Origin: a virus | Direction: 5' to 3' (one strand) | Length of the DNA: 57,543 bases | Virus record (IMG/VR): IMGVR_UViG_3300021343_000001 | Span: 1 to 57,543 of that record | In this document: piece after piece, positions 1 to 57,543 of the stretch | How the letters are laid out: each line of letters opens with the position of its first letter | Numbering within the stretch: the stretch's first letter is position 1 | Notes under the pieces: generated by a model | What the model was told of the DNA's origin: nothing | What the model saw: only the letters and a program-made list of their open reading frames with translations | Databases searched by the model: none | Made by a program: the position numbers and the translations under genes

Positions 1-127
1 CAGGGCGATCTTCGAGGAGTACTCGGAGGCGCGCGCCAAGGCGATCAGGGAGAAGCTCGAAGCGGCCAGGGCGTTGCTCGAGGCGGAAGGTTTACCAGAG
101 GATGCAGACAAGCTCGGGTTGTTCCCG
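1..127. repeat. Terminal direct repeat, left copy (contig circularity)
   Basis: These 127 bases are identical to 57417-57543. The repeat lies inside one open reading frame that starts at 57370 and continues in frame at base 2, which is what a circular molecule cut once inside a gene looks like. An overlap of 127 is also a common assembler k-mer length, so I read it as an assembly overlap on a circular or circularly permuted genome, not a biological terminal repeat. Confidence 0.9.
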
Positions 128-514
128 GACAGGCGTTATCAGATCGCCATCCCCGAGTCCCTCCACGAGCATCTCCCTGAACTGCTCACCAAGCCAAACG
201 GCTATGGCTACTGTCGGCTCAAGCAGAACAGGAAGAAGGGCATCGAAATCCAGGCTGCGATCGAGCAATACAAGGTGCCGAGCACCAGCTCGTACTTCCC
301 CACGCTCGGGCTCGGGCGTGGTTGGGTGGTCGGTAGTCATTGGGTTTCCCCAACCCTCGGAGTTTACGGCGATGAGATCGTCCTTGTCGGCGTGCCCAAA
401 AGGATTCCATGGGGTGAAACTTACGAGCCTGACTTCGAGTTGCTCGAGGAGATGACGCTTGTCGAATGGGCTGCGTTGGTCGAGCGAACTGAGGCGCAAG
501 AGGAGGTGGCGTGA
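2..514 (+). CDS. Hypothetical protein, 3' part of a gene crossing the contig junction
   Basis: The frame is open from base 2 and ends at TGA 512-514. Joined to 57370-57416 it gives a 186-residue protein with a charged helical N-terminus (the Lys/Arg/Glu-rich first 45 residues) and a mixed alpha/beta remainder. No family is recognised. It is the link between the replication genes at the right end of the window and the small early genes that follow, showing that they form one rightward unit. The next gene starts inside its stop codon (ATGA-type overlap). Confidence 0.8.
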   Translation, partial: RAIFEEYSEARAKAIREKLEAARALLEAEGLPEDADKLGLFPDRRYQIAIPESLHEHLPELLTKPNGYGYCRLKQNRKKGIEIQAAIEQYKVPSTSSYFPTLGLGRGWVVGSHWVSPTLGVYGDEIVLVGVPKRIPWGETYEPDFELLEEMTLVEWAALVERTEAQEEVA

Positions 515-972
515 TGATGCCGGGCGAAAGGATGCGGCTCGAGATGTTCAAGCGACCGCGCGCGAGCGCACCGGAGGTCAAACGAGGCGACATCATCGAG
601 GAGGATGGCGCGATGTTCGAGGTGACGCATGTGCGCCCGATCATGCGATCGTTCATGAAGGCAGGGCAGGATACGTACCCGGTGGGGTACAGGGTCGAGA
701 AACGGAAGGTGGCACCGCTCGAGAAGACGGCGCAGGTCTGCGAGCTTGCGTTGCACTTCGGCGGTCATGTCCGCGTAAGCGAGCAGACGCTTCACGAGTG
801 GCTCGGCAAGGCAGGTTACTACCTGGTGCAACGCGGTTCGGTTGTCATCGATGGCGTGCAGTTGTATCTGTTCGAGGATGGCGAGGAGTATGTGGTCGCG
901 CGCCGCGATGGGTGGAGCGCGATCGAAAACACAGCGGGCGTGCTCGCGGAAGCAAGGAGAGATGATGAGTGA
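514..972 (+). CDS. Hypothetical early protein (152 aa)
   Basis: The ATG at 514 overlaps the previous TGA and sits a few bases after GAGGAGG (a GTG at 511 is also possible). The protein has an N-terminal KRGDIIEEDGAMFEVTHV stretch that looks like a small beta-barrel strand pair, then an alpha/beta half ending in an acidic tail. I do not recognise the family. It is translationally coupled on both sides within the early small-gene train. Confidence 0.75.
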   Translation: MMPGERMRLEMFKRPRASAPEVKRGDIIEEDGAMFEVTHVRPIMRSFMKAGQDTYPVGYRVEKRKVAPLEKTAQVCELALHFGGHVRVSEQTLHEWLGKAGYYLVQRGSVVIDGVQLYLFEDGEEYVVARRDGWSAIENTAGVLAEARRDDE

Positions 973-1243
973 GCTTATGACGATAGACGAGTTCTTCGAG
1001 GATCTTGGTATCGAGGACCATGATTTGAGTTTGGTGATCTTCGAGGCAGTGATGGCTGGCCCCTTGAGCAGCAAAATCAAACGTGTGCCTGAAGCCTACC
1101 GGGATGATGTCGCAGGTTACTGGAAGCGCCTCGGCGCGAAGGGACAGAAATCCTTGAGGGTCGAGGCTTCTATTCGTCGCCGGATGGCTGCCCAGAATGA
1201 GCGATCCCTTCGAGAACTTGAACAACTTCTTGAGATTGAGTGA
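965..1243 (+). CDS. Hypothetical small helical protein (92 aa)
   Basis: I chose the second of two adjacent ATGs (962, 965) because it is better spaced from AGGAGA at 955-960. The protein is largely helical with basic clusters (KRLGAKGQKSL, RRRMAAQNERSLRELEQ) and an acidic N-terminus. It overlaps the end of the preceding gene by 8 bases, so the two are probably coupled. No family recognised. Confidence 0.75.
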   Translation: MSELMTIDEFFEDLGIEDHDLSLVIFEAVMAGPLSSKIKRVPEAYRDDVAGYWKRLGAKGQKSLRVEASIRRRMAAQNERSLRELEQLLEIE

Positions 1244-1251
1244 GGTGAATG

Positions 1252-1596
1252 ATGAGTGAGCAACTGAGGTACGTGCGAACACTGCTCGGTGAGATCGAGG
1301 AAGGGCAGTTGGCGAAGGGGAGGGCGCAGGCGGCGCTCGAAGCGCTCGACAAGTACGAGCAAAGCCTCGTGAGGATCGGGGGCGTGCAGGAGGCTTACGA
1401 GGCACTCGAAGGCGGGCAAACGTTTGTTGTCGAGGCGAGCGGAGGCTCAGAGGCTCATGTGTGCGTGGTTGGCGATCGCCTTCACCTCGGTGCATATGGC
1501 GAGGCGCAAGAGCCTTTCGGTGCTGATGCGCAACAAACGAGGCGACTGATCGCGGGATTGCTCGGTGCGCTCAAGAGGCTGGAGGAGGTCGAGTGA
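1252..1596 (+). CDS. Hypothetical protein (114 aa)
   Basis: A GAGGTGA ribosome site at 1242-1248 precedes tandem ATGs at 1249 and 1252. The first 45 residues are predicted helical and charged; the middle has a strand-rich segment (FVVEASGGSEAHVCVVGDRLHLG) and the end is a C-terminal helix. It overlaps the next gene by 4 bases (GTGA). Function unknown. Confidence 0.75.
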   Translation: MSEQLRYVRTLLGEIEEGQLAKGRAQAALEALDKYEQSLVRIGGVQEAYEALEGGQTFVVEASGGSEAHVCVVGDRLHLGAYGEAQEPFGADAQQTRRLIAGLLGALKRLEEVE

Positions 1597-2132
1597 GCGG
1601 GCAAGATGCAGCGATCCTGATCATCGCGTTGTTCGTGTGGCTTGTGGCGATGATCCTCGTGATCATCCACAAGCACCTCGCGAACTCGAGGCTCAGGCGA
1701 AGGTTGGCAGAGGAGAAACGATACAACGCCGCGCAGGGTGCGGTGAGAGGAGAGGGAAACATGGGAACGATCACGATCAATGGCAAGACGTACAGCGGCA
1801 ACAGCATTCAGGTGAGCGGTAACGCTGTTTACATCGACGGCAAACTCGCGGATGAGGAGGGCGACAGCACCACGCGCATCGTCAAAATCATCGTCGAGGG
1901 TGATCTCGTTTCGGTGAACGCGGAGCGTGGCAGCGTCGAGGTTCGTGGGGACGTGGGCACGTTCGTCAAGGCGGGTGGTTCGGTTGCCTGCAAGAACGTC
2001 GGGGGCGACGCCGATGCAGGGGGCTCGATCAACTGCGGTAACGTGTCCGGTGATGTGGACGCGGGCGGTTCTGTGAACTGCGGTAGCGTGGGCGGCGACA
2101 TCGACGCAGGCGGCTCGGTGAGGCATCGCTGA
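1593..2132 (+). CDS. Membrane-anchored beta-solenoid repeat protein (179 aa)
   Basis: A GTG start overlaps the preceding TGA. Residues about 7-26 form one hydrophobic membrane segment, followed by a basic stretch and then a Gly/Asp/Val-rich domain. That domain ends in three 15-residue units of the pattern GGSVxCxxVxGDxDA, a bactofilin-like or short beta-helix arrangement. An in-frame ATG at 1761 stands behind a strong AGGAGAGGG site (1749-1757), so the same reading frame may also give a soluble protein of about 123 residues without the anchor. The role is unknown; a membrane-tethered or polymerising surface is one inference. Confidence 0.8.
   Translation: MSGQDAAILIIALFVWLVAMILVIIHKHLANSRLRRRLAEEKRYNAAQGAVRGEGNMGTITINGKTYSGNSIQVSGNAVYIDGKLADEEGDSTTRIVKIIVEGDLVSVNAERGSVEVRGDVGTFVKAGGSVACKNVGGDADAGGSINCGNVSGDVDAGGSVNCGSVGGDIDAGGSVRHR
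1974..2108 (+). repeat. Three tandem 45-bp units encoding a 15-residue solenoid repeat
   Basis: The units are 1974-2018, 2019-2063 and 2064-2108, encoding GGSVACKNVGGDADA, GGSINCGNVSGDVDA and GGSVNCGSVGGDIDA. A partial fourth unit (GGSV) follows before the stop codon. The units differ mostly at third codon positions, so they are maintained at protein level and are not a fresh slippage product. Confidence 0.85.
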
Positions 2133-2683
2133 TGCCAAAGGTCTCCCTCCCCATCTTTCATCACCAGCGCGAGCTGTATCGCGGTGAGGGTTTGCGAACC
2201 ATCGTCGCGGGCACGCGCGAGGGCGAGCACGCAGGGGTCACGTATGGCTTCATGCTGCGCGCGTTGCTCTCGCTCGACTGGCAGATCTCGTGCGTGCTCT
2301 CGGGCGCGAACCGAGGGCATCGACGCAAGGTCAAACGTGGTGGAAGGTGGGTGTGGGAGTTCAAGTGGTACAGCACAGACCAGCTCGGGGAGATCGTCGC
2401 CGCGCGCCATGGCATCCCGCTCGAGCAGTATCCGGCAAACTGGGATCTCGGGAAACGAGGAGGGCCGGTGCGCAATGCGCAGATGATCGGGCTCGCGGAT
2501 GCGCTCGTCGCGTTCCCTGGCAACGGTCCAGGCACGCGAGGAATCATCGAGATGGCGCGACGTGAGCAGAAGCAGCGCCCGTTCAAGCTCGCGGTGTTCG
2601 ATGCGCCCGGTGGGTTCGTCGATGATGGCGAGAGTGCGATCGATCCAGTGACACATGCCATGCTCGTGCATGGTGAGATATGA
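2132..2683 (+). CDS. SLOG/DUF2493-like (YspA-type) nucleotide-binding fold protein
   Basis: 183 residues. The layout matches DUF2493/SLOG Rossmann-like proteins: a first strand TIVAGTRE (residues about 25-32), then CVLSGANRG, then a charged insertion, then HGIPLEQYPANWD, then RNAQMIGLADALVAFPG and the closing GTRGIIEMA phosphate-loop helix. Members of this superfamily bind nucleotides or nucleotide-derived ligands; the ligand here is unknown. The start overlaps the previous stop. No second domain is fused, so a sensor-effector role cannot be assigned from the sequence. Confidence 0.7.
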   Translation: MPKVSLPIFHHQRELYRGEGLRTIVAGTREGEHAGVTYGFMLRALLSLDWQISCVLSGANRGHRRKVKRGGRWVWEFKWYSTDQLGEIVAARHGIPLEQYPANWDLGKRGGPVRNAQMIGLADALVAFPGNGPGTRGIIEMARREQKQRPFKLAVFDAPGGFVDDGESAIDPVTHAMLVHGEI

Positions 2684-2715
2684 CATCCACACATGTGGAG
2701 AAGTGAGGAGGTTTC

Positions 2716-3219
2716 GTGAAGAGGAACATGTTGGCGGTATGGTTGCTGATCAAGAGCGTGGTGATGTTTCCTGCGATGTTCGCATGGGGATGGCATGAGA
2801 CATGGGTTGCCGAGTATACGAAGCCAGAACCTAAGATGTTGAATGCAGCCTTTCACATGTTTTGCTTGATGATCTTGCTTTCTTTTTATGGGTCGCTCGC
2901 CATCGCCACGTCAACGATCTCGTTCGTTCGGGATGAGTGGTGCTTTGGCGCATGGTTCGCGGTCGCGACAGTTGGCATCACGCATTGGTTTTACATGGTG
3001 CTCGGACCTCATGGCATCGACGCCCTTGGTTTGGCGCGCAAGGTTCCCGAGTGGGTGGCTGGCAAGGTCGGAGGCGTCTGGAAGGATGCTCAGGCTGCCG
3101 CAGACGCCATCATCGAAGAGGAAGAGAAGCGCAAGGCTCAGAACGGCGACGTGTCGATCGTCGACGACGCGCCAGCAGGCGAGGGTGATTTGTCGATGCA
3201 GGATGAAGTTTCCGCTTGA
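2716..3219 (+). CDS. Hypothetical membrane protein with three predicted TM segments
   Basis: The GTG start lies 5 bases after GAGGAGG. Hydrophobic segments occur near residues 5-25, 47-68 and 76-98, and the C-terminal 50 residues are charged and acidic, probably cytoplasmic. The preceding intergenic stretch (2684-2715) holds a small TCCACA/TGTGGA dyad. Phage small membrane proteins of this kind are often superinfection or host-takeover factors, but nothing in the sequence proves that here. Confidence 0.75.
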   Translation: MKRNMLAVWLLIKSVVMFPAMFAWGWHETWVAEYTKPEPKMLNAAFHMFCLMILLSFYGSLAIATSTISFVRDEWCFGAWFAVATVGITHWFYMVLGPHGIDALGLARKVPEWVAGKVGGVWKDAQAAADAIIEEEEKRKAQNGDVSIVDDAPAGEGDLSMQDEVSA

Positions 3220-3252
3220 CGCCATGCCTCGTGACTTGCGAGGCTGTGTGTG

Positions 3253-3367
3253 GGATCTGTAGCTTAAACAAGCCATTCAACACCAAACGTAAATACCTTC
3301 TGCGTCCGTCGAATCGTGAGGAAGAGCGCTGCAAAGCAGAGGTGCGGGTTCGACTCCCGCCAGATCC
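3253..3367 (+). tRNA. tRNA-like locus, 115 nt, atypical or degenerate (possible tRNA-Cys relic)
   Basis: GGATCTG (3253-3259) and CAGATCC (3361-3367) pair perfectly as a 7-bp acceptor stem. GCGGG-TTCGACT-CCCGC (3344-3360) is a perfect T arm, and T-A then GCTT (3262-3265) match positions 8-13. The middle is abnormal: about 40 extra bases separate the D stem from a GGAAGAGC-like second D half. CTGCAAA (3330-3336), which would be a tRNA-Cys(GCA) anticodon loop, has no adjacent 5' stem. A distant TCTGC (3299-3303) could pair with GCAGA (3336-3340). No CCA is encoded. It could be an interrupted tRNA, a dead tRNA or a tRNA mimic. Confidence 0.4.
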
Positions 3368-3396
3368 CTTGGCACGACAACAAAAGGAGAGGAGAG

Positions 3397-3882
3397 ATGA
3401 CAAGAGCAGAAATGAGACAACGCATTGGTAGCATCCTTGCGAGTCTTGAGGTGGTGAGGCGGGTGGCGCTCGCTCATGACGGCGCGAATGAGGCAACCCA
3501 GATACGCAGCAAGAATCCCTTGCTCGAGCCCCTCATGGCGTGCGCGGAGCAGTATGTCGAGCAAGCACATCTGAACATCGCGCGCGAGATGGACGAGTTG
3601 CTCGACGACGTGTTCGGCGTCGACGAGCAAGGCAACCCGATCGACGAACTCGCACCTGCGCTTGCGGATGTGAAGGTCAGCGAGGAAGGCATCGACAGGC
3701 TGGTCGATCACCTTCGCGAGCATCGCGAGGTCCGTATGGGCGCAGCGCCAAACAAGGATGGCAACGCGCTCATGGTCGGCAAGAATGATGTCCTCGTGCC
3801 TTCACTGAAGATCACGAGGCAAAACGCAAAGGACGTGTTCGAGGCGCTCGCCGCTGCGTATTACGTCATGATGGAGGGGTGA
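3397..3882 (+). CDS. Hypothetical protein (161 aa)
   Basis: The start is fixed by AGGAGAGGAGAG directly before ATG 3397; the longer upstream frame runs through the tRNA-like locus and is not credible. The protein is mostly helical, with a central acidic segment and a C-terminal strand-helix unit. No motif recognised. It overlaps the next gene (ATGA). Confidence 0.75.
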   Translation: MTRAEMRQRIGSILASLEVVRRVALAHDGANEATQIRSKNPLLEPLMACAEQYVEQAHLNIAREMDELLDDVFGVDEQGNPIDELAPALADVKVSEEGIDRLVDHLREHREVRMGAAPNKDGNALMVGKNDVLVPSLKITRQNAKDVFEALAAAYYVMMEG

Positions 3883-4238
3883 TGACGGCGGAGAAGAAAG
3901 AGTTTACGTGGTTCGGCAGGAAGTCGAACGAGGTCGGTTGTGGTGCGATGACGCTTGCTGGCTCGCTCGTGTTGGCGTTGAGCGTGGCGCTACTCGCGTT
4001 AAGGTCGTATGGGTTGATGTTGGTGTGGGGTTGGTTTGTCGAGCCGTTTGGGCTGCCTGCGATCAGCCTGTTGCACGCCTATGGTTTGATGATCGTGTTC
4101 GTGATGATCCGAGGTCCATATTACTTCAAGGCGGATGACGATACTGATGTGTCGGATATTCTCGCCAAGCAATTCGGCACGCTGATTGGTATCGCGATGG
4201 CGATTGGTTTTGCATACACAGCACACTCGATGATGTAA
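3882..4238 (+). CDS. Hypothetical membrane protein (118 aa)
   Basis: ATG 3882 overlaps the preceding TGA (a GTG at 3879 is an alternative). Three hydrophobic stretches (about residues 22-45, 50-75 and 94-113) suggest two or three membrane helices, with an acidic loop KADDDTDVSD between the last two. Unknown function. It is one of several small membrane proteins in the early region. Confidence 0.75.
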   Translation: MTAEKKEFTWFGRKSNEVGCGAMTLAGSLVLALSVALLALRSYGLMLVWGWFVEPFGLPAISLLHAYGLMIVFVMIRGPYYFKADDDTDVSDILAKQFGTLIGIAMAIGFAYTAHSMM

Positions 4239-4247
4239 GGAGGAGAG

Positions 4248-4679
4248 ATGAACACACTGATTGATGGAATGCTTCGGCGCTTGCACATGCAGGAGATCGC
4301 GCGCAAGCGAGGCGGTCATATCGAATGGGAGGGCTCGAGCTACAGGTTCGTGCCTCACTTCGATAACGCAGGCGCGCTCGCTCGAAGCGTGAGCGAGTGG
4401 CGCGAGGAAATGGAACTGGCGAGAGAAGAGGAGAAACTCGCGAAGTCGAGGGCACGGTCGTATGTCCATATGCGCAACAACCACCTCGACGAAGGTCGCC
4501 CGATCGATGACAGCCTCGCGATCCGCAAGGCGCAGCACGATCGACGCGAGAAGAAGCGTCAACGCAAGGTGCTTCGCGCGATTCGCAAGGGCCGCACGCA
4601 GCGACTCGATACGCTCGATTATCGCACGCTCGATCGTCGCTCGCAGTTGGAGGTTCTCGCGAACCTAGTGGCGCGCTGA
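4248..4679 (+). CDS. Hypothetical basic helical protein (143 aa)
   Basis: Preceded by AGGAGAG. Long charged helices dominate (EWREEMELAREEEKLAKSRAR, then a KKRQRKVLRAIRKGRTQR basic tail), which could bind nucleic acid. No domain recognised. It ends with a TGATG overlap into the nuclease-like gene, suggesting coupled expression. Confidence 0.75.
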   Translation: MNTLIDGMLRRLHMQEIARKRGGHIEWEGSSYRFVPHFDNAGALARSVSEWREEMELAREEEKLAKSRARSYVHMRNNHLDEGRPIDDSLAIRKAQHDRREKKRQRKVLRAIRKGRTQRLDTLDYRTLDRRSQLEVLANLVAR

Positions 4680-4969
4680 TGCCACGGCGAGCAGCGAAGG
4701 TAGACGCGAACCAGGGCGAGATCGTTGACGCGCTTCGAGCCGTCGGCGCGAGCGTCGAGTGTATGCACGCGGCGCATGGTGGGTTCCCTGATCTCGTCGT
4801 CGGGTATCGTGGGGTGAACTACCTGCTCGAAGTCAAGAGCGAGAAGGGCAGGCTCACGAAGGATCAAAAGGCGTGGCATCCTGCATGGCGTGGTCAAGTC
4901 GCCATCGTGCGCAGCGTCGAGGATGCGCTGATCGCCATCGGTGCGATCGAGGAGGAGAGTGATGAGTGA
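4679..4969 (+). CDS. VRR-NUC-like (PD-(D/E)XK) endonuclease
   Basis: 96 residues, about the size of stand-alone phage VRR-NUC domains. The core reads GGFPDLVVG followed by YLLEVKSEKGRLTKDQ, giving the D...ExK catalytic triad of the PD-(D/E)XK fold, with an N-terminal helix containing a Q in the usual place (ANQGEIVDALRAVGA). Family members act as structure-specific nucleases, resolving junctions or flaps. The position in the early operon fits a role in replication or recombination intermediates. Confidence 0.75.
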   Translation: MPRRAAKVDANQGEIVDALRAVGASVECMHAAHGGFPDLVVGYRGVNYLLEVKSEKGRLTKDQKAWHPAWRGQVAIVRSVEDALIAIGAIEEESDE

Positions 4970-5330
4970 TACGAACGAACATGATCCGCAGCCTGCGCCT
5001 ATCCGATGCGATGGCTCGCGCGATGTGATCATCGACCTGTGCGAGAAGAGCATCTGCGGTGTTTCGATCAGTCGCGCAGAGATCATGAGGAAGTTGCTCG
5101 AGCGTCGCGAGTTTGGCATCGAGAAGTACGGGCAACCGCTCATGTCGAGGGATGGGCGTGACAGTCTGAAGGATCTCGAGGATGAGATGCTCGACGCGCT
5201 CGCGTATGCGCACAAGATCGTGATGTCGGGTGAGCCGATTCATGCGCTCGACTGGACGCGACTTCACATGATGGTTGATTTTCTGCGCACCGAACTCGCC
5301 TACATGAAGCAGACGACGAGGGGATCATGA
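4962..5330 (+). CDS. MazG-like / all-alpha NTP pyrophosphohydrolase-like protein
   Basis: 122 residues; start ATG 4962 behind GGAGGAG, overlapping the previous gene. The segment from FGIEKYGQPL to GRDSLKDLEDEMLDALAYAHK resembles phage MazG-like proteins, in which a 'KYG' helix is followed by an ExxE...D helix binding Mg-NTP. The second metal-binding helix is less clear, so the catalytic set may be incomplete. Related phage proteins are thought to hydrolyse (d)NTPs or alarmones; activity here is inferred only. Confidence 0.5.
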   Translation: MSDTNEHDPQPAPIRCDGSRDVIIDLCEKSICGVSISRAEIMRKLLERREFGIEKYGQPLMSRDGRDSLKDLEDEMLDALAYAHKIVMSGEPIHALDWTRLHMMVDFLRTELAYMKQTTRGS

Positions 5331-5710
5331 GCGAGCCCAAACGCATAGGCGAGTTGATGACGGTGCCTGAGATGGCGCGCGCGCTCGGCGTGAGGCAGCA
5401 GGACATCTTGCACTGGCTCAGGCACGGTACGCCAAGGGGGCAGCTTGTCGAGCTGCGCATCGAGGGATCGCAAAAACCGCGCGTGTCCTCGAAGGTTCGC
5501 GCGACGATCAAGGCGGACCTCTGGCGCGACCTGATGGGCACGCTCGACTTCTACGCAGAGGACACCACATACATGTTGCGCACGCGAAAGCAGGCAGGCG
5601 AGGATGAGCACGTCTGGAAGCGCCCGATCATGCATGACGGCGGCAGGCGTGCGCGCGTGCTGCTCGGTGAGGAAGAACCATGGGATGAAGGAGAGGAGGA
5701 AGAGGAATGA
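5327..5710 (+). CDS. Small HTH protein
   Basis: Residues about 8-30 (MTVPEMARALGVRQQDILHW) form a helix-turn-helix like those of MerR/excisionase-type DNA binders. The rest is unassigned and ends in a run of nine acidic residues. It overlaps the genes on both sides. Could be an early regulator; no target site is evident. Confidence 0.6.
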   Translation: MSEPKRIGELMTVPEMARALGVRQQDILHWLRHGTPRGQLVELRIEGSQKPRVSSKVRATIKADLWRDLMGTLDFYAEDTTYMLRTRKQAGEDEHVWKRPIMHDGGRRARVLLGEEEPWDEGEEEEE

Positions 5711-6114
5711 ACACGCTCGAGGCATTGCAGCATCGCAACGCATGGGGCCAAGAGATTTCGCGCAAGTTCGAGGCGATCCCCGTCAAGTGGGGTGATCTGA
5801 AAGACATCAATGATGTGGCGCGCGTCTACGGGGAGGTCGCCTCTGGTGTCCGGTATGACGAGCATGAAGACGGTCTGTCGGTGACGGTGTATTACGCCTA
5901 CCCTTACTCGAGCGGGATGGCGATGGCTTGGCGCAGGAAGGTCAAGTTGCACATTGGCGAAGATCCGAACGCCGAGCCTCCCGAAATGGACTGGGGTGAG
6001 AAGGTCGATAGGCTTCGCGAGTTGCTTCGAGAGATCGCCGATTATCGAGAAGCGCCATGGCGAGCAGAGGAAGCGCTCGAGTTGCTTGACGCAATCGTAC
6101 CAGGAAGGAGTTGA
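5707..6114 (+). CDS. Hypothetical protein (135 aa)
   Basis: Starts 4 bases before the end of the acidic-tailed HTH gene, behind GAGGAAGAGG. It contains an alpha/beta N-terminal half with a strand-rich, Tyr-rich centre (SVTVYYAYPYSSGMAMA) and a helical C-terminus. Not recognised. Confidence 0.75.
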   Translation: MNTLEALQHRNAWGQEISRKFEAIPVKWGDLKDINDVARVYGEVASGVRYDEHEDGLSVTVYYAYPYSSGMAMAWRRKVKLHIGEDPNAEPPEMDWGEKVDRLRELLREIADYREAPWRAEEALELLDAIVPGRS

Positions 6115-6117
6115 GGA

Positions 6118-6528
6118 ATGAAGATCGCACACAGCAATGACACGACGAGCAAGGCCGCAGCCGAGAGCATCGCGGCGCATGTCCCGACGTTGCAAGAGAA
6201 GGTGTTCGACGAGATCGAGGGCTGGGGTGCATATGGCGCGACGGATGACGAGATCGAGGTCTCGCTCGAGCTGACGCACCAGACCGCTTCAGCGCGACGC
6301 AGGGAACTTGTGAAGGCTGGCAAGGTGATCGACTCGGGCCGAACGCGCAAGACGCGCAGCGGATGCCAGGCGATCGTCTGGATCACGACCGAGGGCGCAT
6401 CGCTCGAGGACAGGGAAGCGGCGCGCGCCAAACGCAAGCGAGACAAGGTGAAGGGGCAGATCACGAGGAAGCTGCGCGCGATGTCGCACGATGATCTCGT
6501 CTCGCTGCTCGCATACATGGAGGAGTGA
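6118..6528 (+). CDS. Winged-helix DNA-binding protein
   Basis: 136 residues. Residues about 22-82 have the layout of a small phage winged helix: LQEKVFDEIEGWGAYGATDDEIE, recognition helix HQTASARRRELVKAGKV, and wing IDSGRTRKTRSGCQAIVWI. The C-terminal part is a basic coiled helix (AKRKRDKVKGQITRKL). Such proteins are found beside replication genes in many phages and probably regulate early transcription; the target is unknown. Confidence 0.75.
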   Translation: MKIAHSNDTTSKAAAESIAAHVPTLQEKVFDEIEGWGAYGATDDEIEVSLELTHQTASARRRELVKAGKVIDSGRTRKTRSGCQAIVWITTEGASLEDREAARAKRKRDKVKGQITRKLRAMSHDDLVSLLAYMEE

Positions 6529-6530
6529 CG

Positions 6531-6794
6531 ATGGACATTGATGCGAAGACATACGCGGCGATGGTGCGCAATCTCGAGTCTCTTGGTGCCGACGAGGCGA
6601 CCTTGCGAGAGGCGATGGGTAGCCTTGGCATGGTGCGCCCTCCGAAGGTGCGAGAGACTCTCTTGGTCACGAGAGATGGTGATCGCATCAGGCTGACGAT
6701 TGGGAAGATCAAGTTGCGCGTCAGCATGTCGAGCGCGATCAGGATCGCGAAGGCAATCGTCGAGATCCTCGAGGAGATTCGTGATGAGCAGTGA
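6531..6794 (+). CDS. Hypothetical protein (87 aa)
   Basis: ATG 6531 follows GGAG at 6521-6524 at normal spacing and starts just after the previous TGA. Helical N-terminus, a beta hairpin (ETLLVTRDGDRIRLTIGKIKLRVSM), helical C-terminus. No family recognised. Overlaps the next gene. Confidence 0.75.
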   Translation: MDIDAKTYAAMVRNLESLGADEATLREAMGSLGMVRPPKVRETLLVTRDGDRIRLTIGKIKLRVSMSSAIRIAKAIVEILEEIRDEQ

Positions 6795-7065
6795 GCATGA
6801 CGAGATCCGAGCGAGCATCGCGGATCAACTCGACGCGGTGTTGAGGCGATACGAGCGAGAGCCGACGACGCGAGGCACGATGGATGCCATTCGCCTCGAA
6901 CTGCATCGACTGACCGAGCGGATCAAACGAGAGCATGGCGCGCCCTTGACGCTGCTCGTCGATGGTGTCGAGCGCGAGATCATCAACTGGCGCATCGAGC
7001 AACCCGACCCCTCGAAGCGCGCGATACACATCACGCCAGTGGTGGAGGTGAGAGATGTCGAGTGA
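6784..7065 (+). CDS. Hypothetical protein (93 aa)
   Basis: ATG 6784 lies inside the end of the previous gene with GGAG upstream. A long charged N-terminal helix is followed by two strands (LTLLVDGVEREIINW, RAIHITPVVEV). Unknown function. Confidence 0.75.
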   Translation: MSSEHDEIRASIADQLDAVLRRYEREPTTRGTMDAIRLELHRLTERIKREHGAPLTLLVDGVEREIINWRIEQPDPSKRAIHITPVVEVRDVE

Positions 7066-7273
7066 AGACGATAAGGTCATTGCGGATCTCATGCTGTCAT
7101 ATGCGGACCAGAACACGCGCACGGTGAGTGAGCTGCCCGGGTGGGTTATGGTAAACGAGACTGTCGCGCGAACGATGGGCATGTCTGATGAGGACATCGC
7201 GAAGTGCCCTCGCTCGCCGGGTGGTCTTCTCATTGTGGGTCGTGGTTGGTATGGAGTTGAACATGACGAGTGA
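7055..7273 (+). CDS. Hypothetical protein (72 aa)
   Basis: Starts inside the previous gene behind GGAGGTGAG. Small acidic protein, no motif. The GC-rich codon bias and coupled start support it as real. Confidence 0.7.
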   Translation: MSSEDDKVIADLMLSYADQNTRTVSELPGWVMVNETVARTMGMSDEDIAKCPRSPGGLLIVGRGWYGVEHDE

Positions 7274-7385
7274 AGCGAAGGCATTGCGCGAGGCAAACAA
7301 GGCGTTCAGGCAAGCGCGTTGGTCGCCATGGTCGTGGCTGAAGTGGAAGTTGCAGCAGGTGCGCAGGCGAGGAGGTGTGTTGTGA
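7263..7385 (+). CDS. Small basic protein (40 aa)
   Basis: ATG 7263 overlaps the end of the preceding gene, with GGAGTT upstream; stop TGA 7383-7385 overlaps the next GTG. The 40 residues are Lys/Arg/Trp-rich (ARWSPWSWLKWKLQQVRRRGG), amphipathic and possibly membrane-associating. Kept because it fills the space between two coupled genes exactly. Confidence 0.55.
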   Translation: MTSEAKALREANKAFRQARWSPWSWLKWKLQQVRRRGGVL

Positions 7386-7708
7386 GCGATTCCTACATGA
7401 ACGCGCTGAGAGGTGATGTCCCCACCCTCGATCCTGTGGATGCTGCATACAAGCGCATTCTTTCGGAGGTCGAGGGTAGTTATCTCCGCGAGTGTTTCTT
7501 GGAGTTGAGCGTTGAAAACGAGAACCAGCAAACGATGATAGTTCGACCCTGCACGGCAGGGGTTAAACGCATGGTCGAAGTCCATGTGCATGATGCGTGC
7601 TTCGGGGATGGGGGTGATGGCCTGTATCCTGATGCGAGTCAACTCCGTCAAATGGCGACGTATCTTCTCGCAGCGGCTCGTTGGCTCGAGGAGGGCACCG
7701 ATGACTGA
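7382..7708 (+). CDS. Hypothetical protein (108 aa)
   Basis: GTG 7382 follows AGGAGGTGTGTT. The longer frame upstream overlaps the preceding gene and is not used. A mixed alpha/beta protein with no motif recognised; overlaps the next gene by 8 bases. Confidence 0.7.
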   Translation: MSDSYMNALRGDVPTLDPVDAAYKRILSEVEGSYLRECFLELSVENENQQTMIVRPCTAGVKRMVEVHVHDACFGDGGDGLYPDASQLRQMATYLLAAARWLEEGTDD

Positions 7709-7925
7709 CTACATCGACGGACCTGGAAGCGTGCCATGCTCGTGCTGTGGCAAACCGACACGAGCGCCAACCGAGCGAGACTTGCGCGAGGAGCTGGAGC
7801 AATGGCGCGCGGTGCGTGAGAGCGCGACGCTGGACCTGGAGAAGGCGAGCCGGGAGATCAAGAGGATCGAGGCGTTGCTCGCGAGTGATGCGCAGCTCGA
7901 CATCGAGGAGGTGATACGTGGCTAA
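7701..7925 (+). CDS. Small Zn-finger-like coiled-coil protein (74 aa)
   Basis: ATG 7701 behind GAGGAGGGC. The N-terminus has a CSCCG knuckle (residues about 11-15). The remainder, from EELEQWRAVRESATLDLEKA onward, is one long charged helix likely to form a coiled coil. A single Cys knuckle is too little for a confident zinc site. Confidence 0.7.
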   Translation: MTDYIDGPGSVPCSCCGKPTRAPTERDLREELEQWRAVRESATLDLEKASREIKRIEALLASDAQLDIEEVIRG

Positions 7926-8241
7926 TCTTTTGAGATCGTTCCCCAAAATACGACGAAACATCGAGCGCGTCGATGAACGCGCCGATGAGATCAACGCGCG
8001 CATACGCAGGCGATTTGATGCGCAAAGCGAACCACTCGATCAATTACGCAGAGCAGCGTTGATCGAGGCTTGCGCGATTCGCATCGGCTTCAAGGCGGCA
8101 AAGTTGTTGATCGATACCGCCAAGGCTGAGAATGCAAACACAGAGGATGTGTTCGAGTATGCCGGTCAACTCTCGGTCATGGTTGTCGAGGTGCTCAAGG
8201 GTGCGATTCGGCAGGCGGAGGAGGTGAGTGATGTGCGATAA
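7918..8241 (+). CDS. Hypothetical helical protein (107 aa)
   Basis: GTG start 7918 behind GAGGAGGTG, overlapping the previous gene. Basic N-terminal half, then helices with KAAKLLIDTAKAENA and VMVVEVLKGAIRQAEEV. Not recognised. Confidence 0.7.
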   Translation: MANLLRSFPKIRRNIERVDERADEINARIRRRFDAQSEPLDQLRRAALIEACAIRIGFKAAKLLIDTAKAENANTEDVFEYAGQLSVMVVEVLKGAIRQAEEVSDVR

Positions 8242-8401
8242 GTGCAACTGCGATGATACGTGGTCATTGATGGCGACGTGCCTCTTGTTGTGGATTATCC
8301 TCGGGTTGTTGTGGCAAGGCATCACGATCGATGGCGTGCAATACGAGGTCAACTCAAACTGGGGTGCGTTCGAGGTGACGCGCGTCGAAGGGAGCGAGTG
8401 A
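8231..8401 (+). CDS. Small membrane protein with Cys-rich N-terminus (56 aa)
   Basis: ATG 8231 lies inside the end of the previous gene behind GGAGGAGGTG, and the stop TGA (8399-8401) overlaps the ATG of the next gene. The N-terminus MCDKCNCDDTW has three Cys in six residues, then one strongly hydrophobic segment (ATCLLLWIILGLLW), then a short hydrophilic tail. Coupling at both ends makes it a convincing gene despite its size. Confidence 0.7.
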   Translation: MCDKCNCDDTWSLMATCLLLWIILGLLWQGITIDGVQYEVNSNWGAFEVTRVEGSE

Positions 8402-8517
8402 TGTTCAACGTGCTGTTCTTTGCTATACTGTTTGGCGTGTTCGGCCCGCCCGTGTATGCGGTGCTCGGGCTGATGGCGTTGTGGGAGAAGTTGACGAGAC
8501 GAGGAGAGAAGGGATGA
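8401..8517 (+). CDS. Small membrane protein (38 aa)
   Basis: ATG 8401 overlaps the stop of the 56-residue gene; AAGGGAGCGAG is the ribosome site. Residues 3-25 are one hydrophobic helix and the tail is basic (KLTRRGEKG). Typical single-pass phage micro-protein; role unknown. Confidence 0.65.
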   Translation: MFNVLFFAILFGVFGPPVYAVLGLMALWEKLTRRGEKG

Positions 8518-8696
8518 AGAGGCGAGACAAGTATCACTTTGCGATGGGCGTCATCGTGGCGCTTGGCGTGTTGTCATTCTTTCGCATGGCAAACGCCGTC
8601 GAACTCGGCACGCATGTCATATCTCCGTTGATGTCCGCCGTGGCGTTCATTTATGTGATGAGATGTCACCTGCAAGCAGGGAGAAGCGATGAGTGA
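8514..8696 (+). CDS. Small membrane protein (60 aa)
   Basis: ATG 8514 behind GAGGAGAGAAGGG, overlapping the preceding stop. Two hydrophobic segments (about residues 9-25 and 33-48). Last of three consecutive tiny membrane proteins before the terminase genes; holin activity cannot be excluded, but the position is far from the lysis region. Confidence 0.7.
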   Translation: MKRRDKYHFAMGVIVALGVLSFFRMANAVELGTHVISPLMSAVAFIYVMRCHLQAGRSDE

Positions 8697-9237
8697 CGAG
8701 AAGAAACGAGGACCGGGCGGGCGTCCTACCAAGTGCAACCCTGAGATCACGAGCGAGATCGAGGGGTATCTGCTCGAAGGCATGTGGATCGAACATGCCT
8801 GCGCGCTCGCGGGGATCACCGATGCCACCTATCGCAACTGGATCAAGCGTGGCGAGGATGAGATTAACCGCGTGAGCGTGCTTGAGGAGGGGGATGAGGG
8901 CTGTTATATCGAAGAAAGTGAAGAACCCTTCGTTCAGTTTTTTGTGTCTTGCACGCGCGCAAGAGCCATGGCGGACATCGAGCTGATCGAAGGTATTCGC
9001 GAGGCGGGGATGGGCGTTGATAAAGCCAAAGAGGTGTATCGCGACTACAAGGCGCTCGGGTGGCTGCTCGAACGTCGCAACCCGAAGTTGTTCCGTGCGC
9101 AGCAAGAGAACCTCGTGACGGTGAAGAAGGCGCAAGGCAAGCCCATCGACCTCGACGCGCTGTCAGACACGGCACTCGAAGAGCTGGAGGCGATCGCGGA
9201 AGAGCAGGCAGGGGGTGACGATGGGTTCGAGGAGTAG
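8689..9237 (+). CDS. terS: Terminase small subunit
   Basis: 182 residues. N-terminal GGRPTKCNPEITSEIEGYLLEG, then ACALAGITDATYRNWIKRGEDEI, is the helix-turn-helix DNA-recognition domain of small terminases, followed by helical oligomerisation segments including RARAMADIELIEGIREA. The protein recognises the packaging site and feeds DNA to the large subunit encoded 4.5 kb downstream. Several accessory genes separate the two, which is unusual; terS and terL are normally adjacent. Confidence 0.85.
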   Translation: MSDEKKRGPGGRPTKCNPEITSEIEGYLLEGMWIEHACALAGITDATYRNWIKRGEDEINRVSVLEEGDEGCYIEESEEPFVQFFVSCTRARAMADIELIEGIREAGMGVDKAKEVYRDYKALGWLLERRNPKLFRAQQENLVTVKKAQGKPIDLDALSDTALEELEAIAEEQAGGDDGFEE

Positions 9238-9303
9238 TTTGCCCTTGACCATCGCGGCGTGAGGGTGTTCCATGTTCTGGAATCTGAAACGAGGAGAGGA
9301 GAG

Positions 9304-10014
9304 ATGACAGACGAGTTGATCGGAAGAATGAAAGAATGCAGGATCGTGGTTAACGGCGCAGAACTTCGAGGGTTCGCGTCAGGCAACCATCTGCACATTC
9401 CGCAGCGACGAGGCATCACGATCGGTGATCGCTACTTGCTGACCATTCCATTCGAGAGTGGTGACATCGCGGTTGAACTCGACCGCGAGCGAGAGGAGCC
9501 GAACGGGCGTCGGGGATGGACGTTCTATGAGGCATCGGGCGACGATGGCCGCGAGCCTACCGTGATCGGCTATCTCATGACGTGGCCTGGCATGATCGCT
9601 GATGTGCATCTGCTCGGTCAGCAATGCGCGCTTCCTGTCAACAAGCAACTCGCCATCGGCAACATCTGCGCGACGATGGTCGCGTTCGATATGATCGCTC
9701 GCGGCGAGATGCCGGTGCATATGGTCGCGGACTTCGAGCGACCGCCGCTTGGCTTGCGTATTCAGACATTCAACACGAGGCATTACGCACAGGCGAAGAT
9801 CGCGCAGCGCACCTTCGAGAGCAGTCGTCAAGATAAGTTCAGCCCTTCGACGATGCAAAGCGAGGTCGTCAGGGCGATGCATGATGCAGGGTTTAGCGTC
9901 GAACTCGGTGAGGTTGCCTATCAGGTCATGTGGAAAGCGAGCGGGGCCATGGGAGTTGTGCGCATCGAGATGAAGACCGAGCACGTTCCTGCGGGCGATG
10001 AGGTGACGATATGA
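9304..10014 (+). CDS. Hypothetical protein (236 aa)
   Basis: ATG 9304 behind GAGGAGAGGAG. The 66-base gap before it holds a TTCCA/TGGAA dyad but no convincing promoter. The N-terminal half is strand-rich (YLLTIPFESGDIAVELD) and the C-terminal half has helices and strands. Not recognised. Overlaps the next gene (ATGA). Confidence 0.75.
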   Translation: MTDELIGRMKECRIVVNGAELRGFASGNHLHIPQRRGITIGDRYLLTIPFESGDIAVELDREREEPNGRRGWTFYEASGDDGREPTVIGYLMTWPGMIADVHLLGQQCALPVNKQLAIGNICATMVAFDMIARGEMPVHMVADFERPPLGLRIQTFNTRHYAQAKIAQRTFESSRQDKFSPSTMQSEVVRAMHDAGFSVELGEVAYQVMWKASGAMGVVRIEMKTEHVPAGDEVTI

Positions 10015-10199
10015 ACGATCCAATTGCACTTATCCTGTCGGCGTCCATGATCGCGTGGGCGATCTTCTATCATGGCTGGTTCACGAGCGGGGAGGGCTTC
10101 CAGCGCATCCCTGCTTATCAGGAGTTGGCGCTGGTGCTCACGTCGGTGGCGACGATCATTTACGGGTTGTTTCTTTTTGTCGTGAAGGTGATGGTATGA
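10011..10199 (+). CDS. Small membrane protein (62 aa)
   Basis: Two hydrophobic segments (residues about 5-22 and 42-60) joined by a polar loop; N-terminal region MNDPIALILSASMIAWAIF. It overlaps both neighbours by 3-4 bases. Unknown role. Confidence 0.7.
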   Translation: MNDPIALILSASMIAWAIFYHGWFTSGEGFQRIPAYQELALVLTSVATIIYGLFLFVVKVMV

Positions 10200-10588
10200 G
10201 CAGTCAGATGTACGAAGGGATCACCGATGATGAAATCTGGGAGTTCTGCGCGACGCGCAAACTCGACCCAAGGAATGGCGTGAAGGAGATCGATGATGCG
10301 TTTGCCGATGGTTTCGCAGCGATCGAGTTTCATTTCGTGGCGTGCCAGGAGCATTCGACGGATGAGCGTCATGGATTCGAGGGGTATCCAGAGCGGGGCA
10401 CTGTTGGCGCGCCGTTGGTCGAGTCGTCATTGGAGCGGCAAATCTCCAAGATCAAGATCATTCGTAACGTAAATTCGACGCGGATGTATCCAGTGGCAGT
10501 CTTCAAGTGTGTGGAGTGTGGTAAGCCTGTCGTGATGTGCGGCAATTCGCGACCCGCTACATGGCTTTATGGGAGGGCGTGGGTATGA
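10196..10588 (+). CDS. Hypothetical protein with C-terminal zinc-knuckle-like cysteines (130 aa)
   Basis: ATG 10196 overlaps the preceding stop. The C-terminal quarter contains FKCVECGKPVVMC, a CxxC plus a further Cys that could bind zinc. The rest is alpha/beta without recognised motifs. Confidence 0.7.
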   Translation: MSSQMYEGITDDEIWEFCATRKLDPRNGVKEIDDAFADGFAAIEFHFVACQEHSTDERHGFEGYPERGTVGAPLVESSLERQISKIKIIRNVNSTRMYPVAVFKCVECGKPVVMCGNSRPATWLYGRAWV

Positions 10589-11487
10589 GCGAGACATTCA
10601 ACGTCAAATCAGCGCGTCTCGTGATCGACGATCAGGAATACGACCTGGGCGACATCCCCATCGGCATCAAGCAGGCACCGCCCGTGCAGAACTTCGAGGG
10701 TTGGGGGGAACTGCGCAGCGCGTGCGGTGAGCGAGCCTGGGGTGCAGTCACCGACATGCTGCACCTGTGGCACCCTCGCAGCGCAGATGCCGCGCACAGC
10801 CTCGCAGCGTCGCTCGGGTGGATCGCCAGCGGTATGGACGCGCGAGACCTGATCATCGCTGACGAGTACGAGTTGAGGTTTGACGATCCCGATAAAGACG
10901 AGGTTGTGAAACTGAAGAGAATCATCGGGAGCAGTGATGAGAACCACGCTCACCATTACTGGGAGGCTCGTGTCGACGACTTTCAGTTTTCGGGCTTCAG
11001 GATGAAGTTTGATGGCACGGTCTGGCTCAATGCTACGCGCACAACCATCGACGTTGATGGCTTGCGAGGCATGACCGCCATGATCGAGGCTTGTGTGTGG
11101 ATCGCTGCCGTGGTGATCGACAGGCTCAATGGTAACGAGTGGCTGCAAGATAACCTGCGCTGCCCGCTCGGCGTGAGCATCGAGGCGGTGCGCGATGATT
11201 CGATGGGTATCGATCTCGCGGATGAGGAGTCTTATTCTACGACAACTCACAGCATGACGATCAACGGCGTGGTGGTATCAGTCGAGCAGCGTCCCGGCGA
11301 GTCAACGAATGATGTTGCTCGCAGGATGACTGAGGCGATCGCCAATGAGCCTGCGCTCGCGTTCTGCACTGCAACGCCGCATATCGATGAAGACGGCGAG
11401 TTGACTGTTGATGTGCAACCGAGGATGCAGGGCTTGACGATGGAGGTCGCGGGGCCTAGTTCGTATTTGCTCGAGGAGGAAGAGTGA
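10585..11487 (+). CDS. Hypothetical protein (300 aa)
   Basis: ATG 10585 behind GGGAGGGCGTGGGT, overlapping the previous stop. Strand-rich protein: ARLVIDDQEYDLGDIPIGIK at the N-terminus, and a C-terminal beta domain (MTINGVVVSVEQRPGES, LTVDVQPRMQGLTM). The regular beta pattern is compatible with a virion or adaptor protein, but no family is recognised and it lies between the terminase genes. Confidence 0.7.
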   Translation: MSETFNVKSARLVIDDQEYDLGDIPIGIKQAPPVQNFEGWGELRSACGERAWGAVTDMLHLWHPRSADAAHSLAASLGWIASGMDARDLIIADEYELRFDDPDKDEVVKLKRIIGSSDENHAHHYWEARVDDFQFSGFRMKFDGTVWLNATRTTIDVDGLRGMTAMIEACVWIAAVVIDRLNGNEWLQDNLRCPLGVSIEAVRDDSMGIDLADEESYSTTTHSMTINGVVVSVEQRPGESTNDVARRMTEAIANEPALAFCTATPHIDEDGELTVDVQPRMQGLTMEVAGPSSYLLEEEE

Positions 11488-11960
11488 GTGCTGCGCAGTA
11501 CAGGCGCGGGCAGCCTGTCTGGATCAAGGCAGGCGAAGGGTGGATCGAGGGCACCTTGCACCACGCGAGCATGGGCTCGACCCGCGTCCAGGTCCGCGTG
11601 GTGCTCGCTGGCGAGGCGCACATCCTCTCGGTGCCGCATGAAGGCGTCAGGCTTGACGCGCCGCCCCGAGAGGCACACACGTTCCGAGGTCACGCCATCT
11701 TTTGCCACGAGCAGGTGTGGTACTACCTCGACACCCTGGAGCCTGTGAGCAGGACATGGCACACCAGGGGGTGTGGGCGCTGCGGCAAGCAGGACACCCC
11801 CGAGGGGCACGACGGCTGCCTCGGGACGATCCTTGGTGCGCTCAACGCGTGCTGTGGGCATGGTGAGCCGGGCGACGCTTATATTCAATTCAAGGATCAC
11901 GAGCTGCGCGGACAAGCGGCGCTCGGCTATCTTCAAGCATCGAAAGAGGAGGAAGAGTGA
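11484..11960 (+). CDS. Conserved phage Cys-rich protein (158 aa)
   Basis: GTG 11484 in GAGTGAGTG overlapping the preceding stop; GAGGAGGAAGAG upstream. The centre has CGRCGKQDTPEGHDGCLG followed by NACCGHGEPGDAYIQF, a motif I have seen in small phage proteins of unknown function; the Cys and His residues could form a zinc site. An N-terminal SH3-like strand set (GQPVWIKAGEGWIEGTLHH) precedes it. Confidence 0.7.
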   Translation: MSAAQYRRGQPVWIKAGEGWIEGTLHHASMGSTRVQVRVVLAGEAHILSVPHEGVRLDAPPREAHTFRGHAIFCHEQVWYYLDTLEPVSRTWHTRGCGRCGKQDTPEGHDGCLGTILGALNACCGHGEPGDAYIQFKDHELRGQAALGYLQASKEEEE

Positions 11961-12196
11961 AGGCTTACTACGTTGTCGAATGTATCGCGCCAAAAACATT
12001 CGAGGCGCATTGGGCAGGTGGTGAGTTTGGTTGCTTTCAGACCGAATACACGCTGATTGTCGATGATCCTATCGAGCGGCACGAAGGCGAGAAAATCGAC
12101 GCCATCGTTTGTGCTGATTGCGGGTCTGACGACTTGACGAGAGGTCTCCGTTGCGAGGTGTGCGGTTGTGGTCGCACTGATCATGTGGAGATATGA
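11957..12196 (+). CDS. Small zinc-ribbon-like protein (79 aa)
   Basis: GTG 11957 behind GAGGAGGAAGA. The C-terminus has two CxxC pairs, CADCGSDDL and CEVCGCG, 16 residues apart, as in zinc ribbons. The N-terminal half is strand-rich. Possibly nucleic-acid binding. Confidence 0.7.
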   Translation: MKAYYVVECIAPKTFEAHWAGGEFGCFQTEYTLIVDDPIERHEGEKIDAIVCADCGSDDLTRGLRCEVCGCGRTDHVEI

Positions 12197-12208
12197 AGAG
12201 GAGGAAGG

Positions 12209-12493
12209 GTGAGCACTGCAAAGGACACAGGCTGGGTAACACCTACGGTTAACCTACTCCGCGAGGGCGGCGTGGAAGGGGCGTGCTGCCCATCGTGTGA
12301 CGAAGTGTGGGTAGGCATCAGGAGATCCAAGGAACTTGATGAGCAAGATGCCTCCGCCTATCTGGAATATCGAATGCATTACGATGGGTGGGCAGGCTGG
12401 CGAAGTTACAATAGCGCGACGAGGTGCTCGAAGTGCAAGACGGAAGTCGAGGTTTACCAGCGCATCCAACTGAAAGTGAAGGTGGCTCCATGA
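12209..12493 (+). CDS. Small zinc-ribbon-like protein (94 aa)
   Basis: GTG 12209 behind GAGGAGGAAGG. CCPSC (about residue 26) and CSKC (about residue 73) form a likely zinc-binding pair separated by a Tyr/Trp-rich segment. Second consecutive zinc-ribbon-like gene; function unknown. Confidence 0.7.
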   Translation: MSTAKDTGWVTPTVNLLREGGVEGACCPSCDEVWVGIRRSKELDEQDASAYLEYRMHYDGWAGWRSYNSATRCSKCKTEVEVYQRIQLKVKVAP

Positions 12494-12669
12494 ATGACGG
12501 ATTGAGGTTCGCCGGTATGATGATCCTCGGATCGATCGCGGTCGCGCTGATCCTCGGGTGGTTCGTCTGGCTTGGAAGTCAACACCAATCGCGCGAGGAT
12601 TTCATCGCCTGTCAGAAAAGCAACACGTTCGAGCAGTGCATCGAATGGCGCGAGCAGGGGAGGTTTTGA
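12490..12669 (+). CDS. Small single-pass membrane protein (59 aa)
   Basis: ATG 12490 overlaps the previous stop. One hydrophobic segment (MMILGSIAVALILGWFVWLG, residues 10-29) and a hydrophilic C-terminal tail with two Cys (residues about 42 and 51). Confidence 0.7.
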   Translation: MNDGLRFAGMMILGSIAVALILGWFVWLGSQHQSREDFIACQKSNTFEQCIEWREQGRF

Positions 12670-13343
12670 TGGACCACCTCACGCTCATGGCGGACACGCA
12701 TTGCCGCACGTTCGACATCGCCCCGGCCGAGATCCTCATCCACGCGGGCGACTTCTGCAACGCAGGCACGACGACCGAGCTGCGCGAACAGATCGAGTGG
12801 CTCGCGACCCTGCCAGCCGAGCACAAGGTTGTCATCGCCGGGAACCACGACATGTGCCTTCAGCGACCTGGGCAGCGAGAGCCGATGCTCGCGTTGTTCG
12901 AGAAGCACGGCATCACCTACCTCGAGGATTCGGGGTGCGAGGTGCTGGGATACAAGATCTGGGGCTCGCCCTACTCACCGACTTATGGGCGTTGGGCGTT
13001 CATGGAAAGCGACCAGGAACTTGTCGAGAGGTTCGCGCGCATCCCGCAAGGCATCGACATCCTGATCGTGCATGGTCCGCCCTACGGTCTCGGTGACTGG
13101 GTGCCTCGTGGCGAGCATGTCGGCTCACGAGCCCTCGTGCCACACATCGCGAGGGTCAAGCCGCGCTTGACGGTGCATGGGCATATACACGAGTGTGCGG
13201 GGCGGTGGAGGCATCCTCACGGCGGTTCGTGCGTGAATGCCTCGTGTGGGATGCGTCAGGTTTACGAGACGCACAACGGGCAGGTGTTTCGCGCGGTCGC
13301 GTGGGGCGATCCTGTCGTGTTGAGCAAGGGGGATATGCGATGA
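12669..13343 (+). CDS. Calcineurin-like metallophosphoesterase
   Basis: 224 residues. The metal-binding motifs occur in order: ADTHCR (DxH, residues 8-13), HAGDFCN (GD), AGNHD (about residues 60-64), IVHGPPYG (H, about residue 137) and HGHIHE (GHxH, about residue 175). Spacing matches the MPPED-like class of short phosphodiesterases. It likely hydrolyses a phosphodiester, nucleotide or nucleic acid; the substrate cannot be read from sequence. It sits just upstream of the terminase large subunit. A second, larger member lies at 44522-46012. Confidence 0.85.
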   Translation: MDHLTLMADTHCRTFDIAPAEILIHAGDFCNAGTTTELREQIEWLATLPAEHKVVIAGNHDMCLQRPGQREPMLALFEKHGITYLEDSGCEVLGYKIWGSPYSPTYGRWAFMESDQELVERFARIPQGIDILIVHGPPYGLGDWVPRGEHVGSRALVPHIARVKPRLTVHGHIHECAGRWRHPHGGSCVNASCGMRQVYETHNGQVFRAVAWGDPVVLSKGDMR

Positions 13344-13762
13344 ACATCGAGCGGACGCAACGCTGGCTTCGTCAATTTATGCGAGGCGAAATCGAGGCAT
13401 CGGAGGGTGATGTTCGCGAACTTGCAGATGCGCTTCGTGTGCTTTTTTACCGGTGGGCGGGGCTCACAGATCAGGAGCGCGCAAGCATATCTGACGAACT
13501 ATTGGAAGTCGTCGTAAGTGTTCGCGCTGAGGCAGAATGGCTTGTGCTCGAGCGTCTCGATGGTACATGTCAGCACTTACGGGCGAGTACGATTGATGAT
13601 TGGCGCGTTGTTGTTGGTGACTCCATGGGTCATGTGCCGCGACTGCCCTACATCGAGGGTGAAGGGCTGTGGATCGACATCTCGCCTCACGACATCGATG
13701 GCATCACGTCGCAATGGTTCAAGGCTATCCAGGCGGCTGATGCGTTCAGGAGGCGGCATTGA
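13340..13762 (+). CDS. Hypothetical protein (140 aa)
   Basis: ATG 13340 overlaps the phosphoesterase stop. Helical N-terminal half and a C-terminal part with GHVPRLPYIEGEGLWIDISP. No family recognised. Overlaps the TTG start of the terminase. Confidence 0.7.
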   Translation: MNIERTQRWLRQFMRGEIEASEGDVRELADALRVLFYRWAGLTDQERASISDELLEVVVSVRAEAEWLVLERLDGTCQHLRASTIDDWRVVVGDSMGHVPRLPYIEGEGLWIDISPHDIDGITSQWFKAIQAADAFRRRH

Positions 13763-15285
13763 CACTCGGTCTCGATGAATCACCACAGGAGGTGCTGCGC
13801 CGCGCGAGGGCGGCGAGGGCTCGGAGGGACTTCGGTTACTTCGTGCGCCTCGTCAAGCCTGAGTACGATGTGCAGTGGTTCCATGACGTGATCATCGAGG
13901 AACTCGCGCAGGCGACGCAGCACGAGCGCGGCGGTCGCGTCGGGCTCGCACTTCCACCAGGGCACGCCAAATCGGAGTATGCGATCCTCTATTGTGCGTG
14001 GATGGTCGCGCGAGATCCTGACATTCAGATCGCCTATGTGACCTACAACCTCGACTTCGCGAAGGTCCAGTTCAAACGGCTGAAGGATCTCGTAAGTAGT
14101 GCCCGATATGTGCACTACTTTGGCAGGCTGATCAACGACGCGCTCGCGGTCGATGCCGATGGCAAGGAAAACACAAAGGTCAAGTTCGAGATCACGAGCG
14201 GATCAGGTTGGGTTGCTGCGGCAGGCTTTGGCAGCGGGCTCGATGGTCTGCGTTGCGACCTGATCGTGATCGACGACCCGTTCAAAAAGGACGAGGCGTT
14301 TTCGCCTACGGTGCGCGAGGTGCGATGGAAGACCTACGTCGGTACGATCCTCCAGCGTCGCCGTCCTGACCGCCCATTGCACATCGTGATGCTCTTCACG
14401 CGCTGGCACCTCGACGACCTCACCGGGCGTTGCAAGAAGCATGAGCCTGATCAATGGCGATGGGTGGAGATCGAGGCGCTGCGCATGTCAGAACTCGACT
14501 CGCAGAAGGGCAGTCACATCGACGACCCGCGCGAGGATGGCGAGGCGCTCTGGGAAGCGGTCGCGACAGCGCAGGAACTCGAGGCGTACCAGACGCTCGA
14601 CGAGGGTCTGTTCTGGGCGGTGCAGCAACAGACCCCGATCCCGGCAGGCGGCGCGTTGTTCAAGAAGGACTGGTTCTCGCAGCGCTGGCAGCGTCTCACG
14701 CCGACGGGTGGCACGCTCTATCAGTCGTGGGATTTCAGGCATGGCGGCAAATCGGATGCAGGTTCGTATGCCGTGGGGCTGCTCGCGCTTCAGTTCGATC
14801 ACCAACCCGAGAAGCTCTACATCCTCTCGATGAAGCGCGCGCGGTGGTCGCCTGACGAGACGACAGATCACTTCAACGCGGCGCTGAATGACCCGCTGTG
14901 GGGCATGGCGTCGACGATCATCATCGAGAACGCGGGCGATGGAAAGAACATCCTCGCGCACTTCAAACACCGCCACAACGGGCTCGTCTCGATCAACCCG
15001 GCTGGCTCGGGCTCGAAGGTTCGACGCGCCCGCGCGACGGTGCCTTACGCCGCACGCGGGTCGGTCGTGTTGCCTGCTGTCGAGATCGCTTCGGATGAAC
15101 CATGGATCGATGCGTTCCTCGCGGAGGTGACGCTGTTCACCGACCTCGGGAGCGGCACCGGCAATGACGATATTGTCGACGCTTTGTCACAGTTGATCGA
15201 TTACGTGTATGATGCGAGCGACAGCGCCCTCGATGATCGGGGCTTGGCGCGCGAGGCTTGGAAGATCCTGATGGGGACAGCATAG
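13759..15285 (+). CDS. terL: Terminase large subunit
   Basis: 508 residues. The TTG start at 13759 is well placed after AGGAGG (13748-13753); no ATG is available nearby. The ATPase domain has Walker A LPPGHAKS (residues 65-72) and Walker B LIVIDD (168-173), then the coupling motif MLFTRWH. The nuclease domain begins near YQSWDF (first Asp) with IIIENAG and NDDIVDALSQ supplying later acidic residues. It packages DNA into the prohead through the portal. The neighbouring portal gene starts 10 bases on. Confidence 0.95.
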   Translation: MTLGLDESPQEVLRRARAARARRDFGYFVRLVKPEYDVQWFHDVIIEELAQATQHERGGRVGLALPPGHAKSEYAILYCAWMVARDPDIQIAYVTYNLDFAKVQFKRLKDLVSSARYVHYFGRLINDALAVDADGKENTKVKFEITSGSGWVAAAGFGSGLDGLRCDLIVIDDPFKKDEAFSPTVREVRWKTYVGTILQRRRPDRPLHIVMLFTRWHLDDLTGRCKKHEPDQWRWVEIEALRMSELDSQKGSHIDDPREDGEALWEAVATAQELEAYQTLDEGLFWAVQQQTPIPAGGALFKKDWFSQRWQRLTPTGGTLYQSWDFRHGGKSDAGSYAVGLLALQFDHQPEKLYILSMKRARWSPDETTDHFNAALNDPLWGMASTIIIENAGDGKNILAHFKHRHNGLVSINPAGSGSKVRRARATVPYAARGSVVLPAVEIASDEPWIDAFLAEVTLFTDLGSGTGNDDIVDALSQLIDYVYDASDSALDDRGLAREAWKILMGTA

Positions 15286-15294
15286 AGGGCACAC

Positions 15295-17634
15295 ATGAGT
15301 GAGGCAGGGCAAGAGAAGGCGTTCAGGTGGGATACGGCAGCGGGTATCCTCCAGAACTTCGTAACGAAGATGGGCACGCAGCGTGCGCGCAAGCAGTCGA
15401 ACATGGTGGGCGAGCGCGTGTGGTTCACGCCTGCCCAACTCGACATCCTCGCACAACATGGTCTCGTCAAGCGCATCAACGGCGAACTCCCTGCCGACGC
15501 AGGCAGCAAGCCTGAAGTCGTCGCGAGCAATGACGTGGCTCCTGCGCTCGAACAGCAACTGCGCGACCTGAAGGTCAGGCAGAAGTTTCGCAAGGCAGGC
15601 ACCGCCGCGCGCAGGCAAGGCGGCGCGGTTGTCTGGATCACATGCGAGGGTGGCGGCGAGACATACGAGCCTCTCGATCTCTCGACGATCAAGCGAGTGA
15701 CGAACCTCGTCGTGATCGACTCGAGCGAGTTGTCTGTCGAGACGTTTAAGCCAAAGAGTGACGATGATCGCGTGCAGATCACGGCAGGTTACTACGTCGA
15801 CGAGCCACGTCGTGCGGATTATCGCGAGCCACTCGCCTACCGATACACGCCATCGCAGGGCGGTAAGGAGCGCGTGATCCATGCGTCGCGCCTGATCAAG
15901 TTCTATGGCGATGACGTGCCCGATCGCTTGCGTGATCAGTACCAGGGATGGGGAGCGCCCGCTGTCGAGGCTGTGTGGGGCACGCTCTCGTCTGCGCTGC
16001 TCGCGCTCGACGGCGGCGCTGAGATCATCTCCGAGATGGGGCTCACCGTCTTTCAGATCGACAACCTGAAAGAGATCCAGTCAGGTGGCGAGCAAGGGGG
16101 ACTCGGCTCGTGGATGGCGCTCGTGGCAGAAGCGAAGAGCACGCTTCGATCACTCCTGCTCGCTCCGGGTCAGTCCGTCGAGCGTCTCGACATGTCGGTC
16201 GCGGGATGGTCCGAGGTGTACGATCGCATCGCGCAGGAGCTGTGCGCAGAGGCGGCGATGCCTGTCACGAAGTTGTATGGTCAGGCGCCGGGCGGGCTCT
16301 CGACTGACGACGCGAGCGCGTGGCGCAACTGGTCGGCGCGCGTGAGCGATTACCAGGACGATCAGCTGATCCCCGCCTACCTCTACCTGCTCGATGTGTT
16401 GTGTGCCGCGAAGGAGGGGCCGTGCAAGGGCAAGCGCCCCGAGACGCTCGATGTGGAACTCGCGCCATACGAGGTGCCCACCGAACTCGAAGAAGCGGAG
16501 ATCGCCAACAAGTGGGGCTCGACCGTCAACACGCTCGTGCAGATGGGCATCATCGACGAGGACGAAGCGCGCGAAACGATGCGCCGCGTCAAGGGGATGC
16601 GACTGCAAGAAGAGGAGGTCGAAGACGACACGACGGGGCAAGAGACGCTCGCGGCGCTCATGGCGCAGGCGGGTGAGCAAGGCGCGACGCAGGAGCCGGG
16701 CGCACCCGTCGGTGGTGACATCGAGAAGGCTCAAGACGCGGCGCTCAACGGCGCTCAGATCACGGCTGCTGCTAACATCGTGTCGAGCGTGTATCAGGGG
16801 CTCTACCCCGCAGAGCAGGGCGCACAGCTCCTCATGCTCGGCAACCCGACGCTGACGCCCGAGCGTGCACGCGCGATCGTCGGCGCAGGCAACCCGCAGC
16901 CTGTTGATCAAGAGCAGCCTGTCGAAGACGCAATGCGCGTCGATCCCTACGCAGGCATCGACGACCCCAAACTCCCTGAGAACGTCAAGGCGCTCTCTCC
17001 CCGCAAGCGTGCCGCATTCGTCGAGGCGTTCAACAGCGCATATGAGGAGAGCGATGGTGACGAGGGCAAGGCGTTCGCCACGGGCTACGCAGCAGCGAAG
17101 CGCGTCGACTCGATGCGTCATGACTACGGCGCGCGCTCGATGTGCTTCGCGCTGATGCCAAGCGAGGAGGTCGCAGCAGCGTTCGCGCCGTTGTCCGAGA
17201 TCCCACAAGACGAATTGCACGCGACCTTGCTCTACTTGCCCGACGTGGCAGACGAGGAGGTCGATCGCGTGCTCGAGACGGTCGAGGCGTTCGCGAGCAA
17301 GCAAGCGCCCATGAGGATGCGCACATCTGGACCTGGTACGTTCATCAACGGCGACGCCATCGCGCGGATCATGCTGCTCGAGGGGCTCGGGTTGACCGAG
17401 ATGCGCACCGACCTCAAACGCGAGGTCGAGGACATCGACGCGCTCGGTCTGCAAACTCACGACTTTACGGCGCACATGACGCTCGGGTATCATGACCGCG
17501 CCGACTACCCCGCTGAGTTGCTCGCGCAGATGGCGATGGTGGAAACGGACGAATGGAGCGCAGGCGAGATCATCGCGTGGCGCAATGGCGACATCGTGGC
17601 GCACATGCCACTGAAAGGAGGAGAGGAGAGATGA
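15295..17634 (+). CDS. Portal protein (DUF1073) fused to ChaB-like and 2H phosphoesterase (Acb1-like) domains
   Basis: 779 residues, far longer than an ordinary portal (about 430-550). Residues 1 to about 440 are DUF1073 portal, starting with the usual NFVTKMGTQRARKQSN and including KLYGQAPGGLSTDDASAWRNW. A Glu/Gln-rich linker leads to a ChaB-like segment (about 560-603, LPENVKALSPRKRAAFVEAF). The C-terminus (about 615-775) is a 2H phosphoesterase with both HxT motifs: HATLLY (H642, T644) and HMTLGY (H727, T729). Pfam-era naming links DUF1073 proteins carrying this C-terminus to Acb1, which cleaves cyclic oligonucleotide signals of CBASS defence; activity in this protein is inference. Confidence 0.85.
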   Translation: MSEAGQEKAFRWDTAAGILQNFVTKMGTQRARKQSNMVGERVWFTPAQLDILAQHGLVKRINGELPADAGSKPEVVASNDVAPALEQQLRDLKVRQKFRKAGTAARRQGGAVVWITCEGGGETYEPLDLSTIKRVTNLVVIDSSELSVETFKPKSDDDRVQITAGYYVDEPRRADYREPLAYRYTPSQGGKERVIHASRLIKFYGDDVPDRLRDQYQGWGAPAVEAVWGTLSSALLALDGGAEIISEMGLTVFQIDNLKEIQSGGEQGGLGSWMALVAEAKSTLRSLLLAPGQSVERLDMSVAGWSEVYDRIAQELCAEAAMPVTKLYGQAPGGLSTDDASAWRNWSARVSDYQDDQLIPAYLYLLDVLCAAKEGPCKGKRPETLDVELAPYEVPTELEEAEIANKWGSTVNTLVQMGIIDEDEARETMRRVKGMRLQEEEVEDDTTGQETLAALMAQAGEQGATQEPGAPVGGDIEKAQDAALNGAQITAAANIVSSVYQGLYPAEQGAQLLMLGNPTLTPERARAIVGAGNPQPVDQEQPVEDAMRVDPYAGIDDPKLPENVKALSPRKRAAFVEAFNSAYEESDGDEGKAFATGYAAAKRVDSMRHDYGARSMCFALMPSEEVAAAFAPLSEIPQDELHATLLYLPDVADEEVDRVLETVEAFASKQAPMRMRTSGPGTFINGDAIARIMLLEGLGLTEMRTDLKREVEDIDALGLQTHDFTAHMTLGYHDRADYPAELLAQMAMVETDEWSAGEIIAWRNGDIVAHMPLKGGEER

Positions 17635-18107
17635 TACCAGTCATTATTGAGAGCCCGTTCGCGGGTGATGTCGAGCGAAACAAGGCGTACTTGCAGGAGT
17701 GTATCAGGCACGCGGTGCGCAATGGTGAAACGCCCTACGCATCCCACCAGATGCTCACCGACGCACTCGACGATCTCGATCCAGCAGAGCGCAAGTTGGG
17801 TATCGACGCAGGGCTCGCACTCGGCGATGTGATCGTGAGCGCGGGAGGCAAGCACATCTTTTATCTCGACCTCGAGATGTCAAACGGCATGTGCTACGCG
17901 CTCGAGCACGCAGCGTCGCTCGGGCGAACTGTCGAGTTCCGATGGCTCTCGGGGAGTCTGAGCGAATACACGATGGCTGCGGCGTTTCCTGCACGTTACA
18001 TTGTCGACGGAACGCCCATCGCCAAGACGCCGCTTTTCGGAGCTGCGCGTTCGCACTATCTCAAGGCCAAGATTCGACGAGACGCAAAGAAAGGAGGAGA
18101 GGAATGA
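17631..18107 (+). CDS. DUF7768/DUF4406-like nucleoside-deoxyribosyltransferase-fold protein
   Basis: 158 residues, behind AGGAGGAGAGGAGAG with ATGA overlap. The N-terminus IIESPFAGDVERNKAYLQEC, then GETPYASHQMLTDALDD and ERKLGIDAGLALGD, is the signature of the DUF4406/DUF7768 group, related in fold to nucleoside 2-deoxyribosyltransferases and SLOG proteins. The biochemical role is not established. It is the second nucleotide-fold protein in the genome after the one at 2132. Confidence 0.75.
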   Translation: MIPVIIESPFAGDVERNKAYLQECIRHAVRNGETPYASHQMLTDALDDLDPAERKLGIDAGLALGDVIVSAGGKHIFYLDLEMSNGMCYALEHAASLGRTVEFRWLSGSLSEYTMAAAFPARYIVDGTPIAKTPLFGAARSHYLKAKIRRDAKKGGEE

Positions 18108-18484
18108 TCTTTGATCTGGTGTACGAAGACAGCACCGACGAACCATGCGCTCGAGCGTGCAAGTGTGCGAGCATCCCATACGATAGCGCGAGGCTCGGCA
18201 AACTGCGCAACGAACTTCGCGCGCTGCTCAGGTGGGCAGACGCGAGCGACGAGAAGTGGACCGATGCGCGCAAGGCGCAAGTCGCGCAGCAGATGCATGA
18301 CCTCGAGCGGCGCATCGAGGCATACCACGAGATGGCGTGCGAGATCGCCTCGGTGTGCCCGCTGGCGCGCGTTGACTACGGGGTGGTGCATGGTGTGGCG
18401 CGTGAGATCCCGTTGCTGTTCGAGTTGCCCGAGTGGGCGCGCGAGGACGTCGACAGTGAGGACGCAGCGAGCGAGGAGGAGTGA
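18104..18484 (+). CDS. Hypothetical protein (126 aa)
   Basis: ATG 18104 behind AAGGAGGAGAGG. Helical centre (KLRNELRALLRWADA to AQQMHDLERRIEAYHEMACE), and several Cys in the N-terminus (CARACKC) that might bind metal; acidic C-terminal tail. Not recognised. Confidence 0.7.
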   Translation: MIFDLVYEDSTDEPCARACKCASIPYDSARLGKLRNELRALLRWADASDEKWTDARKAQVAQQMHDLERRIEAYHEMACEIASVCPLARVDYGVVHGVAREIPLLFELPEWAREDVDSEDAASEEE

Positions 18485-18771
18485 TGGAAGTCGAGATCGA
18501 GGAGTATGAACGCGAGGCAATGCGATTCTTCTGCGCTGCCAAACGATGGGGCGCACACGTCAAGATGGAGGCGCACTACTCGGGCGCACACTTCAGTCAT
18601 GACTTCGTTTACATCGAGGTTGGCGAGCGGTTCTGCTGCTGCTTCGAGAGGGATGGCTCGATCACCAGTTACCCGTGGGATTACAACGATTTCGAGTACG
18701 CGCTTCAGGATGCGAAGACGAGTGCGGATCGATGGCTGGCGAAGCATGAGAAAAACGAGGAGGAAGAGTGA
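18484..18771 (+). CDS. Hypothetical protein (95 aa)
   Basis: ATG 18484 overlaps the preceding TGA behind GAGGAGG. Alpha/beta: helix EYEREAMRFFCAAKRWG, strands DFVYIEVGERFCCCFERD with three consecutive Cys, C-terminal helix. Unknown. Confidence 0.7.
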   Translation: MEVEIEEYEREAMRFFCAAKRWGAHVKMEAHYSGAHFSHDFVYIEVGERFCCCFERDGSITSYPWDYNDFEYALQDAKTSADRWLAKHEKNEEEE

Positions 18772-18935
18772 CGCAGGATTACGTCTATGTGCTGTGCGGC
18801 GGCAAGTGGTGCCGCGCGGAGGTGCTCACGCATGACGAGCGATCGGTTACGATCATCCTCGGTGTTGCTGGCACGCCGCATCGTTTCGTCGTGAACAAGT
18901 CGAAGGTGCGATACGAGGAGCCGGGGGATGAGTGA
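18768..18935 (+). CDS. Small beta-rich protein (55 aa)
   Basis: GTG 18768 is four bases before the end of the previous gene, behind GAGGAGGAAGA, and the stop at 18933-18935 overlaps the next ATG at 18928. The sequence (DYVYVLCGGKWCRAEVLTHD, then VTIILGVAGTPHRFVVNKSKV) reads as a five-strand SH3-like barrel. Fills an otherwise empty 160-base gap in a tightly coupled operon. Confidence 0.65.
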   Translation: MTQDYVYVLCGGKWCRAEVLTHDERSVTIILGVAGTPHRFVVNKSKVRYEEPGDE

Positions 18936-19254
18936 CATTCTCGTGCGCGTGCCTCAAAAGGAGATCGCTCACTTTTGGGAGCCTATCTTCACCGATGAAA
19001 TAGCATGGTGGACGCTACCATGCCAGCCAGTGAGGTGCGGCAAGGGAGATCGGATCTGGTTTCAGATCGGGGATGAGGTGGTCGCGCGTGCGAGGATCTC
19101 ATGGATCGAGCACGCTACCAAGCGATGCGAATCTACCGGGCGCATCTGGCGCGGGGTGCACCTCGGATGGAGCGGCGGCGATCTGGAGCGGCTCGAGGTG
19201 CCGAGAGAAGGGAAGGGCTTGACGCGCGGCTTTATGTATTACGAGGAGGAGTAA
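18928..19254 (+). CDS. Possible ASCH/PUA-like fold protein (108 aa)
   Basis: The segment WWTLPCQPVRCGKGDRIWFQ, then IGDEVVARARISWIEHATK, has the strand pattern and GDRIWFQ turn of ASCH/EVE-type (PUA-superfamily) barrels, which bind modified bases or RNA. The match is by pattern only. Overlaps the genes on either side. Confidence 0.45.
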   Translation: MSDILVRVPQKEIAHFWEPIFTDEIAWWTLPCQPVRCGKGDRIWFQIGDEVVARARISWIEHATKRCESTGRIWRGVHLGWSGGDLERLEVPREGKGLTRGFMYYEEE

Positions 19255-19418
19255 TGAGCGAGGGTGATCCGGTCGAGGTGTGGACATACGGCGCGTGGCG
19301 TCCTGGCGTACTGCTCAAGCGCAGCGAGCAATGGTCTCACGTCAAGGTCATCGTTGATGATGACGAGCGCGTGTTCTGGGCAGCAAACAGGTTCGTTCGA
19401 GAAGTGGAGGTGAACTGA
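19254..19418 (+). CDS. Small beta-rich protein (54 aa)
   Basis: ATG 19254 overlaps the preceding TAA behind GAGGAGG. Strand-rich with WTYGAWRPGVLLK and SHVKVIVDDDERVFW; resembles a small SH3/Tudor-like barrel similar in layout to the 55-residue protein at 18768. Possibly a diverged duplicate. Confidence 0.6.
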   Translation: MSEGDPVEVWTYGAWRPGVLLKRSEQWSHVKVIVDDDERVFWAANRFVREVEVN

Positions 19419-19723
19419 TGGGCGCATATTCGAGTTATGTGGTGACATGGTGCAAGATTCTTGGTGTTAAACTTCAAGTGTATGTCGAAGGCAACATGTA
19501 CGAGTTTGTCGAGATCGAGCCAAATGATTGGATGGGGCGAGATATATCGTTGCAGTTGAGGCACGACGGCAACGGTCATTTCGTCGGCTTTTCGTGGGGG
19601 CACGCACCGGGTGAAAAGTACGAGTGGGAAGGAGCGTACAAACGCGCTGAACTTGAGGCGTGGTTTATCGAGAACGGCTTGCCCGATGGCACCGAAGTTG
19701 TCTCGATCGATTGGAGTCTTTGA
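19418..19723 (+). CDS. Hypothetical protein (101 aa)
   Basis: ATG 19418 overlaps the previous TGA, behind GTGGAGG. Alpha/beta with YEFVEIEPNDW and FVGFSWGHAPGEKY. Not recognised. Confidence 0.7.
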   Translation: MGAYSSYVVTWCKILGVKLQVYVEGNMYEFVEIEPNDWMGRDISLQLRHDGNGHFVGFSWGHAPGEKYEWEGAYKRAELEAWFIENGLPDGTEVVSIDWSL

Positions 19724-19725
19724 CC

Positions 19726-20472
19726 ATGCCACGTCGCAAGCCTCCCGCGCGCGAACTGACGAAGACCATCGAGCAGCAGTTCGCGCGCGACATTCTCAAA
19801 CTCATGACGCCCGCTCGCCAGCTCATGCGCGCGATGAAGGCAGCCGAGCGCCAGCGCAACGACGCGCTCGGTGATTCGGTCCGCGACCTCTCGAGCGCCA
19901 TCACCTCGTGGTTGCAAGGCATGATCAGCGACAAGGCCGCGCGCGCTGTCGCAGAGCGTCAGATGAAGCGCGTGGAGCGGTTCGGTCGACTCGACTTCGA
20001 GCGGTGGTCCGAGATGGTCGGCATTGATCCGAGAGAGGCGAAGGGGCGCGCTGCTGTTGCCGTCGATGCGATGATGGAGAACGCCATCCTCGAGTCCATG
20101 GGTTACATCAAGGACATCCCGGTGCAACTCGCGCAGCAGGTGAGCGATGAGTTCTCCAACGCGCTCCTGCTCGGGCAACGCGGCAAGTCGCTCGCCACGA
20201 TCTTCGAGGAGCGCCTCGGTGTCGCGGAGTCGAGGGCGAAACTGATCGCGAGAGACCAGAGCACGAAGGCGCTCGGCAACATGCAGAAGGCACGTCAGCA
20301 AGCGCTTGGCGTGACGAGGTATGAGTGGGTAACGGCGGGTGATGAGAGGGTGCGACCCTCGCACGCAGCGCTGAATGGCAAGGTGTTCGACTGGAACGAC
20401 CCGCCGCCCGAGGGGCACCCAGGCGAACCCGTTGCTTGCAGGTGCGTGGCTGCTCCGATCCTCGACGACTAG
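19726..20472 (+). CDS. Phage head morphogenesis protein (Mu gpF-like)
   Basis: 248 residues. The C-terminal 85 residues contain AKLIARDQSTKALGNMQKAR, then GVTRYEWVTAGDERVRPSHA, then GKVFDWNDPP and GEPVACRCVA, the hallmark of the Mu gpF / SPP1 gp7 minor head protein family, which acts at the portal vertex during assembly. ATG 19726 is chosen; longer readings overlap the preceding gene. Its TAG stop shares the palindrome CTAG (20469-20472) with the stop of the convergent gene. Confidence 0.85.
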   Translation: MPRRKPPARELTKTIEQQFARDILKLMTPARQLMRAMKAAERQRNDALGDSVRDLSSAITSWLQGMISDKAARAVAERQMKRVERFGRLDFERWSEMVGIDPREAKGRAAVAVDAMMENAILESMGYIKDIPVQLAQQVSDEFSNALLLGQRGKSLATIFEERLGVAESRAKLIARDQSTKALGNMQKARQQALGVTRYEWVTAGDERVRPSHAALNGKVFDWNDPPPEGHPGEPVACRCVAAPILDD

Positions 20473-20972
20473 AGTACTGATGCTGCCAGCAGTCGGGCAA
20501 GTGCTGCGCCGCCGTGCGAGCCAGGCAAGACCCCTCTCCTCTTCCATGTGTCGATGCACGTGTGTGTGCATCCCATGAACTCCGATGCGTGCCAGCCGAG
20601 TTTGCGCTCGAGCTTCTGCACGGTCTCGAAAGGTTCGTCATCCGGTGACATGTCCTCGAAGTCGATCTCGCCCGCGATAAGTTCGTTGACGAGCGGCACC
20701 CAGCAGGATGTCTCGCCCATGCCTGCGCCCTCCCACTTCTTCCACCTCGTGGGCGCTTGCAATCGCACGTTCATCTCCTCGATCGTCGGATAGGGCGGCC
20801 CGTTCTTCCCGACCTTGCCAATGCGCTGCTCCCTGATTGCCATCTCCTCTTCGTTGAGGTCGAGCCCCTCCCTGAATGCTCGAAGTTGCTCGCGCGTTGG
20901 TGGACGCCAGGAGAATCCCCAAATCTCCTCTGCTCGAATGATGCAACTGCGGATGTTACGAATCACGCCCAT
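20469..20972 (-). CDS. Hypothetical protein, last gene of a leftward block (167 aa)
   Basis: Start ATG at 20972 behind GGAGGAAGTGTC. Helical, with a WRPPTREQLRAFREGLDLNE segment and a KVGKNGPPYPTIEEMNVR segment; the C-terminus is basic. Not recognised. It converges on and shares four bases with the head morphogenesis gene. Overlaps the next leftward gene. Confidence 0.75.
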   Translation of the reverse strand: MGVIRNIRSCIIRAEEIWGFSWRPPTREQLRAFREGLDLNEEEMAIREQRIGKVGKNGPPYPTIEEMNVRLQAPTRWKKWEGAGMGETSCWVPLVNELIAGEIDFEDMSPDDEPFETVQKLERKLGWHASEFMGCTHTCIDTWKRRGVLPGSHGGAALARLLAASVL

Positions 20973-21349
20973 GACACTTCCTCCAGCCCTCGCGTCCTGT
21001 CGCTCTCGATGGTCGCCACGCATTGTGCGTGCGCTGCCTTGACGAATTGGCGCTCACGCGCAGCGCAGTCAGCGATCTCGTACCAGTGCGCACGCGTCTT
21101 GCCCCAGGTAGATTCCGCGAGCGCGACCGCCTCGCGCCTGCGACGGTCGAGGAAGTCGGCGTACTTGTCGAGCCCCACAACGCACCCGTCCGGGTCGTCG
21201 AAGATCGTCGTCGAGCACACGGCCATGATGCCGCCCCAGCCCTTGCGATAGTGGCGCTCGCGCGTTGCCTTGCTCGCAGGCTCTCCCATCGTCTGCACCC
21301 ACGCTTGCACGCGCTCCCTGATGCATGTCGTCAATTCAGCGTTTCTCAT
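20963..21349 (-). CDS. Hypothetical helical protein (128 aa)
   Basis: ATG 21349 behind AAGGAGAGGACAAC. Charged helices with ERHYRKGWGGIMAVCSTTIF and DFLDRRRREAVALAEST. Member of the five-gene leftward block 20469-22310, overlapping both neighbours. Unknown function. Confidence 0.75.
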   Translation of the reverse strand: MRNAELTTCIRERVQAWVQTMGEPASKATRERHYRKGWGGIMAVCSTTIFDDPDGCVVGLDKYADFLDRRRREAVALAESTWGKTRAHWYEIADCAARERQFVKAAHAQCVATIESDRTRGLEEVSWA

Positions 21350-21570
21350 GTTGTCCTCTCCTTGTAGTACCTCGCGCGAGACCAGAATGCCTTGCCTTGC
21401 TTGTTGATGGCATCGACCTTCGCACGCTTGCGAGTGATGGTATCGTAAATCCTCATGCCCCCTCGAGCTTGCGCGACGCACTCCGAGAGGCTATCGCTGC
21501 TCATGACATCGACCCAGCGCCACGCATTGTTTAGCGCGCGGCGCTGGAGAATGAATCGTTCACCAGTCAT
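21346..21570 (-). CDS. Hypothetical small basic protein (74 aa)
   Basis: ATG 21570 overlaps the upstream gene. Two amphipathic helices and a basic centre (YDTITRKRAKVDAINKQGKA). Not recognised. Confidence 0.7.
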   Translation of the reverse strand: MTGERFILQRRALNNAWRWVDVMSSDSLSECVAQARGGMRIYDTITRKRAKVDAINKQGKAFWSRARYYKERTT

Positions 21571-21925
21571 CGCGTCGGCTCTCCATCTCCTGCACGTATG
21601 CTTCGTGCGCGATCCTGTCGGCTTCGAGTTCCGCTCGGTGCCATTCGTTGAGGTTGCGATCATACTCTCGTGAGTCCTCGCGATCCTGCCTCGTCTGCTT
21701 GCCGTATCCCTGGCACGCTCCGCATTCGATCCCGTAGTCGTGCCTCGCGCCGCCGCACACCTCACATTCACGGATCTCGAACGCCTTGGTGATTTTCCTG
21801 ATGGCATGTGTCTTGATGGCGTCGTCTTTGACTTCCTCGAGCCATTCGAGCGCCTCGAGCGGGTTGCCTTGCTCGAACGCTTCGTCGAGCGCGTCTTTGA
21901 TGATGTCTTTGTCTTGCTTGCTCAT
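21560..21925 (-). CDS. DnaJ-type zinc-finger-like acidic protein (121 aa)
   Basis: The first 50 residues are acidic helices; then CEVCGGARHDYGIECGACQGYG gives two CxxCxG-type knuckles as in the DnaJ central zinc finger (half of a normal DnaJ set), followed by a long charged helix. No J domain is present. ATG 21925 has the 16-base leader hairpin (21927-21942) in front of it, one of four such genes. Confidence 0.75.
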   Translation of the reverse strand: MSKQDKDIIKDALDEAFEQGNPLEALEWLEEVKDDAIKTHAIRKITKAFEIRECEVCGGARHDYGIECGACQGYGKQTRQDREDSREYDRNLNEWHRAELEADRIAHEAYVQEMESRRDDW

Positions 21926-21926
21926 G

Positions 21927-21942
21927 TCTCGCTCCTTCGAGT
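21927..21942 (-). promoter_or_regulatory. CsrA/RsmE-type SD hairpin leader, copy 1
   Basis: Leftward RNA reads ACTCGAAGGAGCGAGA. CTCG and CGAG pair, leaving AAGGAG, the Shine-Dalgarno, as a six-base loop. ANGGAN in a hexaloop is the recognition shape of CsrA/RsmE. The start codon of the 121-residue gene follows one base later. The same 16 bases occur at 22313, 49100 and 49455. Confidence 0.65.
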
Positions 21943-21956
21943 GTGGTTGCACCTCA

Positions 21957-21987
21957 AAAGCCCGCCGGGCTTGCGCCGGGCGGGCTA
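21957..21987 (-). terminator. Rho-independent terminator of the leftward 99-aa gene
   Basis: In leftward RNA AGCCCGCC (21986-21979) pairs with GGCGGGCT (21966-21959), with further inner GC pairs, and is followed by a short T run (CTTTTGAGG). It lies between the 99-residue gene and the next leftward gene. A near copy occurs at 49141-49168. Confidence 0.75.
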
Positions 21988-21990
21988 GTG

Positions 21991-22010
21991 CTGGTCTGGT
22001 CTGGTCTGGC
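21991..22010. repeat. Four tandem CTGGT-type pentamers
   Basis: CTGGT is repeated three times and followed by CTGGC, immediately after the stop codon of the leftward 99-residue gene and before its terminator. Too short to say whether it is functional. Confidence 0.7.
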
Positions 22011-22310
22011 TCACGCCGCCGTAAGGCAGTTGATGAAGTCTCGGTGCGCTTCGCTGTGTGCGTAGGCGCGAGCCATGGTGTAGAGGTCGCCCGCCTTGCC
22101 GGTGAAGGCGATGTCGGTGAAGACCGCCTCGAAGGTCTCGAGCGCCGTGTTGTAGTTGTCCTCGAGGCGGCTGTCGAAGTTGTCAGCGCAGTAAACGGCG
22201 GATGCCTCGCGAGCGGTGCGGAAATAGAGCCCTTCGTTCGCGCAATCGCGGAGGTAGGTGATTGCTTCGGTGCGGATTGCTTCGAGTGCTGCGGTAAGTT
22301 CGTTGTTCAT
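22011..22310 (-). CDS. Hypothetical acidic protein (99 aa), first gene of the leftward block
   Basis: ATG 22310 is preceded by the 16-base leader hairpin and a TTGACG-N17-TAAGTT promoter. Acidic, aromatic-rich helical protein (NFDSRLEDNYNTALETFEAV). It is followed by a terminator, so this gene may be expressed more than the four genes behind it. Its size, acidity and control region resemble those of the 88-residue gene at 49187, although I cannot align the proteins with confidence. Confidence 0.75.
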   Translation of the reverse strand: MNNELTAALEAIRTEAITYLRDCANEGLYFRTAREASAVYCADNFDSRLEDNYNTALETFEAVFTDIAFTGKAGDLYTMARAYAHSEAHRDFINCLTAA

Positions 22311-22312
22311 TT

Positions 22313-22328
22313 TCTCGCTCCTTCGAGT
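22313..22328 (-). promoter_or_regulatory. CsrA/RsmE-type SD hairpin leader, copy 2
   Basis: Same 16 bases as at 21927: CTCG-AAGGAG-CGAG with the Shine-Dalgarno in the loop, ending two bases before the ATG of the 99-residue gene. Confidence 0.65.
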
Positions 22329-22362
22329 TGTTGCGTGGGTCATTCCCTCGCTGACAAGAACC

Positions 22363-22391
22363 AACTTAGAGCACCTCCCCTCATGCGTCAA
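22363..22391 (-). promoter_or_regulatory. Leftward sigma70-like promoter for the 99-aa gene
   Basis: On the minus strand TTGACG (22391-22386), 17 bases, TAAGTT (22368-22363). The predicted start near 22356 gives a leader of about 45 bases that contains the SD hairpin. The -35 box is embedded in the 15-mer shared with 49526-49540. Confidence 0.6.
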
Positions 22392-22400
22392 TATAAAAAA
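22386..22400. promoter_or_regulatory. Shared AT-rich operator-like 15-mer, copy 1
   Basis: CGTCAATATAAAAAA occurs here and, identically, at 49526-49540, each time covering the -35 box of a leftward promoter with a CsrA-type leader. In a GC-rich genome a shared AT-rich 15-mer at matching positions suggests a protein-binding site. The XRE-like protein at 49605 is the obvious candidate. Confidence 0.5.
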
Positions 22401-22511
22401 CATCAACCCATGATAAAAAATATCGACCGATCATGAGGAGGGGCAATCTGTTGCCCGTATGTCGTGGCACCCCTATTTTGCATGAGGGAAAGTCATCGCT
22501 CCGAGGGATGC

Positions 22512-23834
22512 ATGAATCGAGTTCATAGGTACGATCAAGGCACGCTGCGCAAGCCGCACCGCACCGAGGAGGGCTTCCTCTATTTCGAGTGCGTCGCGAC
22601 TCGTGCGGGTGTGTTCGAGTATCGCCGCGCCGATGGCTCCATACGGCGCGAGTGGCGACCACGGGAAGAGGTCGCGCGCGCTGATAGCCTCGCGACCCTC
22701 GGTCGTAAGCCTGTCACGCTCACGCACCCTGAAGAGGGCGGCGTGCCTGTCCTCGTGACGCCTGGCAACGCGAAGCAATTCGCAGCGGGCGCAGTTGGCG
22801 AAGAGGTCGAGGTGATCGACCGCGCCGACGACCTGACCGAAGAAGAGGGTCCATACGTCCGCGTGACTGGCAGCGTGTACCGCTCGGACGCCATCGACGC
22901 GATCGAGTCAGGTATGCGCGCTGTCTCGTGCGGATACGAATGCGACCTCGAAGAGAAGGCGGGCACCACGCCCACGGGCGAGCGATACGACTGCATCCAA
23001 CGCAACATCACATACAATCACCTCGCGATCGTCCCTCGTGGTCGAGCGGGAGATGTCGCCGTCCTTCGCGCTGACACAGATGATGCTGTGCAGTGGGGCG
23101 GAATCACACCACAGCACAGCCAAAAGGTGACGCATATGAAGCGCAAGAACCTTCGCGGGGACGAATACGAGATCCCCGCCGATCAGTCTGCCCTCGCTGA
23201 ACTCCTCCTCTCCGATGTCCGCACGCTTAAGGCGGATATGGAAGAGATGAAAGAGGACATCGACGGCATGGAAGAGGAACTGAAGAAAGAGGACGCCGAC
23301 CCTTACGCCGATCGCATCGACGCCATGCAAGAGAAGATGGACGCTCAGGGCGAGATGCTCGACAAGATCGTCAAGATGCTCGCATCCATGGGCGGCGAGG
23401 AACTCGAGGAAGCAGGCGAGATGGAGCGCGAGGACCGCGCCGACGCATTCAAGAATATGGATGACGGCGCGCTGAAAGCTCACCTCGAGAAGGTCCGCGC
23501 CGACGCCAAGGCTGAAGCGCTCGCGCGCCTCGAACTCGAAGGCAAGGCGACCGCGCTCAAGATCGACGGCATCGACAAGCTCGACGACCGCAAGTTGCTC
23601 GAGGCAGTCGCCGCGAAAGCGACCGGCACCGAGGTCCGCGCCGACGCTTCCGATGACTACCTGCGTGGCATGATCGCCAACGTGCGCATCGACGACGGCG
23701 CGAGTCAGGAAGGCGCGTCCTACCTTGGCACGGGCAACCGTCAGGTCAACACCGACGGCGCGCTCTCGGGCAAGGATCTCATGCTCGCCAACCTCGCGAA
23801 AGCGCGTCAGGCACGCCTCGACGCTCAACAGTGA
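22512..23834 (+). CDS. DUF2213 prohead protease with C-terminal scaffold
   Basis: 440 residues. Residues 1 to about 195 are the DUF2213 protease: GRKPVTLTHPEEGGVPV (candidate catalytic His), GMRAVSCGYECDLEEK (candidate Ser) and ITYNHLAIVPRGRAGDVAVL. From about residue 209 the protein is highly charged and helical, a scaffold-like coiled coil (RTLKADMEEMKEDIDGMEEE). An in-frame ATG at 23136, with an AAAGGTG site, starts exactly at the scaffold boundary, so a separate scaffold may be made as in lambda C/Nu3. ATG 22512 is chosen over the longer frame for its GAGGG site. Confidence 0.85.
   Translation: MNRVHRYDQGTLRKPHRTEEGFLYFECVATRAGVFEYRRADGSIRREWRPREEVARADSLATLGRKPVTLTHPEEGGVPVLVTPGNAKQFAAGAVGEEVEVIDRADDLTEEEGPYVRVTGSVYRSDAIDAIESGMRAVSCGYECDLEEKAGTTPTGERYDCIQRNITYNHLAIVPRGRAGDVAVLRADTDDAVQWGGITPQHSQKVTHMKRKNLRGDEYEIPADQSALAELLLSDVRTLKADMEEMKEDIDGMEEELKKEDADPYADRIDAMQEKMDAQGEMLDKIVKMLASMGGEELEEAGEMEREDRADAFKNMDDGALKAHLEKVRADAKAEALARLELEGKATALKIDGIDKLDDRKLLEAVAAKATGTEVRADASDDYLRGMIANVRIDDGASQEGASYLGTGNRQVNTDGALSGKDLMLANLAKARQARLDAQQ
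23136..23834 (+). CDS. Possible internal-start scaffolding protein
   Basis: Nested in the DUF2213 gene, same frame. It would be 232 residues, starting MKRKNLRGDEYEIPADQ, with coiled-coil helices and the C-terminal LANLAKARQARLDAQQ tail that in scaffolds often contacts the capsid protein. The ribosome site is weaker than most in this genome, so the ratio to the full-length product, if any, would be modest. Confidence 0.4.
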   Translation: MKRKNLRGDEYEIPADQSALAELLLSDVRTLKADMEEMKEDIDGMEEELKKEDADPYADRIDAMQEKMDAQGEMLDKIVKMLASMGGEELEEAGEMEREDRADAFKNMDDGALKAHLEKVRADAKAEALARLELEGKATALKIDGIDKLDDRKLLEAVAAKATGTEVRADASDDYLRGMIANVRIDDGASQEGASYLGTGNRQVNTDGALSGKDLMLANLAKARQARLDAQQ

Positions 23835-23870
23835 AATCACGCCGCAAGGCTTACCGCATAGGAGAACACC

Positions 23871-24965
23871 ATGCCTCAAGTGTCTGCACCTTACCCGTTG
23901 CCCGCTGGGCTCGACGGCGATTGGTACGATAGCAACTTCTTCAAGGACAGCATCACGCTCGTCAACGCCGACCCTCAAGCCGTGCAGATCAGCACGCTCA
24001 CGGTCAGCGCCGCGACGAACGACAAGACCTACACGGTCTACATTCAGAACATCCCGGTGTCCTTCACCGCCGATGGCAGCGCGACCACGGCTGAGATCGC
24101 CACGGGTCTCGGCGCTGCGATCGAGGCAGAGAGCGCGCTCGCGTTTATCGACGTGTCGGTCGCCTCGAACGTCGTAACCCTCACCGGTCGTCAAGAGGGG
24201 CTCGTCTTCACGCTCGTGGAGAACGACGCGCAACTTGCCTTCGCGACCTCGCAAAGCGCAGCGGATGCCGCTGTCGTGAACTTCGGTCGCTTCATCGTCC
24301 GCGCGGCTGACGCCTCGGACGGCACCAAGCAAGGTCGCCTGATCAACGGCACCGACCTCGACGGCGCGAGCGCGACGCTCTCCTTCACCGCCGATAACTC
24401 GCAGCCCTACTCGGGCACGATCACCATCGACGGCGTGGGTTACGACTTCACGTTCACCTCGGATGGCAGCGCGACCGCGAACGAGATCGCCACGGGCCTG
24501 AAGGCTGCGATCGATGCGCTCTCCCTCGACGTGACCACGGCGCTCGACACTGATGATCTCGTGATCACCGGCGACGAGGGCGTGAACTTCGTCCTCTCGA
24601 ACCTCGCCGCTGGTGGCGCTGGCGCGATCTCGCTCGACGCCTACAGCGCAGCCTCGACGCTCTCCGAGTGTCTGGTTGCTGTCCGCAGCGACGCGCGCAC
24701 GCAAACCTCGAGCGGCATCGTCAACGGCTACGCGCCAAACAGCAACATGGCAGCCGGTCGCAAGGGGCGCGTTCGCGTGCCCACCGAGGCGCTCGTGAGC
24801 GCAGGAGATCCTGTCTACGTGCGCTACGCCGCTGATGGCTCGCTCGATCAACTCGGCGTCTTCAGCAACGCCGCAGGCACCGGGCTCGTGCGCATCGACA
24901 ACCTTTTCAACGTCAGTTGGTACGAGGGGTCTTCGCAGCAACAGGGCGTCCTTCAACTTGGCTGA
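23871..24965 (+). CDS. Head decoration / structural cement protein with two inserted repeat modules
   Basis: 364 residues just upstream of the capsid gene behind AGGAG. N-terminal LPAGLDGDWYDSNFFKDSI and C-terminal part (GRKGRVRVPTEALVSAGDPV, YVRYAADGSLDQLGVF) match the DUF2190/gp24-like cement protein layout. Between them are two copies of an 80-residue module, around 43-120 and 166-250, each with a strand pair then SFTADGSATTAEIATGL- or TFTSDGSATANEIATGL-type helices. One copy of the same module is inserted in the tail sheath. The modules are probably surface-exposed. Confidence 0.8.
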   Translation: MPQVSAPYPLPAGLDGDWYDSNFFKDSITLVNADPQAVQISTLTVSAATNDKTYTVYIQNIPVSFTADGSATTAEIATGLGAAIEAESALAFIDVSVASNVVTLTGRQEGLVFTLVENDAQLAFATSQSAADAAVVNFGRFIVRAADASDGTKQGRLINGTDLDGASATLSFTADNSQPYSGTITIDGVGYDFTFTSDGSATANEIATGLKAAIDALSLDVTTALDTDDLVITGDEGVNFVLSNLAAGGAGAISLDAYSAASTLSECLVAVRSDARTQTSSGIVNGYAPNSNMAAGRKGRVRVPTEALVSAGDPVYVRYAADGSLDQLGVFSNAAGTGLVRIDNLFNVSWYEGSSQQQGVLQLG

Positions 24966-24975
24966 AACCAACATC

Positions 24976-24993
24976 GCCGCCGTTGATGGCGGC
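24976..24993 (+). other. Short intergenic hairpin before the capsid gene
   Basis: GCCGCC (24976-24981) and GGCGGC (24988-24993) form a 6-bp stem with loop GTTGAT in the 50-base gap between decoration and capsid genes. No U run follows, so an mRNA processing or stability element is more likely than a terminator. Confidence 0.4.
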
Positions 24994-25015
24994 TTGAAAG
25001 CATAGGAGCATTCAC

Positions 25016-25927
25016 ATGCCGACCACGCAAATCAACGGCCTCTCCGCCTTTACCGGAGAACAGCTCATCTCGCACGCGAACCGCGTGTATGAGGAGGTCT
25101 TGCCTCCGCTCAACAGCGACAAGGTGATGACCCCCACCGGGTCCGAGCACAAGTTCATGGCGCAGATCGAGAAGCTCGTCTCGCAGCACGTCGGGCAGGC
25201 TGATTGGGTCAGTGACGACGGGCGCGACATTCCTCGCGCCAACAGCGTCACGATCCGCGACCTCTACAACAACGCGCTCTTCGGTTGCTCCTACGGGTTC
25301 AACTACAGCGAGCAAGGCGCAGCGCAGAAGGTCGGGCTCGGTCTCCTCGATCGCCGCGCTCGCGCATGTCGCCGCGCGATGGAGTCGTTTCGCAATGAGG
25401 TCTTCTTCGTCGGCTCGACCGCGAAGCAGATCTACGGCGTGAGCAACAACCCGTATGTCCCTCGCATCACCATCGACGCGACGGACTTCCAGGCAGGCGC
25501 AGATCCAGACAACACGCTCGCCGCGTTGCATGGGATGGAGAACCAGGTTGACGAGCAGAGCAACCAGGCGTTCCAGCCTGACGTGCTCGCGATGCCGCAG
25601 ACCTACTACAACTTCATCGCGACGGCGCGCGCGTCGACGCTCAACAGCGAGACGATCCTCACGGTCTTCCTGCGCAACGCGCAGTGGATCAAGTCGGTCA
25701 TCTCGATCCGCGAGTTCAACACCGCTGGTCCTGCCGGGCTGCCAATCATGGTCGCGCTCTCGACGCAATCGCCCGACTTCATCGAGAACATCGTGCCCGA
25801 GGAACTCGAGATCCTCGCGCCGCTGCGCACCTCTCCGCTCGAGACTACCGTCTCGATGGTCGGTGAGACTGCAGGCATGATCACCGAATACCCGATCGGG
25901 CACCTGATCGGCGAGTTCGACGAGTGA
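25016..25927 (+). CDS. Major capsid protein (DUF2184-like)
   Basis: 303 residues behind AGGAG. The order DUF2213 - cement - capsid and motifs such as TEQLISHANRVYEEV at the N-terminus, SVTIRDLYNNALFGCSYGFN, ARACRRAMESFRNEVFFVG and the closing MITEYPIGHLIGEF point to the DUF2184/encapsulin-like HK97-fold capsid family. It forms the icosahedral shell. A perfect 10-bp hairpin follows the stop and may set its expression apart from the neck genes. Confidence 0.88.
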   Translation: MPTTQINGLSAFTGEQLISHANRVYEEVLPPLNSDKVMTPTGSEHKFMAQIEKLVSQHVGQADWVSDDGRDIPRANSVTIRDLYNNALFGCSYGFNYSEQGAAQKVGLGLLDRRARACRRAMESFRNEVFFVGSTAKQIYGVSNNPYVPRITIDATDFQAGADPDNTLAALHGMENQVDEQSNQAFQPDVLAMPQTYYNFIATARASTLNSETILTVFLRNAQWIKSVISIREFNTAGPAGLPIMVALSTQSPDFIENIVPEELEILAPLRTSPLETTVSMVGETAGMITEYPIGHLIGEFDE

Positions 25928-25934
25928 TGACCAC

Positions 25935-25964
25935 GCGGGCGCTGGCAATCCGGTCAGCGCCCGC
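25935..25964 (+). other. Strong 10-bp hairpin after the capsid gene
   Basis: GCGGGCGCTG (25935-25944) pairs perfectly with CAGCGCCCGC (25955-25964) around a 10-base loop. No U run follows, so it is more likely a 3'-end stabiliser or a leaky attenuator than a full terminator. A comparable hairpin follows the tail tube gene. Confidence 0.6.
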
Positions 25965-25996
25965 ACGCACCTTCCATACGAGATAGGAGAGAAGAG

Positions 25997-26512
25997 ATGA
26001 CGAACCGACGAGGAAAGAGCAAGGGTGAAACGCAGGTCGAGCTGGCAGACGGGAGCCCGCAGAGCAACGATGATGTGCTCGTGTGGTCGAGCCTGTCTTA
26101 CCCCTACACCTTGCGTGTGATCACCTCGCGTTACAACCCGAAGAAGATCGGGGAGTACGCAGACGGCAACTGGGACAAGGCAGACGCCGTGCTCAAGCCC
26201 GGCCCAAACCGCGTACCCAAAGAGATCTGGGATGCGCACAAGGACAACCCCAACGTGGTCAAGCGCCTCGATCTGAACGTGCTCAGTGTCGGCAAGGAAC
26301 CAAAGCGAGAGATCTCACGTCAGCTCGCAGCGTACCAGGCGGGCAACGCCATGAGCGCCGTCGAGGTGATCGACATCCACAGCGAAGTGACGCACGCACC
26401 GGAGACACGCTTCGAGCAACAGGTGCGTCAGCAGGGCAACATCCCGATCGTCGGCAAGGCGTCCAACGCGGCAACCGCTGCGCTCGGCGCTCCCATCGTC
26501 GCAGGAGGCTGA
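25997..26512 (+). CDS. Hypothetical head/neck region protein (171 aa)
   Basis: Behind AGGAGAGAAGAG. Starts NRRGKSKGETQVEL and has WKLPYTL-type strands (SSLSYPYTLRVITSRYNPKK), then a low-complexity Ala/Pro C-terminus. Its position between capsid and the DUF4054 connector suggests a head accessory protein. No family recognised. Confidence 0.75.
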   Translation: MTNRRGKSKGETQVELADGSPQSNDDVLVWSSLSYPYTLRVITSRYNPKKIGEYADGNWDKADAVLKPGPNRVPKEIWDAHKDNPNVVKRLDLNVLSVGKEPKREISRQLAAYQAGNAMSAVEVIDIHSEVTHAPETRFEQQVRQQGNIPIVGKASNAATAALGAPIVAGG

Positions 26513-26515
26513 CCC

Positions 26516-26929
26516 ATGGCGACGACGCTCGAACTCGTGCGCGTCTACTATCCCGCCTATGACGCGGTGGCAGACGCGACGGTCAACATCCTGATCGAGC
26601 AAGCAGCGCTCGAGATCGGTTCGGCGTCGTCGACGTGGGGCATCTTCTACCAACGCGCCGTGGTCGCGCTCACCGCGCACGCGCTCGAACTGAGAGCGCG
26701 TAGCGCGTCGAGCGGGGCAGGCGGGACGGCATCGGGGATGACCGCCATGGGCACGGCGACCTCGATCAAGACTGGCGACCTGAGCCTGTCAGTGTCGGAC
26801 AACACCGGCACGATCGCCGGGGGCTTTGTCGCAGGATCGGACAAGATCTATGCCCAGACCCAGGGCGGTCAAGATTATCTGCGCCTTCGAGAGAGGGTGC
26901 CTGAATTTGGAATCGCGGTGACGCAATGA
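26516..26929 (+). CDS. Head-tail adaptor (DUF4054-like)
   Basis: 137 residues. The N-terminal helices (LVRVYYPAYDAVADATVNIL, then QAALEIGSASSTWG, then YQRAVVALTAHALELRA) and the Gly/Thr-rich loop followed by YLRLRERVPEFGIAV match the DUF4054 connector family that joins the portal to the neck. Confidence 0.8.
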   Translation: MATTLELVRVYYPAYDAVADATVNILIEQAALEIGSASSTWGIFYQRAVVALTAHALELRARSASSGAGGTASGMTAMGTATSIKTGDLSLSVSDNTGTIAGGFVAGSDKIYAQTQGGQDYLRLRERVPEFGIAVTQ

Positions 26930-27390
26930 GCGCCAAGATCATCAAAAACCTGAGCAACTTCAACCGCGTCATCGGGCAAATGCAAGATGCAGGTCGGTTG
27001 CGCGTGGTGGTCGGCGCTCCTGGCACGCCGCACGGTGACGGGCTCACCGACGGTCAACTGCTCGCGATCCACGAGTACGGGAACCAGTGGACGCCCGAGC
27101 GCTCGGTGCTCCGCTCGACGCTTCGAGAGGAGCGCAAGGCTGTCCTGAAGCAGCTCGCGAAGGACAACCGAAAGGTCGCGCGAGGCTCGATGACGGTGCG
27201 CCAGTCCCTCGGGCGCGCGGGGCTCTACCTCGAAGGGCAAGTCAAGCGCAAGTTTGGCAGCAGCGAACTCGCGCCGCTCGCGCCCTCGACGATCGAGGCG
27301 AAGGGCTCGAGCGCGCCGCTGATCGACACAGGGCGCTTGCGCGCATCCATCACGAGCAAGATCGTGGACAAGAGGGAGGTGGACGAATGA
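26926..27390 (+). CDS. Neck / tail-completion protein (HK97 gp10-like)
   Basis: 154 residues. The pattern LLAIHEYGNQWTPERSVLRS, then a long basic helix, then APLAPSTIEAKGSSAPLIDTGRLRASI is that of HK97 gp10-like and Mu G-like virion morphogenesis proteins. Overlaps the genes on both sides (ATGA). Confidence 0.8.
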   Translation: MSAKIIKNLSNFNRVIGQMQDAGRLRVVVGAPGTPHGDGLTDGQLLAIHEYGNQWTPERSVLRSTLREERKAVLKQLAKDNRKVARGSMTVRQSLGRAGLYLEGQVKRKFGSSELAPLAPSTIEAKGSSAPLIDTGRLRASITSKIVDKREVDE

Positions 27391-27782
27391 TCGCACTCGC
27401 ACCCCTCCTCGGGGCAGACACATACACGGTGACGCGGCGCGAGAAGTCGACGCGCGTCAAGATGGATGTCACGCGCGGTGCGGAGTCCACCTTCGAGATC
27501 TACGCGAGCGTGCAGCCGATGTCTGGCGATGAACTCCAGCGCGAGGCACAAGGCTTGCGCGCGACGCACGGCATCAAGATTTACGCGCGCCTCGATACGA
27601 TCCTGCGCACGGTCGAGGAACCAGGCGCAGGGGCGGACGCAGGCTTGCCCGCTGACATCCTGACGTGGGAGGGGCGCGACTACCAGATCCAGCGCATCTC
27701 GCCATGGACGAACGTCGCTCTCTTGCCGCACCGCAAATACATCGCGTTCGCGCCCTCGACGGGCAGGGAGGTCGCGCCATGA
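27387..27782 (+). CDS. Head closure / stopper-like protein (131 aa)
   Basis: Starts in the overlap with the previous gene. Strand-rich with EIYASVQPMSGDELQREAQG and LTWEGRDYQIQRISPWT, like small neck proteins with a beta-barrel core that sit between adaptor and tail terminator. Assigned by position and general pattern. Confidence 0.65.
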   Translation: MIALAPLLGADTYTVTRREKSTRVKMDVTRGAESTFEIYASVQPMSGDELQREAQGLRATHGIKIYARLDTILRTVEEPGAGADAGLPADILTWEGRDYQIQRISPWTNVALLPHRKYIAFAPSTGREVAP

Positions 27783-28324
27783 GCTACAACGCGACTGCCA
27801 TCGAGAACACGATCTTTGACGCGGTGACGTTGCTCCTGCCAGGGGTGATCATCATCCCCGCAGATCAGGACATCGCGCGACCGACGAGCGACACATACGT
27901 CACGCTCAAGTGCACGAGCGACACCGGACAGGGCTTGCGCGAGTACAACCTGACGGACACCGCAGGCGCGAGCGCGGGCGAGTACGTGATGGAGGTCCAG
28001 CGCTTCCGCGAGATCGTGCTCAGTGTGCAGGCATTTGGGCCTGACGCTTACGGCACCCTGCGCGACATGGAGGCAAGGCTCGACGAGCCAGAACTCAACG
28101 CCTCCATCGATGCGCTCGGCGTGGTGCTCGCGGACTCCTCGGGCGTCTCTCGCCTGCCCGCGTACCTGAACACCGAGACCGAGGACCGCGCGGTCGTGAC
28201 ATACAACGTGCGCTATGTGCGCACCACCACACCGGAGGTCAAGGCGCTCGACAAGATCGTCGCGACGCCGGTCATCGACGACGTACCACAACCGCCCATC
28301 ACGATTGACGGGCTTGACGCATAA
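27779..28324 (+). CDS. Neck/tail terminator-like protein (181 aa)
   Basis: Contains TAIENTIFDAVTLLLPGVII, YVTLKCTSDTGQGL and RFREIVLSVQAFGPDAYGTL, typical of phage neck terminator (LIC12616/gp12-like) proteins placed directly before DUF3383 tail sheaths. It probably caps the tail tube and docks it to the head. Confidence 0.75.
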   Translation: MSYNATAIENTIFDAVTLLLPGVIIIPADQDIARPTSDTYVTLKCTSDTGQGLREYNLTDTAGASAGEYVMEVQRFREIVLSVQAFGPDAYGTLRDMEARLDEPELNASIDALGVVLADSSGVSRLPAYLNTETEDRAVVTYNVRYVRTTTPEVKALDKIVATPVIDDVPQPPITIDGLDA

Positions 28325-28339
28325 AGGAGGCAGCAGACG

Positions 28340-29743
28340 ATGCCAGCAAACTTCAACGAAAACGTGCAGATCACGGTGACGGCTGACGCCGCGCCGGTCG
28401 GTCGCGCAGGCTTTGGCGTGCCCATCGTGGGCGACGCGGCGGGCATGTCCGAGCGCGTGCAGTATTTCACGGGCGTCTCGGGCGCATCGGCTGCGCAAAC
28501 CGCAGGCGACATCACCAGCGCGCAGCTCGCCGCGATCACCGCAGCGTTCGCGCAGAACCCTCGCCCGGCTCGCGTCGGCGCAGCGCGCACCTCCTTTACT
28601 GACGTGGCGCAAGTCGACACCGTGACCGTGGGCGGCACGCTCGCAGGCGGTGGCGGCGAGGACTTCACCGTCACCATCAACGGCACGGACTTCACGTACA
28701 CGACCGCTCCATCCGATGCGATCTCGGACGTGATCGCCGGGCTCGAGTCACTCATCAACGCAGGCAGCGAGCCTGTCACCGCTGCCGACGCATCACCCAA
28801 CCTCACGCTGACCGCTGACGTGGCGGGCGATGCCTTCACGACCGCTGTCTCGACGGACGCGGCGAGCGGCACGATCGTCTTCGTGAACACGACCGCGAAC
28901 CAATCCGTCGCGACCGAGTTGCAAGCCGTGCTCGACGAGAACAGTGATTGGTACGGCTTCACGCTCGTCTCTCGCGCTGACAAGGACGTGCGACGCGCTG
29001 CGGAGTGGGTCGAGTCGGCAAACCGCATCTACGTCGCACAGTCGAGCACGGCGGGCGTCCTGACGACCTCGACGAGTGACATCATGAGCGAGTTGCAGGA
29101 TGCGTCCTACAACCGAACGGCGTTGCTCTACTACAGCGACGACAGCGAATACGCTGACCTCGCGTGGCTCGCCACGAAGTTGGCTTGCGACCTCGATGTG
29201 AAAACGACCGTTTGGTACAACAAGACCCTTCAAGGGATTCCGGTCGATGACGCCAACGTTACGACGACGCAAAAGAACAACGCGGAAGGGAAGAACGCGA
29301 ACCTCTACCTCACGCTCGGGTCGCAAGGTTCGACAGGGCAAGGCAAGATGGCGAGCGGTCGCTTTATCGACGTGACCACCACGGTCGATTGGTACGCTGC
29401 GCGAGTGCGAGAGGAGATCCAGCAACTCTTCCTCAACGCGTCGAACCGCAACAGCAAGATCCCGTTCACCGATGACGGCTTTACTCAGGTCGAGAGCAAG
29501 GTGCGCAAGGTCTCGAATGCGGGCGTACTCGCCGGTCACTTCGAGACGACGAGCGATGGGTCGAGCCCGTTCTGTAACATGCCGCTTCGCTCCGAGGTGC
29601 TCTCGGCTGATGTGAGCGCGAGGCGTCTTCGCTTCGACTTTGGCGCGTTGCTCTCGGGCGGCATTCTCCTCGCAGTCGGTTCCGGCTACGTTTCTGACGA
29701 CACTGACACGATCACGCTGCTTGCTGGCGTGGTGGAGGCTTGA
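28340..29743 (+). CDS. Contractile tail sheath protein (DUF3383-like)
   Basis: 467 residues behind AAGGAGG. N-terminal VPIVGDAAGMSERVQYFTGV, central DWYGFTLVSRADKDVRRAAEW, then RTALLYYSDDSEYADLAWLA, and C-terminal TKVRKVSNAG-type strand are sheath features in the DUF3383 group. An 80-residue module (about 93-190, TVGGTLAGGGGEDFTVTING ...) is inserted near the N-terminus and resembles the two copies in the head decoration protein. The presence of a sheath makes this a myovirus. Confidence 0.88.
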   Translation: MPANFNENVQITVTADAAPVGRAGFGVPIVGDAAGMSERVQYFTGVSGASAAQTAGDITSAQLAAITAAFAQNPRPARVGAARTSFTDVAQVDTVTVGGTLAGGGGEDFTVTINGTDFTYTTAPSDAISDVIAGLESLINAGSEPVTAADASPNLTLTADVAGDAFTTAVSTDAASGTIVFVNTTANQSVATELQAVLDENSDWYGFTLVSRADKDVRRAAEWVESANRIYVAQSSTAGVLTTSTSDIMSELQDASYNRTALLYYSDDSEYADLAWLATKLACDLDVKTTVWYNKTLQGIPVDDANVTTTQKNNAEGKNANLYLTLGSQGSTGQGKMASGRFIDVTTTVDWYAARVREEIQQLFLNASNRNSKIPFTDDGFTQVESKVRKVSNAGVLAGHFETTSDGSSPFCNMPLRSEVLSADVSARRLRFDFGALLSGGILLAVGSGYVSDDTDTITLLAGVVEA

Positions 29744-29745
29744 AC

Positions 29746-30177
29746 ATGAGTTTTCCTTACGACTTGAAGCGCGTCGCGGTCATCGTCAACGGCGTACCCC
29801 TCACGGGCGCAGCCGACGGAGACTTCGTGACGTGGACGCCAAACGGCAACGTGCACGAGAAGACGCCAGGTGCGCGCGGCGAATACGCGGTCTCTCGCAC
29901 AAACGACGAGGGCGGCACGATCGCCTTCAGCGTGTGGCAAGGCGCGCGAGGTCCAGCGGTCACGCTCGATGCGATCGTCGAGTTGCAGAAGAGCGCGGGG
30001 CTCTCGGCGGCGACGTTCGTCGAGATCCAGATCAAGGACTTGCAGACCGGCGAGCATCTCGTGTTCCCGCAGTGCTGGATCGAGACCGAGCCGACGCGCG
30101 CATTCGGTGCGACGCAGCAGGCTCGCGAGTACGTGTTCGCGTGCGATACGCATGTGGTCGTGCCTCGCACGCCATGA
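29746..30177 (+). CDS. Tail tube protein (DUF3277-like)
   Basis: 143 residues; ATG 29746 after GGTGGAGG (the TTG at 29740 lies inside the ribosome site). Motifs YDLKRVAVIVNGVPLTGAAD, then GARGEYAVSRTNDEGGTIAF and FPQCWIETEPTRAFGATQQ are those of DUF3277 tube proteins that follow DUF3383 sheaths. It stacks as rings inside the sheath. Confidence 0.88.
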   Translation: MSFPYDLKRVAVIVNGVPLTGAADGDFVTWTPNGNVHEKTPGARGEYAVSRTNDEGGTIAFSVWQGARGPAVTLDAIVELQKSAGLSAATFVEIQIKDLQTGEHLVFPQCWIETEPTRAFGATQQAREYVFACDTHVVVPRTP

Positions 30178-30182
30178 TCAAC

Positions 30183-30212
30183 GGCGCAGGTGGCACACTC
30201 GCCGCCTGCGCC
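30183..30212 (+). other. Strong hairpin after the tail tube gene
   Basis: GGCGCAGG (30183-30190) pairs with CCTGCGCC (30205-30212), extended inside by GGC/GCC, in the 60-base gap after the tube gene. Only TTCT follows, so termination would be partial at best. Like the capsid hairpin, it follows a gene needed in hundreds of copies. Confidence 0.55.
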
Positions 30213-30237
30213 TTCTACACATCGAAGAGGAGAGAAG

Positions 30238-30816
30238 ATGGAGCAAGCACCAGATCAGAACAAGTACGGCGTCAAGACCGTACACAGGCGCACGATCGAC
30301 GGACACGAGTACACGACAACGCTTTACCCTGCGGGGTTTGGATTCGATCAGTTGCCGATGATCCTCGACCTCGCAGGCGGACCGGCAGCGCTCGCGCTCG
30401 AGTCTATGCAAGCACTTATGGGCTTGCAGTCAGGCGAGCATGTCAGCGGCACCGTGCTCAAGGAAGCAATGCGCGACCTCGCGACCGCGCTCGTCAAGCA
30501 TGGCGGCTCGAGCAAGGCTCGCGAGCTTCTCGAGCACACCGAGATTCGAGGACCGCACGGCGTGCAGCGCGTGAGTGATGCGTTCGACGCTTGCTTTCAG
30601 GGGAGATACGACACGCTGTTCAAGGTGCTAGGGTTCGTCCTGGAGGTGAACTTCGTCCCTTTTTGGCGAGACGCCCTCTCGGGCGTCTCCTCCCGATGGA
30701 CCGAGATCATGCAAGGCTATCTGCGAGGCTCGAACCCATCATCGCCCGAAGCAACGTCGGCGGATGGGATTCGAGCCTCCTCAGAATCTCCAAGAAATTC
30801 GGCACCGACCCCGTAA
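30238..30816 (+). CDS. Tail assembly chaperone, short product
   Basis: 192 residues behind GAGGAGAGAAG. The position between tube and tape measure, a GFDQLPMILDLAGGPAALAL helical core, and the overlapping alternative frame identify it as the lambda gpG-type chaperone. It coats the tape measure during tail assembly. The frame after the slip site continues 50 residues with no obvious fold before its stop at 30816. Confidence 0.8.
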   Translation: MEQAPDQNKYGVKTVHRRTIDGHEYTTTLYPAGFGFDQLPMILDLAGGPAALALESMQALMGLQSGEHVSGTVLKEAMRDLATALVKHGGSSKARELLEHTEIRGPHGVQRVSDAFDACFQGRYDTLFKVLGFVLEVNFVPFWRDALSGVSSRWTEIMQGYLRGSNPSSPEATSADGIRASSESPRNSAPTP

Positions 30817-30920
30817 GAATCCGCCAGTCGTGGACGCTTTACGACGTGCTTAACGCGCTCGAGGATCTCGACATCGAGCAAGCCGTGCAGCAAATCGCGA
30901 GGGAAGCAAACAGCAGATGA
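30238..30920 (+). CDS. Tail assembly chaperone, -1 frameshift product (gpGT-like, about 227 aa)
   Basis: Read as join(30238..30663,30663..30920). The ribosome decodes CCT-TTT at 30658-30663 on the heptamer CCCTTTT and slips back one base, then reads the frame that ends at 30920, giving SLLRISKKFGTDPVRIRQSW and YDVLNALEDLDIEQAVQQ, a sensible helical domain. That frame has no convincing start of its own. The 3' end overlaps the tape measure start by 4 bases, as expected. Confidence 0.8.
30657..30689 (+). promoter_or_regulatory. Programmed -1 ribosomal frameshift site
   Basis: The heptamer C-CCT-TTT (30657-30663) lies in the correct phase of the upstream frame. Four bases on, GAGACGCCC (30668-30676) pairs perfectly with GGGCGTCTC (30681-30689) around a four-base loop, giving a stable stimulatory hairpin. 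Slip site, spacing and structure are all standard, and the -1 frame is open through to the tape measure. Confidence 0.88.
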
Positions 30921-32536
30921 TCGCTGACTCACTCTACATCGCCTTCGGGCTCCAGCCTGACAAGCAGTCGATCCGCAACGCGCGCGGTGCGATCTCGAGG
31001 TTTGCCAGTGACGCGCGCCAGCGTATCGGGCAGATCGCCACGATCGGCGCTGCTGCTGTCGCGGCTGGTGCGGTCGCGGCTGGTGCTGCGTTGAAAGAAG
31101 CGCTCGACACCGCAGACGATGCAGCAAAGGCCGCGCGTCGCGTCGGCGTGACGACCGAGGCGTTGCAAGAGTTGGAGTATGCGGCGGGGCTCTCGGGCGT
31201 CGCCGTCGAGGATTTGCGCAACGGCGTGACGAAGTTGTCTGCCCGCGTCAACGACGCCGCGAAAGGCAACAAGGAACTCGTCAAGACCTTTCGAGAACTG
31301 AACCTCGACGCGAAGGAACTCGACAAGTTGTCGCCGGATCAGCAGTTCGAGAAGGTCGCCGGTGCGTTGAACAACATCGACAACCAGGGCAAGCGCACGC
31401 GCCTCACGATGAAACTGCTCGAAGAGATGGGGCCGAAGTTCGCGAGCATGTTCGCCGCAGGAGAGGAGGGCATTCGAGCCATGCGCGAGGAAGCGCAACG
31501 GCTCGGGCTCATCATCAGCGACGATCAGGCGCAAGCGGCCGAGAAGTTCAACGACCGACTGAGCAAGATTCAGCAAGTCGGGCAGGCGATGATTCGCCAG
31601 TTCTTCTTGCGGCTGCTGCCCGAGCTGAGCATGTTCCTCGATGCCTTCAAGTCCTTTAACGACCGCGAGGGGAGCGAGTTCGTCGATCTCCTCTCGGGCT
31701 CGGTGCGCATCGGCAGCAAGTTTATCCAGACCATGGCGTTTATCGTCAAGGGGATGGATCGCATCAGCAACGCCATCGGTGATTCGCGAGAGCAGTTGCT
31801 CGTGTTCGCGGCGACCTTCGGGACCGCGATGGCGATCTTCATGCCGCAAGTCACGCTGTTTGTCGGCGCGCTCGTCGCCGCGCTCGTGATCCTCGACGAC
31901 ATTCGCGCGTGGAGTGAGGGCAACCCGTCGGTGCTCGGTCAACTCGTCGGTGAGTATGACCCTGACGGCGAGGTCGCGAAGGCAGCAGCGGGCATCAAGG
32001 ATCTCTTCAAGGGTGCGCAGGATGAGACCGAGGACTTCTTCACCTTCCTGCTAAACGCGGGCAGCGAGTTCGAGAAGTGGAAGCGCGATGTTTCAAACAT
32101 CGACCTGCTCGGGGAGAACGCCGCGCAGGAATGGGAGTTGTATACGATCCAGGCCACGAACCTGTGGAACGAGATGACGGACAACCTCGCGGAAGATTTT
32201 GGCGAGTTGATCGACGACATCACGCGCAAACTCGAGCAGTTCATTGGCATCCTGAAACAGCCGCTCGATATGGCGCGCGGTGTGCTCGGGCGTGTGCAGG
32301 GTGGAGCATCTCGGCTCGCTCAAGAGGTATCATCAGGGGCGACAAGTCAGCGACTCCTGACGGGAGCGTCGAACGTCATCAACAACGCAGGGCGCTCGAT
32401 CAGTCAATCGATCTCGATGCCTATCAGCGTCGATGTCACGGGCATGACCCCGGAAGAGGCGACGAACGTCGTGCGCGGCGGCATCACGACCGCGTGGGCA
32501 GACATTCGCGACGCTTACCAGGGCGGGGAGGACTGA
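30917..32536 (+). CDS. Tail tape measure protein
   Basis: 539 residues, short for a tape measure, implying a short tail (roughly 80 nm at 0.15 nm per residue). Long helices with Ala-rich hydrophobic stretches: IGAAAVAAGAVAAGAALKEA near the N-terminus and FATFGTAMAIF-like segments near 300-330. The pattern DAAKAARRVGVTTEALQELE, then AAGLSGVAVEDLRNGVTKLS is common in tape measures. Starts in the stop of the chaperone. Confidence 0.85.
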   Translation: MIADSLYIAFGLQPDKQSIRNARGAISRFASDARQRIGQIATIGAAAVAAGAVAAGAALKEALDTADDAAKAARRVGVTTEALQELEYAAGLSGVAVEDLRNGVTKLSARVNDAAKGNKELVKTFRELNLDAKELDKLSPDQQFEKVAGALNNIDNQGKRTRLTMKLLEEMGPKFASMFAAGEEGIRAMREEAQRLGLIISDDQAQAAEKFNDRLSKIQQVGQAMIRQFFLRLLPELSMFLDAFKSFNDREGSEFVDLLSGSVRIGSKFIQTMAFIVKGMDRISNAIGDSREQLLVFAATFGTAMAIFMPQVTLFVGALVAALVILDDIRAWSEGNPSVLGQLVGEYDPDGEVAKAAAGIKDLFKGAQDETEDFFTFLLNAGSEFEKWKRDVSNIDLLGENAAQEWELYTIQATNLWNEMTDNLAEDFGELIDDITRKLEQFIGILKQPLDMARGVLGRVQGGASRLAQEVSSGATSQRLLTGASNVINNAGRSISQSISMPISVDVTGMTPEEATNVVRGGITTAWADIRDAYQGGED

Positions 32537-32537
32537 C

Positions 32538-33128
32538 ATGGCATCACCACCCATCGTGATCGAACCTCGCGCGACGCGCGGCATGACCATCCTCGACGAC
32601 AACCTCGAGGTGATCCTCGTGTGTGACGCGACCGTGCAAGAGAAGCACAACGCGAAGGCTCGCATCACGCAATACCCTCGCGAGGACCGCAGCCCGGCGA
32701 GCGACCATATCCAGCCCGAGCAACTCATGCTCGACGCTGACATCATCGTCTCGCCTACAAGCCTGATTCCAGGCGAGGCTCGACGCGGGCGCGACCGTGA
32801 CGCATACGAAGTGCTGCGCGCGCTCCAGACGCAGGGCCGCACCGTCACGCTCGTAACGTCGCTGCGCGTTTACACCGGCATGGCGCTCGGCTCGTGCATC
32901 GCGACACGCACGAGCCAGACGGGGCAGGTGCTCGAGGCGGCGACATCCTGGCAACAGATCGAGGTCGCCAACACGCAGGCGACGACCATCCCCGCGAGCG
33001 TGATCGCCGCTGTCGCTCGCTCGAGCGGCAAGGGTAAGGACAAGACAAAGGATCAGGTCTCTCAGGAAGAGGCCGAGATCGACCAGGGCAGCCTCGCCTA
33101 TGATGTGTTCTATGGAGGTGGCGAATGA
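32538..33128 (+). CDS. Dit-like baseplate protein
   Basis: 196 residues. EVILVCDATVQEKHNAKARI, then DADIIVSPTSLIPGEA and RTVTLVTSLRVYTGMALGS match the N-terminal domain of Dit-like proteins in DUF2612-type myophages. It would form the ring connecting tube to hub. Starts immediately after the tape measure. Confidence 0.7.
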   Translation: MASPPIVIEPRATRGMTILDDNLEVILVCDATVQEKHNAKARITQYPREDRSPASDHIQPEQLMLDADIIVSPTSLIPGEARRGRDRDAYEVLRALQTQGRTVTLVTSLRVYTGMALGSCIATRTSQTGQVLEAATSWQQIEVANTQATTIPASVIAAVARSSGKGKDKTKDQVSQEEAEIDQGSLAYDVFYGGGE

Positions 33129-33532
33129 TCCTGAGTTTGATCACATTGCGTCCCTCGCTGCTCGCGTACCAAACAGAGGTTGTCATCGAGGGCGTGACGC
33201 TGATTCTCGATGTCGAGTATCGTGCGCGCACAAACGATTGGTTCCTCTCGGTGTACGATGTCGCGCTCTCCCCGATCGTCGAGGGCGTGCGCGTCAACTC
33301 GAACACCGACCTGTTTCGAGGGCTACGCGATAGCAGGATGCCTGATGGCGTCTTTATCGCGCTGAGTGCCCCCGAGATCACCACGCCTCGTATCGGTCAA
33401 CTCGGTGATGCGGCAAAGCTCTACTTCGCATCTCAGGATGCGATCGACGCGCTGCGCGAGGCTGACGCAGACGGCTGGCGCGCGCTCATCACGCCGCAAG
33501 CGATCAAGTCCGTGACCCCGGTGGTGCCATGA
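33125..33532 (+). CDS. Baseplate plug protein (Pam3 gp18-like)
   Basis: 135 residues. VVIEGVTLILDVEYRARTND, WFLSVYDVALSPIVEGVRV and the C-terminal IGQLGDAAKLYFAS layout are those of the cyanophage Pam3 gp18 plug family. Overlaps both neighbours by four bases in the standard baseplate order. Confidence 0.7.
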   Translation: MILSLITLRPSLLAYQTEVVIEGVTLILDVEYRARTNDWFLSVYDVALSPIVEGVRVNSNTDLFRGLRDSRMPDGVFIALSAPEITTPRIGQLGDAAKLYFASQDAIDALREADADGWRALITPQAIKSVTPVVP

Positions 33533-34380
33533 GCAGGATTTTTGGCAGGACATACCGCCTCGTTATCGGCAAGTCCGGGCAACGCGGCGTCGAGATCACG
33601 GGGCTGCGCATCTCATTTCGCGTCGAGAAATTCGACGGGAGCACGCCCAACGTTGGCGAGATCAAGGTGTGGAACCTCTCGCAGACGACGCGAGCACTGG
33701 CGCGCGAGCCTGATACGCTCGTACAGTTGTACGCAGGCTATCAGGATGTCACGCCATTGATCTTCCTCGGCGCGGTCACTCGCGTGTCTGTCGAGGATGA
33801 TGGCGTCGACAGCGTGACGACGATCACGAGCGGCAAGCAGACGACGCAGGCGCTCCCCATCGCGCAGTCTTTCAAGGGTCAGCAAAAACTAGGAGGCTTG
33901 CTCACCAAAGTTGCCGAGCGTTACGCACCTGAAGGGGTCGACCTGAGCGCGATTCAGGACATTCCCGCGAGCGGCCCGCGCGGCATCACGCTCTCGGGTG
34001 AGCCCACGGACGTGCTCAACAAACTGACGCGCGCGAACAACCTCGATTGGTTCATCGAAGACGGTATCGTCAAGGTCGTGCCACGCGGCGCGAGCACACA
34101 GGACACCGCGTTTATCCTCTCGCCATCGTCAGGGCTCGAGGGCTCACCGCGAGCGCTCAAGCCATCTGCCAGCGTGGGAGGCTCTCGCCTGTCTGTCGAG
34201 GCTACAGCGCGCCTCAACGGCGAACTGCGCACGCGGCGTCTCGTGCAGATCGCAGGCACCACAGATCATGCCGGTTGGTATTTGATACGGCGCGTGTTGC
34301 ACGAGGGCGACCTGTGGGGCACGGGCGCGAAGAGCTGGAGCACGACCATCGAGGCAACGCCGATCGAGGAGGTAGCATGA
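33529..34380 (+). CDS. Baseplate hub protein (gpD/gp27-like)
   Basis: 283 residues. FRVEKFDGSTPNVGEIKVWN, YAGYQDVTPLIFLGAVTRV and a second barrel with IVKVVPRGASTQDTA correspond to the phage late-control D / hub fold, which forms the centre of the baseplate and binds the spike encoded next. Confidence 0.8.
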   Translation: MSRIFGRTYRLVIGKSGQRGVEITGLRISFRVEKFDGSTPNVGEIKVWNLSQTTRALAREPDTLVQLYAGYQDVTPLIFLGAVTRVSVEDDGVDSVTTITSGKQTTQALPIAQSFKGQQKLGGLLTKVAERYAPEGVDLSAIQDIPASGPRGITLSGEPTDVLNKLTRANNLDWFIEDGIVKVVPRGASTQDTAFILSPSSGLEGSPRALKPSASVGGSRLSVEATARLNGELRTRRLVQIAGTTDHAGWYLIRRVLHEGDLWGTGAKSWSTTIEATPIEEVA

Positions 34381-35186
34381 CGGACACCATCGACAAACGA
34401 ACGCCGAGCGCGGCGGAGGCGATCGGCTACGTCGCCAGGAAGGAGATCGCTAAGGTGCGCACGCGCGTTCCTGGCGTGATCCAGGCTTACGACGCGAGCG
34501 AGCAATCGTGCGAAGTCAAGGTTGGCATCAAGCGCAGGCTCGAGGACGGCACCTTCTTTGAAGACCCTGTGCTTGTGAATGTCCCGGTGATGTTCCCCCA
34601 GGGCGGCGGCTTCTGTATGCACTTCCCGCTCGAGTCAGGCGACCCCGTCATGGTCGAGTTCTGCGAGCGCTCTGTTGACGAGTGGCTGCTCGCCTCGTCG
34701 GTGATCACCAACGCCGAGCCGAGCGACCCGCGACGCTTCGACGTGAGCGACGCGACCGTCACCGCAGGGCTCTCGATCTTCGCGGACCCGATGCCCGCAG
34801 CGATGGCAAAAACAGACGCCATCACGATCGGCGTGCGCAGCGGAGACACGCGCGTCGAGATCAAATCGAGCGGCGCGATCGACATCATCAGCGATGGCGG
34901 CACGCAAATCAGCATGGCGCTCGATGGCTCGATCACGCTGACCTCGACCTCGTTCGCGAACCTTGGCGGCGCGGCGGCTTCACTGCTCGCGAAGGCAGCG
35001 GAGACGATGACCAACTTCACGAACATCGCAGCGATCATCAATGAGTTCGCATCGCTCTATGCGATCGCGCTCGCCGCTGCAAACACCGCAGGCTCGGCAG
35101 TACCTATCGTTGTCGAGCCAGGCGGGATAACGGTTCCCGCGTACACGCCAACGCCAGTCACGACCACGAAAGCGAGGGGCGTATAA
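34377..35186 (+). CDS. Central spike protein (gp138/gpV-like)
   Basis: 269 residues; ATG 34377 behind GAGGAGG. RTRVPGVIQAYDASEQSCEV, then DPVLVNVPVMFPQGGGFCMH and SGDPVMVEFCERSVDEWLL are the OB-fold features of gp138-like spikes. A beta-helix-like repeat (AIDIISDGGTQISMALDGSI, TLTS) follows. It pierces the outer membrane during infection. Confidence 0.8.
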   Translation: MTDTIDKRTPSAAEAIGYVARKEIAKVRTRVPGVIQAYDASEQSCEVKVGIKRRLEDGTFFEDPVLVNVPVMFPQGGGFCMHFPLESGDPVMVEFCERSVDEWLLASSVITNAEPSDPRRFDVSDATVTAGLSIFADPMPAAMAKTDAITIGVRSGDTRVEIKSSGAIDIISDGGTQISMALDGSITLTSTSFANLGGAAASLLAKAAETMTNFTNIAAIINEFASLYAIALAAANTAGSAVPIVVEPGGITVPAYTPTPVTTTKARGV

Positions 35187-35620
35187 TGGATCTGCTCATC
35201 GACCAGAGCACGAACGCCTTGACGCTCGTCAACGGCGACCTGGTGTTAACCTCGCCCGGCGTCGAGACCGTGGGGCAGCGCGTGTTGCTGCGCCTCGCGC
35301 TCTACCTTGGCGAATGGTTCCTGAATCAGAGCGAGGGCACACCGTGGCGCGAGTCGATCCTCGTGCGTCCGGTGGACCTCGAGTCTGTGCGCTCGATCCT
35401 CGCGACACGCATCGCGACATGCCCCGGCATCGACTCGGTGGCAGAGCTGAACCTCACGCTCGAGCGCGCGACGCGGCGGCTCTCGTTTGACTTCACGGCG
35501 CTTATCACGCAAGGCGCGCCGGGATTCGAGGATCAATCGACAATCAGCGCATCGGGGCTGATCGCGCTCGACGACTCCGAATTGCTCTGCCTTGTGGAAA
35601 TGGGAGGCGGCTACTTATGA
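35186..35620 (+). CDS. Baseplate wedge protein (gp25/gpW-like, DUF2634 group)
   Basis: 144 residues. TVGQRVLLRLALYLGEWFLN and GTPWRESILVRPVDLESVRS match the gp25/DUF2634 wedge. The TAATG overlap couples it to the spike gene. Confidence 0.85.
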   Translation: MDLLIDQSTNALTLVNGDLVLTSPGVETVGQRVLLRLALYLGEWFLNQSEGTPWRESILVRPVDLESVRSILATRIATCPGIDSVAELNLTLERATRRLSFDFTALITQGAPGFEDQSTISASGLIALDDSELLCLVEMGGGYL

Positions 35621-36813
35621 GCGGACTGACTTCAACAGGCTTCACGACGAGGCGACTGCAAGAGATCCTCGACGCGATCGACGCGGAGCTGCTCGCGAAC
35701 GTGTCGGATCAACTCAACCTCGACGGCGAGGAGAGCGTGATCGGGCAGATTCGCGGGGTGCTCGCGCAAGAGATCTCGCTCGTGTGGGAATCTCTCGCAG
35801 ACCTTTACCGCGCGCTCGATCCAAACAGCGCGGTCGGTGAGCAGCTCGACATCATCGGGCGGTTCAACGGGCTGACACGCCTTGGCGCTGCGCGAGGCAT
35901 CGGCACCATCACGGCGACCGGTACGCCCGGCACGATCATCCCCGCTGGCTCGCGCGCATCGAACAGCACGACGCAAGTCATCGTCGAGACCTCCTCCGAT
36001 GCGACCATCGGCGGGGGTGGTACGGTGTCTATCCCCGTGCGCAGCGTCGAAGCGGCGCTCGTTGTCTCGGGGGTCGACGGCATCGACACCATCGTCACGC
36101 CGGTCGCAGGGTGGGCGAGCATCAGCGCTTCGAGCGCGTTGACCGGCTCGCGTGATCAGGAGAGTGACGCGGACTATCGCGCGCGCCTCGCGTCCATTCG
36201 GGCGATCGTGGCGAGCGTCGAGGGGGCGATTCGCGCGCGACTGCTCGAAGTCGATGGCGTCGACGAGTGCCTCGTGATCAGCAACCGCACGAGCGTGACA
36301 GACAGCAACTCGACGCCGCCGCACTCGGCGCGCATCGTGATTTCGCCTGATCTCGAAGGACAAACCGCCATCGAGGAAGCCATCGCGGCGGCGATCTTCG
36401 AGACGCTCCCCGCTGGCATTGACTCGTATGGCGTGGGCTCAGAGGCGCAAGAGGCGACCGTTGTCGATGCGCAAGGGTATGATCAGACAGTGCGCTGGGA
36501 GTACGGCGAGCAGGTCGATATTTACGTGACCATGGATGTAAGCGTCAGGGTGCAAGACACGCTGCTCTCGCAATCCGAGGCAGAGACCGCGATCCGCGAG
36601 GGCATCGAGGACTACATCAATGCGCTCGATCTGGGTGACGACGTGCGCCCCTCTGCGCTGCAAGGCATCGCAGAAGATGTGGTCCCGATCTGGAGCGTCG
36701 ATACGCTCAACCTTGGCACATCGCCCGGACCGAGCGGAACGGGCTCGATCAACCTCCTGTTCAACCAGTTTGCAAACGCGGACACGGTGACAATCTCGGT
36801 GACGCTGATATGA
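35617..36813 (+). CDS. Baseplate J-like protein
   Basis: 398 residues with the gpJ layout: QEISLVWESLADLYRALDPN, then AVGEQLDIIGRFNGLTRLGA, GSRDQESDADYRARLA and VDECLVISNRTSV. Together with the gp25-like protein it forms the wedge that triggers sheath contraction. Confidence 0.9.
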   Translation: MSGLTSTGFTTRRLQEILDAIDAELLANVSDQLNLDGEESVIGQIRGVLAQEISLVWESLADLYRALDPNSAVGEQLDIIGRFNGLTRLGAARGIGTITATGTPGTIIPAGSRASNSTTQVIVETSSDATIGGGGTVSIPVRSVEAALVVSGVDGIDTIVTPVAGWASISASSALTGSRDQESDADYRARLASIRAIVASVEGAIRARLLEVDGVDECLVISNRTSVTDSNSTPPHSARIVISPDLEGQTAIEEAIAAAIFETLPAGIDSYGVGSEAQEATVVDAQGYDQTVRWEYGEQVDIYVTMDVSVRVQDTLLSQSEAETAIREGIEDYINALDLGDDVRPSALQGIAEDVVPIWSVDTLNLGTSPGPSGTGSINLLFNQFANADTVTISVTLI

Positions 36814-37373
36814 CAACCTACATCGCAGACCATCCACAGCGCGCGCGCGACCTGCTCGGGAGCAAGGTCAAGTCGGTTGACCACGTGCAGGAGATCGTCA
36901 GCGCCATCGCTGACGAGGTGCAGGTCGTCGAGGACTCGACATACGATGTCGCGCTCTCGCGCTCGGTGGAGTTCGCCACAGGCGATCAGCTCGACAAGCT
37001 CGGCGCGCTCGTCGGTGAGCGACGCGACACGCTCGACGACAACACCTATCGACGCTTTATCGCAGGCGCGATCCAGATCAAGCGATCGCTCGGCACTGCG
37101 CCGCAGATGATCGAACTCGTTTCGACGCTCACGGGCTCGCCAGACGTTCGCCTGATCGGCACGTATCCCGCAGCGTTTGCCGTCGGGTATGTCGTGCCAG
37201 AGGCGTTCTCCTCGAGCCTGCGCGCGCGCATCAAGGATCGTGTCTTGCGAGGTGCGCCCGCTGGCGTCGAGGTGCAGTTGATCGAATCCGTTGGTACAAT
37301 GCGCGAGGGTGACACGCTCTTGCTCGACGTGACGCCCGGATTTGACGGGCCTGGCATGGGAGATCTCTACTGA
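36810..37373 (+). CDS. Baseplate protein (DUF2612-like, gpI position)
   Basis: 187 residues. VEFATGDQLDKLGALVGERR, then DDNTYRRFIAGAIQIKRSLG and APAGVEVQLIESVG match DUF2612 proteins that follow gpJ in this group of myophages and link wedges to fibres. Confidence 0.8.
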   Translation: MTTYIADHPQRARDLLGSKVKSVDHVQEIVSAIADEVQVVEDSTYDVALSRSVEFATGDQLDKLGALVGERRDTLDDNTYRRFIAGAIQIKRSLGTAPQMIELVSTLTGSPDVRLIGTYPAAFAVGYVVPEAFSSSLRARIKDRVLRGAPAGVEVQLIESVGTMREGDTLLLDVTPGFDGPGMGDLY

Positions 37374-37374
37374 T

Positions 37375-38310
37375 ATGGCGACGAAACCAACATTTGCAAC
37401 CTGGAATTACGAGTGGGCAACGGCTGCCGCAGCGGGGCGCGTGACAGATCCGAGCGCCTTTCGCGCAGGCGGCTGGCCTTTCGAGAATGAGTTCCCATCG
37501 AACGCCGCGAACTACCACTTTCGCACGCTCGGTTTGTGGACCGCGTTCTTTGACGACATGTTCGGCTCCGCCGGGACGCTCACGCTCGACGCATCGAACA
37601 CCTACCTCGAGGTCACGACCGATGGCGCGAGCGCGCAGGTGTGGACCTTCGTCGGCGCAGGCACAGACTGCGAGGTCGTGAGCGACTCTTTCAACGGGAC
37701 CACCTACCTGCTCGGCGGGACAGGCTTGCGCGTGCAGACCGGAGGCACTGGCACCGAGGATGACGGCGACCTCGAATGGTTTGGATCGAACGCGGTTGAT
37801 GCCGCGGTCGGTCGCATGAACCTCTCTCGCAAGGCTGGTCATTCGACGATCACAGACGTGGGACTGAACGTCCCTTGCATGCGCCTGACCTACGCCGACG
37901 CTGATGACGCAACCGCTCCAACGGGCGACTTCGCCACGGTCTTTCCTCGCGATGAGACGTTGTATATCGACAACCTCGCCAAGGCGGTCGTCGAGATCAA
38001 CGGCTCATGGGATTCGGGGACCGGCGTGTTTTCGCTCGATTCTTATGACGGCTACAACGTCTCGAGCGTGACGCTCAACACCGCGGGCACACCGAATCAA
38101 CTCGACATTTCGGTCGCGAACACGTTCACCGCCAGCGCGATCTTCGCCACCATCCTCGATTCGGGCAATGATCCGATCATCGTCAAGGCAGGACTGAGCA
38201 AACAGATTCAGGCGACCGCGTTCAACGGAACCAACTGGGTCGATGCGTTCGATACAGTGGCATCCTTCACGGGCGGGAAGAACTGCACGATCAGCGTCGT
38301 CATCTACTGA
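37375..38310 (+). CDS. Tail fibre protein
   Basis: 311 residues; ATG 37375 chosen over a longer frame. The N-terminus (TFATWNYEWATAA and GGWPFENEFPSNAANYHFRT, LGLWTAFFDD) is a common fibre-attachment domain. The rest is beta-rich with repeated Asn/Gly/Thr patterns. First of a series of receptor-region genes, so it is expected to vary among relatives. Confidence 0.75.
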   Translation: MATKPTFATWNYEWATAAAAGRVTDPSAFRAGGWPFENEFPSNAANYHFRTLGLWTAFFDDMFGSAGTLTLDASNTYLEVTTDGASAQVWTFVGAGTDCEVVSDSFNGTTYLLGGTGLRVQTGGTGTEDDGDLEWFGSNAVDAAVGRMNLSRKAGHSTITDVGLNVPCMRLTYADADDATAPTGDFATVFPRDETLYIDNLAKAVVEINGSWDSGTGVFSLDSYDGYNVSSVTLNTAGTPNQLDISVANTFTASAIFATILDSGNDPIIVKAGLSKQIQATAFNGTNWVDAFDTVASFTGGKNCTISVVIY

Positions 38311-38322
38311 CAAGGAGGAATC

Positions 38323-38742
38323 ATGACCGTCACGACACAACAGATACGCGAGATCCAGGCGTCACTCTCGGGGCGTTCCCCGCAGTGGGTACAGCAAGGG
38401 GGTGCAGCGATCACGAGCGCGAACGGTGTGCCATCGGGAGCATCAGCAGGGGTGAGCGTGCTGAACAGCGTTGATCTGAGCGCGATCTTCACGACCGTCG
38501 CCATCGTCAAGGGCGCGAGCGTCACGGACTACGCCGGGCGCTGGTGGGGCTACAACCCCGCGCTCGGCTCGGGGACGTGGGGGCTGCTCGACAACTCCTC
38601 GCGCACCGGGCTCACGACCTCATGGCAGCAGCAGATCGCCAGCGGTTCGATCACGCGCGTCTACTTCGAGTTGACCGCGATCACAGACAGCGGATCGGAT
38701 GGCGTCGGCGCGTGGGTCGGTCCCTGCGATCCGAGCGCGTGA
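38323..38742 (+). CDS. Hypothetical tail fibre-region protein (139 aa)
   Basis: Behind AAGGAGG. Contains TQQIREIQASLSGRSPQWVQ and a beta-rich rest with GRWWGYNPALGSGTWGLLD. Unassigned; its position suggests a fibre or accessory protein. Confidence 0.65.
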   Translation: MTVTTQQIREIQASLSGRSPQWVQQGGAAITSANGVPSGASAGVSVLNSVDLSAIFTTVAIVKGASVTDYAGRWWGYNPALGSGTWGLLDNSSRTGLTTSWQQQIASGSITRVYFELTAITDSGSDGVGAWVGPCDPSA

Positions 38743-38751
38743 GGTGATGCG

Positions 38752-38946
38752 ATGAGACCATTCTTCAACAGCGGTTACTTCCCGCCCGAGAACGTCGACC
38801 CTCAGACCGAGGACAGCGCGGGGCGGATTCAGATCGCAGACGACTACCTCGACACCGAGTATGAGGCTGCCTACCAGGCAGACCAGCAGATCGAAGTGCT
38901 CGACGGACCACCGGATAACGCGATTCAGATCGCAGACGACTACTGA
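38752..38946 (+). CDS. Small acidic tail-region protein with repeated IQIADDY (64 aa)
   Basis: ATG 38752 after GAGGTGATGCG. Very acidic, with RIQIADDYLDTEYEAAYQAD and a second IQIADDY as its C-terminus. The two occurrences are a 21-base exact DNA repeat (38827-38847 and 38923-38943). Possibly a linker or fibre-tip peptide; no family recognised. Confidence 0.6.
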   Translation: MRPFFNSGYFPPENVDPQTEDSAGRIQIADDYLDTEYEAAYQADQQIEVLDGPPDNAIQIADDY

Positions 38947-38961
38947 TAAGGAGGCGACGCC

Positions 38962-39822
38962 ATGGCGATCGTGCCAACAATTCCAGACTGCGCATCGGCG
39001 GCTGCCGGTGGCACCGCGATCGGTGATTACTCGCAGCAACTCTATTCTTTCTTCAGCGCGCAGGTTGGATTCTTCGCGCTCCAGAATGTCGTGGGCGGTC
39101 CTTCCGCCGTCACGTCATTCACCGCCACGCACACCGATGGATGGCAGATCAACTTCCGCGTCTCGGGCGGCGCGATCCTGACCATGATCGACCCTGACGG
39201 CACGATCGCGGACAGCGCCTCGCCGGGCTCTCCGACGAACGCGAGCGCAGAGGTGACGTTCATCCCGTCACCCTCGGGCGTGTCTGCCAACTGCTTTTAC
39301 GCGCAGTACGGTGACGCGGTGATGTTTGGCGTCAAGGACTCGGGCAACACCTTCCCGCAGTACTGCTGCCAGATCGGCAAGATCATCCAGACAGACAACG
39401 CGAGCGATCCCGAGGTCTTCGTCGACGGGCTCGCGATCCTCGCCTACCTCCCGAACGAATCGCCGTCGTCAGGCGTCGGAGACTGGGGCTGCGTGTCGAG
39501 CGCGAATAGCCAGTGCTTTGTACGTGTCGGTGAGGCGGATTGGCAGGCATACACGTTCGGCAACACGGGCGCTGTCACGGACACGTCAGGCAATATCCGC
39601 TTCTCCTCGATCAACATCTTCGCACCCTCGACGGGTTCGCCGTCAGCTACGAATGATCCGAGCATCGGTGAGTTTCGCTTCTTGCGCATCGATGGATCTG
39701 TCGACGCAGCGCCGCTCAACGTGATCCCCTCGAGCGCGTCGAACCAGGCACAAGTTCGCCTGAACGATGTCGCGAGCGATACGCGCATGGTCGCGCTCTG
39801 GAACAAGACCGTCACGCCATAA
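38962..39822 (+). CDS. Beta-rich tail fibre-region structural protein (286 aa)
   Basis: Behind AAGGAGG. Ser/Thr/Asn/Gly-rich with a regular strand pattern (SFTATHTDGWQINFRVSGGA). A YGDAVMFGVKDSGNTFPQYC stretch contains one of several Cys. Not a recognised family, but composition and position support a fibre or receptor-binding component. Confidence 0.65.
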   Translation: MAIVPTIPDCASAAAGGTAIGDYSQQLYSFFSAQVGFFALQNVVGGPSAVTSFTATHTDGWQINFRVSGGAILTMIDPDGTIADSASPGSPTNASAEVTFIPSPSGVSANCFYAQYGDAVMFGVKDSGNTFPQYCCQIGKIIQTDNASDPEVFVDGLAILAYLPNESPSSGVGDWGCVSSANSQCFVRVGEADWQAYTFGNTGAVTDTSGNIRFSSINIFAPSTGSPSATNDPSIGEFRFLRIDGSVDAAPLNVIPSSASNQAQVRLNDVASDTRMVALWNKTVTP

Positions 39823-39831
39823 GGAGGCATC

Positions 39832-40170
39832 ATGAGCACCACCGCACAATACGTAGGACTCCCCATCACCGTCACGGCGGACACGACGCCAGCGCTGATC
39901 CCGCTGCCTGACCCGGCAACCAACCCGAGGCTCGGGAGCGATCAGATCGTGCGCCTGTTCGTGCACGAGAGCGCAGGCGTGACGGAACTCGTGAGCAACA
40001 CCGCCGCGACAAAGGGGCTCACGATCACGACCGTGGCGGCGACTGATGCCAACTTCGAGCTTGGCGCGTGGCGTCTCGGGGGCGACCTCGCCCTCTACCT
40101 CTACGCCAGTTCGAGCACAGCAGTGACGATCATTCCGGTCTACGAATCGCGAGCCGCAGCGCAGGAGTGA
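39832..40170 (+). CDS. Small beta-rich tail-region protein (112 aa)
   Basis: Behind AAGGAGG. Strand-rich with LPITVTADTTPALIPLPDP and LALYLYASSSTAVTIIPVY; could be a small fibre-tip or spike-cap domain. Not recognised. Confidence 0.65.
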   Translation: MSTTAQYVGLPITVTADTTPALIPLPDPATNPRLGSDQIVRLFVHESAGVTELVSNTAATKGLTITTVAATDANFELGAWRLGGDLALYLYASSSTAVTIIPVYESRAAAQE

Positions 40171-40172
40171 TC

Positions 40173-40373
40173 GTGCCGGGCTATCGATTCGACAACTCGA
40201 GCCCGAGAGATCAGAGCTTCACCTATGGATCGCGCGCGAAGGGCGAAGGCGGATCACGCGATCCGCTGGATGTTGACGTGCCGGATGTGCTCGATGTCGC
40301 GCGAGACACACTTGACCCCGCCCTGAGCGGCGAAATCGCGCTCGATTTGCGAGCGCCCAGAGAGCAGATATGA
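40173..40373 (+). CDS. Small acidic tail-region protein (66 aa)
   Basis: GTG 40173 is six bases after GCAGGAG; an earlier in-frame GTG at 40167 lies inside the ribosome site. Acidic C-terminal half (PLDVDVPDVLDVARDTLDPA). It overlaps the tailspike start by four bases. Function unknown. Confidence 0.6.
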   Translation: MPGYRFDNSSPRDQSFTYGSRAKGEGGSRDPLDVDVPDVLDVARDTLDPALSGEIALDLRAPREQI

Positions 40374-41581
40374 GCATCGACCCAGCATCGTTCGCCTACG
40401 GACAGCCCGGTTTCGGGCAGCCGACATACAAGGGCAGCACATTCTTCGTCTCGCGCAAGGACCACTTCCCGCAGCCTGTCGCTGGCGTGATCACGCTGCC
40501 CGCTGACAGCACGTGGGTGATCTGTGATGACGTGGACCTGACGGGCGACGCGATCGTCTGCGATGGCGTCGCGACGATCGTTGGTTTCGGGCAGGAGACC
40601 TGCAAACTCTCCTCGAGCGGCAAGACGAGCGGACAGTTGATCTCGACCACCTCGACACTCACGCTGGCCTCGCTCGCCATCACCACAGCGGGAACCGCGT
40701 TCGGAGCGCGCGTCGATGGGAGCGCCGCCACGGGAGGCGATCGCCCGGCGTGCGACTGGCACAACGTGAACTTTTTCGGCGGACCGGGGGCTTACCTGAT
40801 CAACTGCGCCAACGCGGTGATGAGTATCATGGGCTTCTTCGGATCAGCAGGCATGTTCATCCAGACGGGCATCGACACGTTGGCGATCACCGAGACGATC
40901 TTCACGCCTTCGAGCGGATTCGCAGGGCTCAATTTCATCCCGGGAGGCTCGTGGAACCGGCGCATCAGGATTCAAAACTGCGCGTTCGTGGTCGAGTCCG
41001 GCGCTACGGGCGTCAGCGTACAGGCTGCCGACGTGCAGGAGAGCGAGGGGTATATCCTCGAGTTTTGCAACTTCTCTGGCGCAGGCACCTACACCGCTGG
41101 CGCGACCGTGGGCTCCGAGGTATCGCGCTGGCAGGAGAACCGAGGCATCGAAAACAGCTCCAGGCTCGGCTCGCTCTACATGACAGGCAACGCCACGGTC
41201 ACGCCAATCGCCGTGATAGGCACGCCCGTCAAGGTCGCAGGCACGACCACTGCTGGCGATCTTATTCAGCGGTTTACAGCAACCGACAATCGCCTGACAT
41301 GCGATTCGGAACTCGCCGCGAACTTTTCGATCTCCGGCGTCGCCTCGATCTCGGGCGGGAACAACAACCAGATCGCGCTCTACCTCTACAAGAACGGCTC
41401 ACCGATCAACGGACACCGCACCTTGATCACACTCAACAGCGCAGGCAGGGTGGAGAACGCGGTGTTTAACGCGCTGGTCTTGCTCGAGCAAGACGACTAC
41501 ATCGAGGTGTGGGTGAGCAACGAGACGAGCACGACAGACCCGACCGTCGAGGAACTGCATCTACAGCTCCATGCGGTGTGA
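40370..41581 (+). CDS. Putative tailspike with beta-helix core
   Basis: 403 residues. The core has repeated short strands with stacked small residues (WVICDDVDLTGDAIVCDGVA, then TLASLAITTAGTAFGARVD, MSIMGFFGSAGMFIQTGI), typical of a right-handed beta helix. A C-terminal part (NNNQIALYLYKNGSPINGHR and YIEVWVSNETSTTDPTVEEL) looks like a TNF/C1q-like jelly roll often found at fibre tips. No catalytic residues can be named. Last gene before the lysis promoter. Confidence 0.65.
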   Translation: MSIDPASFAYGQPGFGQPTYKGSTFFVSRKDHFPQPVAGVITLPADSTWVICDDVDLTGDAIVCDGVATIVGFGQETCKLSSSGKTSGQLISTTSTLTLASLAITTAGTAFGARVDGSAATGGDRPACDWHNVNFFGGPGAYLINCANAVMSIMGFFGSAGMFIQTGIDTLAITETIFTPSSGFAGLNFIPGGSWNRRIRIQNCAFVVESGATGVSVQAADVQESEGYILEFCNFSGAGTYTAGATVGSEVSRWQENRGIENSSRLGSLYMTGNATVTPIAVIGTPVKVAGTTTAGDLIQRFTATDNRLTCDSELAANFSISGVASISGGNNNQIALYLYKNGSPINGHRTLITLNSAGRVENAVFNALVLLEQDDYIEVWVSNETSTTDPTVEELHLQLHAV

Positions 41582-41599
41582 GTCGAGATCTGGTAGGGT

Positions 41600-41633
41600 G
41601 CTCTCTCGCTGCCAATTTGACACACGAGAGAGC
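41600..41633 (+). promoter_or_regulatory. 9-bp inverted repeat across the lysis promoter (operator-like)
   Basis: GCTCTCTCG (41600-41608) is the exact inverse of CGAGAGAGC (41625-41633). The arms flank the -35 hexamer of the promoter at 41617. As RNA it would also form a hairpin after the tailspike gene, but no U run follows, so an operator is the more likely role. Confidence 0.5.
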
Positions 41634-41644
41634 ATCGATATGAT
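41617..41644 (+). promoter_or_regulatory. Strong sigma70-like promoter before the lysis genes
   Basis: TTGACA (41617-41622, perfect -35), 16 bases, TATGAT (41639-41644, five of six). A start near 41651 would lie downstream of the ATG at 41640, favouring the ATG at 41709 for transcripts from this promoter. Confidence 0.6.
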
Positions 41645-42326
41645 ACATGCAGCAGCATTGCTCACAGCAATCACGGCGCTCGCCGCGCCGCCATATGGAG
41701 ACGAGCCCATGTCATTCTATGAAGTCAAGCCCGAGATCCTCGCGTGGTTGCCAGCGATTCACCGCGTGCGCGACGACATGGGGCTCTCCTCGGTCAAGTA
41801 CAGCGACGCGCTCGTGATGGCGTTCCTGCATCGCGAGACGCACCCCATCGGGCGCGCGGACTCGCATCGCGATGGCGCTCCCTTCTACACCGCGTTTCAG
41901 TTCGCCAATCCTTACCTGAAGGACGCGCTCGTTTACCTCGACGACGAGGAGATGCCCACGCAGGCGCGTGACTACCATGGCAAGGTTGACCCCGCGATCC
42001 GCGTGTTCCTCGGGCACATGGAGAAGTACAAGGGCACACACCTTTACGAGCCCTCGATGATGGCGGTGATCCACAAGGCAGGCATCGGCTCGGCGGTGAA
42101 GGTGCGCAGGCTGCTCGATCAAGGCAAGGTCGCCACGCCGCTCGAAGCGCTCGAGAAGCACATCAACATCCACAACGACGCGAAGTATCTCTCGACGTGG
42201 CAACGCCTCCTGACGGTCTATGCGCAGTGGGTGCACGACGAGAACGCGAAGTTGCATGTGTGCTCGACGCAATACCTTGGTGAGTTTGGCGAGGACTGGC
42301 CCGAGATTCCGGGGGTGATCGAGTGA
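41640..42326 (+). CDS. Putative endolysin (lysozyme / transglycosylase-like)
   Basis: 228 residues from ATG 41640, 205 from ATG 41709. The core ALVMAFLHRETHPIGRADSH, then PFYTAFQFANPYLKDALVY and HKAGIGSAVKVRRLLDQGK has the arrangement of SLT-like lysozyme folds, with Glu of HRETH as candidate catalytic acid. The longer form adds a hydrophobic N-terminus (MIHAAALLTAITALAAPP) that could be a secretion or signal-arrest segment. The shorter form has a GGAG site at normal distance and starts after the predicted transcription start. It degrades peptidoglycan. Confidence 0.6.
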   Translation: MIHAAALLTAITALAAPPYGDEPMSFYEVKPEILAWLPAIHRVRDDMGLSSVKYSDALVMAFLHRETHPIGRADSHRDGAPFYTAFQFANPYLKDALVYLDDEEMPTQARDYHGKVDPAIRVFLGHMEKYKGTHLYEPSMMAVIHKAGIGSAVKVRRLLDQGKVATPLEALEKHINIHNDAKYLSTWQRLLTVYAQWVHDENAKLHVCSTQYLGEFGEDWPEIPGVIE

Positions 42327-42763
42327 GACGCTGGCCTTTGCTTATCCTCGCGCTCGCGTCGTGTGCCCCCGTGCCGCGCGTGCCAGATCATCTGCCCGAG
42401 CCTCGCCAGACATGGGCGCGCGCCGCGTGGGTGTACGATAACCGCGCGCGCGTGCGCGAAGGTGAAGCGCTGCTCTCGCGCGTCGTGAGCGTGCAGATCC
42501 TCGCGCGTCCTGGGATGCACTCGATCTGCCCCGAACCGCTCGGCAACTGCACCGTCTTTCACGGCGGCGGCGAGTACACGGTGTTTTGGAACGCGATGCT
42601 TGGCGAGGACGCCTTGTGTCACGAGTTGCTGCACATCTTGCTCGATCAGGCTGGCACGATGGAGAGGTCGGAGCATCACGCATGGATGCTCGAGCACAAC
42701 GCTTACTACTGCGACGAAACGATCAGTTGGTATCTCGCGAAGGAGAAGAGTCATGACAGATGA
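42323..42763 (+). CDS. Predicted lipoprotein with HExxH metallopeptidase motif (146 aa)
   Basis: GTG 42323 overlaps the preceding stop. MRRWPLLILALASC is a short signal with lipobox LASC at residues 11-14. DALCHELLHILLDQAG carries HELLH (HExxH), with a downstream acidic/His segment (ERSEHHAWMLEHN) that could give the third metal ligand. The mature protein would be anchored in the outer or inner membrane. It may help disrupt the envelope at lysis; the activity is inferred from the motif only. Confidence 0.65.
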   Translation: MRRWPLLILALASCAPVPRVPDHLPEPRQTWARAAWVYDNRARVREGEALLSRVVSVQILARPGMHSICPEPLGNCTVFHGGGEYTVFWNAMLGEDALCHELLHILLDQAGTMERSEHHAWMLEHNAYYCDETISWYLAKEKSHDR

Positions 42764-42983
42764 AGTGATCAGGGGCAAGTGGCGACAGTCGGACCTGATG
42801 GGATTTTTAATCCTGACGATCTCGACGATCCTGTTTGCCTATGGCGTCGAGGGATTCAACCAGTGGGGATGGGTCGCGTCTGCTGCGATGGCAGCGGGGC
42901 TCGTCGTCTACGGTCGCGTCATCTCGATCAAGGTCAACAAGGATGGCGCGGAGTTGGACGGGGGACGCGGTGACGACAGATGA
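42753..42983 (+). CDS. Small membrane protein, holin candidate (76 aa)
   Basis: ATG 42753 behind AAGGAGAAGAG. Two hydrophobic segments (about residues 14-32 and 37-56) and short charged ends fit a class II holin. Its position between lysis-type genes supports that, but small membrane proteins are common in this genome. Confidence 0.5.
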   Translation: MTDEVIRGKWRQSDLMGFLILTISTILFAYGVEGFNQWGWVASAAMAAGLVVYGRVISIKVNKDGAELDGGRGDDR

Positions 42984-43341
42984 CATGAAAGAGACGGTCC
43001 GAGGAATCGTGATGCCGGTCATTGCGGCTGTGCTCGTCTCGGGCGGGTCATCCTGGCTCGGTGTCGAGATCGGGATCAGCCGACTCGAAATAAGCCTGAA
43101 GGCCGCAGAGGCGCGAATCACCGCGATCGAGAACACCGAGGATGCCAACGACAAGCGACTGCGCAAGATCGAGAGCGACCTCTCGCACCTCGCCGCGAAG
43201 TTCGACGCGCTCGACCGCAACACGAAGATCGCCGCGAACGAAGCGCTCGACAACGGAAAGAAGATCGACGACCTGTCACGCGACCTCAACCGCCTGATCG
43301 GCGCGTTCGAGGGTGGCGGACGCAACCGAACAAAGGAGTAA
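42970..43341 (+). CDS. Membrane-anchored coiled-coil protein (123 aa)
   Basis: GTG 42970 behind GACGGGGGA; ATG 42985 is an alternative. One hydrophobic segment near the N-terminus (VMPVIAAVLVSGGSSWLGVE) followed by a long heptad-rich helix (LKAAEARITAIENTEDANDK). This topology fits an inner-membrane spanin or a holin-associated factor. Confidence 0.6.
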   Translation: MTTDDMKETVRGIVMPVIAAVLVSGGSSWLGVEIGISRLEISLKAAEARITAIENTEDANDKRLRKIESDLSHLAAKFDALDRNTKIAANEALDNGKKIDDLSRDLNRLIGAFEGGGRNRTKE

Positions 43342-43343
43342 CC

Positions 43344-43832
43344 TTGTCACTCGACAACCTCGACATGAGCGGGTGGGCGCTGCTCTACCCCGCGACCGGA
43401 AAATTCAACTACTGCGATGGCGCGCCGACCGCGTGCGGCCCTCAGCCTGACCCGCCAGACCCTGATCCCGGCGATCCCGATCCTGACCCGCCAGATCCCG
43501 ACAACCCCGAGCCCGATCCGCCAGACCCCGAGGAGTCGTATTGCGGCATCTCGTTCGCAGACAAGAGCGCCGTCCTGGTGAGCAACTGGAACTATGCGCG
43601 CGTCGACATCACGGAATCATGGGATGAGTTTCTGGGCAGTGATGATGGGGATGACCTCTGGGATAATGACCCCGAGCAATTGCTCGTCGATTGGATGGAC
43701 TACCTCTCCGACATCGTGCTTAACGACACGCAGGAGCCTACCTTCTTCGTCAAGGTCTCGAGCCTCCCGATCTATGCGCAATACGGCGCGGTGGGCTGGG
43801 CGCGCAGCAAACCTTACTATGTGATCGACTGA
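43344..43832 (+). CDS. Hypothetical protein with Pro/Asp repeat linker (162 aa)
   Basis: TTG 43344 behind AAAGGAG. Residues about 34-66 are almost only Pro and Asp with a few Gly, Glu and Asn in PDP/DPP repeats, a stiff extended linker. It joins a short N-terminal region to an acidic C-terminal domain (SWDEFLGSDDGDDLWDNDPE). Not recognised; a virion or envelope role would fit an extended linker. Confidence 0.65.
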   Translation: MSLDNLDMSGWALLYPATGKFNYCDGAPTACGPQPDPPDPDPGDPDPDPPDPDNPEPDPPDPEESYCGISFADKSAVLVSNWNYARVDITESWDEFLGSDDGDDLWDNDPEQLLVDWMDYLSDIVLNDTQEPTFFVKVSSLPIYAQYGAVGWARSKPYYVID

Positions 43833-44200
43833 TGACACATCTCGAGATTTACGCGGTCGCGCTCGTCGGCGTCGTGCTCGGCGCGCTCGCTTATTTGTGG
43901 TGGGTCTCGCCCTCGCGTCGTGCTATCCTCTCACCCATCATCGCGGGATTGCTTGGCTTTCTCGCGGCGATAGGCTTGCGCTCGCGGCGTGCGACTCCTC
44001 GAAAGGAAGAGGCATCGCCCGAGCCCGAGCAAGAGGCACCCACGCGCGCGCCAGAGATCGGCGCGCCCATTGACTTCGAGGTAAACGATGAGACGACTCC
44101 TGACGGTGATAGCGTTCCTGATCGCCCTCCTGACAGTGCCAGCGACGAGCGACGCGCAAGCGAAGCCATCGACTGGTGGAATACGCACAACTGGGACTGA
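43832..44200 (+). CDS. Membrane protein, holin or spanin candidate (122 aa)
   Basis: ATG 43832 overlaps the previous stop. Two hydrophobic helices (about residues 5-25 and 31-50), then a charged Pro/Glu-rich tail. Its last 113 bases overlap the next gene in another frame, an arrangement reminiscent of embedded spanin pairs. Confidence 0.55.
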   Translation: MTHLEIYAVALVGVVLGALAYLWWVSPSRRAILSPIIAGLLGFLAAIGLRSRRATPRKEEASPEPEQEAPTRAPEIGAPIDFEVNDETTPDGDSVPDRPPDSASDERRASEAIDWWNTHNWD

Positions 44201-44513
44201 CGGGGCGTGCGCACCGATCGTGTGCCCTCCTGACGTGAGCGCGTGCGAGTGCGCCGCGCGCTCCCTCAAACAAGCGTCATTCTGCGCGAACGGGCAGGCG
44301 GCGCAGATCGCGCTGCTGCAATCCCAACTCGACGCTGAGAAGCGCGCGCACATCGACGACGTGGCGAGCGAGCGCGTGCAGCGCGAGAAGGATCGCGCTG
44401 AATCGACGCGCGAACTGGAGAAGCAACGGCGCAAGGCGTTCGCCCTTGGTGGCGTCGCTGGCGCTGCTGTCGCCATCGTCGTGCGCATCATCATCAAACT
44501 CGCGGCAAACTGA
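44088..44513 (+). CDS. Secreted coiled-coil protein with C-terminal TM, spanin-like topology (141 aa)
   Basis: ATG 44088 is embedded in the preceding gene in a different frame, behind GAGGTAAACG. MRRLLTVIAFLIALLTVPAT is a signal peptide. The mature part has five Cys in a short stretch (CAPIVCPPDVSACEC...C), a heptad helix (ALLQSQLDAEKRAHIDDVAS) and a C-terminal membrane helix (FALGGVAGAAVAIVVRIII). Signal plus C-terminal anchor resembles a unimolecular spanin, but no lipobox Cys is present. Confidence 0.6.
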   Translation: MRRLLTVIAFLIALLTVPATSDAQAKPSTGGIRTTGTDGACAPIVCPPDVSACECAARSLKQASFCANGQAAQIALLQSQLDAEKRAHIDDVASERVQREKDRAESTRELEKQRRKAFALGGVAGAAVAIVVRIIIKLAAN

Positions 44514-44521
44514 GGGGAAGC

Positions 44522-46012
44522 ATGAGCCTTGCAGACAAGGTGCGCGGGTGGCTCGCAGAGCACGACCCGACGCTCGAGAAGTACGCAGACAAGAGCAGCG
44601 CCGATGTAGCGCGCATGATCGCAGACGATGGGGTGATCCCTCACGCGAGCGTGCAAAGCGCCGCGCGAGCGTATCGAAAGATGCTCGCTGGCGAGATTCC
44701 CGCACCAGTTCAGGACGATGGCGAGGATCGCGAAGGGGTCGAGGAGGTCGACGCCGACGCGCCAGACACCGGCGATACCGTCGCGCTCGACTGGGACAAC
44801 AACAGGTATCTGTTCTCGTTTGTCGAGAAGGGCAGCGCGACGCCATGGGATGCCGACTTCAAAGAGATCAGCGAGTGGGCTTGGTGGTACACACACCAGG
44901 GCGAGAACCGCACCGCTCGAGACTGCTGCAACCTCGCTTACGAGGAGCACGGGCGCACGATCACAGAGGCGTGGTTCAGGCGCGCGATGCGCATCCTCGG
45001 GCTGCTCAAATCCTCGCCACCGCTCGCGCCTCACGAACTCGAGAAGTATCCTCGAGCCGAGCAGCAAGAGCGCATCATCTTCCAGCGCAGGCAGGCGCGC
45101 GCGCAACGGGCAATCACCTCGAGCGAGCGAAGGCAGTGGAGGCGCATCGCGGAGCAAGCGCAACGCGACCTCGAAGACCAAGACCGCGCGATCGAGCTGC
45201 TCGCCGGACTCGTCAACAGCGCCCCAGTGCGAGAGATCGCCTACACCTACCCCGAGAAGACCTCGCCCTACCTCGCCGTCGCGGGTGCGTTCGATGTCCA
45301 CATCGGCAAACGCACGGACACGGGCGGGCTCGACGCGACGATCGAAGACTTCCTCACGGCTGGCGAGAAGCTCGCGCGGCGCATCGCGATGTGCGGCACA
45401 CCCGAGAAGATCCTCGTCGCGTTCGGCGGCGACTACTTTCATGTTGACACGAAGGAAGGCACGACCACGGCGGGCACGAGACAGGACGTTGACGCGAGCA
45501 CCGCGCGCATCATCAACTCTGGCACGCACGCTGCCATCGAATACATCGAGATCATGCGCGAGGTCGCACCGGTCGAGGTGATCGTGATCGCTGGCAACCA
45601 TGACGCGACCCTGACGGCAGGGCTCGCGACCGCGCTGGAGATCCGCTACGCGCACATCAACGCGGTGGAGTTCACCTTCTGCGCAGACACGATGCAATAC
45701 GCGCGGTTTGGCGACTGCCTGCTCGCCTTCGAGCACGGCGACGGCCCGAAGCAAAAAGACCTCGCGAACCTCATGTCACACGACGCGAGGCAGCGAGGCT
45801 GGTTGTGGAAGAAAGGGTTTGCGTTCGTCGGACACCTGCATCACGAGCACGCTTACGACATCGGCGGCGTGACGGTGCTCCAGTGCCCCTCGCTCGCGCA
45901 CGCGGACGCCTGGCACGCAAAGAAGGGATTTCGCATGTCGACGCCCTCGCACGCGGCTTACCTGTTCGATCGCGAGGAGGGGCTGATAGGCGCGCTACGC
46001 GCTACGCTGTAG
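44522..46012 (+). CDS. Metallophosphoesterase, SbcD/Mre11-like phage type
   Basis: 496 residues. The C-terminal half has the metal motifs: AFDVHIGK (DxH), FGGDYFHVD (GD), IAGNHDATL (GNHD) and FVGHLHHEHA (GHxH) plus VLQCPSLAHADAWHAKKGF. The N-terminal half has a putative winged helix (NLAYEEHGRTITEAWFRRAM) and a long coiled coil (RRQWRRIAEQAQRDLEDQDR). It probably acts as a DNA exo/endonuclease or repair phosphoesterase. The last 18 bases overlap the convergent leftward gene. Confidence 0.8.
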   Translation: MSLADKVRGWLAEHDPTLEKYADKSSADVARMIADDGVIPHASVQSAARAYRKMLAGEIPAPVQDDGEDREGVEEVDADAPDTGDTVALDWDNNRYLFSFVEKGSATPWDADFKEISEWAWWYTHQGENRTARDCCNLAYEEHGRTITEAWFRRAMRILGLLKSSPPLAPHELEKYPRAEQQERIIFQRRQARAQRAITSSERRQWRRIAEQAQRDLEDQDRAIELLAGLVNSAPVREIAYTYPEKTSPYLAVAGAFDVHIGKRTDTGGLDATIEDFLTAGEKLARRIAMCGTPEKILVAFGGDYFHVDTKEGTTTAGTRQDVDASTARIINSGTHAAIEYIEIMREVAPVEVIVIAGNHDATLTAGLATALEIRYAHINAVEFTFCADTMQYARFGDCLLAFEHGDGPKQKDLANLMSHDARQRGWLWKKGFAFVGHLHHEHAYDIGGVTVLQCPSLAHADAWHAKKGFRMSTPSHAAYLFDREEGLIGALRATL

Positions 46013-46471
46013 CCACGGCGCGAGGCATTCGTCTGTGAGGTAGGGGCAGTTTACTCGCGCTTGGTGACCCGAGTTCGAGCGATCACTCATCCCCAGGTTG
46101 TCGTAAGGCAGAATGCTGTTTGCAAGCAAAGGCTCGAAGTATCGTGCGAACCAGAGGAACCTGCCTGCACCAAGCCCAATGGTAGCAAGAAATCCCGAGC
46201 CTCCGATCAGCCCAAGCCACCAAGCCACACTCACCGCCTGATCGACGCTCGAGCCATCCTCCCCGATCGACAGCACACACCATTCGACCGCATCCCCCAG
46301 CGTGAGCAGGTCATCCCACGCGAGCAGCACGTCGAGCCGACGTTTTGCCAGGTCGAGCGCGCTCGCCTGCAAATGCTCAGGCAACCTCGCCCACGCCTTG
46401 ACCACGAGCCCGATCGCCTCGGGCGTCCTGCGCGCGTGCTCCACGATCTCTCGAAACGCTCCGTAATCCAT
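45995..46471 (-). CDS. Hypothetical protein with one TM segment (158 aa)
   Basis: ATG 46471 behind AGGAGGAG (GTG 46474 is possible). Helical N-terminus (GLVVKAWARLPEHLQASALD), a central hydrophobic region (VAWWLGLIGGSGFLATIGLG) and a Cys-containing tail. Last gene of the leftward block; overlaps the phosphoesterase tail to tail. Confidence 0.65.
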   Translation of the reverse strand: MDYGAFREIVEHARRTPEAIGLVVKAWARLPEHLQASALDLAKRRLDVLLAWDDLLTLGDAVEWCVLSIGEDGSSVDQAVSVAWWLGLIGGSGFLATIGLGAGRFLWFARYFEPLLANSILPYDNLGMSDRSNSGHQARVNCPYLTDECLAPWLQRSA

Positions 46472-46839
46472 CACTCCTCCTCACCATCATTGATGATCTT
46501 GACGAATCGTTCACCGTCAATCCAGACTTCCTCCCATCCGCCAAGATAAATGTGCTGCTCGAGGTCAAACTTGTCACCCATGGCTTCCTCTGTCATCGGG
46601 TAGAGTCGATCCCACGTCGTCTGAAAGGCGACCGGCAAGTCCTTTCTGAACGCTGCCAACCCTTCTTCGAGGAACATGGGGTAATGACGCACATGCGCCG
46701 TCCCGATAAACTCCACCATCGCTACAGCAACCAGCGCTTCTCTCGGAGTTTTGAACTTAACCCATCTCACATCAAGGCCCTCACCGATCACGAACGCAAT
46801 GACCCATGGACGTTCACCCTTATCGCCAAGATAAATCAC
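46471..46839 (-). CDS. Hypothetical protein (122 aa)
   Basis: GTG start (46839) behind GGAGGGTGACAA, overlapping the upstream gene. Alpha/beta with WVIAFVIGEGLDVRWVKFKT and YLGGWEEVWIDGERFVKIIN. Not recognised. Confidence 0.7.
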   Translation of the reverse strand: MIYLGDKGERPWVIAFVIGEGLDVRWVKFKTPREALVAVAMVEFIGTAHVRHYPMFLEEGLAAFRKDLPVAFQTTWDRLYPMTEEAMGDKFDLEQHIYLGGWEEVWIDGERFVKIINDGEEE

Positions 46840-47333
46840 TTGTCACCCTCCTTCCTCTCACCGTCGATCCAAGCCTGAACGCTCTTGCGGTCCATGTCGT
46901 GAGGCAACCACTTTGCGCACACCTCGAGCAGCGCGAGCGCATCCTCGAGAGCCTTGCGTGTGTCGCCCTCTGCTGGACAGTAGTCGCGCGTTTGCTGACG
47001 CTCGATCGCAGACGCGACGAGTTGGCGCACGCCGAACATCGGATCACTCAGGTCAACCTGGGCATCTTCGATCAGCCCGCGAATGCCGATGTAGGTTTCG
47101 CACGATGCGAGGCTGATCACCATGCACCGATGCTTCACGAGCAACGCGAAGCGCTCCCCCTTGTCGGTGCACGTCTTGATCTCCTCTCGGATTTGCCCGA
47201 TGCGCTCCGCGAGGTCGACCGCCTTCGCAGACCATTCCTCTTGTGTGGCATCCATGGCTTGCGCCATCATCATCGGCACGATCGCCTCGACGCGCACGTC
47301 CACGATCACCTTGTCCTGCTTCTCTTCTGTCAT
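46836..47333 (-). CDS. Hypothetical helical protein with unusual leader (165 aa)
   Basis: ATG 47333 behind AGGAGAGGAGAG. Helical (DLAERIGQIREEIKTCTDKG and ALEDALALLEVCAKWLPHDM). The 126-base leader toward the ERF gene holds a hairpin (47379-47402) whose leftward loop is GAGGAGTT, plus a second GAGGAGAGG. On the opposite strand it holds the putative small RNA. Function unknown. Confidence 0.7.
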   Translation of the reverse strand: MTEEKQDKVIVDVRVEAIVPMMMAQAMDATQEEWSAKAVDLAERIGQIREEIKTCTDKGERFALLVKHRCMVISLASCETYIGIRGLIEDAQVDLSDPMFGVRQLVASAIERQQTRDYCPAEGDTRKALEDALALLEVCAKWLPHDMDRKSVQAWIDGERKEGDK

Positions 47334-47347
47334 CTCTCCTCTCCTGT

Positions 47348-47375
47348 TTGACGGTCCTTTCATCAATGCTACAAT
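47348..47375 (+). promoter_or_regulatory. Sigma70-like promoter of a putative rightward small RNA
   Basis: TTGACG (47348-47353), 16 bases, TACAAT (47370-47375): five of six matches in each box. It points rightward inside a block where all genes are leftward. The predicted start is near 47382, at the foot of the first hairpin. Confidence 0.6.
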
Positions 47376-47378
47376 GAG

Positions 47379-47461
47379 CGCGACCCAACTCCTCGGGTCG
47401 CGTCACCTCTCCTCGACGCGCGAGCCCCGCCAACCTCTACTGGCGGGGCTCGCTTTGTTTT
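47379..47461 (+). ncRNA. Putative small RNA with exposed anti-Shine-Dalgarno segments
   Basis: From about 47380 the RNA would have hairpin 1 (CGCGACCC 47379-47386 with GGGTCGCG 47395-47402, loop AACUCCUC), a linker containing CACCUCUCCUCG (47404-47415), and hairpin 2, a perfect 12-bp terminator stem followed by CTTTGTTTT. Both the loop and the linker are complementary to AGGAG / CGAGGAGAGGUG, the ribosome-site type used throughout this phage. Promoter, compact structure and terminator fit together. Alternatively the same bases act only as the leader of the leftward gene at 47333. Confidence 0.55.
47421..47460 (+). terminator. Rho-independent terminator of the putative small RNA
   Basis: CGAGCCCCGCCA (47421-47432) pairs perfectly with TGGCGGGGCTCG (47441-47452) around an 8-base loop, then CTTTGTTTT. 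The T run is only on the plus strand, so the element terminates rightward transcription; no rightward protein gene ends here. Confidence 0.8.
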
Positions 47462-47921
47462 AACCTTCTGCGAACTCGATGATCCACGGGCCTTCCTCGA
47501 AATCACCGAGCGACGCGAGCTTGCCGAGCACCCACCCGAGCGCGCTGCCTGAGAGCTGCTCGGGGTTTTTCACCTTGCCCTTCTCACACAACTTCACGAG
47601 AAACTTCTCCTTGACCTTGCCATCGACGTGCTTGAGCAGCTCGCGTTCAACCTCTGCGAGCGTAGCCTCTTCGGGTCCAGGCGCGGGCTTGCTCGGCTTC
47701 TGCCTCGTCTTCTCACGCCTCGGTGGTCGCTGAATCGAGTCTTGCTCGGGGTCATCGCCCATCGGCAACATGAAAGCCTTCAGGAGCGCCGTGCGCAGCG
47801 CGCTCGTGGTTGCCTTGGCGACTGCCTTGTCTCCTCGGTCCTGCCCCTGCCCAACCCACGAAAAGGAGCGTTCCTCGCCAGTCACACCGTCGATGAAGGT
47901 GACGCACATCTCGAGTGTCAC
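47460..47921 (-). CDS. erf: ERF-family single-strand annealing protein, C-terminal part
   Basis: 153 residues from GTG 47921, which overlaps the stop of the N-terminal part. CVTFIDGVTGEERSFSWVGQ, then GQDRGDKAVAKATTSALRTA and LLKAFMLPMGDD are the conserved C-terminal core of the ERF domain; a Lys/Pro linker and a helical tail follow. Alone it lacks the first 80 residues of the fold. The frame would be continuous with the upstream part if one 8-bp unit at 47915-47938 were lost. Confidence 0.75.
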   Translation of the reverse strand: MTLEMCVTFIDGVTGEERSFSWVGQGQDRGDKAVAKATTSALRTALLKAFMLPMGDDPEQDSIQRPPRREKTRQKPSKPAPGPEEATLAEVERELLKHVDGKVKEKFLVKLCEKGKVKNPEQLSGSALGWVLGKLASLGDFEEGPWIIEFAEG

Positions 47922-47938
47922 CGTGTCACCGTGTCACC
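47915..47938. repeat. Three tandem copies of an 8-bp unit that split the ERF gene
   Basis: GTGTCACC (GGTGACAC in the gene strand) occurs three times: 47915-47922, 47923-47930, 47931-47938. Three copies give KGDTVTR then stop; two copies would read KGDTVTLEMCV, the expected ERF sequence. The arrangement is that of a slippage-prone repeat. Confidence 0.85.
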
Positions 47939-48154
47939 TTTGGCTTCGTGCTGCGTCACACTCGGCAACATGATCACCTGCCTCGACGCGAGCGGTGCGC
48001 GAATGGCATCGAACACCGCATCGATGCTCGCATACTTCATGCGGATGTGATCGACGCTCTTGTCTGTCGCGACTTTCTCCACCTCGAGCATGACCTCTGC
48101 GATCATGCGTGCGAGGCGGCGTGTGGGTTGCTCTTGCTTTGCTTCTTCTGTCAT
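47918..48154 (-). CDS. erf: ERF-family single-strand annealing protein, N-terminal part
   Basis: 78 residues from ATG 48154. TRRLARMIAEVMLEVEKVA and IRMKYASIDAVFDAIRAPLA, then SRQVIMLPSVTQHEAKGDTV are the N-terminal half of the ERF fold, including the KYA-x-(4)-V-x-D-A-(I/V)-R motif. The TGA at 47918-47920 lies inside the third 8-bp repeat. Either the gene is switched off in this sequence, or the overlap GTGA lets a separate C-terminal chain be made. Confidence 0.75.
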   Translation of the reverse strand: MTEEAKQEQPTRRLARMIAEVMLEVEKVATDKSVDHIRMKYASIDAVFDAIRAPLASRQVIMLPSVTQHEAKGDTVTR

Positions 48155-48459
48155 TCTCCAACTCCATCTCTAAGGATCAGCACCTCTCGCGGTGCGTCGA
48201 AATGCATCGAGGACACTGCGCCCTCGCTCCTGTACGTGATCCGCGCGCTCACATGCGCGACGTGCTCACCGAGCCTGATCGCCATGTGCGGCGACTGCCT
48301 CGACTCGGTGACAGCGCGAACCGCCCCGCTCTCGTCGAGTGCCGCGAATCTCATTCGGTTGCGGCGCGCGTTCACCTCGATCATCTCGACGCGCACGCTC
48401 TCGCCATCACACGAGAGAGTCACGCCCTCTCCCTGGCTCACTGTCAGTTTCAATCCCAT
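48151..48459 (-). CDS. CsrA-like translational regulator with two CsrA-like segments (102 aa)
   Basis: ATG 48459 overlaps the stop of the upstream gene. Residues about 1-48 (MGLKLTVSQGEGVTLS, then GESVRVEMIEVNARRNRMRF) follow the strand order of CsrA (LxLTRxxGExIxIGDxIxVxVLxVxGxxVRIG). Residues about 62-100 (MAIRLGEHVAHVSARITYRS, then HFDAPREVLILRDGV) repeat it and end like CsrA's NAPKEVxVHRxEI. CsrA is normally a 60-residue dimer; here the two halves would be fused. It binds GGA in RNA hairpins, and four leaders in this genome present exactly that. The family call is by eye. Confidence 0.45.
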   Translation of the reverse strand: MGLKLTVSQGEGVTLSCDGESVRVEMIEVNARRNRMRFAALDESGAVRAVTESRQSPHMAIRLGEHVAHVSARITYRSEGAVSSMHFDAPREVLILRDGVGE

Positions 48460-49097
48460 CACTTCACCTTCTTGCGCCAGACGCGCTTGCCTGCCCTGAA
48501 CGCGAACCCTCGACATCGATCCTCATCGTCGACGAGATGCACGCCATGTGGTTTCTCGAACTCGCCAGCAAACTCGACACCTTCGACCGTCCAGCGCTTG
48601 CGCTCGTGCAACACAATGTCGCCTCGCATGAGGTCTGCGACCGGGACGTGATCGACGCACGTCGCGTTCAAGCAGAAGGCGTCACGTCGATACATCGACC
48701 CGCACTCATGGCAGGTGTCATGCGTCGGCGCTTGCTCGGGGATGTCGTCGAACTCGAACGGTCGGCGCGCGTCGAGCGAGACGACGTTGCGCTCTTGCTC
48801 TGCGCGATCCCTCGCCTCCTCCCTGATGTCTGCGGGCAGCCTCGCGAGGATCTGTTGCCACGCTTGCGCGATCTCCTCGTCCGTCGCGAGCTTGGGCAGG
48901 TCGTGCCCCGCCTCGCTCAAGATCGACTTGAACGCGGTCACGTCCATGCAGTCGCCCACGAAGATCTGCGGGATGTCTGCACACATCTTCTCGAGCACCT
49001 CGAGTGAGGTGTGCGCGCTGTAATGCCTGGTGATGGTGAGGATGGTTGGTGTGATAGGGTCGGGATATGCGATCCCTTCGTGCATGTACTTCTTCAT
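48459..49097 (-). CDS. Hypothetical protein with C-terminal zinc-finger-like region (212 aa)
   Basis: ATG 49097 carries the 16-base SD hairpin leader. Helical N-terminal two-thirds (VLEKMCADIPQIFVGDCMDV and AQAWQQILARLPADIREEAR), then CHECGSMYRRDAFCLNATC, a likely zinc site, and a strand-rich end. It heads the operon containing the CsrA-like and ERF genes. Confidence 0.75.
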   Translation of the reverse strand: MKKYMHEGIAYPDPITPTILTITRHYSAHTSLEVLEKMCADIPQIFVGDCMDVTAFKSILSEAGHDLPKLATDEEIAQAWQQILARLPADIREEARDRAEQERNVVSLDARRPFEFDDIPEQAPTHDTCHECGSMYRRDAFCLNATCVDHVPVADLMRGDIVLHERKRWTVEGVEFAGEFEKPHGVHLVDDEDRCRGFAFRAGKRVWRKKVK

Positions 49098-49099
49098 TG

Positions 49100-49115
49100 T
49101 CTCGCTCCTTCGAGT
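49100..49115 (-). promoter_or_regulatory. CsrA/RsmE-type SD hairpin leader, copy 3
   Basis: Same 16 bases as the other three copies, ending two bases before ATG 49097. This copy heads the operon that encodes the CsrA-like protein, so the circuit could be autoregulatory. Confidence 0.65.
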
Positions 49116-49137
49116 TGTTGTTTCGTGCCTGCACCTC

Positions 49138-49168
49138 GAAAGCCCGCCGAGCTTGCTCCGGGCGGGCT
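49138..49168 (-). terminator. Rho-independent terminator of the leftward 88-aa gene
   Basis: Leftward RNA: AGCCCGCC (49168-49161) pairs with GGCGGGCT (49148-49141) with more inner pairing, then CTTTCGAGG. It resembles the terminator at 21957-21987 in stem, loop and flanks (GCACCTCxAAAGCCCGCC), so the two loci share ancestry here. Confidence 0.7.
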
Positions 49169-49186
49169 GGTGTGAGTGAGGGTGCG

Positions 49187-49453
49187 TTAGCCTTCCTGAT
49201 TCGCTTCCTCTTCGAGTTGCTCCTTCGCGAGCCTGAAGCCTTGCTCGATGTCCCACTCGTCTGCGAAGTCTGGAGCCTCCCACTCTTCGATGCCCGCCAT
49301 GATGGTGGCGGCGTCCGTGGTGTCAATCTCGCTCATGTACTCGAGCGCCTCAGTAGCATCGTTGCTCCCGCAGGCCGTGAAGTAGTCATAAAAGAACGCC
49401 TCCATGGCGCGTGCTGCGGTGGGGTAGAGGATTCCGGCGTGTTGGCAGTTCAT
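49187..49453 (-). CDS. Hypothetical acidic protein (88 aa)
   Basis: ATG 49453 behind the 16-base SD hairpin leader and a TTGACG-N17-TAAAGA promoter. Acidic and aromatic-rich (AFFYDYFTACGSNDATEALE). Followed by its own terminator. Together with the 99-residue gene at 22011 it is the best candidate for a regulated early effector; function unknown. Confidence 0.75.
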   Translation of the reverse strand: MNCQHAGILYPTAARAMEAFFYDYFTACGSNDATEALEYMSEIDTTDAATIMAGIEEWEAPDFADEWDIEQGFRLAKEQLEEEANQEG

Positions 49454-49454
49454 A

Positions 49455-49470
49455 TCTCGCTCCTTCGAGT
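49455..49470 (-). promoter_or_regulatory. CsrA/RsmE-type SD hairpin leader, copy 4
   Basis: CTCG-AAGGAG-CGAG with the Shine-Dalgarno in the hexaloop, one base before ATG 49453. Confidence 0.65.
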
Positions 49471-49502
49471 GGTGACGCTCATGCGTCGTTGATGTGCTTC
49501 AA

Positions 49503-49531
49503 TCTTTAACCACCCTTTCACCACACGTCAA
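49503..49531 (-). promoter_or_regulatory. Leftward sigma70-like promoter for the 88-aa gene
   Basis: TTGACG (49531-49526), 17 bases, TAAAGA (49508-49503) on the minus strand; predicted start near 49496 and a leader of about 43 bases, matching the geometry at 22363-22391. Confidence 0.6.
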
Positions 49532-49540
49532 TATAAAAAA
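49526..49540. promoter_or_regulatory. Shared AT-rich operator-like 15-mer, copy 2
   Basis: CGTCAATATAAAAAA, identical to 22386-22400. Here it is followed by an inverted A/T run (ATAAAAAAAC ... GTTTTTTAT, 49532-49561), so the two divergent promoters lie on either side of an imperfect dyad. Confidence 0.5.
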
Positions 49541-49547
49541 ACACGAC

Positions 49548-49576
49548 TTGACGTTTTTTATCATCGCGCTCATAGT
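49548..49576 (+). promoter_or_regulatory. Rightward sigma70-like promoter for the XRE-like gene
   Basis: TTGACG (49548-49553), 17 bases, CATAGT (49571-49576, four of six). Divergent from the promoter at 49503-49531, with 17 bases between the two -35 boxes, so one bound protein could control both. Confidence 0.5.
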
Positions 49577-49604
49577 CATCTGGACTTCAACGAAAGGAGA
49601 GACC

Positions 49605-49928
49605 ATGGCGAAGCAAGACAAATCAGAACTGAGGCAGACCATCAGCGACGCGCTCGAGCGCGCGAGGCTCGAGGAGCTGCGTTGCAGCGCGAGGAGTTTC
49701 GATCGCGCGACCGGGATTCCGATCGGCACCGCCTACATGATCACCAAACGCGCGGGTAACATCACGCTCGACAACCTCCACGCCATCGCGCAGGCGTTCG
49801 GGCTCGAGCACGCGGGCATCCTGATCGACCGCGCGCTCGCAGGCGCACCGCTCGTCGAGAACGGCGCGCCGATCCACGACGCGCTCGTGCAAGAGCTTAT
49901 CGACCGCTACAGCAAGGATGAAGCATGA
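49605..49928 (+). CDS. XRE-like helix-turn-helix regulator
   Basis: 107 residues; ATG 49605 behind AAAGGAGAGACC. DRATGIPIGTAYMITKRAGN and ITLDNLHAIAQAFGLEHAG form an XRE-type HTH (residues about 34-75). It is divergently transcribed from the 88-residue gene across an AT-rich dyad, the standard position for an autoregulated repressor. No integrase accompanies it, so it need not be a lysogeny repressor. Confidence 0.7.
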   Translation: MAKQDKSELRQTISDALERARLEELRCSARSFDRATGIPIGTAYMITKRAGNITLDNLHAIAQAFGLEHAGILIDRALAGAPLVENGAPIHDALVQELIDRYSKDEA

Positions 49929-50125
49929 AACACTACACACTCGAACACCGCCGCGCGCCATACACTTGGATCGCCATCGCATCAGACGACAACCTCGAGG
50001 TGATCCTCGACTACGCGAAAGAGCACGGCGACCTCGACGACCTGCGCGTGATGAACATCCGCGCGAAACGACTGACACCCGTGCGCGAGCTGATCGCGCG
50101 CAGCACACGCAAGGAGAAACCATGA
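49925..50125 (+). CDS. Hypothetical protein (66 aa)
   Basis: ATG 49925 overlaps the regulator's stop. Starts MKHYTLEHRRAPYTWIAIAS, ending in a basic tail. Coupled between the regulator and the methyltransferase; unknown. Confidence 0.65.
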   Translation: MKHYTLEHRRAPYTWIAIASDDNLEVILDYAKEHGDLDDLRVMNIRAKRLTPVRELIARSTRKEKP

Positions 50126-51078
50126 CTCAGTTAACCGCGCCCTTCGTTTATTTCGGCGGGAAGCGCCTCATCGCCCCGGTGGTGTGGGAGAGGCTTGGCA
50201 ATGTCAACAACTACATCGAACCTTTCGCGGGCAGCGCAGCGGTGTTGCTCGCGAGACCTCACACCTTGCGCCCCTACCAAATGGAACTGTTGAATGATCT
50301 CGACGGTGAGATCTGCAATTTCTGGCGCAGCATCAAGACTGATCCCGAGGGTGTGATCGATGGAGCCGATCACATCTGCTCGGAACTCGACATGCACGCC
50401 AGATCGCACCGCATTGCGGACACGCGCGAGGAGATCGTTGAACGCCTGCGCATGGATATGGACTTTTGCGACCCCGTGCGCGCAGGGTGGTGGCTCTATG
50501 GCGTGTGCCTCGCGATCGGCTCTGACTTCGAGAACGCTCGCCATTCATTGCCCAGCTATGGCAATAAGGGGCGTGGCATTCATCGTCACACGCCAGATGC
50601 GCGCTATTCTCGCGACACCATCGCGCACCACCTGCAAGGTGTGATCGATCGTATGCGCGCGGTGCGCATCGCGTGTGGATCGTGGGAGCGGGTGCTGACT
50701 GATTCGTTGATGTTTCCTTGCGCAACGTACAAAAGCCACAGACCTCCATGCGGCGTGTTCCTCGATCCCCCATACCTCGAAGGAAATCAGCAATATGCGG
50801 CAGGCGGCACGGGCACCTCGCTCGCTCATGACGTGCTCGAATGGTGCATCGAGCGCGGCGATACCCCGCAAATCCGCATCGCCTTGTGTGGCTACACAGG
50901 ACACTATGACGCGCTCGCAGAGCATGGCTGGGAGTGTATCAACTGGAAAGCGAACGGTGGGTACGCGAGCACCGCAAACCGCAAGGGCAGCAACGCCACA
51001 GCATACGAAAACAGCAAACGTGAGGTGATCTGGTTCTCACCTCACTGCCTTGGCAAAGCGCAGACCACACTTTTCTAG
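50122..51078 (+). CDS. DNA adenine N6-methyltransferase (D12/Dam type)
   Basis: 318 residues; ATG 50122 behind AAGGAG. Motif X-like PFVYFGGKR, motif I YIEPFAGSAAVLLARP, LLNDLDGEICNFWRSIK, and motif IV FLDPPYLEGNQQY identify a class D12 enzyme that transfers methyl from SAM to adenine. Target sequence unknown (GATC would be usual). It may protect phage DNA from restriction or mark it for regulation. No restriction partner lies nearby. Confidence 0.88.
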   Translation: MTQLTAPFVYFGGKRLIAPVVWERLGNVNNYIEPFAGSAAVLLARPHTLRPYQMELLNDLDGEICNFWRSIKTDPEGVIDGADHICSELDMHARSHRIADTREEIVERLRMDMDFCDPVRAGWWLYGVCLAIGSDFENARHSLPSYGNKGRGIHRHTPDARYSRDTIAHHLQGVIDRMRAVRIACGSWERVLTDSLMFPCATYKSHRPPCGVFLDPPYLEGNQQYAAGGTGTSLAHDVLEWCIERGDTPQIRIALCGYTGHYDALAEHGWECINWKANGGYASTANRKGSNATAYENSKREVIWFSPHCLGKAQTTLF

Positions 51079-51088
51079 GAGAGGATAG

Positions 51089-51154
51089 ATGGTCGCCTGG
51101 TTCAACCGCATCGCGAGGCGCAAGATCCTCGCTCAACCCGGCTCGCTTCTTTGA
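51089..51154 (+). CDS. Micro-protein or leader peptide (21 aa)
   Basis: AGGAGAGGATAG precedes ATG 51089; the frame encodes MVAWFNRIARRKILAQPGSL plus one Leu and stops at 51154, ten bases before the next ATG and overlapping that gene's ribosome site. Amphipathic and basic. It could couple translation of the next gene or act as a small effector. Confidence 0.45.
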   Translation: MVAWFNRIARRKILAQPGSLL

Positions 51155-51163
51155 GGAGATAAC

Positions 51164-51616
51164 ATGGCAATCACACTTGGATTCGATCGCGTGCTCGCGC
51201 TCCCTGACGACAGGTTCGCGAGAGGCTGGCAGCGCGAATGCGCGCGCACACGATGCGGCAACGCGATCATCAACGGCATCAACGATCAGGACTTCCCCGA
51301 CGAGGAGATAAACGAATGGTGGTCGAATGTGTTCTTTGACCTCGCGATGTATGTTCGTCGCGTGCCTGAAACCTGCGATCCCTTCTACAGCAAGTCAGGG
51401 CTCACGACGCCGGTCAACGTCGTGGCGTGCTCGACGCTCACACTCGCGCAGCCTCCAGACGCGCTCGTGCGCCGCACGCTGACATTGTTCAATCTCGGGC
51501 GCGCGCTGCGTAACCTGACCTCGGACGATCGAACGGACTGGCTCTTTGCGACCGAGCACGGCAACGCCGTCGATGTCGTGCAACATGCTTTCAAACAACT
51601 GCCCGACAGGAGATAA
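51164..51616 (+). CDS. Hypothetical protein (150 aa)
   Basis: Behind GAGGAGATAAC. Helical with RGWQRECARTRCGNAIINGI and LTLFNLGRALRNLTSDDRTD. Not recognised. Confidence 0.7.
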   Translation: MAITLGFDRVLALPDDRFARGWQRECARTRCGNAIINGINDQDFPDEEINEWWSNVFFDLAMYVRRVPETCDPFYSKSGLTTPVNVVACSTLTLAQPPDALVRRTLTLFNLGRALRNLTSDDRTDWLFATEHGNAVDVVQHAFKQLPDRR

Positions 51617-51617
51617 C

Positions 51618-51941
51618 ATGAAGGAACTCGACATCATCATCAGCAACCTCACAAACCAGGGCTACTCCTGTTGCATGGTCAGCGACGGCAAAGGGTACGA
51701 GGAAAACCAGCGACGACACAGGATGCGCTTGAATGGTTCGCGAGGGCCGATCTACTCGATCGACCACGGCGGCGCGCGTTATCCAACCTTCTACATCAGC
51801 GCTCGTGATGCCGCATTCGCGCTCGGCTCGTTTGGCGTTTATGCCAAACGCATCTCATGGAGCAACGTCGAGAGCGTCGTCGCGGAGGCGTTCGACGAGA
51901 AGGCAGCTCGCCGTCGCGCCATCGGAACCGCATTGCGCTGA
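51618..51941 (+). CDS. Hypothetical protein (107 aa)
   Basis: ATG 51618 behind AGGAGATAAC. LDIIISNLTNQGYSCCMVSD and FALGSFGVYAKRISWSNVES give an alpha/beta pattern. Last rightward gene before the hairpin at 51950 and the leftward tRNA. Confidence 0.7.
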   Translation: MKELDIIISNLTNQGYSCCMVSDGKGYEENQRRHRMRLNGSRGPIYSIDHGGARYPTFYISARDAAFALGSFGVYAKRISWSNVESVVAEAFDEKAARRRAIGTALR

Positions 51942-51949
51942 AACAACAA

Positions 51950-51976
51950 GAGCCCGATGCGTTGCGCATCGGGCTC
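51950..51976 (-). terminator. Hairpin terminator between the rightward gene and tRNA-Ala
   Basis: GAGCCCGATGCG (51950-51961) and CGCATCGGGCTC (51965-51976) form a perfect 12-bp stem with loop TTG. On the minus strand it is followed by TTGTTGTTTC, so it terminates the tRNA transcript; it may also stop rightward transcription less efficiently. Confidence 0.75.
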
Positions 51977-51978
51977 CA

Positions 51979-52051
51979 TGGAGAATCGGGGACTCGAACC
52001 CCGGACCTACGCAGTGCGAGTGCGTCGCTCTCCCATCTGAGCTAATCCCCC
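51979..52051 (-). tRNA. tRNA-Ala(CGC)
   Basis: 73 nt on the minus strand. Acceptor GGGGGAT/ATTCTCC (all seven paired, two as G-U), D arm GCTC-AGATGGGA-GAGC, anticodon arm ACGCA-CTCGCAC-TGCGT with anticodon CGC, variable AGGTC, T arm CGGGG-TTCGAGT-CCCCG, discriminator A. It contains G3-U70, the identity element of alanine tRNAs. CCA is not encoded. It reads GCG, a codon used heavily in this genome. Confidence 0.93.
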
Positions 52052-52153
52052 TCACCCCTTGCCTACGGCGGCTTTGACTCCAACCGTCACCCGCGCCTTT
52101 CTTCGTGTTACAGCACGAGCACGGGTGTGGAAACACAAGGGGCTGCGCTGCCA

Positions 52154-52206
52154 GGATCGGTGGGTTGGGTTATGAGCCCGTCACCGGCTCCAGGCAGCCA
52201 CGATCC
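52154..52206 (-). pseudogene. tRNA-fMet-like relic
   Basis: Leftward RNA GGATCG ... CGATCC (outer 6 bp) encloses GGCT-GCCTGG-AGCC (D-arm-like) and GACGGG-CTCATAA-CCC (anticodon CAT), strikingly like GCCTGGTAGC...GTCGGGCTCATAACCC of bacterial initiator tRNAs. There is no T arm and the anticodon stem has only three good pairs, so it cannot be a normal tRNA. It lies just upstream of tRNA-Ala on the same strand, consistent with a decayed tRNA cluster or a tRNA-derived element. Confidence 0.35.
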
Positions 52207-52231
52207 AGCGTAAGCAGGAGGTCAACCCGCG

Positions 52232-52690
52232 TCAAGCGTCGGGTTGTTCCTCGACATGCTCGAAGGTGAACTCGTCGAGCGTCTTGCGAACGACAGCATC
52301 CTCGACAGACCCCATCGTCAAGACGGCGCGAAGGTGTGCCTTGAAACGACGCTCGAAGGTGCTCGAGTCGCACGCGAACGCGCCGCCAGTCATCGGCCAT
52401 GGGTATGCCTCGCCATCCTCGACAGCAAACAGCGTCGTAACGTAGGTGTCCTCGCCACCATCGAAGTTCTGCGCGACTTGAACGAAGCGCTTCTCGTCAA
52501 CCTGGTGCGATTCGACAACACCCATCGGAGTAAACTCACCATCGAACGCATCGCGGTTGATGTGCAGTTCTGCGCCACCTGCAAAGTCCGCCAGGTGGAT
52601 CACGTCACCGATCGACTTCACGAGCCACACGTCGCCATCGCGATGCTCGTATGCCATGCCTGGAATGGGTTGAATGCCTTGCTTGCTCAT
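52232..52690 (-). CDS. Hypothetical protein (152 aa)
   Basis: ATG 52690 behind AGGAGAGAGT; the longer frame ignores this site. A strand-rich N-terminal region (GMAYEHRDGDVWLVKSIGDV and IHLADFAGGAELHINRDAFD) looks like a small barrel; a C-terminal helical part follows (FERRFKAHLRAVLTMGSVED). Not recognised. Divergent from the replication operon. Confidence 0.75.
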   Translation of the reverse strand: MSKQGIQPIPGMAYEHRDGDVWLVKSIGDVIHLADFAGGAELHINRDAFDGEFTPMGVVESHQVDEKRFVQVAQNFDGGEDTYVTTLFAVEDGEAYPWPMTGGAFACDSSTFERRFKAHLRAVLTMGSVEDAVVRKTLDEFTFEHVEEQPDA

Positions 52691-52732
52691 ACTCTCTCCT
52701 CTTGTTATGGCGCTCGCCTCGAGCGCGCACCT

Positions 52733-52762
52733 ATCAAACCACAGCGCACCATCAACGGTCAA
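52733..52762 (-). promoter_or_regulatory. Leftward promoter for the 152-aa gene
   Basis: TTGACC (52762-52757), 18 bases, TTTGAT (52738-52733) on the minus strand. A GCGCTCG/CGAGCGC dyad (52710-52726) lies just downstream and may be an operator or leader hairpin. Confidence 0.4.
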
Positions 52763-52776
52763 TCCATTTCTCACGC

Positions 52777-52805
52777 TTGACTCGCCCGAACAATCGGCTT
52801 ACAAA
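52777..52805 (+). promoter_or_regulatory. Rightward promoter of the replication operon
   Basis: TTGACT (52777-52782), 17 bases, TACAAA (52800-52805, four of six). A start near 52811 would place the hairpin at 52810-52841 at the extreme 5' end of the mRNA. Confidence 0.5.
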
Positions 52806-52809
52806 CGAA

Positions 52810-52841
52810 GAGCCCCCGGTGCGTAGGAACACCGAGGGCTC
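52810..52841. terminator. 5'-end hairpin of the replication mRNA / leftward terminator
   Basis: GAGCCC (52810-52815) with GGGCTC (52836-52841) and CGGTG (52817-52821) with CACCG (52830-52834), one C-A mismatch between. Leftward it is followed by TTCGTTTGT and could terminate antisense transcription; rightward no U run follows, so there it would be a 5'-terminal stem-loop that could stabilise the mRNA. Confidence 0.55.
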
Positions 52842-52878
52842 ATAAATCATCACCCAACTAAACCCAGGAGGTGACGAC

Positions 52879-53880
52879 ATGGACGATCCTACGTCCCATG
52901 ATGCCTCGCGTCAATGCGAGAGTAGCAACACACCAAAAAACAGGAGGGTCTCTGTGAATGACTTCATGCGGTTCATTCACTTCGAGTCCGGTTTGTCTCA
53001 CTACGCACGATGCGCAGCGAGCGCGTTGTCGTATCACGCCGACTTCAAGACCGGCGAAAACGCCTATTGCAGCGTCTCGACGATGGCGTCCTTCTGGGAC
53101 TGCTCGGCTCGATCGATTCAGCGAGGCTTGCGCGAACTCGAAGAGCGCGACCTGATCGACAAGATCGAACGAGTCGGACGCACGACGCTCTACAAACTCG
53201 TACATCCAGACCTCTCGAACGAGGTGGATAGTGAACCTTCCACCCATGACTCACAGTCACAGGGGGGTGACTCACAGTCAGGGGAGGGGGTGACTCACAG
53301 TCAGGGGGGGCATGACTCACAGTCACCCAACCCTTTAGAGACCCTTCCTTCTAACCATTCCCTTACCCCTTTAGAGCAAGAGGAGTCGATCGAGGGGGAG
53401 GTGCAAGATATAAACGTATCGCAAATTGCAAGTGTCGTGCCAGAGTCCTCGTCGATCGAGAAAGATTCAATCACTGAAGATCAACAAGAAGGTGAGGAGG
53501 TAGACGACAGGTTGCCGCACGAGGTCATCAGGGATGCCATGATCGATTACCTGATGATCGAAGATGTGCAACTCGCCATGATGTCGTACACGACGAGGGA
53601 GGACAGGAAGAGGCTCAAACTGGGAACCATCAGCGCATCACTGGCAGCATTGCTTGGTGGTAAGTACACAGTCGAGATGCTCGCGCAGTGGGCGACACAC
53701 AAGGTCGGTGAGTTGATCTCGAGGGAAGTGCACACGAGGCACTGGCAAAAAGCGATTGCCAACCAGGGCGACTTGATTGCATATTTTGCAGACATCGAAG
53801 CAAGGGCGGCGCGAGGAACAGGCAAGGCAGTAGAGGGCCAGCCTGTCGATAACAGTGACCTCGCGAACATGCTCGCTTGA
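52879..53880 (+). CDS. Replication initiator (lambda O-like) containing iterons
   Basis: 333 residues; ATG 52879 behind AGGAGGTGA, a full-length Shine-Dalgarno. Residues about 40-110 are a winged helix (ENAYCSVSTMASFWDCSARS, then IQRGLRELEERDLIDKIERV). A Ser/Gln/Gly-rich linker (about 120-155) is encoded by the iteron DNA, and the C-terminal half is helical (HEVIRDAMIDYLMIEDVQLA), presumably contacting the helicase loader. Initiator, loader and DnaB follow in lambda/P22-like order, so replication is origin-specific and uses the host polymerase. Confidence 0.8.
   Translation: MDDPTSHDASRQCESSNTPKNRRVSVNDFMRFIHFESGLSHYARCAASALSYHADFKTGENAYCSVSTMASFWDCSARSIQRGLRELEERDLIDKIERVGRTTLYKLVHPDLSNEVDSEPSTHDSQSQGGDSQSGEGVTHSQGGHDSQSPNPLETLPSNHSLTPLEQEESIEGEVQDINVSQIASVVPESSSIEKDSITEDQQEGEEVDDRLPHEVIRDAMIDYLMIEDVQLAMMSYTTREDRKRLKLGTISASLAALLGGKYTVEMLAQWATHKVGELISREVHTRHWQKAIANQGDLIAYFADIEARAARGTGKAVEGQPVDNSDLANMLA
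53247..53325. other. Probable replication origin: four palindromic iterons
   Basis: TGACTCACAGTCA occurs at 53247-53259, 53268-53280, 53291-53303 and 53313-53325, spaced 21, 23 and 22 bases, about two helical turns. Each is itself a TGACT/AGTCA dyad. They lie inside the initiator gene, as in lambda. A pyrimidine-rich stretch with two CCCTTTAGAG copies (about 53331-53376) and an A/T-rich stretch near 53405-53435 follow and could be the unwinding region. Confidence 0.8.
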
Positions 53881-53891
53881 GGAGGAGAGGA

Positions 53892-54656
53892 ATGAGCTGG
53901 AATCCAGACGACAAGATCGACTTCGGGGCAAAGCGCGCGCAGTGCAGACAGTGCGGCGCGCCGACGACCTCGAAGACGGCGACGATGAAGGGCCCCTTCG
54001 GGGAGATGATGACCGTGACGATGCGTAGCGCATACTGCTCTGAGGAGTGCGAGCGCATCTATGATGCTCGTCTCGCTGCGCACGCGGCACGCACAGCCAC
54101 GCTAGGCGTTTTTATGGGCGCAGGTGTGTCCGAGAGAATGCAACGCGAATACGAGGACGTGAGGGACGATGTGATCGTGCCTCCAGAGTTGCGCGATCTC
54201 ATCGACCCGGAGCACCGCCGCCGCGCGGTGCACATCCATGGCAGACCATGCACGGGGAAAACAACGCTCGCGTTGTACGCGCTCGACAGGATGGCGCAGG
54301 GCAAGCAGATCGCGAACGCGGTCTACACGCTCGAGGCAGACATGCTGCGTGACCTGAAACCCTTTGGCGAGCGGCTCGAGCATTACATCAGCGCGGACCT
54401 TCTTATCATCGACCGTTGCGGCATCGTCGCTGCGTCGGTCAAGGATATCGAACTGATCGATACGCTCATCTATCACCGCGAGGCGCGCGGCGCGTACACC
54501 ATCACGATCAGCCGCATGACGCTGAAGCAGCTCATGCAGGACACAGAGCGTGGGCTTTACAGCGAGAGCGTGATTCAACGCCTCGTGAAACTCGCGGGCT
54601 CGGTGCGTCAGCTCGAAACGGCGAACAATAACTTCGTGCTCGCGGGGTTGAAATGA
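53892..54656 (+). CDS. DnaC-like helicase loader (AAA+ ATPase)
   Basis: 254 residues; ATG 53892 behind GGAGGAGAGG. N-terminal zinc-finger-like CRQCGAP and CSEEC (about residues 17-60), then Walker A HGRPCTGKTTLA (about 119-130), Walker B ADLLIID (about 170-176) and TITISRMTLKQLM sensor-like segment. It loads the DnaB encoded next onto the origin. Walker B ends IIDRC rather than the usual IIDD/E, so hydrolysis may be altered. Confidence 0.8.
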   Translation: MSWNPDDKIDFGAKRAQCRQCGAPTTSKTATMKGPFGEMMTVTMRSAYCSEECERIYDARLAAHAARTATLGVFMGAGVSERMQREYEDVRDDVIVPPELRDLIDPEHRRRAVHIHGRPCTGKTTLALYALDRMAQGKQIANAVYTLEADMLRDLKPFGERLEHYISADLLIIDRCGIVAASVKDIELIDTLIYHREARGAYTITISRMTLKQLMQDTERGLYSESVIQRLVKLAGSVRQLETANNNFVLAGLK

Positions 54657-56110
54657 CGGACTTTAGCAAGGAAGCATGGGGCGATGCGTGGAATCACAGG
54701 GCGGCGAAAGACGAGCGACGAAAGATGAATGACCTCGAGCAGATCCAAAGGGCAGCACTACACGATGACCGCGCCGAGCGTTGCCTGATTCGCGCGCTGA
54801 TGATCAAGCCCTCGCTCATCGAGGGGGTCAGCGACAGGCTCGACCCAAAGCACATCTACGCAGAATCGCATCGCATCATCTATCGCGCGTTGCTCGAGCT
54901 GCGCGAGCGCGGCGACCTGAAGGATGGCGCGAGCGAGGGGCAGGCGGCGGAGTTCCGCGTCGCTGAATACCTCCAGGTGCACGGGTTGCTCGAAGCGGCG
55001 GGGGGCGGTCAGAACATCCTGTCAATCGGCGTCGGTGATGCGATCGCCTCGCAGGTCGAGGAGTATGTGCGTCCGGTCCTCAAGGCTGGCATCCTGCGCG
55101 AAGCGGCGGCGCTTGGTGATGAGATCGCCAAGACGGTGCACGAGGTCGATCAGGTCGATGCCTGGGCCGAACGCATGACGCGCAGGCTCACCGAGATTAC
55201 CAGCGCGGGGAGACCACGCGGCGCGATCGTTGGACCGAAAGAGAGCGTCAAGCGTGCGCTTCGCCATGTCGAGGAGAGCGCCGAGACGCGAGGACGCACG
55301 GGCGTCCCGTCGGGGTTTATCGACCTCGACGACATCACGGGCGGGTGGCAAAACTCGGACCTGATCATCATCGGCGCGCGCCCCTCGATGGGAAAGTCAC
55401 TGCTCGCCGGTCAGATGGCATACCATGCTTGCGCGCCTGGGCTCGACGAGGATGGCAGGGAGCGCCCCGCGTTGCACAAGGGATTGATCTTCTCGATCGA
55501 GATGCCTGCGTTTCAGTGGACGCTCCGCGAGGCGATCGGGCGTGCGCAGATCGAGGCGTCGAAGGTGCACCACGGGATGCTCAATGACAGGGAGTGGCCG
55601 ATGCTCATCAAGGCGATGGGTGAACTTGGCGAGGCGCGAGTCTGGATCGACGAGACGCCTGGCATCAAACTCGGGCAGTTGATCGATCAGTCAAGACGCG
55701 CGAAGGAGATTCACGACATCGACTATATCCTTGTCGATTACCTCCAACTCGTGCGTCCCTCGCAGTCGCTGCGCTCAAGGCAAGAGGAGATCGGGCGAAC
55801 CAGCGGCGCGTTGAAGGAACTCGCCAAGGAACTCGACGTGCCTGTCATCGCGCTCGCGCAGCTTAACCGGGAACTCGAGAAGCGACAGGACAAGCGCCCT
55901 CGCAACAGTGATCTTCGCGAGGCTGGGGACATCGAGCAGGACGCGGACGTGATCGGCTTCATTCACCGAGAGGAGGTCTACAGCGGTAAGCAGGAGGACG
56001 CAGGCAAGGCAGAACTCCTCATCACCAAGCATCGCAACGGTGCGCTCGGCACCGTCAATCTGAAGTTCGACGGCGCGCGACTGAGGTTCCGCAGCGTCGA
56101 TCCTTTTTGA
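54653..56110 (+). CDS. dnaB: Replicative DNA helicase, DnaB-like
   Basis: 485 residues; starts in the loader's stop. The N-terminal domain has ALHDDRAERCLIRALMIKPS and HIYAESHRIIYRALLELRER. The RecA-like domain has Walker A IIGARPSMGKSLLA, Walker B IDYILVDYLQLVRP, and the DnaB signature VPVIALAQLNRELEKRQDKR, then SDLREAGDIEQDADVI. It unwinds DNA for the host replisome. Confidence 0.93.
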   Translation: MTDFSKEAWGDAWNHRAAKDERRKMNDLEQIQRAALHDDRAERCLIRALMIKPSLIEGVSDRLDPKHIYAESHRIIYRALLELRERGDLKDGASEGQAAEFRVAEYLQVHGLLEAAGGGQNILSIGVGDAIASQVEEYVRPVLKAGILREAAALGDEIAKTVHEVDQVDAWAERMTRRLTEITSAGRPRGAIVGPKESVKRALRHVEESAETRGRTGVPSGFIDLDDITGGWQNSDLIIIGARPSMGKSLLAGQMAYHACAPGLDEDGRERPALHKGLIFSIEMPAFQWTLREAIGRAQIEASKVHHGMLNDREWPMLIKAMGELGEARVWIDETPGIKLGQLIDQSRRAKEIHDIDYILVDYLQLVRPSQSLRSRQEEIGRTSGALKELAKELDVPVIALAQLNRELEKRQDKRPRNSDLREAGDIEQDADVIGFIHREEVYSGKQEDAGKAELLITKHRNGALGTVNLKFDGARLRFRSVDPF

Positions 56111-56180
56111 AATTCGTTGTTGCACGATGCATTTCGATGTGTCACGGTGGTTGAGTCTCGAAACAAAGGAGGTTCAAGAC

Positions 56181-56477
56181 ATGACAGCGAAAGTCAACAT
56201 TAGCCTGCGCATCGACGCTCGAGCGATCGAGGAGGCAGACAGGCACGTCGAGTGGATGCGCGAGCATCACGGCGTCGAGATCACGAGGTCGGATGCGCTG
56301 CGCATGGCGATCAACACCGGGCAGATCCTCGCGGTTCAGCATCGCATGAAGGAGGGTTGGGTGAGTGATGACTTGCCAGCGTGTGAGGCTTGCGGGGTCG
56401 AAGGCGATCACGCGAGTTGCTCGAGTGAGGACGGCGATGATTCGTTTTACGTGTGCAAGGGATGCCTTGCCGATTGA
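56181..56477 (+). CDS. Ribbon-helix-helix protein with C-terminal zinc finger (98 aa)
   Basis: ATG 56181 behind AAAGGAGGTT, one of the strongest ribosome sites in the window. Residues 1-45 (KVNISLRIDARAIEEADRHV then TRSDALRMAINTG) fit a ribbon-helix-helix DNA binder. The C-terminus has CEACG and CKGC, a likely zinc knuckle, with a Ser/Asp loop between. Fusion of RHH and zinc knuckle in under 100 residues is unusual. Possible early regulator. Confidence 0.65.
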   Translation: MTAKVNISLRIDARAIEEADRHVEWMREHHGVEITRSDALRMAINTGQILAVQHRMKEGWVSDDLPACEACGVEGDHASCSSEDGDDSFYVCKGCLAD

Positions 56478-56491
56478 GGAGGAGAGGAGAG

Positions 56492-57370
56492 ATGACGAGA
56501 CGCATCGAGAAGTACGAAGACATCAAGTGGGAAAACGACGTGAGCGAGCCGCTCACGAGCACCGAGTGCAGGCGTGCGATCGGGCTCGAGCCTGGGGTGT
56601 ACTACACGCAAGAGTGCAAGGCTGAACGAGATGGCGTGTCGTATGCCATCGAGCGGCAAAAAGCTGGCGAGCAAGTGAGGTCGAGGAGCAGCGCAGGGTG
56701 GAAACTCAAGTGGCAGTTCGTGCTTTGCCGCGATGGGTTGCCATCCACGAACGCGACGCGCGATGATGACATCACCGTCGATCATCCTGACGCCTACGTC
56801 GCGGCTGTCGAGAACGCACAACCCACGCCAGCGAGGTTGCTCCCCAAGGTCATCGCGCGCTCCAAGTACGACGAGGACATCAAGGCGCGTGACGAACAGA
56901 TCGAGCGGCTTCGCGCCAGCCTCGGGAAAGCGTCGCGTCGCGCCGACCTTGCAGAGCGTGACCTTCACGTCGCGCAAAACAAGGTGACTCGCATCAAGCC
57001 TCGCGCCATCGACTTGCATCCCGACGTGGCCAACGGGCTCAACATCGCGCGCCGCATCGAGGGTGAGTTGCAAGAGTTGGCGCAGGAGATCGTAACGGGG
57101 GCGAAGGGGCTGACCGTCGAGCAAATCGTGATGGAGGTCGAGCACAAGCGAAAGCAACTCGACGCTTGCAGGGTCGAACTCGCGACGGCGCTGCTCGAGG
57201 TGACGAAACCAGGCGCGCCGATGACGAGTGAGGAGAGAGTGCGCGAGCAGGCGGTGATGATGCGCAACGATGGGAAGTCGTTGCTCGAGATTTGCCGACT
57301 GCTCAACCGCAAGCATAACGCGGACTACAAGCCAGAGCACATCAAGGCGATGCTCGAGGAGGTGGCGTGA
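56492..57370 (+). CDS. Hypothetical coiled-coil protein with C-terminal HTH (292 aa)
   Basis: ATG 56492 behind GAGGAGAGGAGAG. N-terminal region with CRRAIGLEPGVYYTQECKAE; a long central coiled coil (DIKARDEQIERLRASLGKAS, RRADLAERDLHVAQNK); the C-terminal MMRNDGKSLLEICRLLNRKH resembles a helix-turn-helix of resolvase/sigma-like type. Function unknown. Overlaps the next gene at the ATG. Confidence 0.7.
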   Translation: MTRRIEKYEDIKWENDVSEPLTSTECRRAIGLEPGVYYTQECKAERDGVSYAIERQKAGEQVRSRSSAGWKLKWQFVLCRDGLPSTNATRDDDITVDHPDAYVAAVENAQPTPARLLPKVIARSKYDEDIKARDEQIERLRASLGKASRRADLAERDLHVAQNKVTRIKPRAIDLHPDVANGLNIARRIEGELQELAQEIVTGAKGLTVEQIVMEVEHKRKQLDACRVELATALLEVTKPGAPMTSEERVREQAVMMRNDGKSLLEICRLLNRKHNADYKPEHIKAMLEEVA

Positions 57371-57543
57371 TGAGGATCGACTCAGAAAGGCGATATTTCA
57401 AACTCAACGAGAAGGGCAGGGCGATCTTCGAGGAGTACTCGGAGGCGCGCGCCAAGGCGATCAGGGAGAAGCTCGAAGCGGCCAGGGCGTTGCTCGAGGC
57501 GGAAGGTTTACCAGAGGATGCAGACAAGCTCGGGTTGTTCCCG
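57370..57543 (+). CDS. Hypothetical protein, 5' part of the gene crossing the junction
   Basis: ATG 57370 overlaps the previous TGA behind GAGGAGGTGGC. The 58 codons present here continue at base 2 of the window; see the entry there. The last 127 bases duplicate the first 127. Confidence 0.8.
   Translation, partial: MRIDSERRYFKLNEKGRAIFEEYSEARAKAIREKLEAARALLEAEGLPEDADKLGLFP
57417..57543. repeat. Terminal direct repeat, right copy
   Basis: Identical to 1-127, without a mismatch. Confidence 0.9.

Follow-up and report, generated by a model that had tools for sequence, protein, structure and literature searches.

The portal gene of a contractile-tailed phage was found to encode, in one frame, a DUF1073 portal protein which ends in a 2H phosphoesterase domain with an intact catalytic tetrad. 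From sequence comparison this C-terminal domain is LigT-like and was filed neither as Acb1 nor as ThpR. The gene lies at positions 15295–17634 (+ strand) of the 57,543-nucleotide stretch of viral DNA that we analyzed as a whole (the window; IMG/VR record IMGVR_UViG_3300021343_000001). We read it as the gene of a head-tail portal whose 2H phosphodiesterase would be delivered as cargo and would act early in infection on a nucleotide substrate, a reading to which we give about an even chance of being correct.

Domain architecture of the portal protein

The gene starts with ATG and encodes 779 residues arranged as DUF1073 portal, linker, ChaB-like segment and 2H phosphoesterase. The portal core (Phage_portal_3/DUF1073, residues 49–407, positions 15439–16515, +) matched PF06381 with an E value of 6.8e-52 (176.8 bits against a curated cut-off of 33.8; 2.6e-53 in the search of the record) and also matched the PDB portals 8hds, 9l01, 9jlf, 9b41 and 8fvh. 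Among PDB sequences portal structures matched the first half of the protein, with Pam3 8hds the best, and structures of the LigT/ThpR type matched the tail, while PHROGs returned a portal match at 6.2e-77 and a weaker match of residues 614–741 to an 'RNA ligase' family. The core is followed by the C-terminal part of the portal and a linker (residues 408–550, positions 16516–16944, +) which contains the motif ALNGAQIT and is homologous to the portal of locus L103 up to about residue 550. The next segment (residues 560–602, positions 16972–17100, +) matched ChaB PF06150 under the Pfam cut-off (E 0.0067 with the whole protein; 1.7e-4 and 22.5 bits against a cut-off of 27 with the fragment alone), and the label 'ChaB-like' that had been given to it earlier is apt.

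The 2H domain occupies residues 615–775 approximately (positions 17137–17619, +) and was recognized by 2_5_RNA_ligase2 (PF13563, residues 636–759, E 4.9e-10, 40.1 bits against a cut-off of 27), by LigT_PEase (PF02834, residues 637–683, E 9.5e-7, 29.4 bits against a cut-off of 23.3), by the PDB sequences 1vdx (4.2e-6) and 5h7e (2.9e-5) and by hhalign. The two catalytic motifs, H642-A-T644 (positions 17218–17226, +) and H727-M-T729 (positions 17473–17481, +), were read from the translation and the alignment, and together with the superfamily model matches they place the domain in the 2H superfamily. The earlier note on this DNA had described the product as a DUF1073 portal that continues into a 2H phosphoesterase, both HxT motifs being intact; its coordinates, protein length and motif positions proved exact when the translation was re-read, and both domains score over their Pfam cut-offs.

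The G+C content at third codon positions was 0.73–0.84 in each block of 100 codons and uniform along the full 779-residue frame. Since codon-position composition is uniform throughout, portal and tail form a single coding frame. Read-through or an assembly artefact as the source of the fusion was ruled out by the same codon composition.

Acb1 domains on other DUF1073 portals

The earlier note had stated that DUF1073 proteins are associated with the name Acb1. The association itself is real, occurring in 18 prophage portals and in the Pam3 portal, but these belong to a different lineage from the window portal. The 18 portal ORFs with a C-terminal Acb1 domain were found among the fetched DUF1073 loci, on genome contigs, and are mostly from alphaproteobacterial prophages. 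The tail of one of them (locus L034) matched the Acb1 model PF23474 at 4.7e-44 and the FBB1 Acb1 sequence (7t26) at 7.8e-11, and its structural model (pLDDT 88) superimposed on Acb1 7t27 with Z 15.6 and 2.1 Å over 132 residues. The portal of cyanophage Pam3 (PDB 8HDS) contains an Acb1 domain at residues 469–618 (7.9e-35). 8HDS was missing from the listed fold matches of the good portal-Acb1 model although its sequence holds Acb1, and the domain may therefore be unresolved in the Pam3 map. Like the window protein, the Pam3 and prophage proteins are DUF1073 portals with a C-terminal, HxT-bearing 2H domain; unlike the window's, their 2H domains are genuine Acb1. The scan of viral contigs gave 70 distinct portal ORFs, all of them lacking an Acb1 tail. 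The name 'anti-CBASS Acb1' is attached to plain DUF1073 portals because a subset carries genuine Acb1, while most of the ORFs examined do not.

Identity of the 2H domain

The tail had been called 'Acb1-like', and at family level this did not hold. PF23474 gave no match in the window protein at E<=1, nor in the record at E<=10, while the same model finds the L034 portal as a positive case at the E value given above. In hhalign comparisons the window 2H domain aligned to the actinophage head 2H proteins at 97.9% (E 6e-13) and to host ThpR proteins at 96.0% (E 4.7e-9); on its own it reached only 3.6% probability (E 0.012) against an Acb1 profile built from the 18 portal-Acb1 domains and T4 57B, and the portal-Acb1 domains scored 100% against T4 57B. 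In a tree of the domains all Acb1 sequences formed their own clade (99/95) with the window outside it. The window domain fell with ThpR, at modest support (83/88) and on a long branch; long branches make this placement unsure. The nearest solved structures by sequence were ThpR/LigT and drCPDase (1vdx, 5h7e). Because the profile comparisons, the tree and the PDB matches all favor LigT/ThpR over Acb1, we call the tail LigT-like, and since it reached only 34.0 bits against the cut-off of 65.7 of the ThpR equivalog model TIGR02258, it is not assigned as a ThpR equivalog. Judged by profile, the window 2H domain is outside all characterized anti-CBASS families, though it may be distantly related to Acb1 and may act like it.

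We consider it improbable that the tail is nevertheless a true Acb1, that is, an anti-CBASS nuclease which has diverged. Its superfamily, its tetrad and its point of attachment are those of the genuine portal-Acb1 proteins, and a joint profile of the window and actinophage 2H domains, which matched LigT/ThpR best in the PDB (4.3e-10), also reached the Burkholderia phage Acb1 structure (1.1e-4) and the Acb1 profile (95% in hhalign). The PF23474 search, the comparison of the window domain alone with the Acb1 profile and the exclusion of the window from the Acb1 clade stand against it. Acb1 and its active site were defined by Hobbs et al. 2022 (PMC9117128). The HxT/HxT of the window matches the Acb1 tetrad columns (H44, T46, H113, T115), a tetrad common to the whole superfamily, but at the positions where Acb1 stacks on the base or contacts the adenine (T4 Y12, W74, F107, E141 and W147) the window has D, I, T, G and R, where the Y12 column is misaligned and unreliable and several portal-Acb1 rows vary as well. 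A structural model of the window 2H domain was poor (pLDDT 58, pTM 0.58); its best fold matches, drCPDase (Z 4.4) and LigT, were weak, and the absence of Acb1 structures among its best 50 fold matches carries no evidential weight with so weak a model. A literature search for the Burkholderia phage BCSR5 enzyme found no paper.

A domain of this kind could also serve RNA end-processing, as a 2',3'-cyclic phosphodiesterase of the LigT/ThpR type which resolves the cyclic phosphates that host defense RNases or toxins leave on cleaved tRNAs or mRNAs, and which destroys no signaling nucleotide. We hold this to be the less probable course, although the ThpR/LigT and drCPDase structures, the hhalign score with host ThpR and the side of the tree on which the window falls all speak for it, the last with the reservation about long branches given above. 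The window shares HxT/HxT with the LigT/ThpR RNA 2',3'-cyclic phosphodiesterases and finds its best solved-structure matches there, and it differs from them in being fused to a virion protein and in scoring under the ThpR equivalog cut-off. Model searches of the record found neither the ATP-grasp RNA ligase PF09414 nor RtcB, which disfavors a simple or complete RNA-repair pathway and leaves a stand-alone 2',3'-cyclic phosphodiesterase plausible; a search for the T4-type ligase PF09511 was uninformative because its controls were silent. According to Iyer et al. 2017 (PMC5512222) such 2H domains never associate with RNA ligases.

Conservation of the tetrad and 2H domains in phage heads

The tetrad was intact in the window, in the actinophage 2H proteins and in 18/18 portal-Acb1 domains, with threonine changed to serine at the second motif in two, and this conservation argues for selection on catalysis. 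Loss of the HxT residues in relatives, which the earlier note had named, together with a lack of activity, as the sign of a structural role only, was thus not seen in any of the 2H domains compared. The nearest phage relatives of the window tail lie in the head gene blocks of unrelated actinophages. They are either stand-alone 2H proteins (Gordonia phage Wizard gp17, Rhodococcus phage E3 gp74) or 2H domains joined to a MuF or protease protein (GMA2 orf10, AWGoat gp18, ValentiniPuff gp7). Like the window's, these 2H domains are sited in the head block, and they are the closest phage 2H sequences found; unlike the window's, none is on a portal. Head proteins have repeatedly been chosen as carriers of 2H domains. 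The stand-alone 2H genes of Wizard (L004:4953-5546) and E3 (L008:3953-4462) are annotated 'RNA ligase' within the head block.

An exchangeable portal C-terminus

The portals most closely related to the window protein, at approximately 40% identity, match it over the whole portal and on to about residue 550, after which they continue into a different domain. The portal of L103, the nearest relative, shares ALNGAQIT with the window protein, and the tail score of the pair was 111, where shuffled sequences reached 64 at most. When the nearest portal relative was used as the query, matches were mostly to that relative's own, very widespread C-terminal domain. The domain of about 100 residues which ends the nearest portal relatives (TPPxGV...RARDLxNGRPVS...WGGDxGRxW; L103:5998-6294 and about 75 other loci) turns up on a great many viral contigs and had no Pfam match over cut-off.

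Tails were counted over all loci that had been fetched, and these counts depend on locus sampling and are not population frequencies. No tail, a short tail or a cut by the contig end was recorded for 65 of the 88 DUF1073 ORFs on genome contigs and for 30/70 on viral contigs, where a DUF5872-like tail was present on a further 36/70. Two cyanophage DUF1073 portals, those of PaV-LD and CL131, carry a pyrophosphatase tail. A single ORF of great length (L011:2426-6334) in Aphanizomenon phage CL131 comprises DUF1073 portal, pyrophosphatase and MuF. Because the tails differ past the shared portal (Acb1, pyrophosphatase, DUF5872, none or other), we regard the portal C-terminus as a changeable cargo slot. 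In its stronger form, which we advance tentatively and hold somewhat less probable than not, the DUF1073 portal C-terminus would be a dedicated effector slot for loading nucleotide-processing enzymes into the head, and the window would be an independent refill of it with a LigT-type 2H domain, whose substrate would be unlike that of Acb1 and which would enter along with the genome to counter defenses in advance.

The portal subunit is made late in infection. The tail may be read as a part needed for assembly of the portal or capsid, or as an enzyme confined to the cytoplasm, where it would act late in infection on portal that has not been assembled, in either case with no delivery by the virion. 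The timing of portal synthesis counts for this, as do the many DUF1073 portals that manage with no tail (the 65 of 88 above). We judge it unlikely: every 2H domain in the comparison retains the catalytic residues, and replacement by unrelated enzymes such as pyrophosphatase would be expected of cargo more than of a structural element. The MuF polymorphic toxins of temperate phages (PMC5576092) resemble the window protein in being head proteins with an exchangeable C-terminal effector; in the window the carrier is the portal, and neither a toxin gene nor an immunity gene was seen.

Proposed role in infection

In the delivered-cargo reading the 2H enzyme would be appended to the portal through a flexible linker and the ChaB-like segment, which may be helical. 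In portal proteins the C-termini make up a crown turned toward the inside of the capsid, and as many as 12 enzyme copies could therefore be held within the head. In phage P1 cryo-EM showed the crown to be the C-terminal portal domain, with the distal C-terminus disordered (PMC12810830). The tethered enzymes might be injected alongside the DNA or be released by the maturation protease, and a portal-tethered copy would have to unfold to pass the channel or else be cut free. At the start of infection the target could be a cyclic (oligo)nucleotide immune signal or the 2',3'-cyclic phosphates left by defense RNases. Were the tail present in the virion, the enzyme would confront the cell ahead of all phage gene expression, at the stage at which immunity based on signals can most easily be forestalled. 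The Pam3 portal is already in the PDB, and this makes the question of delivery testable now.

The anti-defense role that the earlier note inferred for the tail is a reasonable proposal, and its general form has already been published. Fusions of 2H domains to MuF or portal domains were described with RNase action or degradation of immune nucleotides as the proposed function (Iyer et al. 2017, PMC5512222), and a 2022 survey of NAD-ADPr systems in viruses presented 2H-MuF/portal fusions again, with packaging and injection (PMC9503650); portal-2H fusions with a delivery rationale are therefore published twice. The window protein, with its 2H domain on a portal, belongs to the class of Iyer et al. 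2017 and follows the architecture and the logic of head packaging and injection set out in both papers, which describe the class in general and not the combination of DUF1073, ChaB-like and LigT-like domains specifically. The present analysis adds that the window tail is not Acb1, that other DUF1073 portals bear genuine Acb1 at this position, and that the position has been refilled repeatedly.

Occurrence and genomic context

The combination of DUF1073, ChaB-like and LigT-like domains was absent from the phage and plasmid records and from the other fetched loci. A second carrier of the fusion, IMGVR 3300021419_000007, is 100% identical across 10,519 bases, and because of this identity over 10.5 kb it represents the same population and is not an independent confirmation; the exact fusion of DUF1073, ChaB-like and 2H is known from one population. 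Single-sequence searches of viral contigs with the window gene returned this identical sister record and nothing more, and neither a tighter portal alignment nor a degenerate DNA motif found further carriers of the tail, only the L103–L107 relatives.

The portal gene sits in a head cluster. The terminase large subunit gene (13759–15285, +; phrog_38 2.1e-76) is directly upstream and stops 10 bases before it, and downstream are genes for a MuF-like head morphogenesis protein that bears no effector tail (19660–20472, +; PF04233 7.4e-24, phrog_324 8e-57), a DUF2213 head maturation protease (22464–23834, +; PF09979 7.9e-35, phrog_530 1.1e-69), which is a candidate for freeing the portal tail, the major head protein (25016–25927, +; phrog_264 2.8e-44) and a tail sheath. 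An ORF resembling DUF7768 and nucleoside 2-deoxyribosyltransferase (17553–18107, +; PF24963 9.2e-24, phrog_355 8.5e-15) shares its first 82 bases with the 3' end of the portal gene and is a second possible nucleotide-processing enzyme in the head block. Just 5' of the terminase gene a calcineurin-like phosphoesterase is encoded (12558–13343, +) which matched the PADLOC candidate defense family PDC-S10 at 8e-63, and in the tail region a protein encoded at 44522–46012 (+) had a weak C-terminal metallophosphoesterase match under cut-off.

What the first reader, a model, noticed from the sequence alone, without database searches (positions are those of the whole stretch)
47348..47461. Putative phage small RNA carrying anti-Shine-Dalgarno sequence
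Seen: a rightward TTGACG-N16-TACAAT promoter, an 8-bp hairpin with CUCCU in its loop, a CACCUCUCCUCG linker and a perfect 12-bp terminator with a T run, all within 115 bases between two leftward genes. Inferred: an RNA of about 80 nt that could pair with the AGGAG sites of this phage or act antisense to the leader of the gene at 47333.
Basis: partly seen in the sequence, partly recalled or inferred. Interest (0 to 1): 0.8.

Follow-up and report, generated by a model that had tools for sequence, protein, structure and literature searches.

The report
Predicted phage anti-Shine-Dalgarno small RNA
Between two genes of an uncultured bacterial virus lies what looks like a complete gene for an 80-nucleotide RNA made of three hairpins, whose loops match the ribosome-docking sites of several of the virus's own genes and could therefore switch off their translation.

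Summary
On the + strand, TTGACG-N16-TGcTACAAT (47348-47375, 10/12 matches, extended -10) is followed by a 12-bp GC-rich intrinsic terminator (47420-47461). It is the only strong + strand terminator in the 57.5-kb phage contig, and shuffled sequence gives none. If transcription starts 7 nt after the -10 box (G47382), the 80-nt RNA tiles exactly into three hairpins with no linkers (MFE -47 kcal/mol, 92% of the ensemble). All three loops (AACUCCUC, ACCUCUCCUC, AACCUCUACU) are pyrimidine-rich, and loops 1 and 2 carry a CUCCUC anti-Shine-Dalgarno sequence. Loop 2 is perfectly complementary to GAGGAGAGG, found before the start codons of six phage genes, with 8-nt matches at several others including the adjacent leftward gene. 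There is no start codon inside. The layout resembles bacterial αr14/NfeR1 and sX13 sRNAs in form and the phage antisense RNAs OOP and sar in position, but no Rfam family matches and no homologue was found, so conservation could not be tested. Most likely it is a phage sRNA that occludes ribosome sites in trans and is antisense to the intergenic part of the leftward mRNA. Promoter, terminator and fold are shown by sequence. Transcription and function are inferred.

The parts
47348..47375 (+). sigma-70-type promoter, TTGACG-N16-TACAAT with extended -10 (TGcTACAAT)
   Evidence: 10/12 matches
47382..47461 (+). predicted ~80-nt non-coding RNA (+1 at about G47382, end in the T run)
   Evidence: MFE -47 kcal/mol, structure is 92% of the ensemble; no ATG/GTG/TTG before the terminator tail
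47382..47399 (+). hairpin 1: GACCC / loop AACUCCUC / GGGUC (8-bp version 47379-47402 if transcription starts earlier)
47400..47419 (+). hairpin 2: GCGUC / loop ACCUCUCCUC / GACGC; loop complementary to the phage ribosome site GAGGAGAGG
47420..47461 (+). hairpin 3 = intrinsic terminator, 12-bp stem, loop AACCUCUACU, tail TTTGTTTT
47336..47345 (-). ribosome site AGGAGAGGAG of the adjacent leftward gene; 8-nt match to loop 2, candidate trans target
46839..47333 (-). leftward gene of unknown function (165 aa) downstream of the element on the mRNA strand
47460..48154 (-). ERF-type single-strand annealing protein gene, read in two frames; its stop codon abuts the RNA's 3' end

Best explanation
The stretch is a self-contained phage small-RNA gene on the + strand, inserted in the longest gap of a leftward operon. 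A host sigma-70-type RNA polymerase starts at about G47382 and stops at 47461, giving an ~80-nt RNA of three back-to-back hairpins. The loops hold unpaired pyrimidine (anti-SD) sequence that mimics the 16S rRNA tail. Loop 2, helped by loop 1, pairs with GAGGAG(AGG) ribosome sites of phage mRNAs, and possibly host mRNAs, and blocks ribosome binding. Because the gene lies opposite the ERF-gp46839 junction, the RNA is also a perfect antisense to that part of the leftward mRNA and may promote its cleavage there. Shown by sequence: promoter and terminator matches, predicted fold, complementarity. Inferred: transcription, pairing, repression, cleavage.
For: A promoter and terminator in the same direction 45 nt apart, each rare in this genome. 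Three tiled hairpins beginning at the predicted +1, with the CU-rich loop bases 99-100% unpaired in the ensemble for +1 anywhere in 47379-47384. No start codon inside. The terminator follows no nearby + strand gene, as both flanking genes are leftward. Neighbouring leftward genes overlap by 1-4 nt, except at this 126-nt gap and one 89-nt gap. GAGGAGAGG occurs 8 times against 0.57 expected: six are ribosome sites of phage genes (1761, 9304, 17631, 18104, 53892, 56492), one is the element itself, one other. Mean loop 2 duplex energy is -9.95 kcal/mol at start regions against -5.9 in coding sequence; 5 of 200 loop shuffles do as well. The mechanism is established for NfeR1 (PMC10746234) and sX13 (PMC3771888).
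Against: No expression data. No homologous element in 2.9 million viral contigs by two loop patterns, nor in the loci of ERF, terminase or helicase relatives. The only near-identical contig does not cover this region. An anti-SD sequence is expected to match ribosome sites in general, so the target match alone is weak evidence. The duplex energies ignore mRNA structure and kissing-loop geometry. The host is unknown, so promoter use is assumed. Start sites for the target analysis were picked by eye, not by a gene caller.
Confidence: 0.6

Rival explanations
1. The RNA is real but acts mainly in cis, as an OOP-like antisense RNA on the ERF-gp46839 mRNA (cleavage or uncoupling of the two genes). 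The CU-rich loops are only the complement of purine-rich leftward leader sequence.
For: The whole RNA is antisense to the intergenic mRNA and ends at the ERF stop codon. Position and size resemble lambda OOP (77 nt) and P22 sar (68/69 nt), as summarised in PMC12197685.
Against: It does not reach the ribosome site of gp46839, and overlaps ERF coding sequence by at most about 2 nt. It does not explain why loop 2 matches the phage's extended ribosome sites in trans better than shuffles do.
Confidence: 0.2
2. No dedicated sRNA: the + strand terminator is the distal stop for rightward late transcripts that run past the last rightward gene (ends 46012) into the leftward cluster, and the promoter match is chance.
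For: No other + strand terminator-like site was found between 40000 and 47420, so late transcripts may reach 47453.
Against: It leaves unexplained the 10/12 extended -10 promoter just upstream (0.7 expected per 57.5-kb strand) and the two extra hairpins tiled from the predicted +1 (z -4.07).
Confidence: 0.12
3. The functional strand is the leftward one: hairpins with purine-rich loops (GGAG, AGGAGAGG, UAGAGG) in the mRNA leader of gp46839, acting as a decoy ribosome site or a binding site for a CsrA-type protein.
For: The - strand also folds well (z -7.44). The neighbouring gene 48151-48516 has a weak Pfam CsrA match (E 0.0017, below the curated cut-off).
Against: No T run or promoter is arranged for the - strand. 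The fold z-score is better on +. A model of the 48151 product does not find CsrA in the PDB and phmmer finds none.
Confidence: 0.08

Closest known systems
αr14 / cuckoo RNA family of Alphaproteobacteria (NfeR1)
   Same: Three hairpins, anti-SD motifs in the unpaired regions, redundant seeds aimed at ribosome sites (PMC10746234).
   Different: αr14 has the identical CCUCCUCCC in all three; here the loops differ (CUCCUC, CCUCUCCUC, CCUCUAC). Phage-borne; no Rfam match to that family even at E 10.
sX13 of Xanthomonas
   Same: Strongly structured RNA of three stable stems with C-rich apical loops that target G-rich motifs near start sites, without Hfq (PMC3771888). Rfam sX13 is the second-best, non-significant hit (18.1 bits, E 0.24, cut-off 50).
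   Different: sX13 is 115 nt with CCCC/CCCCC loops and an unstructured 5' end; this RNA is 80 nt, with CU-mixed loops and no 5' tail. Not homologous by Rfam's cut-off.
Phage antisense RNAs: lambda OOP, P22 sar, P1 c4
   Same: Short phage RNAs; OOP and sar are antisense to a phage mRNA; c4 blocks a ribosome site with sequence held in loops (review PMC12197685).
   Different: They regulate specific cII or ant mRNAs. This RNA lies opposite ERF and an unknown gene, does not cover the downstream ribosome site, and matches many sites in trans.

Membership tests
Stand-alone intergenic sRNA gene | own promoter | tested here: met
   sequence match only: TTGACG-16-TGcTACAAT
Stand-alone intergenic sRNA gene | own intrinsic terminator | tested here: met
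   12-bp stem and T run; none in shuffles
Stand-alone intergenic sRNA gene | non-coding | tested here: met
   no start codon between 47382 and 47453
Stand-alone intergenic sRNA gene | transcript detected | not testable with these tools
   no RNA-seq data
αr14 / cuckoo RNA | three hairpins with anti-SD in unpaired regions | tested here: inconclusive
   three hairpins met; CUCCUC in two loops, weaker CCUCU in the third
αr14 / cuckoo RNA | identical CCUCCUCCC motif in each hairpin | tested here: not met
   motif absent
αr14 / cuckoo RNA | Rfam model match | tested here: not met
   not among hits up to E 10
sX13 | Rfam model match above gathering score | tested here: not met
   18.1 bits against 50
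sX13 | three stems with C-rich apical loops | tested here: met
   with CU-rich rather than CCCC loops
OOP/sar-type phage antisense RNA | transcribed opposite to and overlapping its target gene or ribosome site | tested here: inconclusive
   opposite the ERF-gp46839 junction, but overlaps at most about 2 coding bases and not the ribosome site

The most novel reading that the evidence does not exclude
A phage encodes a multi-loop 16S-tail mimic: one small RNA whose loops are tuned to the extended purine ribosome site (GAGGAGAGG) shared by a set of its own genes, so that this set, and possibly host mRNAs, is repressed together at one stage of infection.
Probability: 0.3. Interest if true: 0.65.

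Novelty: new variant of a known kind. Interest (0 to 1): 0.45.

Why it matters
Three-hairpin anti-SD sRNAs are described from bacteria. My limited literature searches found no phage-encoded one. If real, it would be a compact phage device for repressing a group of genes that share one type of ribosome site, with targets that can be tested directly (1761, 9304, 17631, 18104, 53892, 56492, 47333).

Tried and rejected
Rfam, gathering and E up to 10: no family. Nucleotide relatives in INPHARED phages and PLSDB plasmids: none. Relatives of gp46839: one weak 26-residue match in IMG/VR, none in phages. ERF relatives: six distant loci, none with a similar cassette. Terminase relatives: the near-identical contig 3300021419_000007, which does not cover the element, and distant ones. 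Loop-pattern scans of IMG/VR: 8 and 12 hits, none with the fold; the 12 are almost all one unrelated repeated sequence. CsrA hypothesis for the 48151 gene on the - strand: weak Pfam hit, no support from fold or sequence search of the PDB, no relatives. A - strand terminator reading fails because no T run follows the stem on that strand. Could not do: a second sequence of the element, hence no covariation test.

Full report
Setting. The window is an IMG/VR virus record of 57,543 bases with 127-bp identical ends and 61% G+C. It carries large terminase, portal, sheath-like and baseplate-like reading frames, a DnaB-like helicase, a replication-initiator-like gene (52879) and an ERF annealing gene (the sheath, portal, baseplate and helicase names are my reading of position and sequence, not tested by profile). 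Genes run rightward to 46012, leftward from 49453 to about 45995, and rightward again from 49605. The element sits inside the leftward cluster, in a 126-nt gap; neighbouring genes there overlap by 1-4 nt except for one 89-nt gap.

Observation. The promoter matches 10 of 12 consensus bases and has an extended -10 (TGcTACAAT). In dinucleotide shuffles of the whole window, promoters this good occur 0.7 times per strand and terminators of at least 11 pairs with a T-rich tail 0.0 times; the real genome has one such terminator on + and two on -. A promoter of this quality just upstream of a given terminator is a chance event of order one in a thousand (my arithmetic).

Anatomy. Taking the usual 7-nt distance from the -10 box, +1 is G47382. 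The RNA from there to 47461 folds as GACCC(AACUCCUC)GGGUC - GCGUC(ACCUCUCCUC)GACGC - GCGAGCCCCGCC(AACCUCUACU)GGCGGGGCUCGC - UUUGUUUU, with no bases between hairpins, at -47 kcal/mol and 92% of the ensemble. The part before the terminator beats all 1000 of its shuffles (z -4.07). For any +1 from 47379 to 47384 the three CU-rich stretches stay 99-100% unpaired. There is no start codon in the transcript before the terminator tail.

Strand. The same DNA folds on the - strand too (z -7.44 against -8.76 on +), but promoter, T run and freedom from G-U pairing into the loops all point to the + strand. The opposite reading, a leader with purine-rich loops, was considered because the nearby gene 48151-48516 has a weak CsrA match. 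A structure model (single sequence, pLDDT 75) and a PDB fold search gave no CsrA, so I do not rely on it.

Targets. GAGGAGAGG, the perfect complement of loop 2, occurs eight times against 0.57 expected. Six lie directly before start codons (1761, 9304, 17631, 18104, 53892, 56492), one is the element itself, and one is elsewhere. Loop 2 pairs with start regions at -9.95 kcal/mol on average against -5.9 in coding windows, and only 5 of 200 shuffles of its bases do as well. Any anti-SD sequence would favour start regions; the shuffle result says the order of bases, not only the composition, fits this phage. In cis, the RNA is complementary to the leftward mRNA from just after the ERF stop codon to about 49 nt before the gp46839 start, so it does not cover that ribosome site.

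Second unit. A similar orphan pair exists at 52914-52803 on the - strand: TTGACG-N17-TAGGAT and a 13-pair terminator, with no leftward gene upstream. Its predicted RNA is antisense to the start codon and ribosome site of the replication-initiator-like gene 52879. Its promoter is weaker (9/12). It suggests that lone promoter-terminator units may be a habit of this phage.

Comparison. The form is that of αr14/NfeR1 (three hairpins with anti-SD in unpaired regions; PMC10746234) and sX13 (three stems with C-rich loops, Hfq-independent; PMC3771888). The position recalls OOP and sar (PMC12197685). Rfam gives no match at gathering scores, and sX13 only at E 0.24. The αr14 motif CCUCCUCCC is absent, so it is not a member; it may work like one.

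Limits. No second copy of the element was found, so there is no covariation or conservation evidence, and the host is unknown. Transcription is not shown. I hold the existence of the transcript at about 0.75 and trans action through the loops at about 0.5-0.6.

Noticed in passing
52914-52803 (- strand): Second lone promoter-terminator pair, TTGACG-N17-TAGGAT and a 13-pair terminator (52841-52810). The predicted ~75-nt RNA would be antisense to the start codon and ribosome site of the replication-initiator-like gene 52879.
   Followed up: partly
about 47915-47940 (- strand): The ERF annealing gene is split into two frames at three tandem copies of the 8-bp unit GGTGACAC; copy-number change there would shift the frame (slippage, phase variation or assembly error). 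Both halves match Erf families.
   Followed up: partly
3253-3368 (+ strand): tRNA-like gene (Rfam tRNA, 39.9 bits) with about 50 extra bases in the D-arm region; ARAGORN at default settings does not call it, and a relaxed intron setting gives a doubtful tRNA-Thr.
   Followed up: partly
48151-48516 (- strand): Small all-beta protein, apparently two similar halves, with a sub-threshold Pfam CsrA hit (E 0.0017) that a fold search did not support.
   Followed up: yes
1-127 and 57417-57543: 127-bp identical ends; the near-identical contig IMGVR_UViG_3300021419_000007 appears to run from about window 51116 past the window's end into its start (inferred from gene positions), so the ends are probably a circular-assembly overlap rather than true terminal repeats.
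   Followed up: partly
22303-22333, 49090-49120, 49445-49475: 31-bp repeat with TCTCGCTCCTTCGAGT, i.e. the ribosome site CTCGAAGGAGCGAGA of several leftward genes, a second ribosome-site type in this phage.
   Followed up: no
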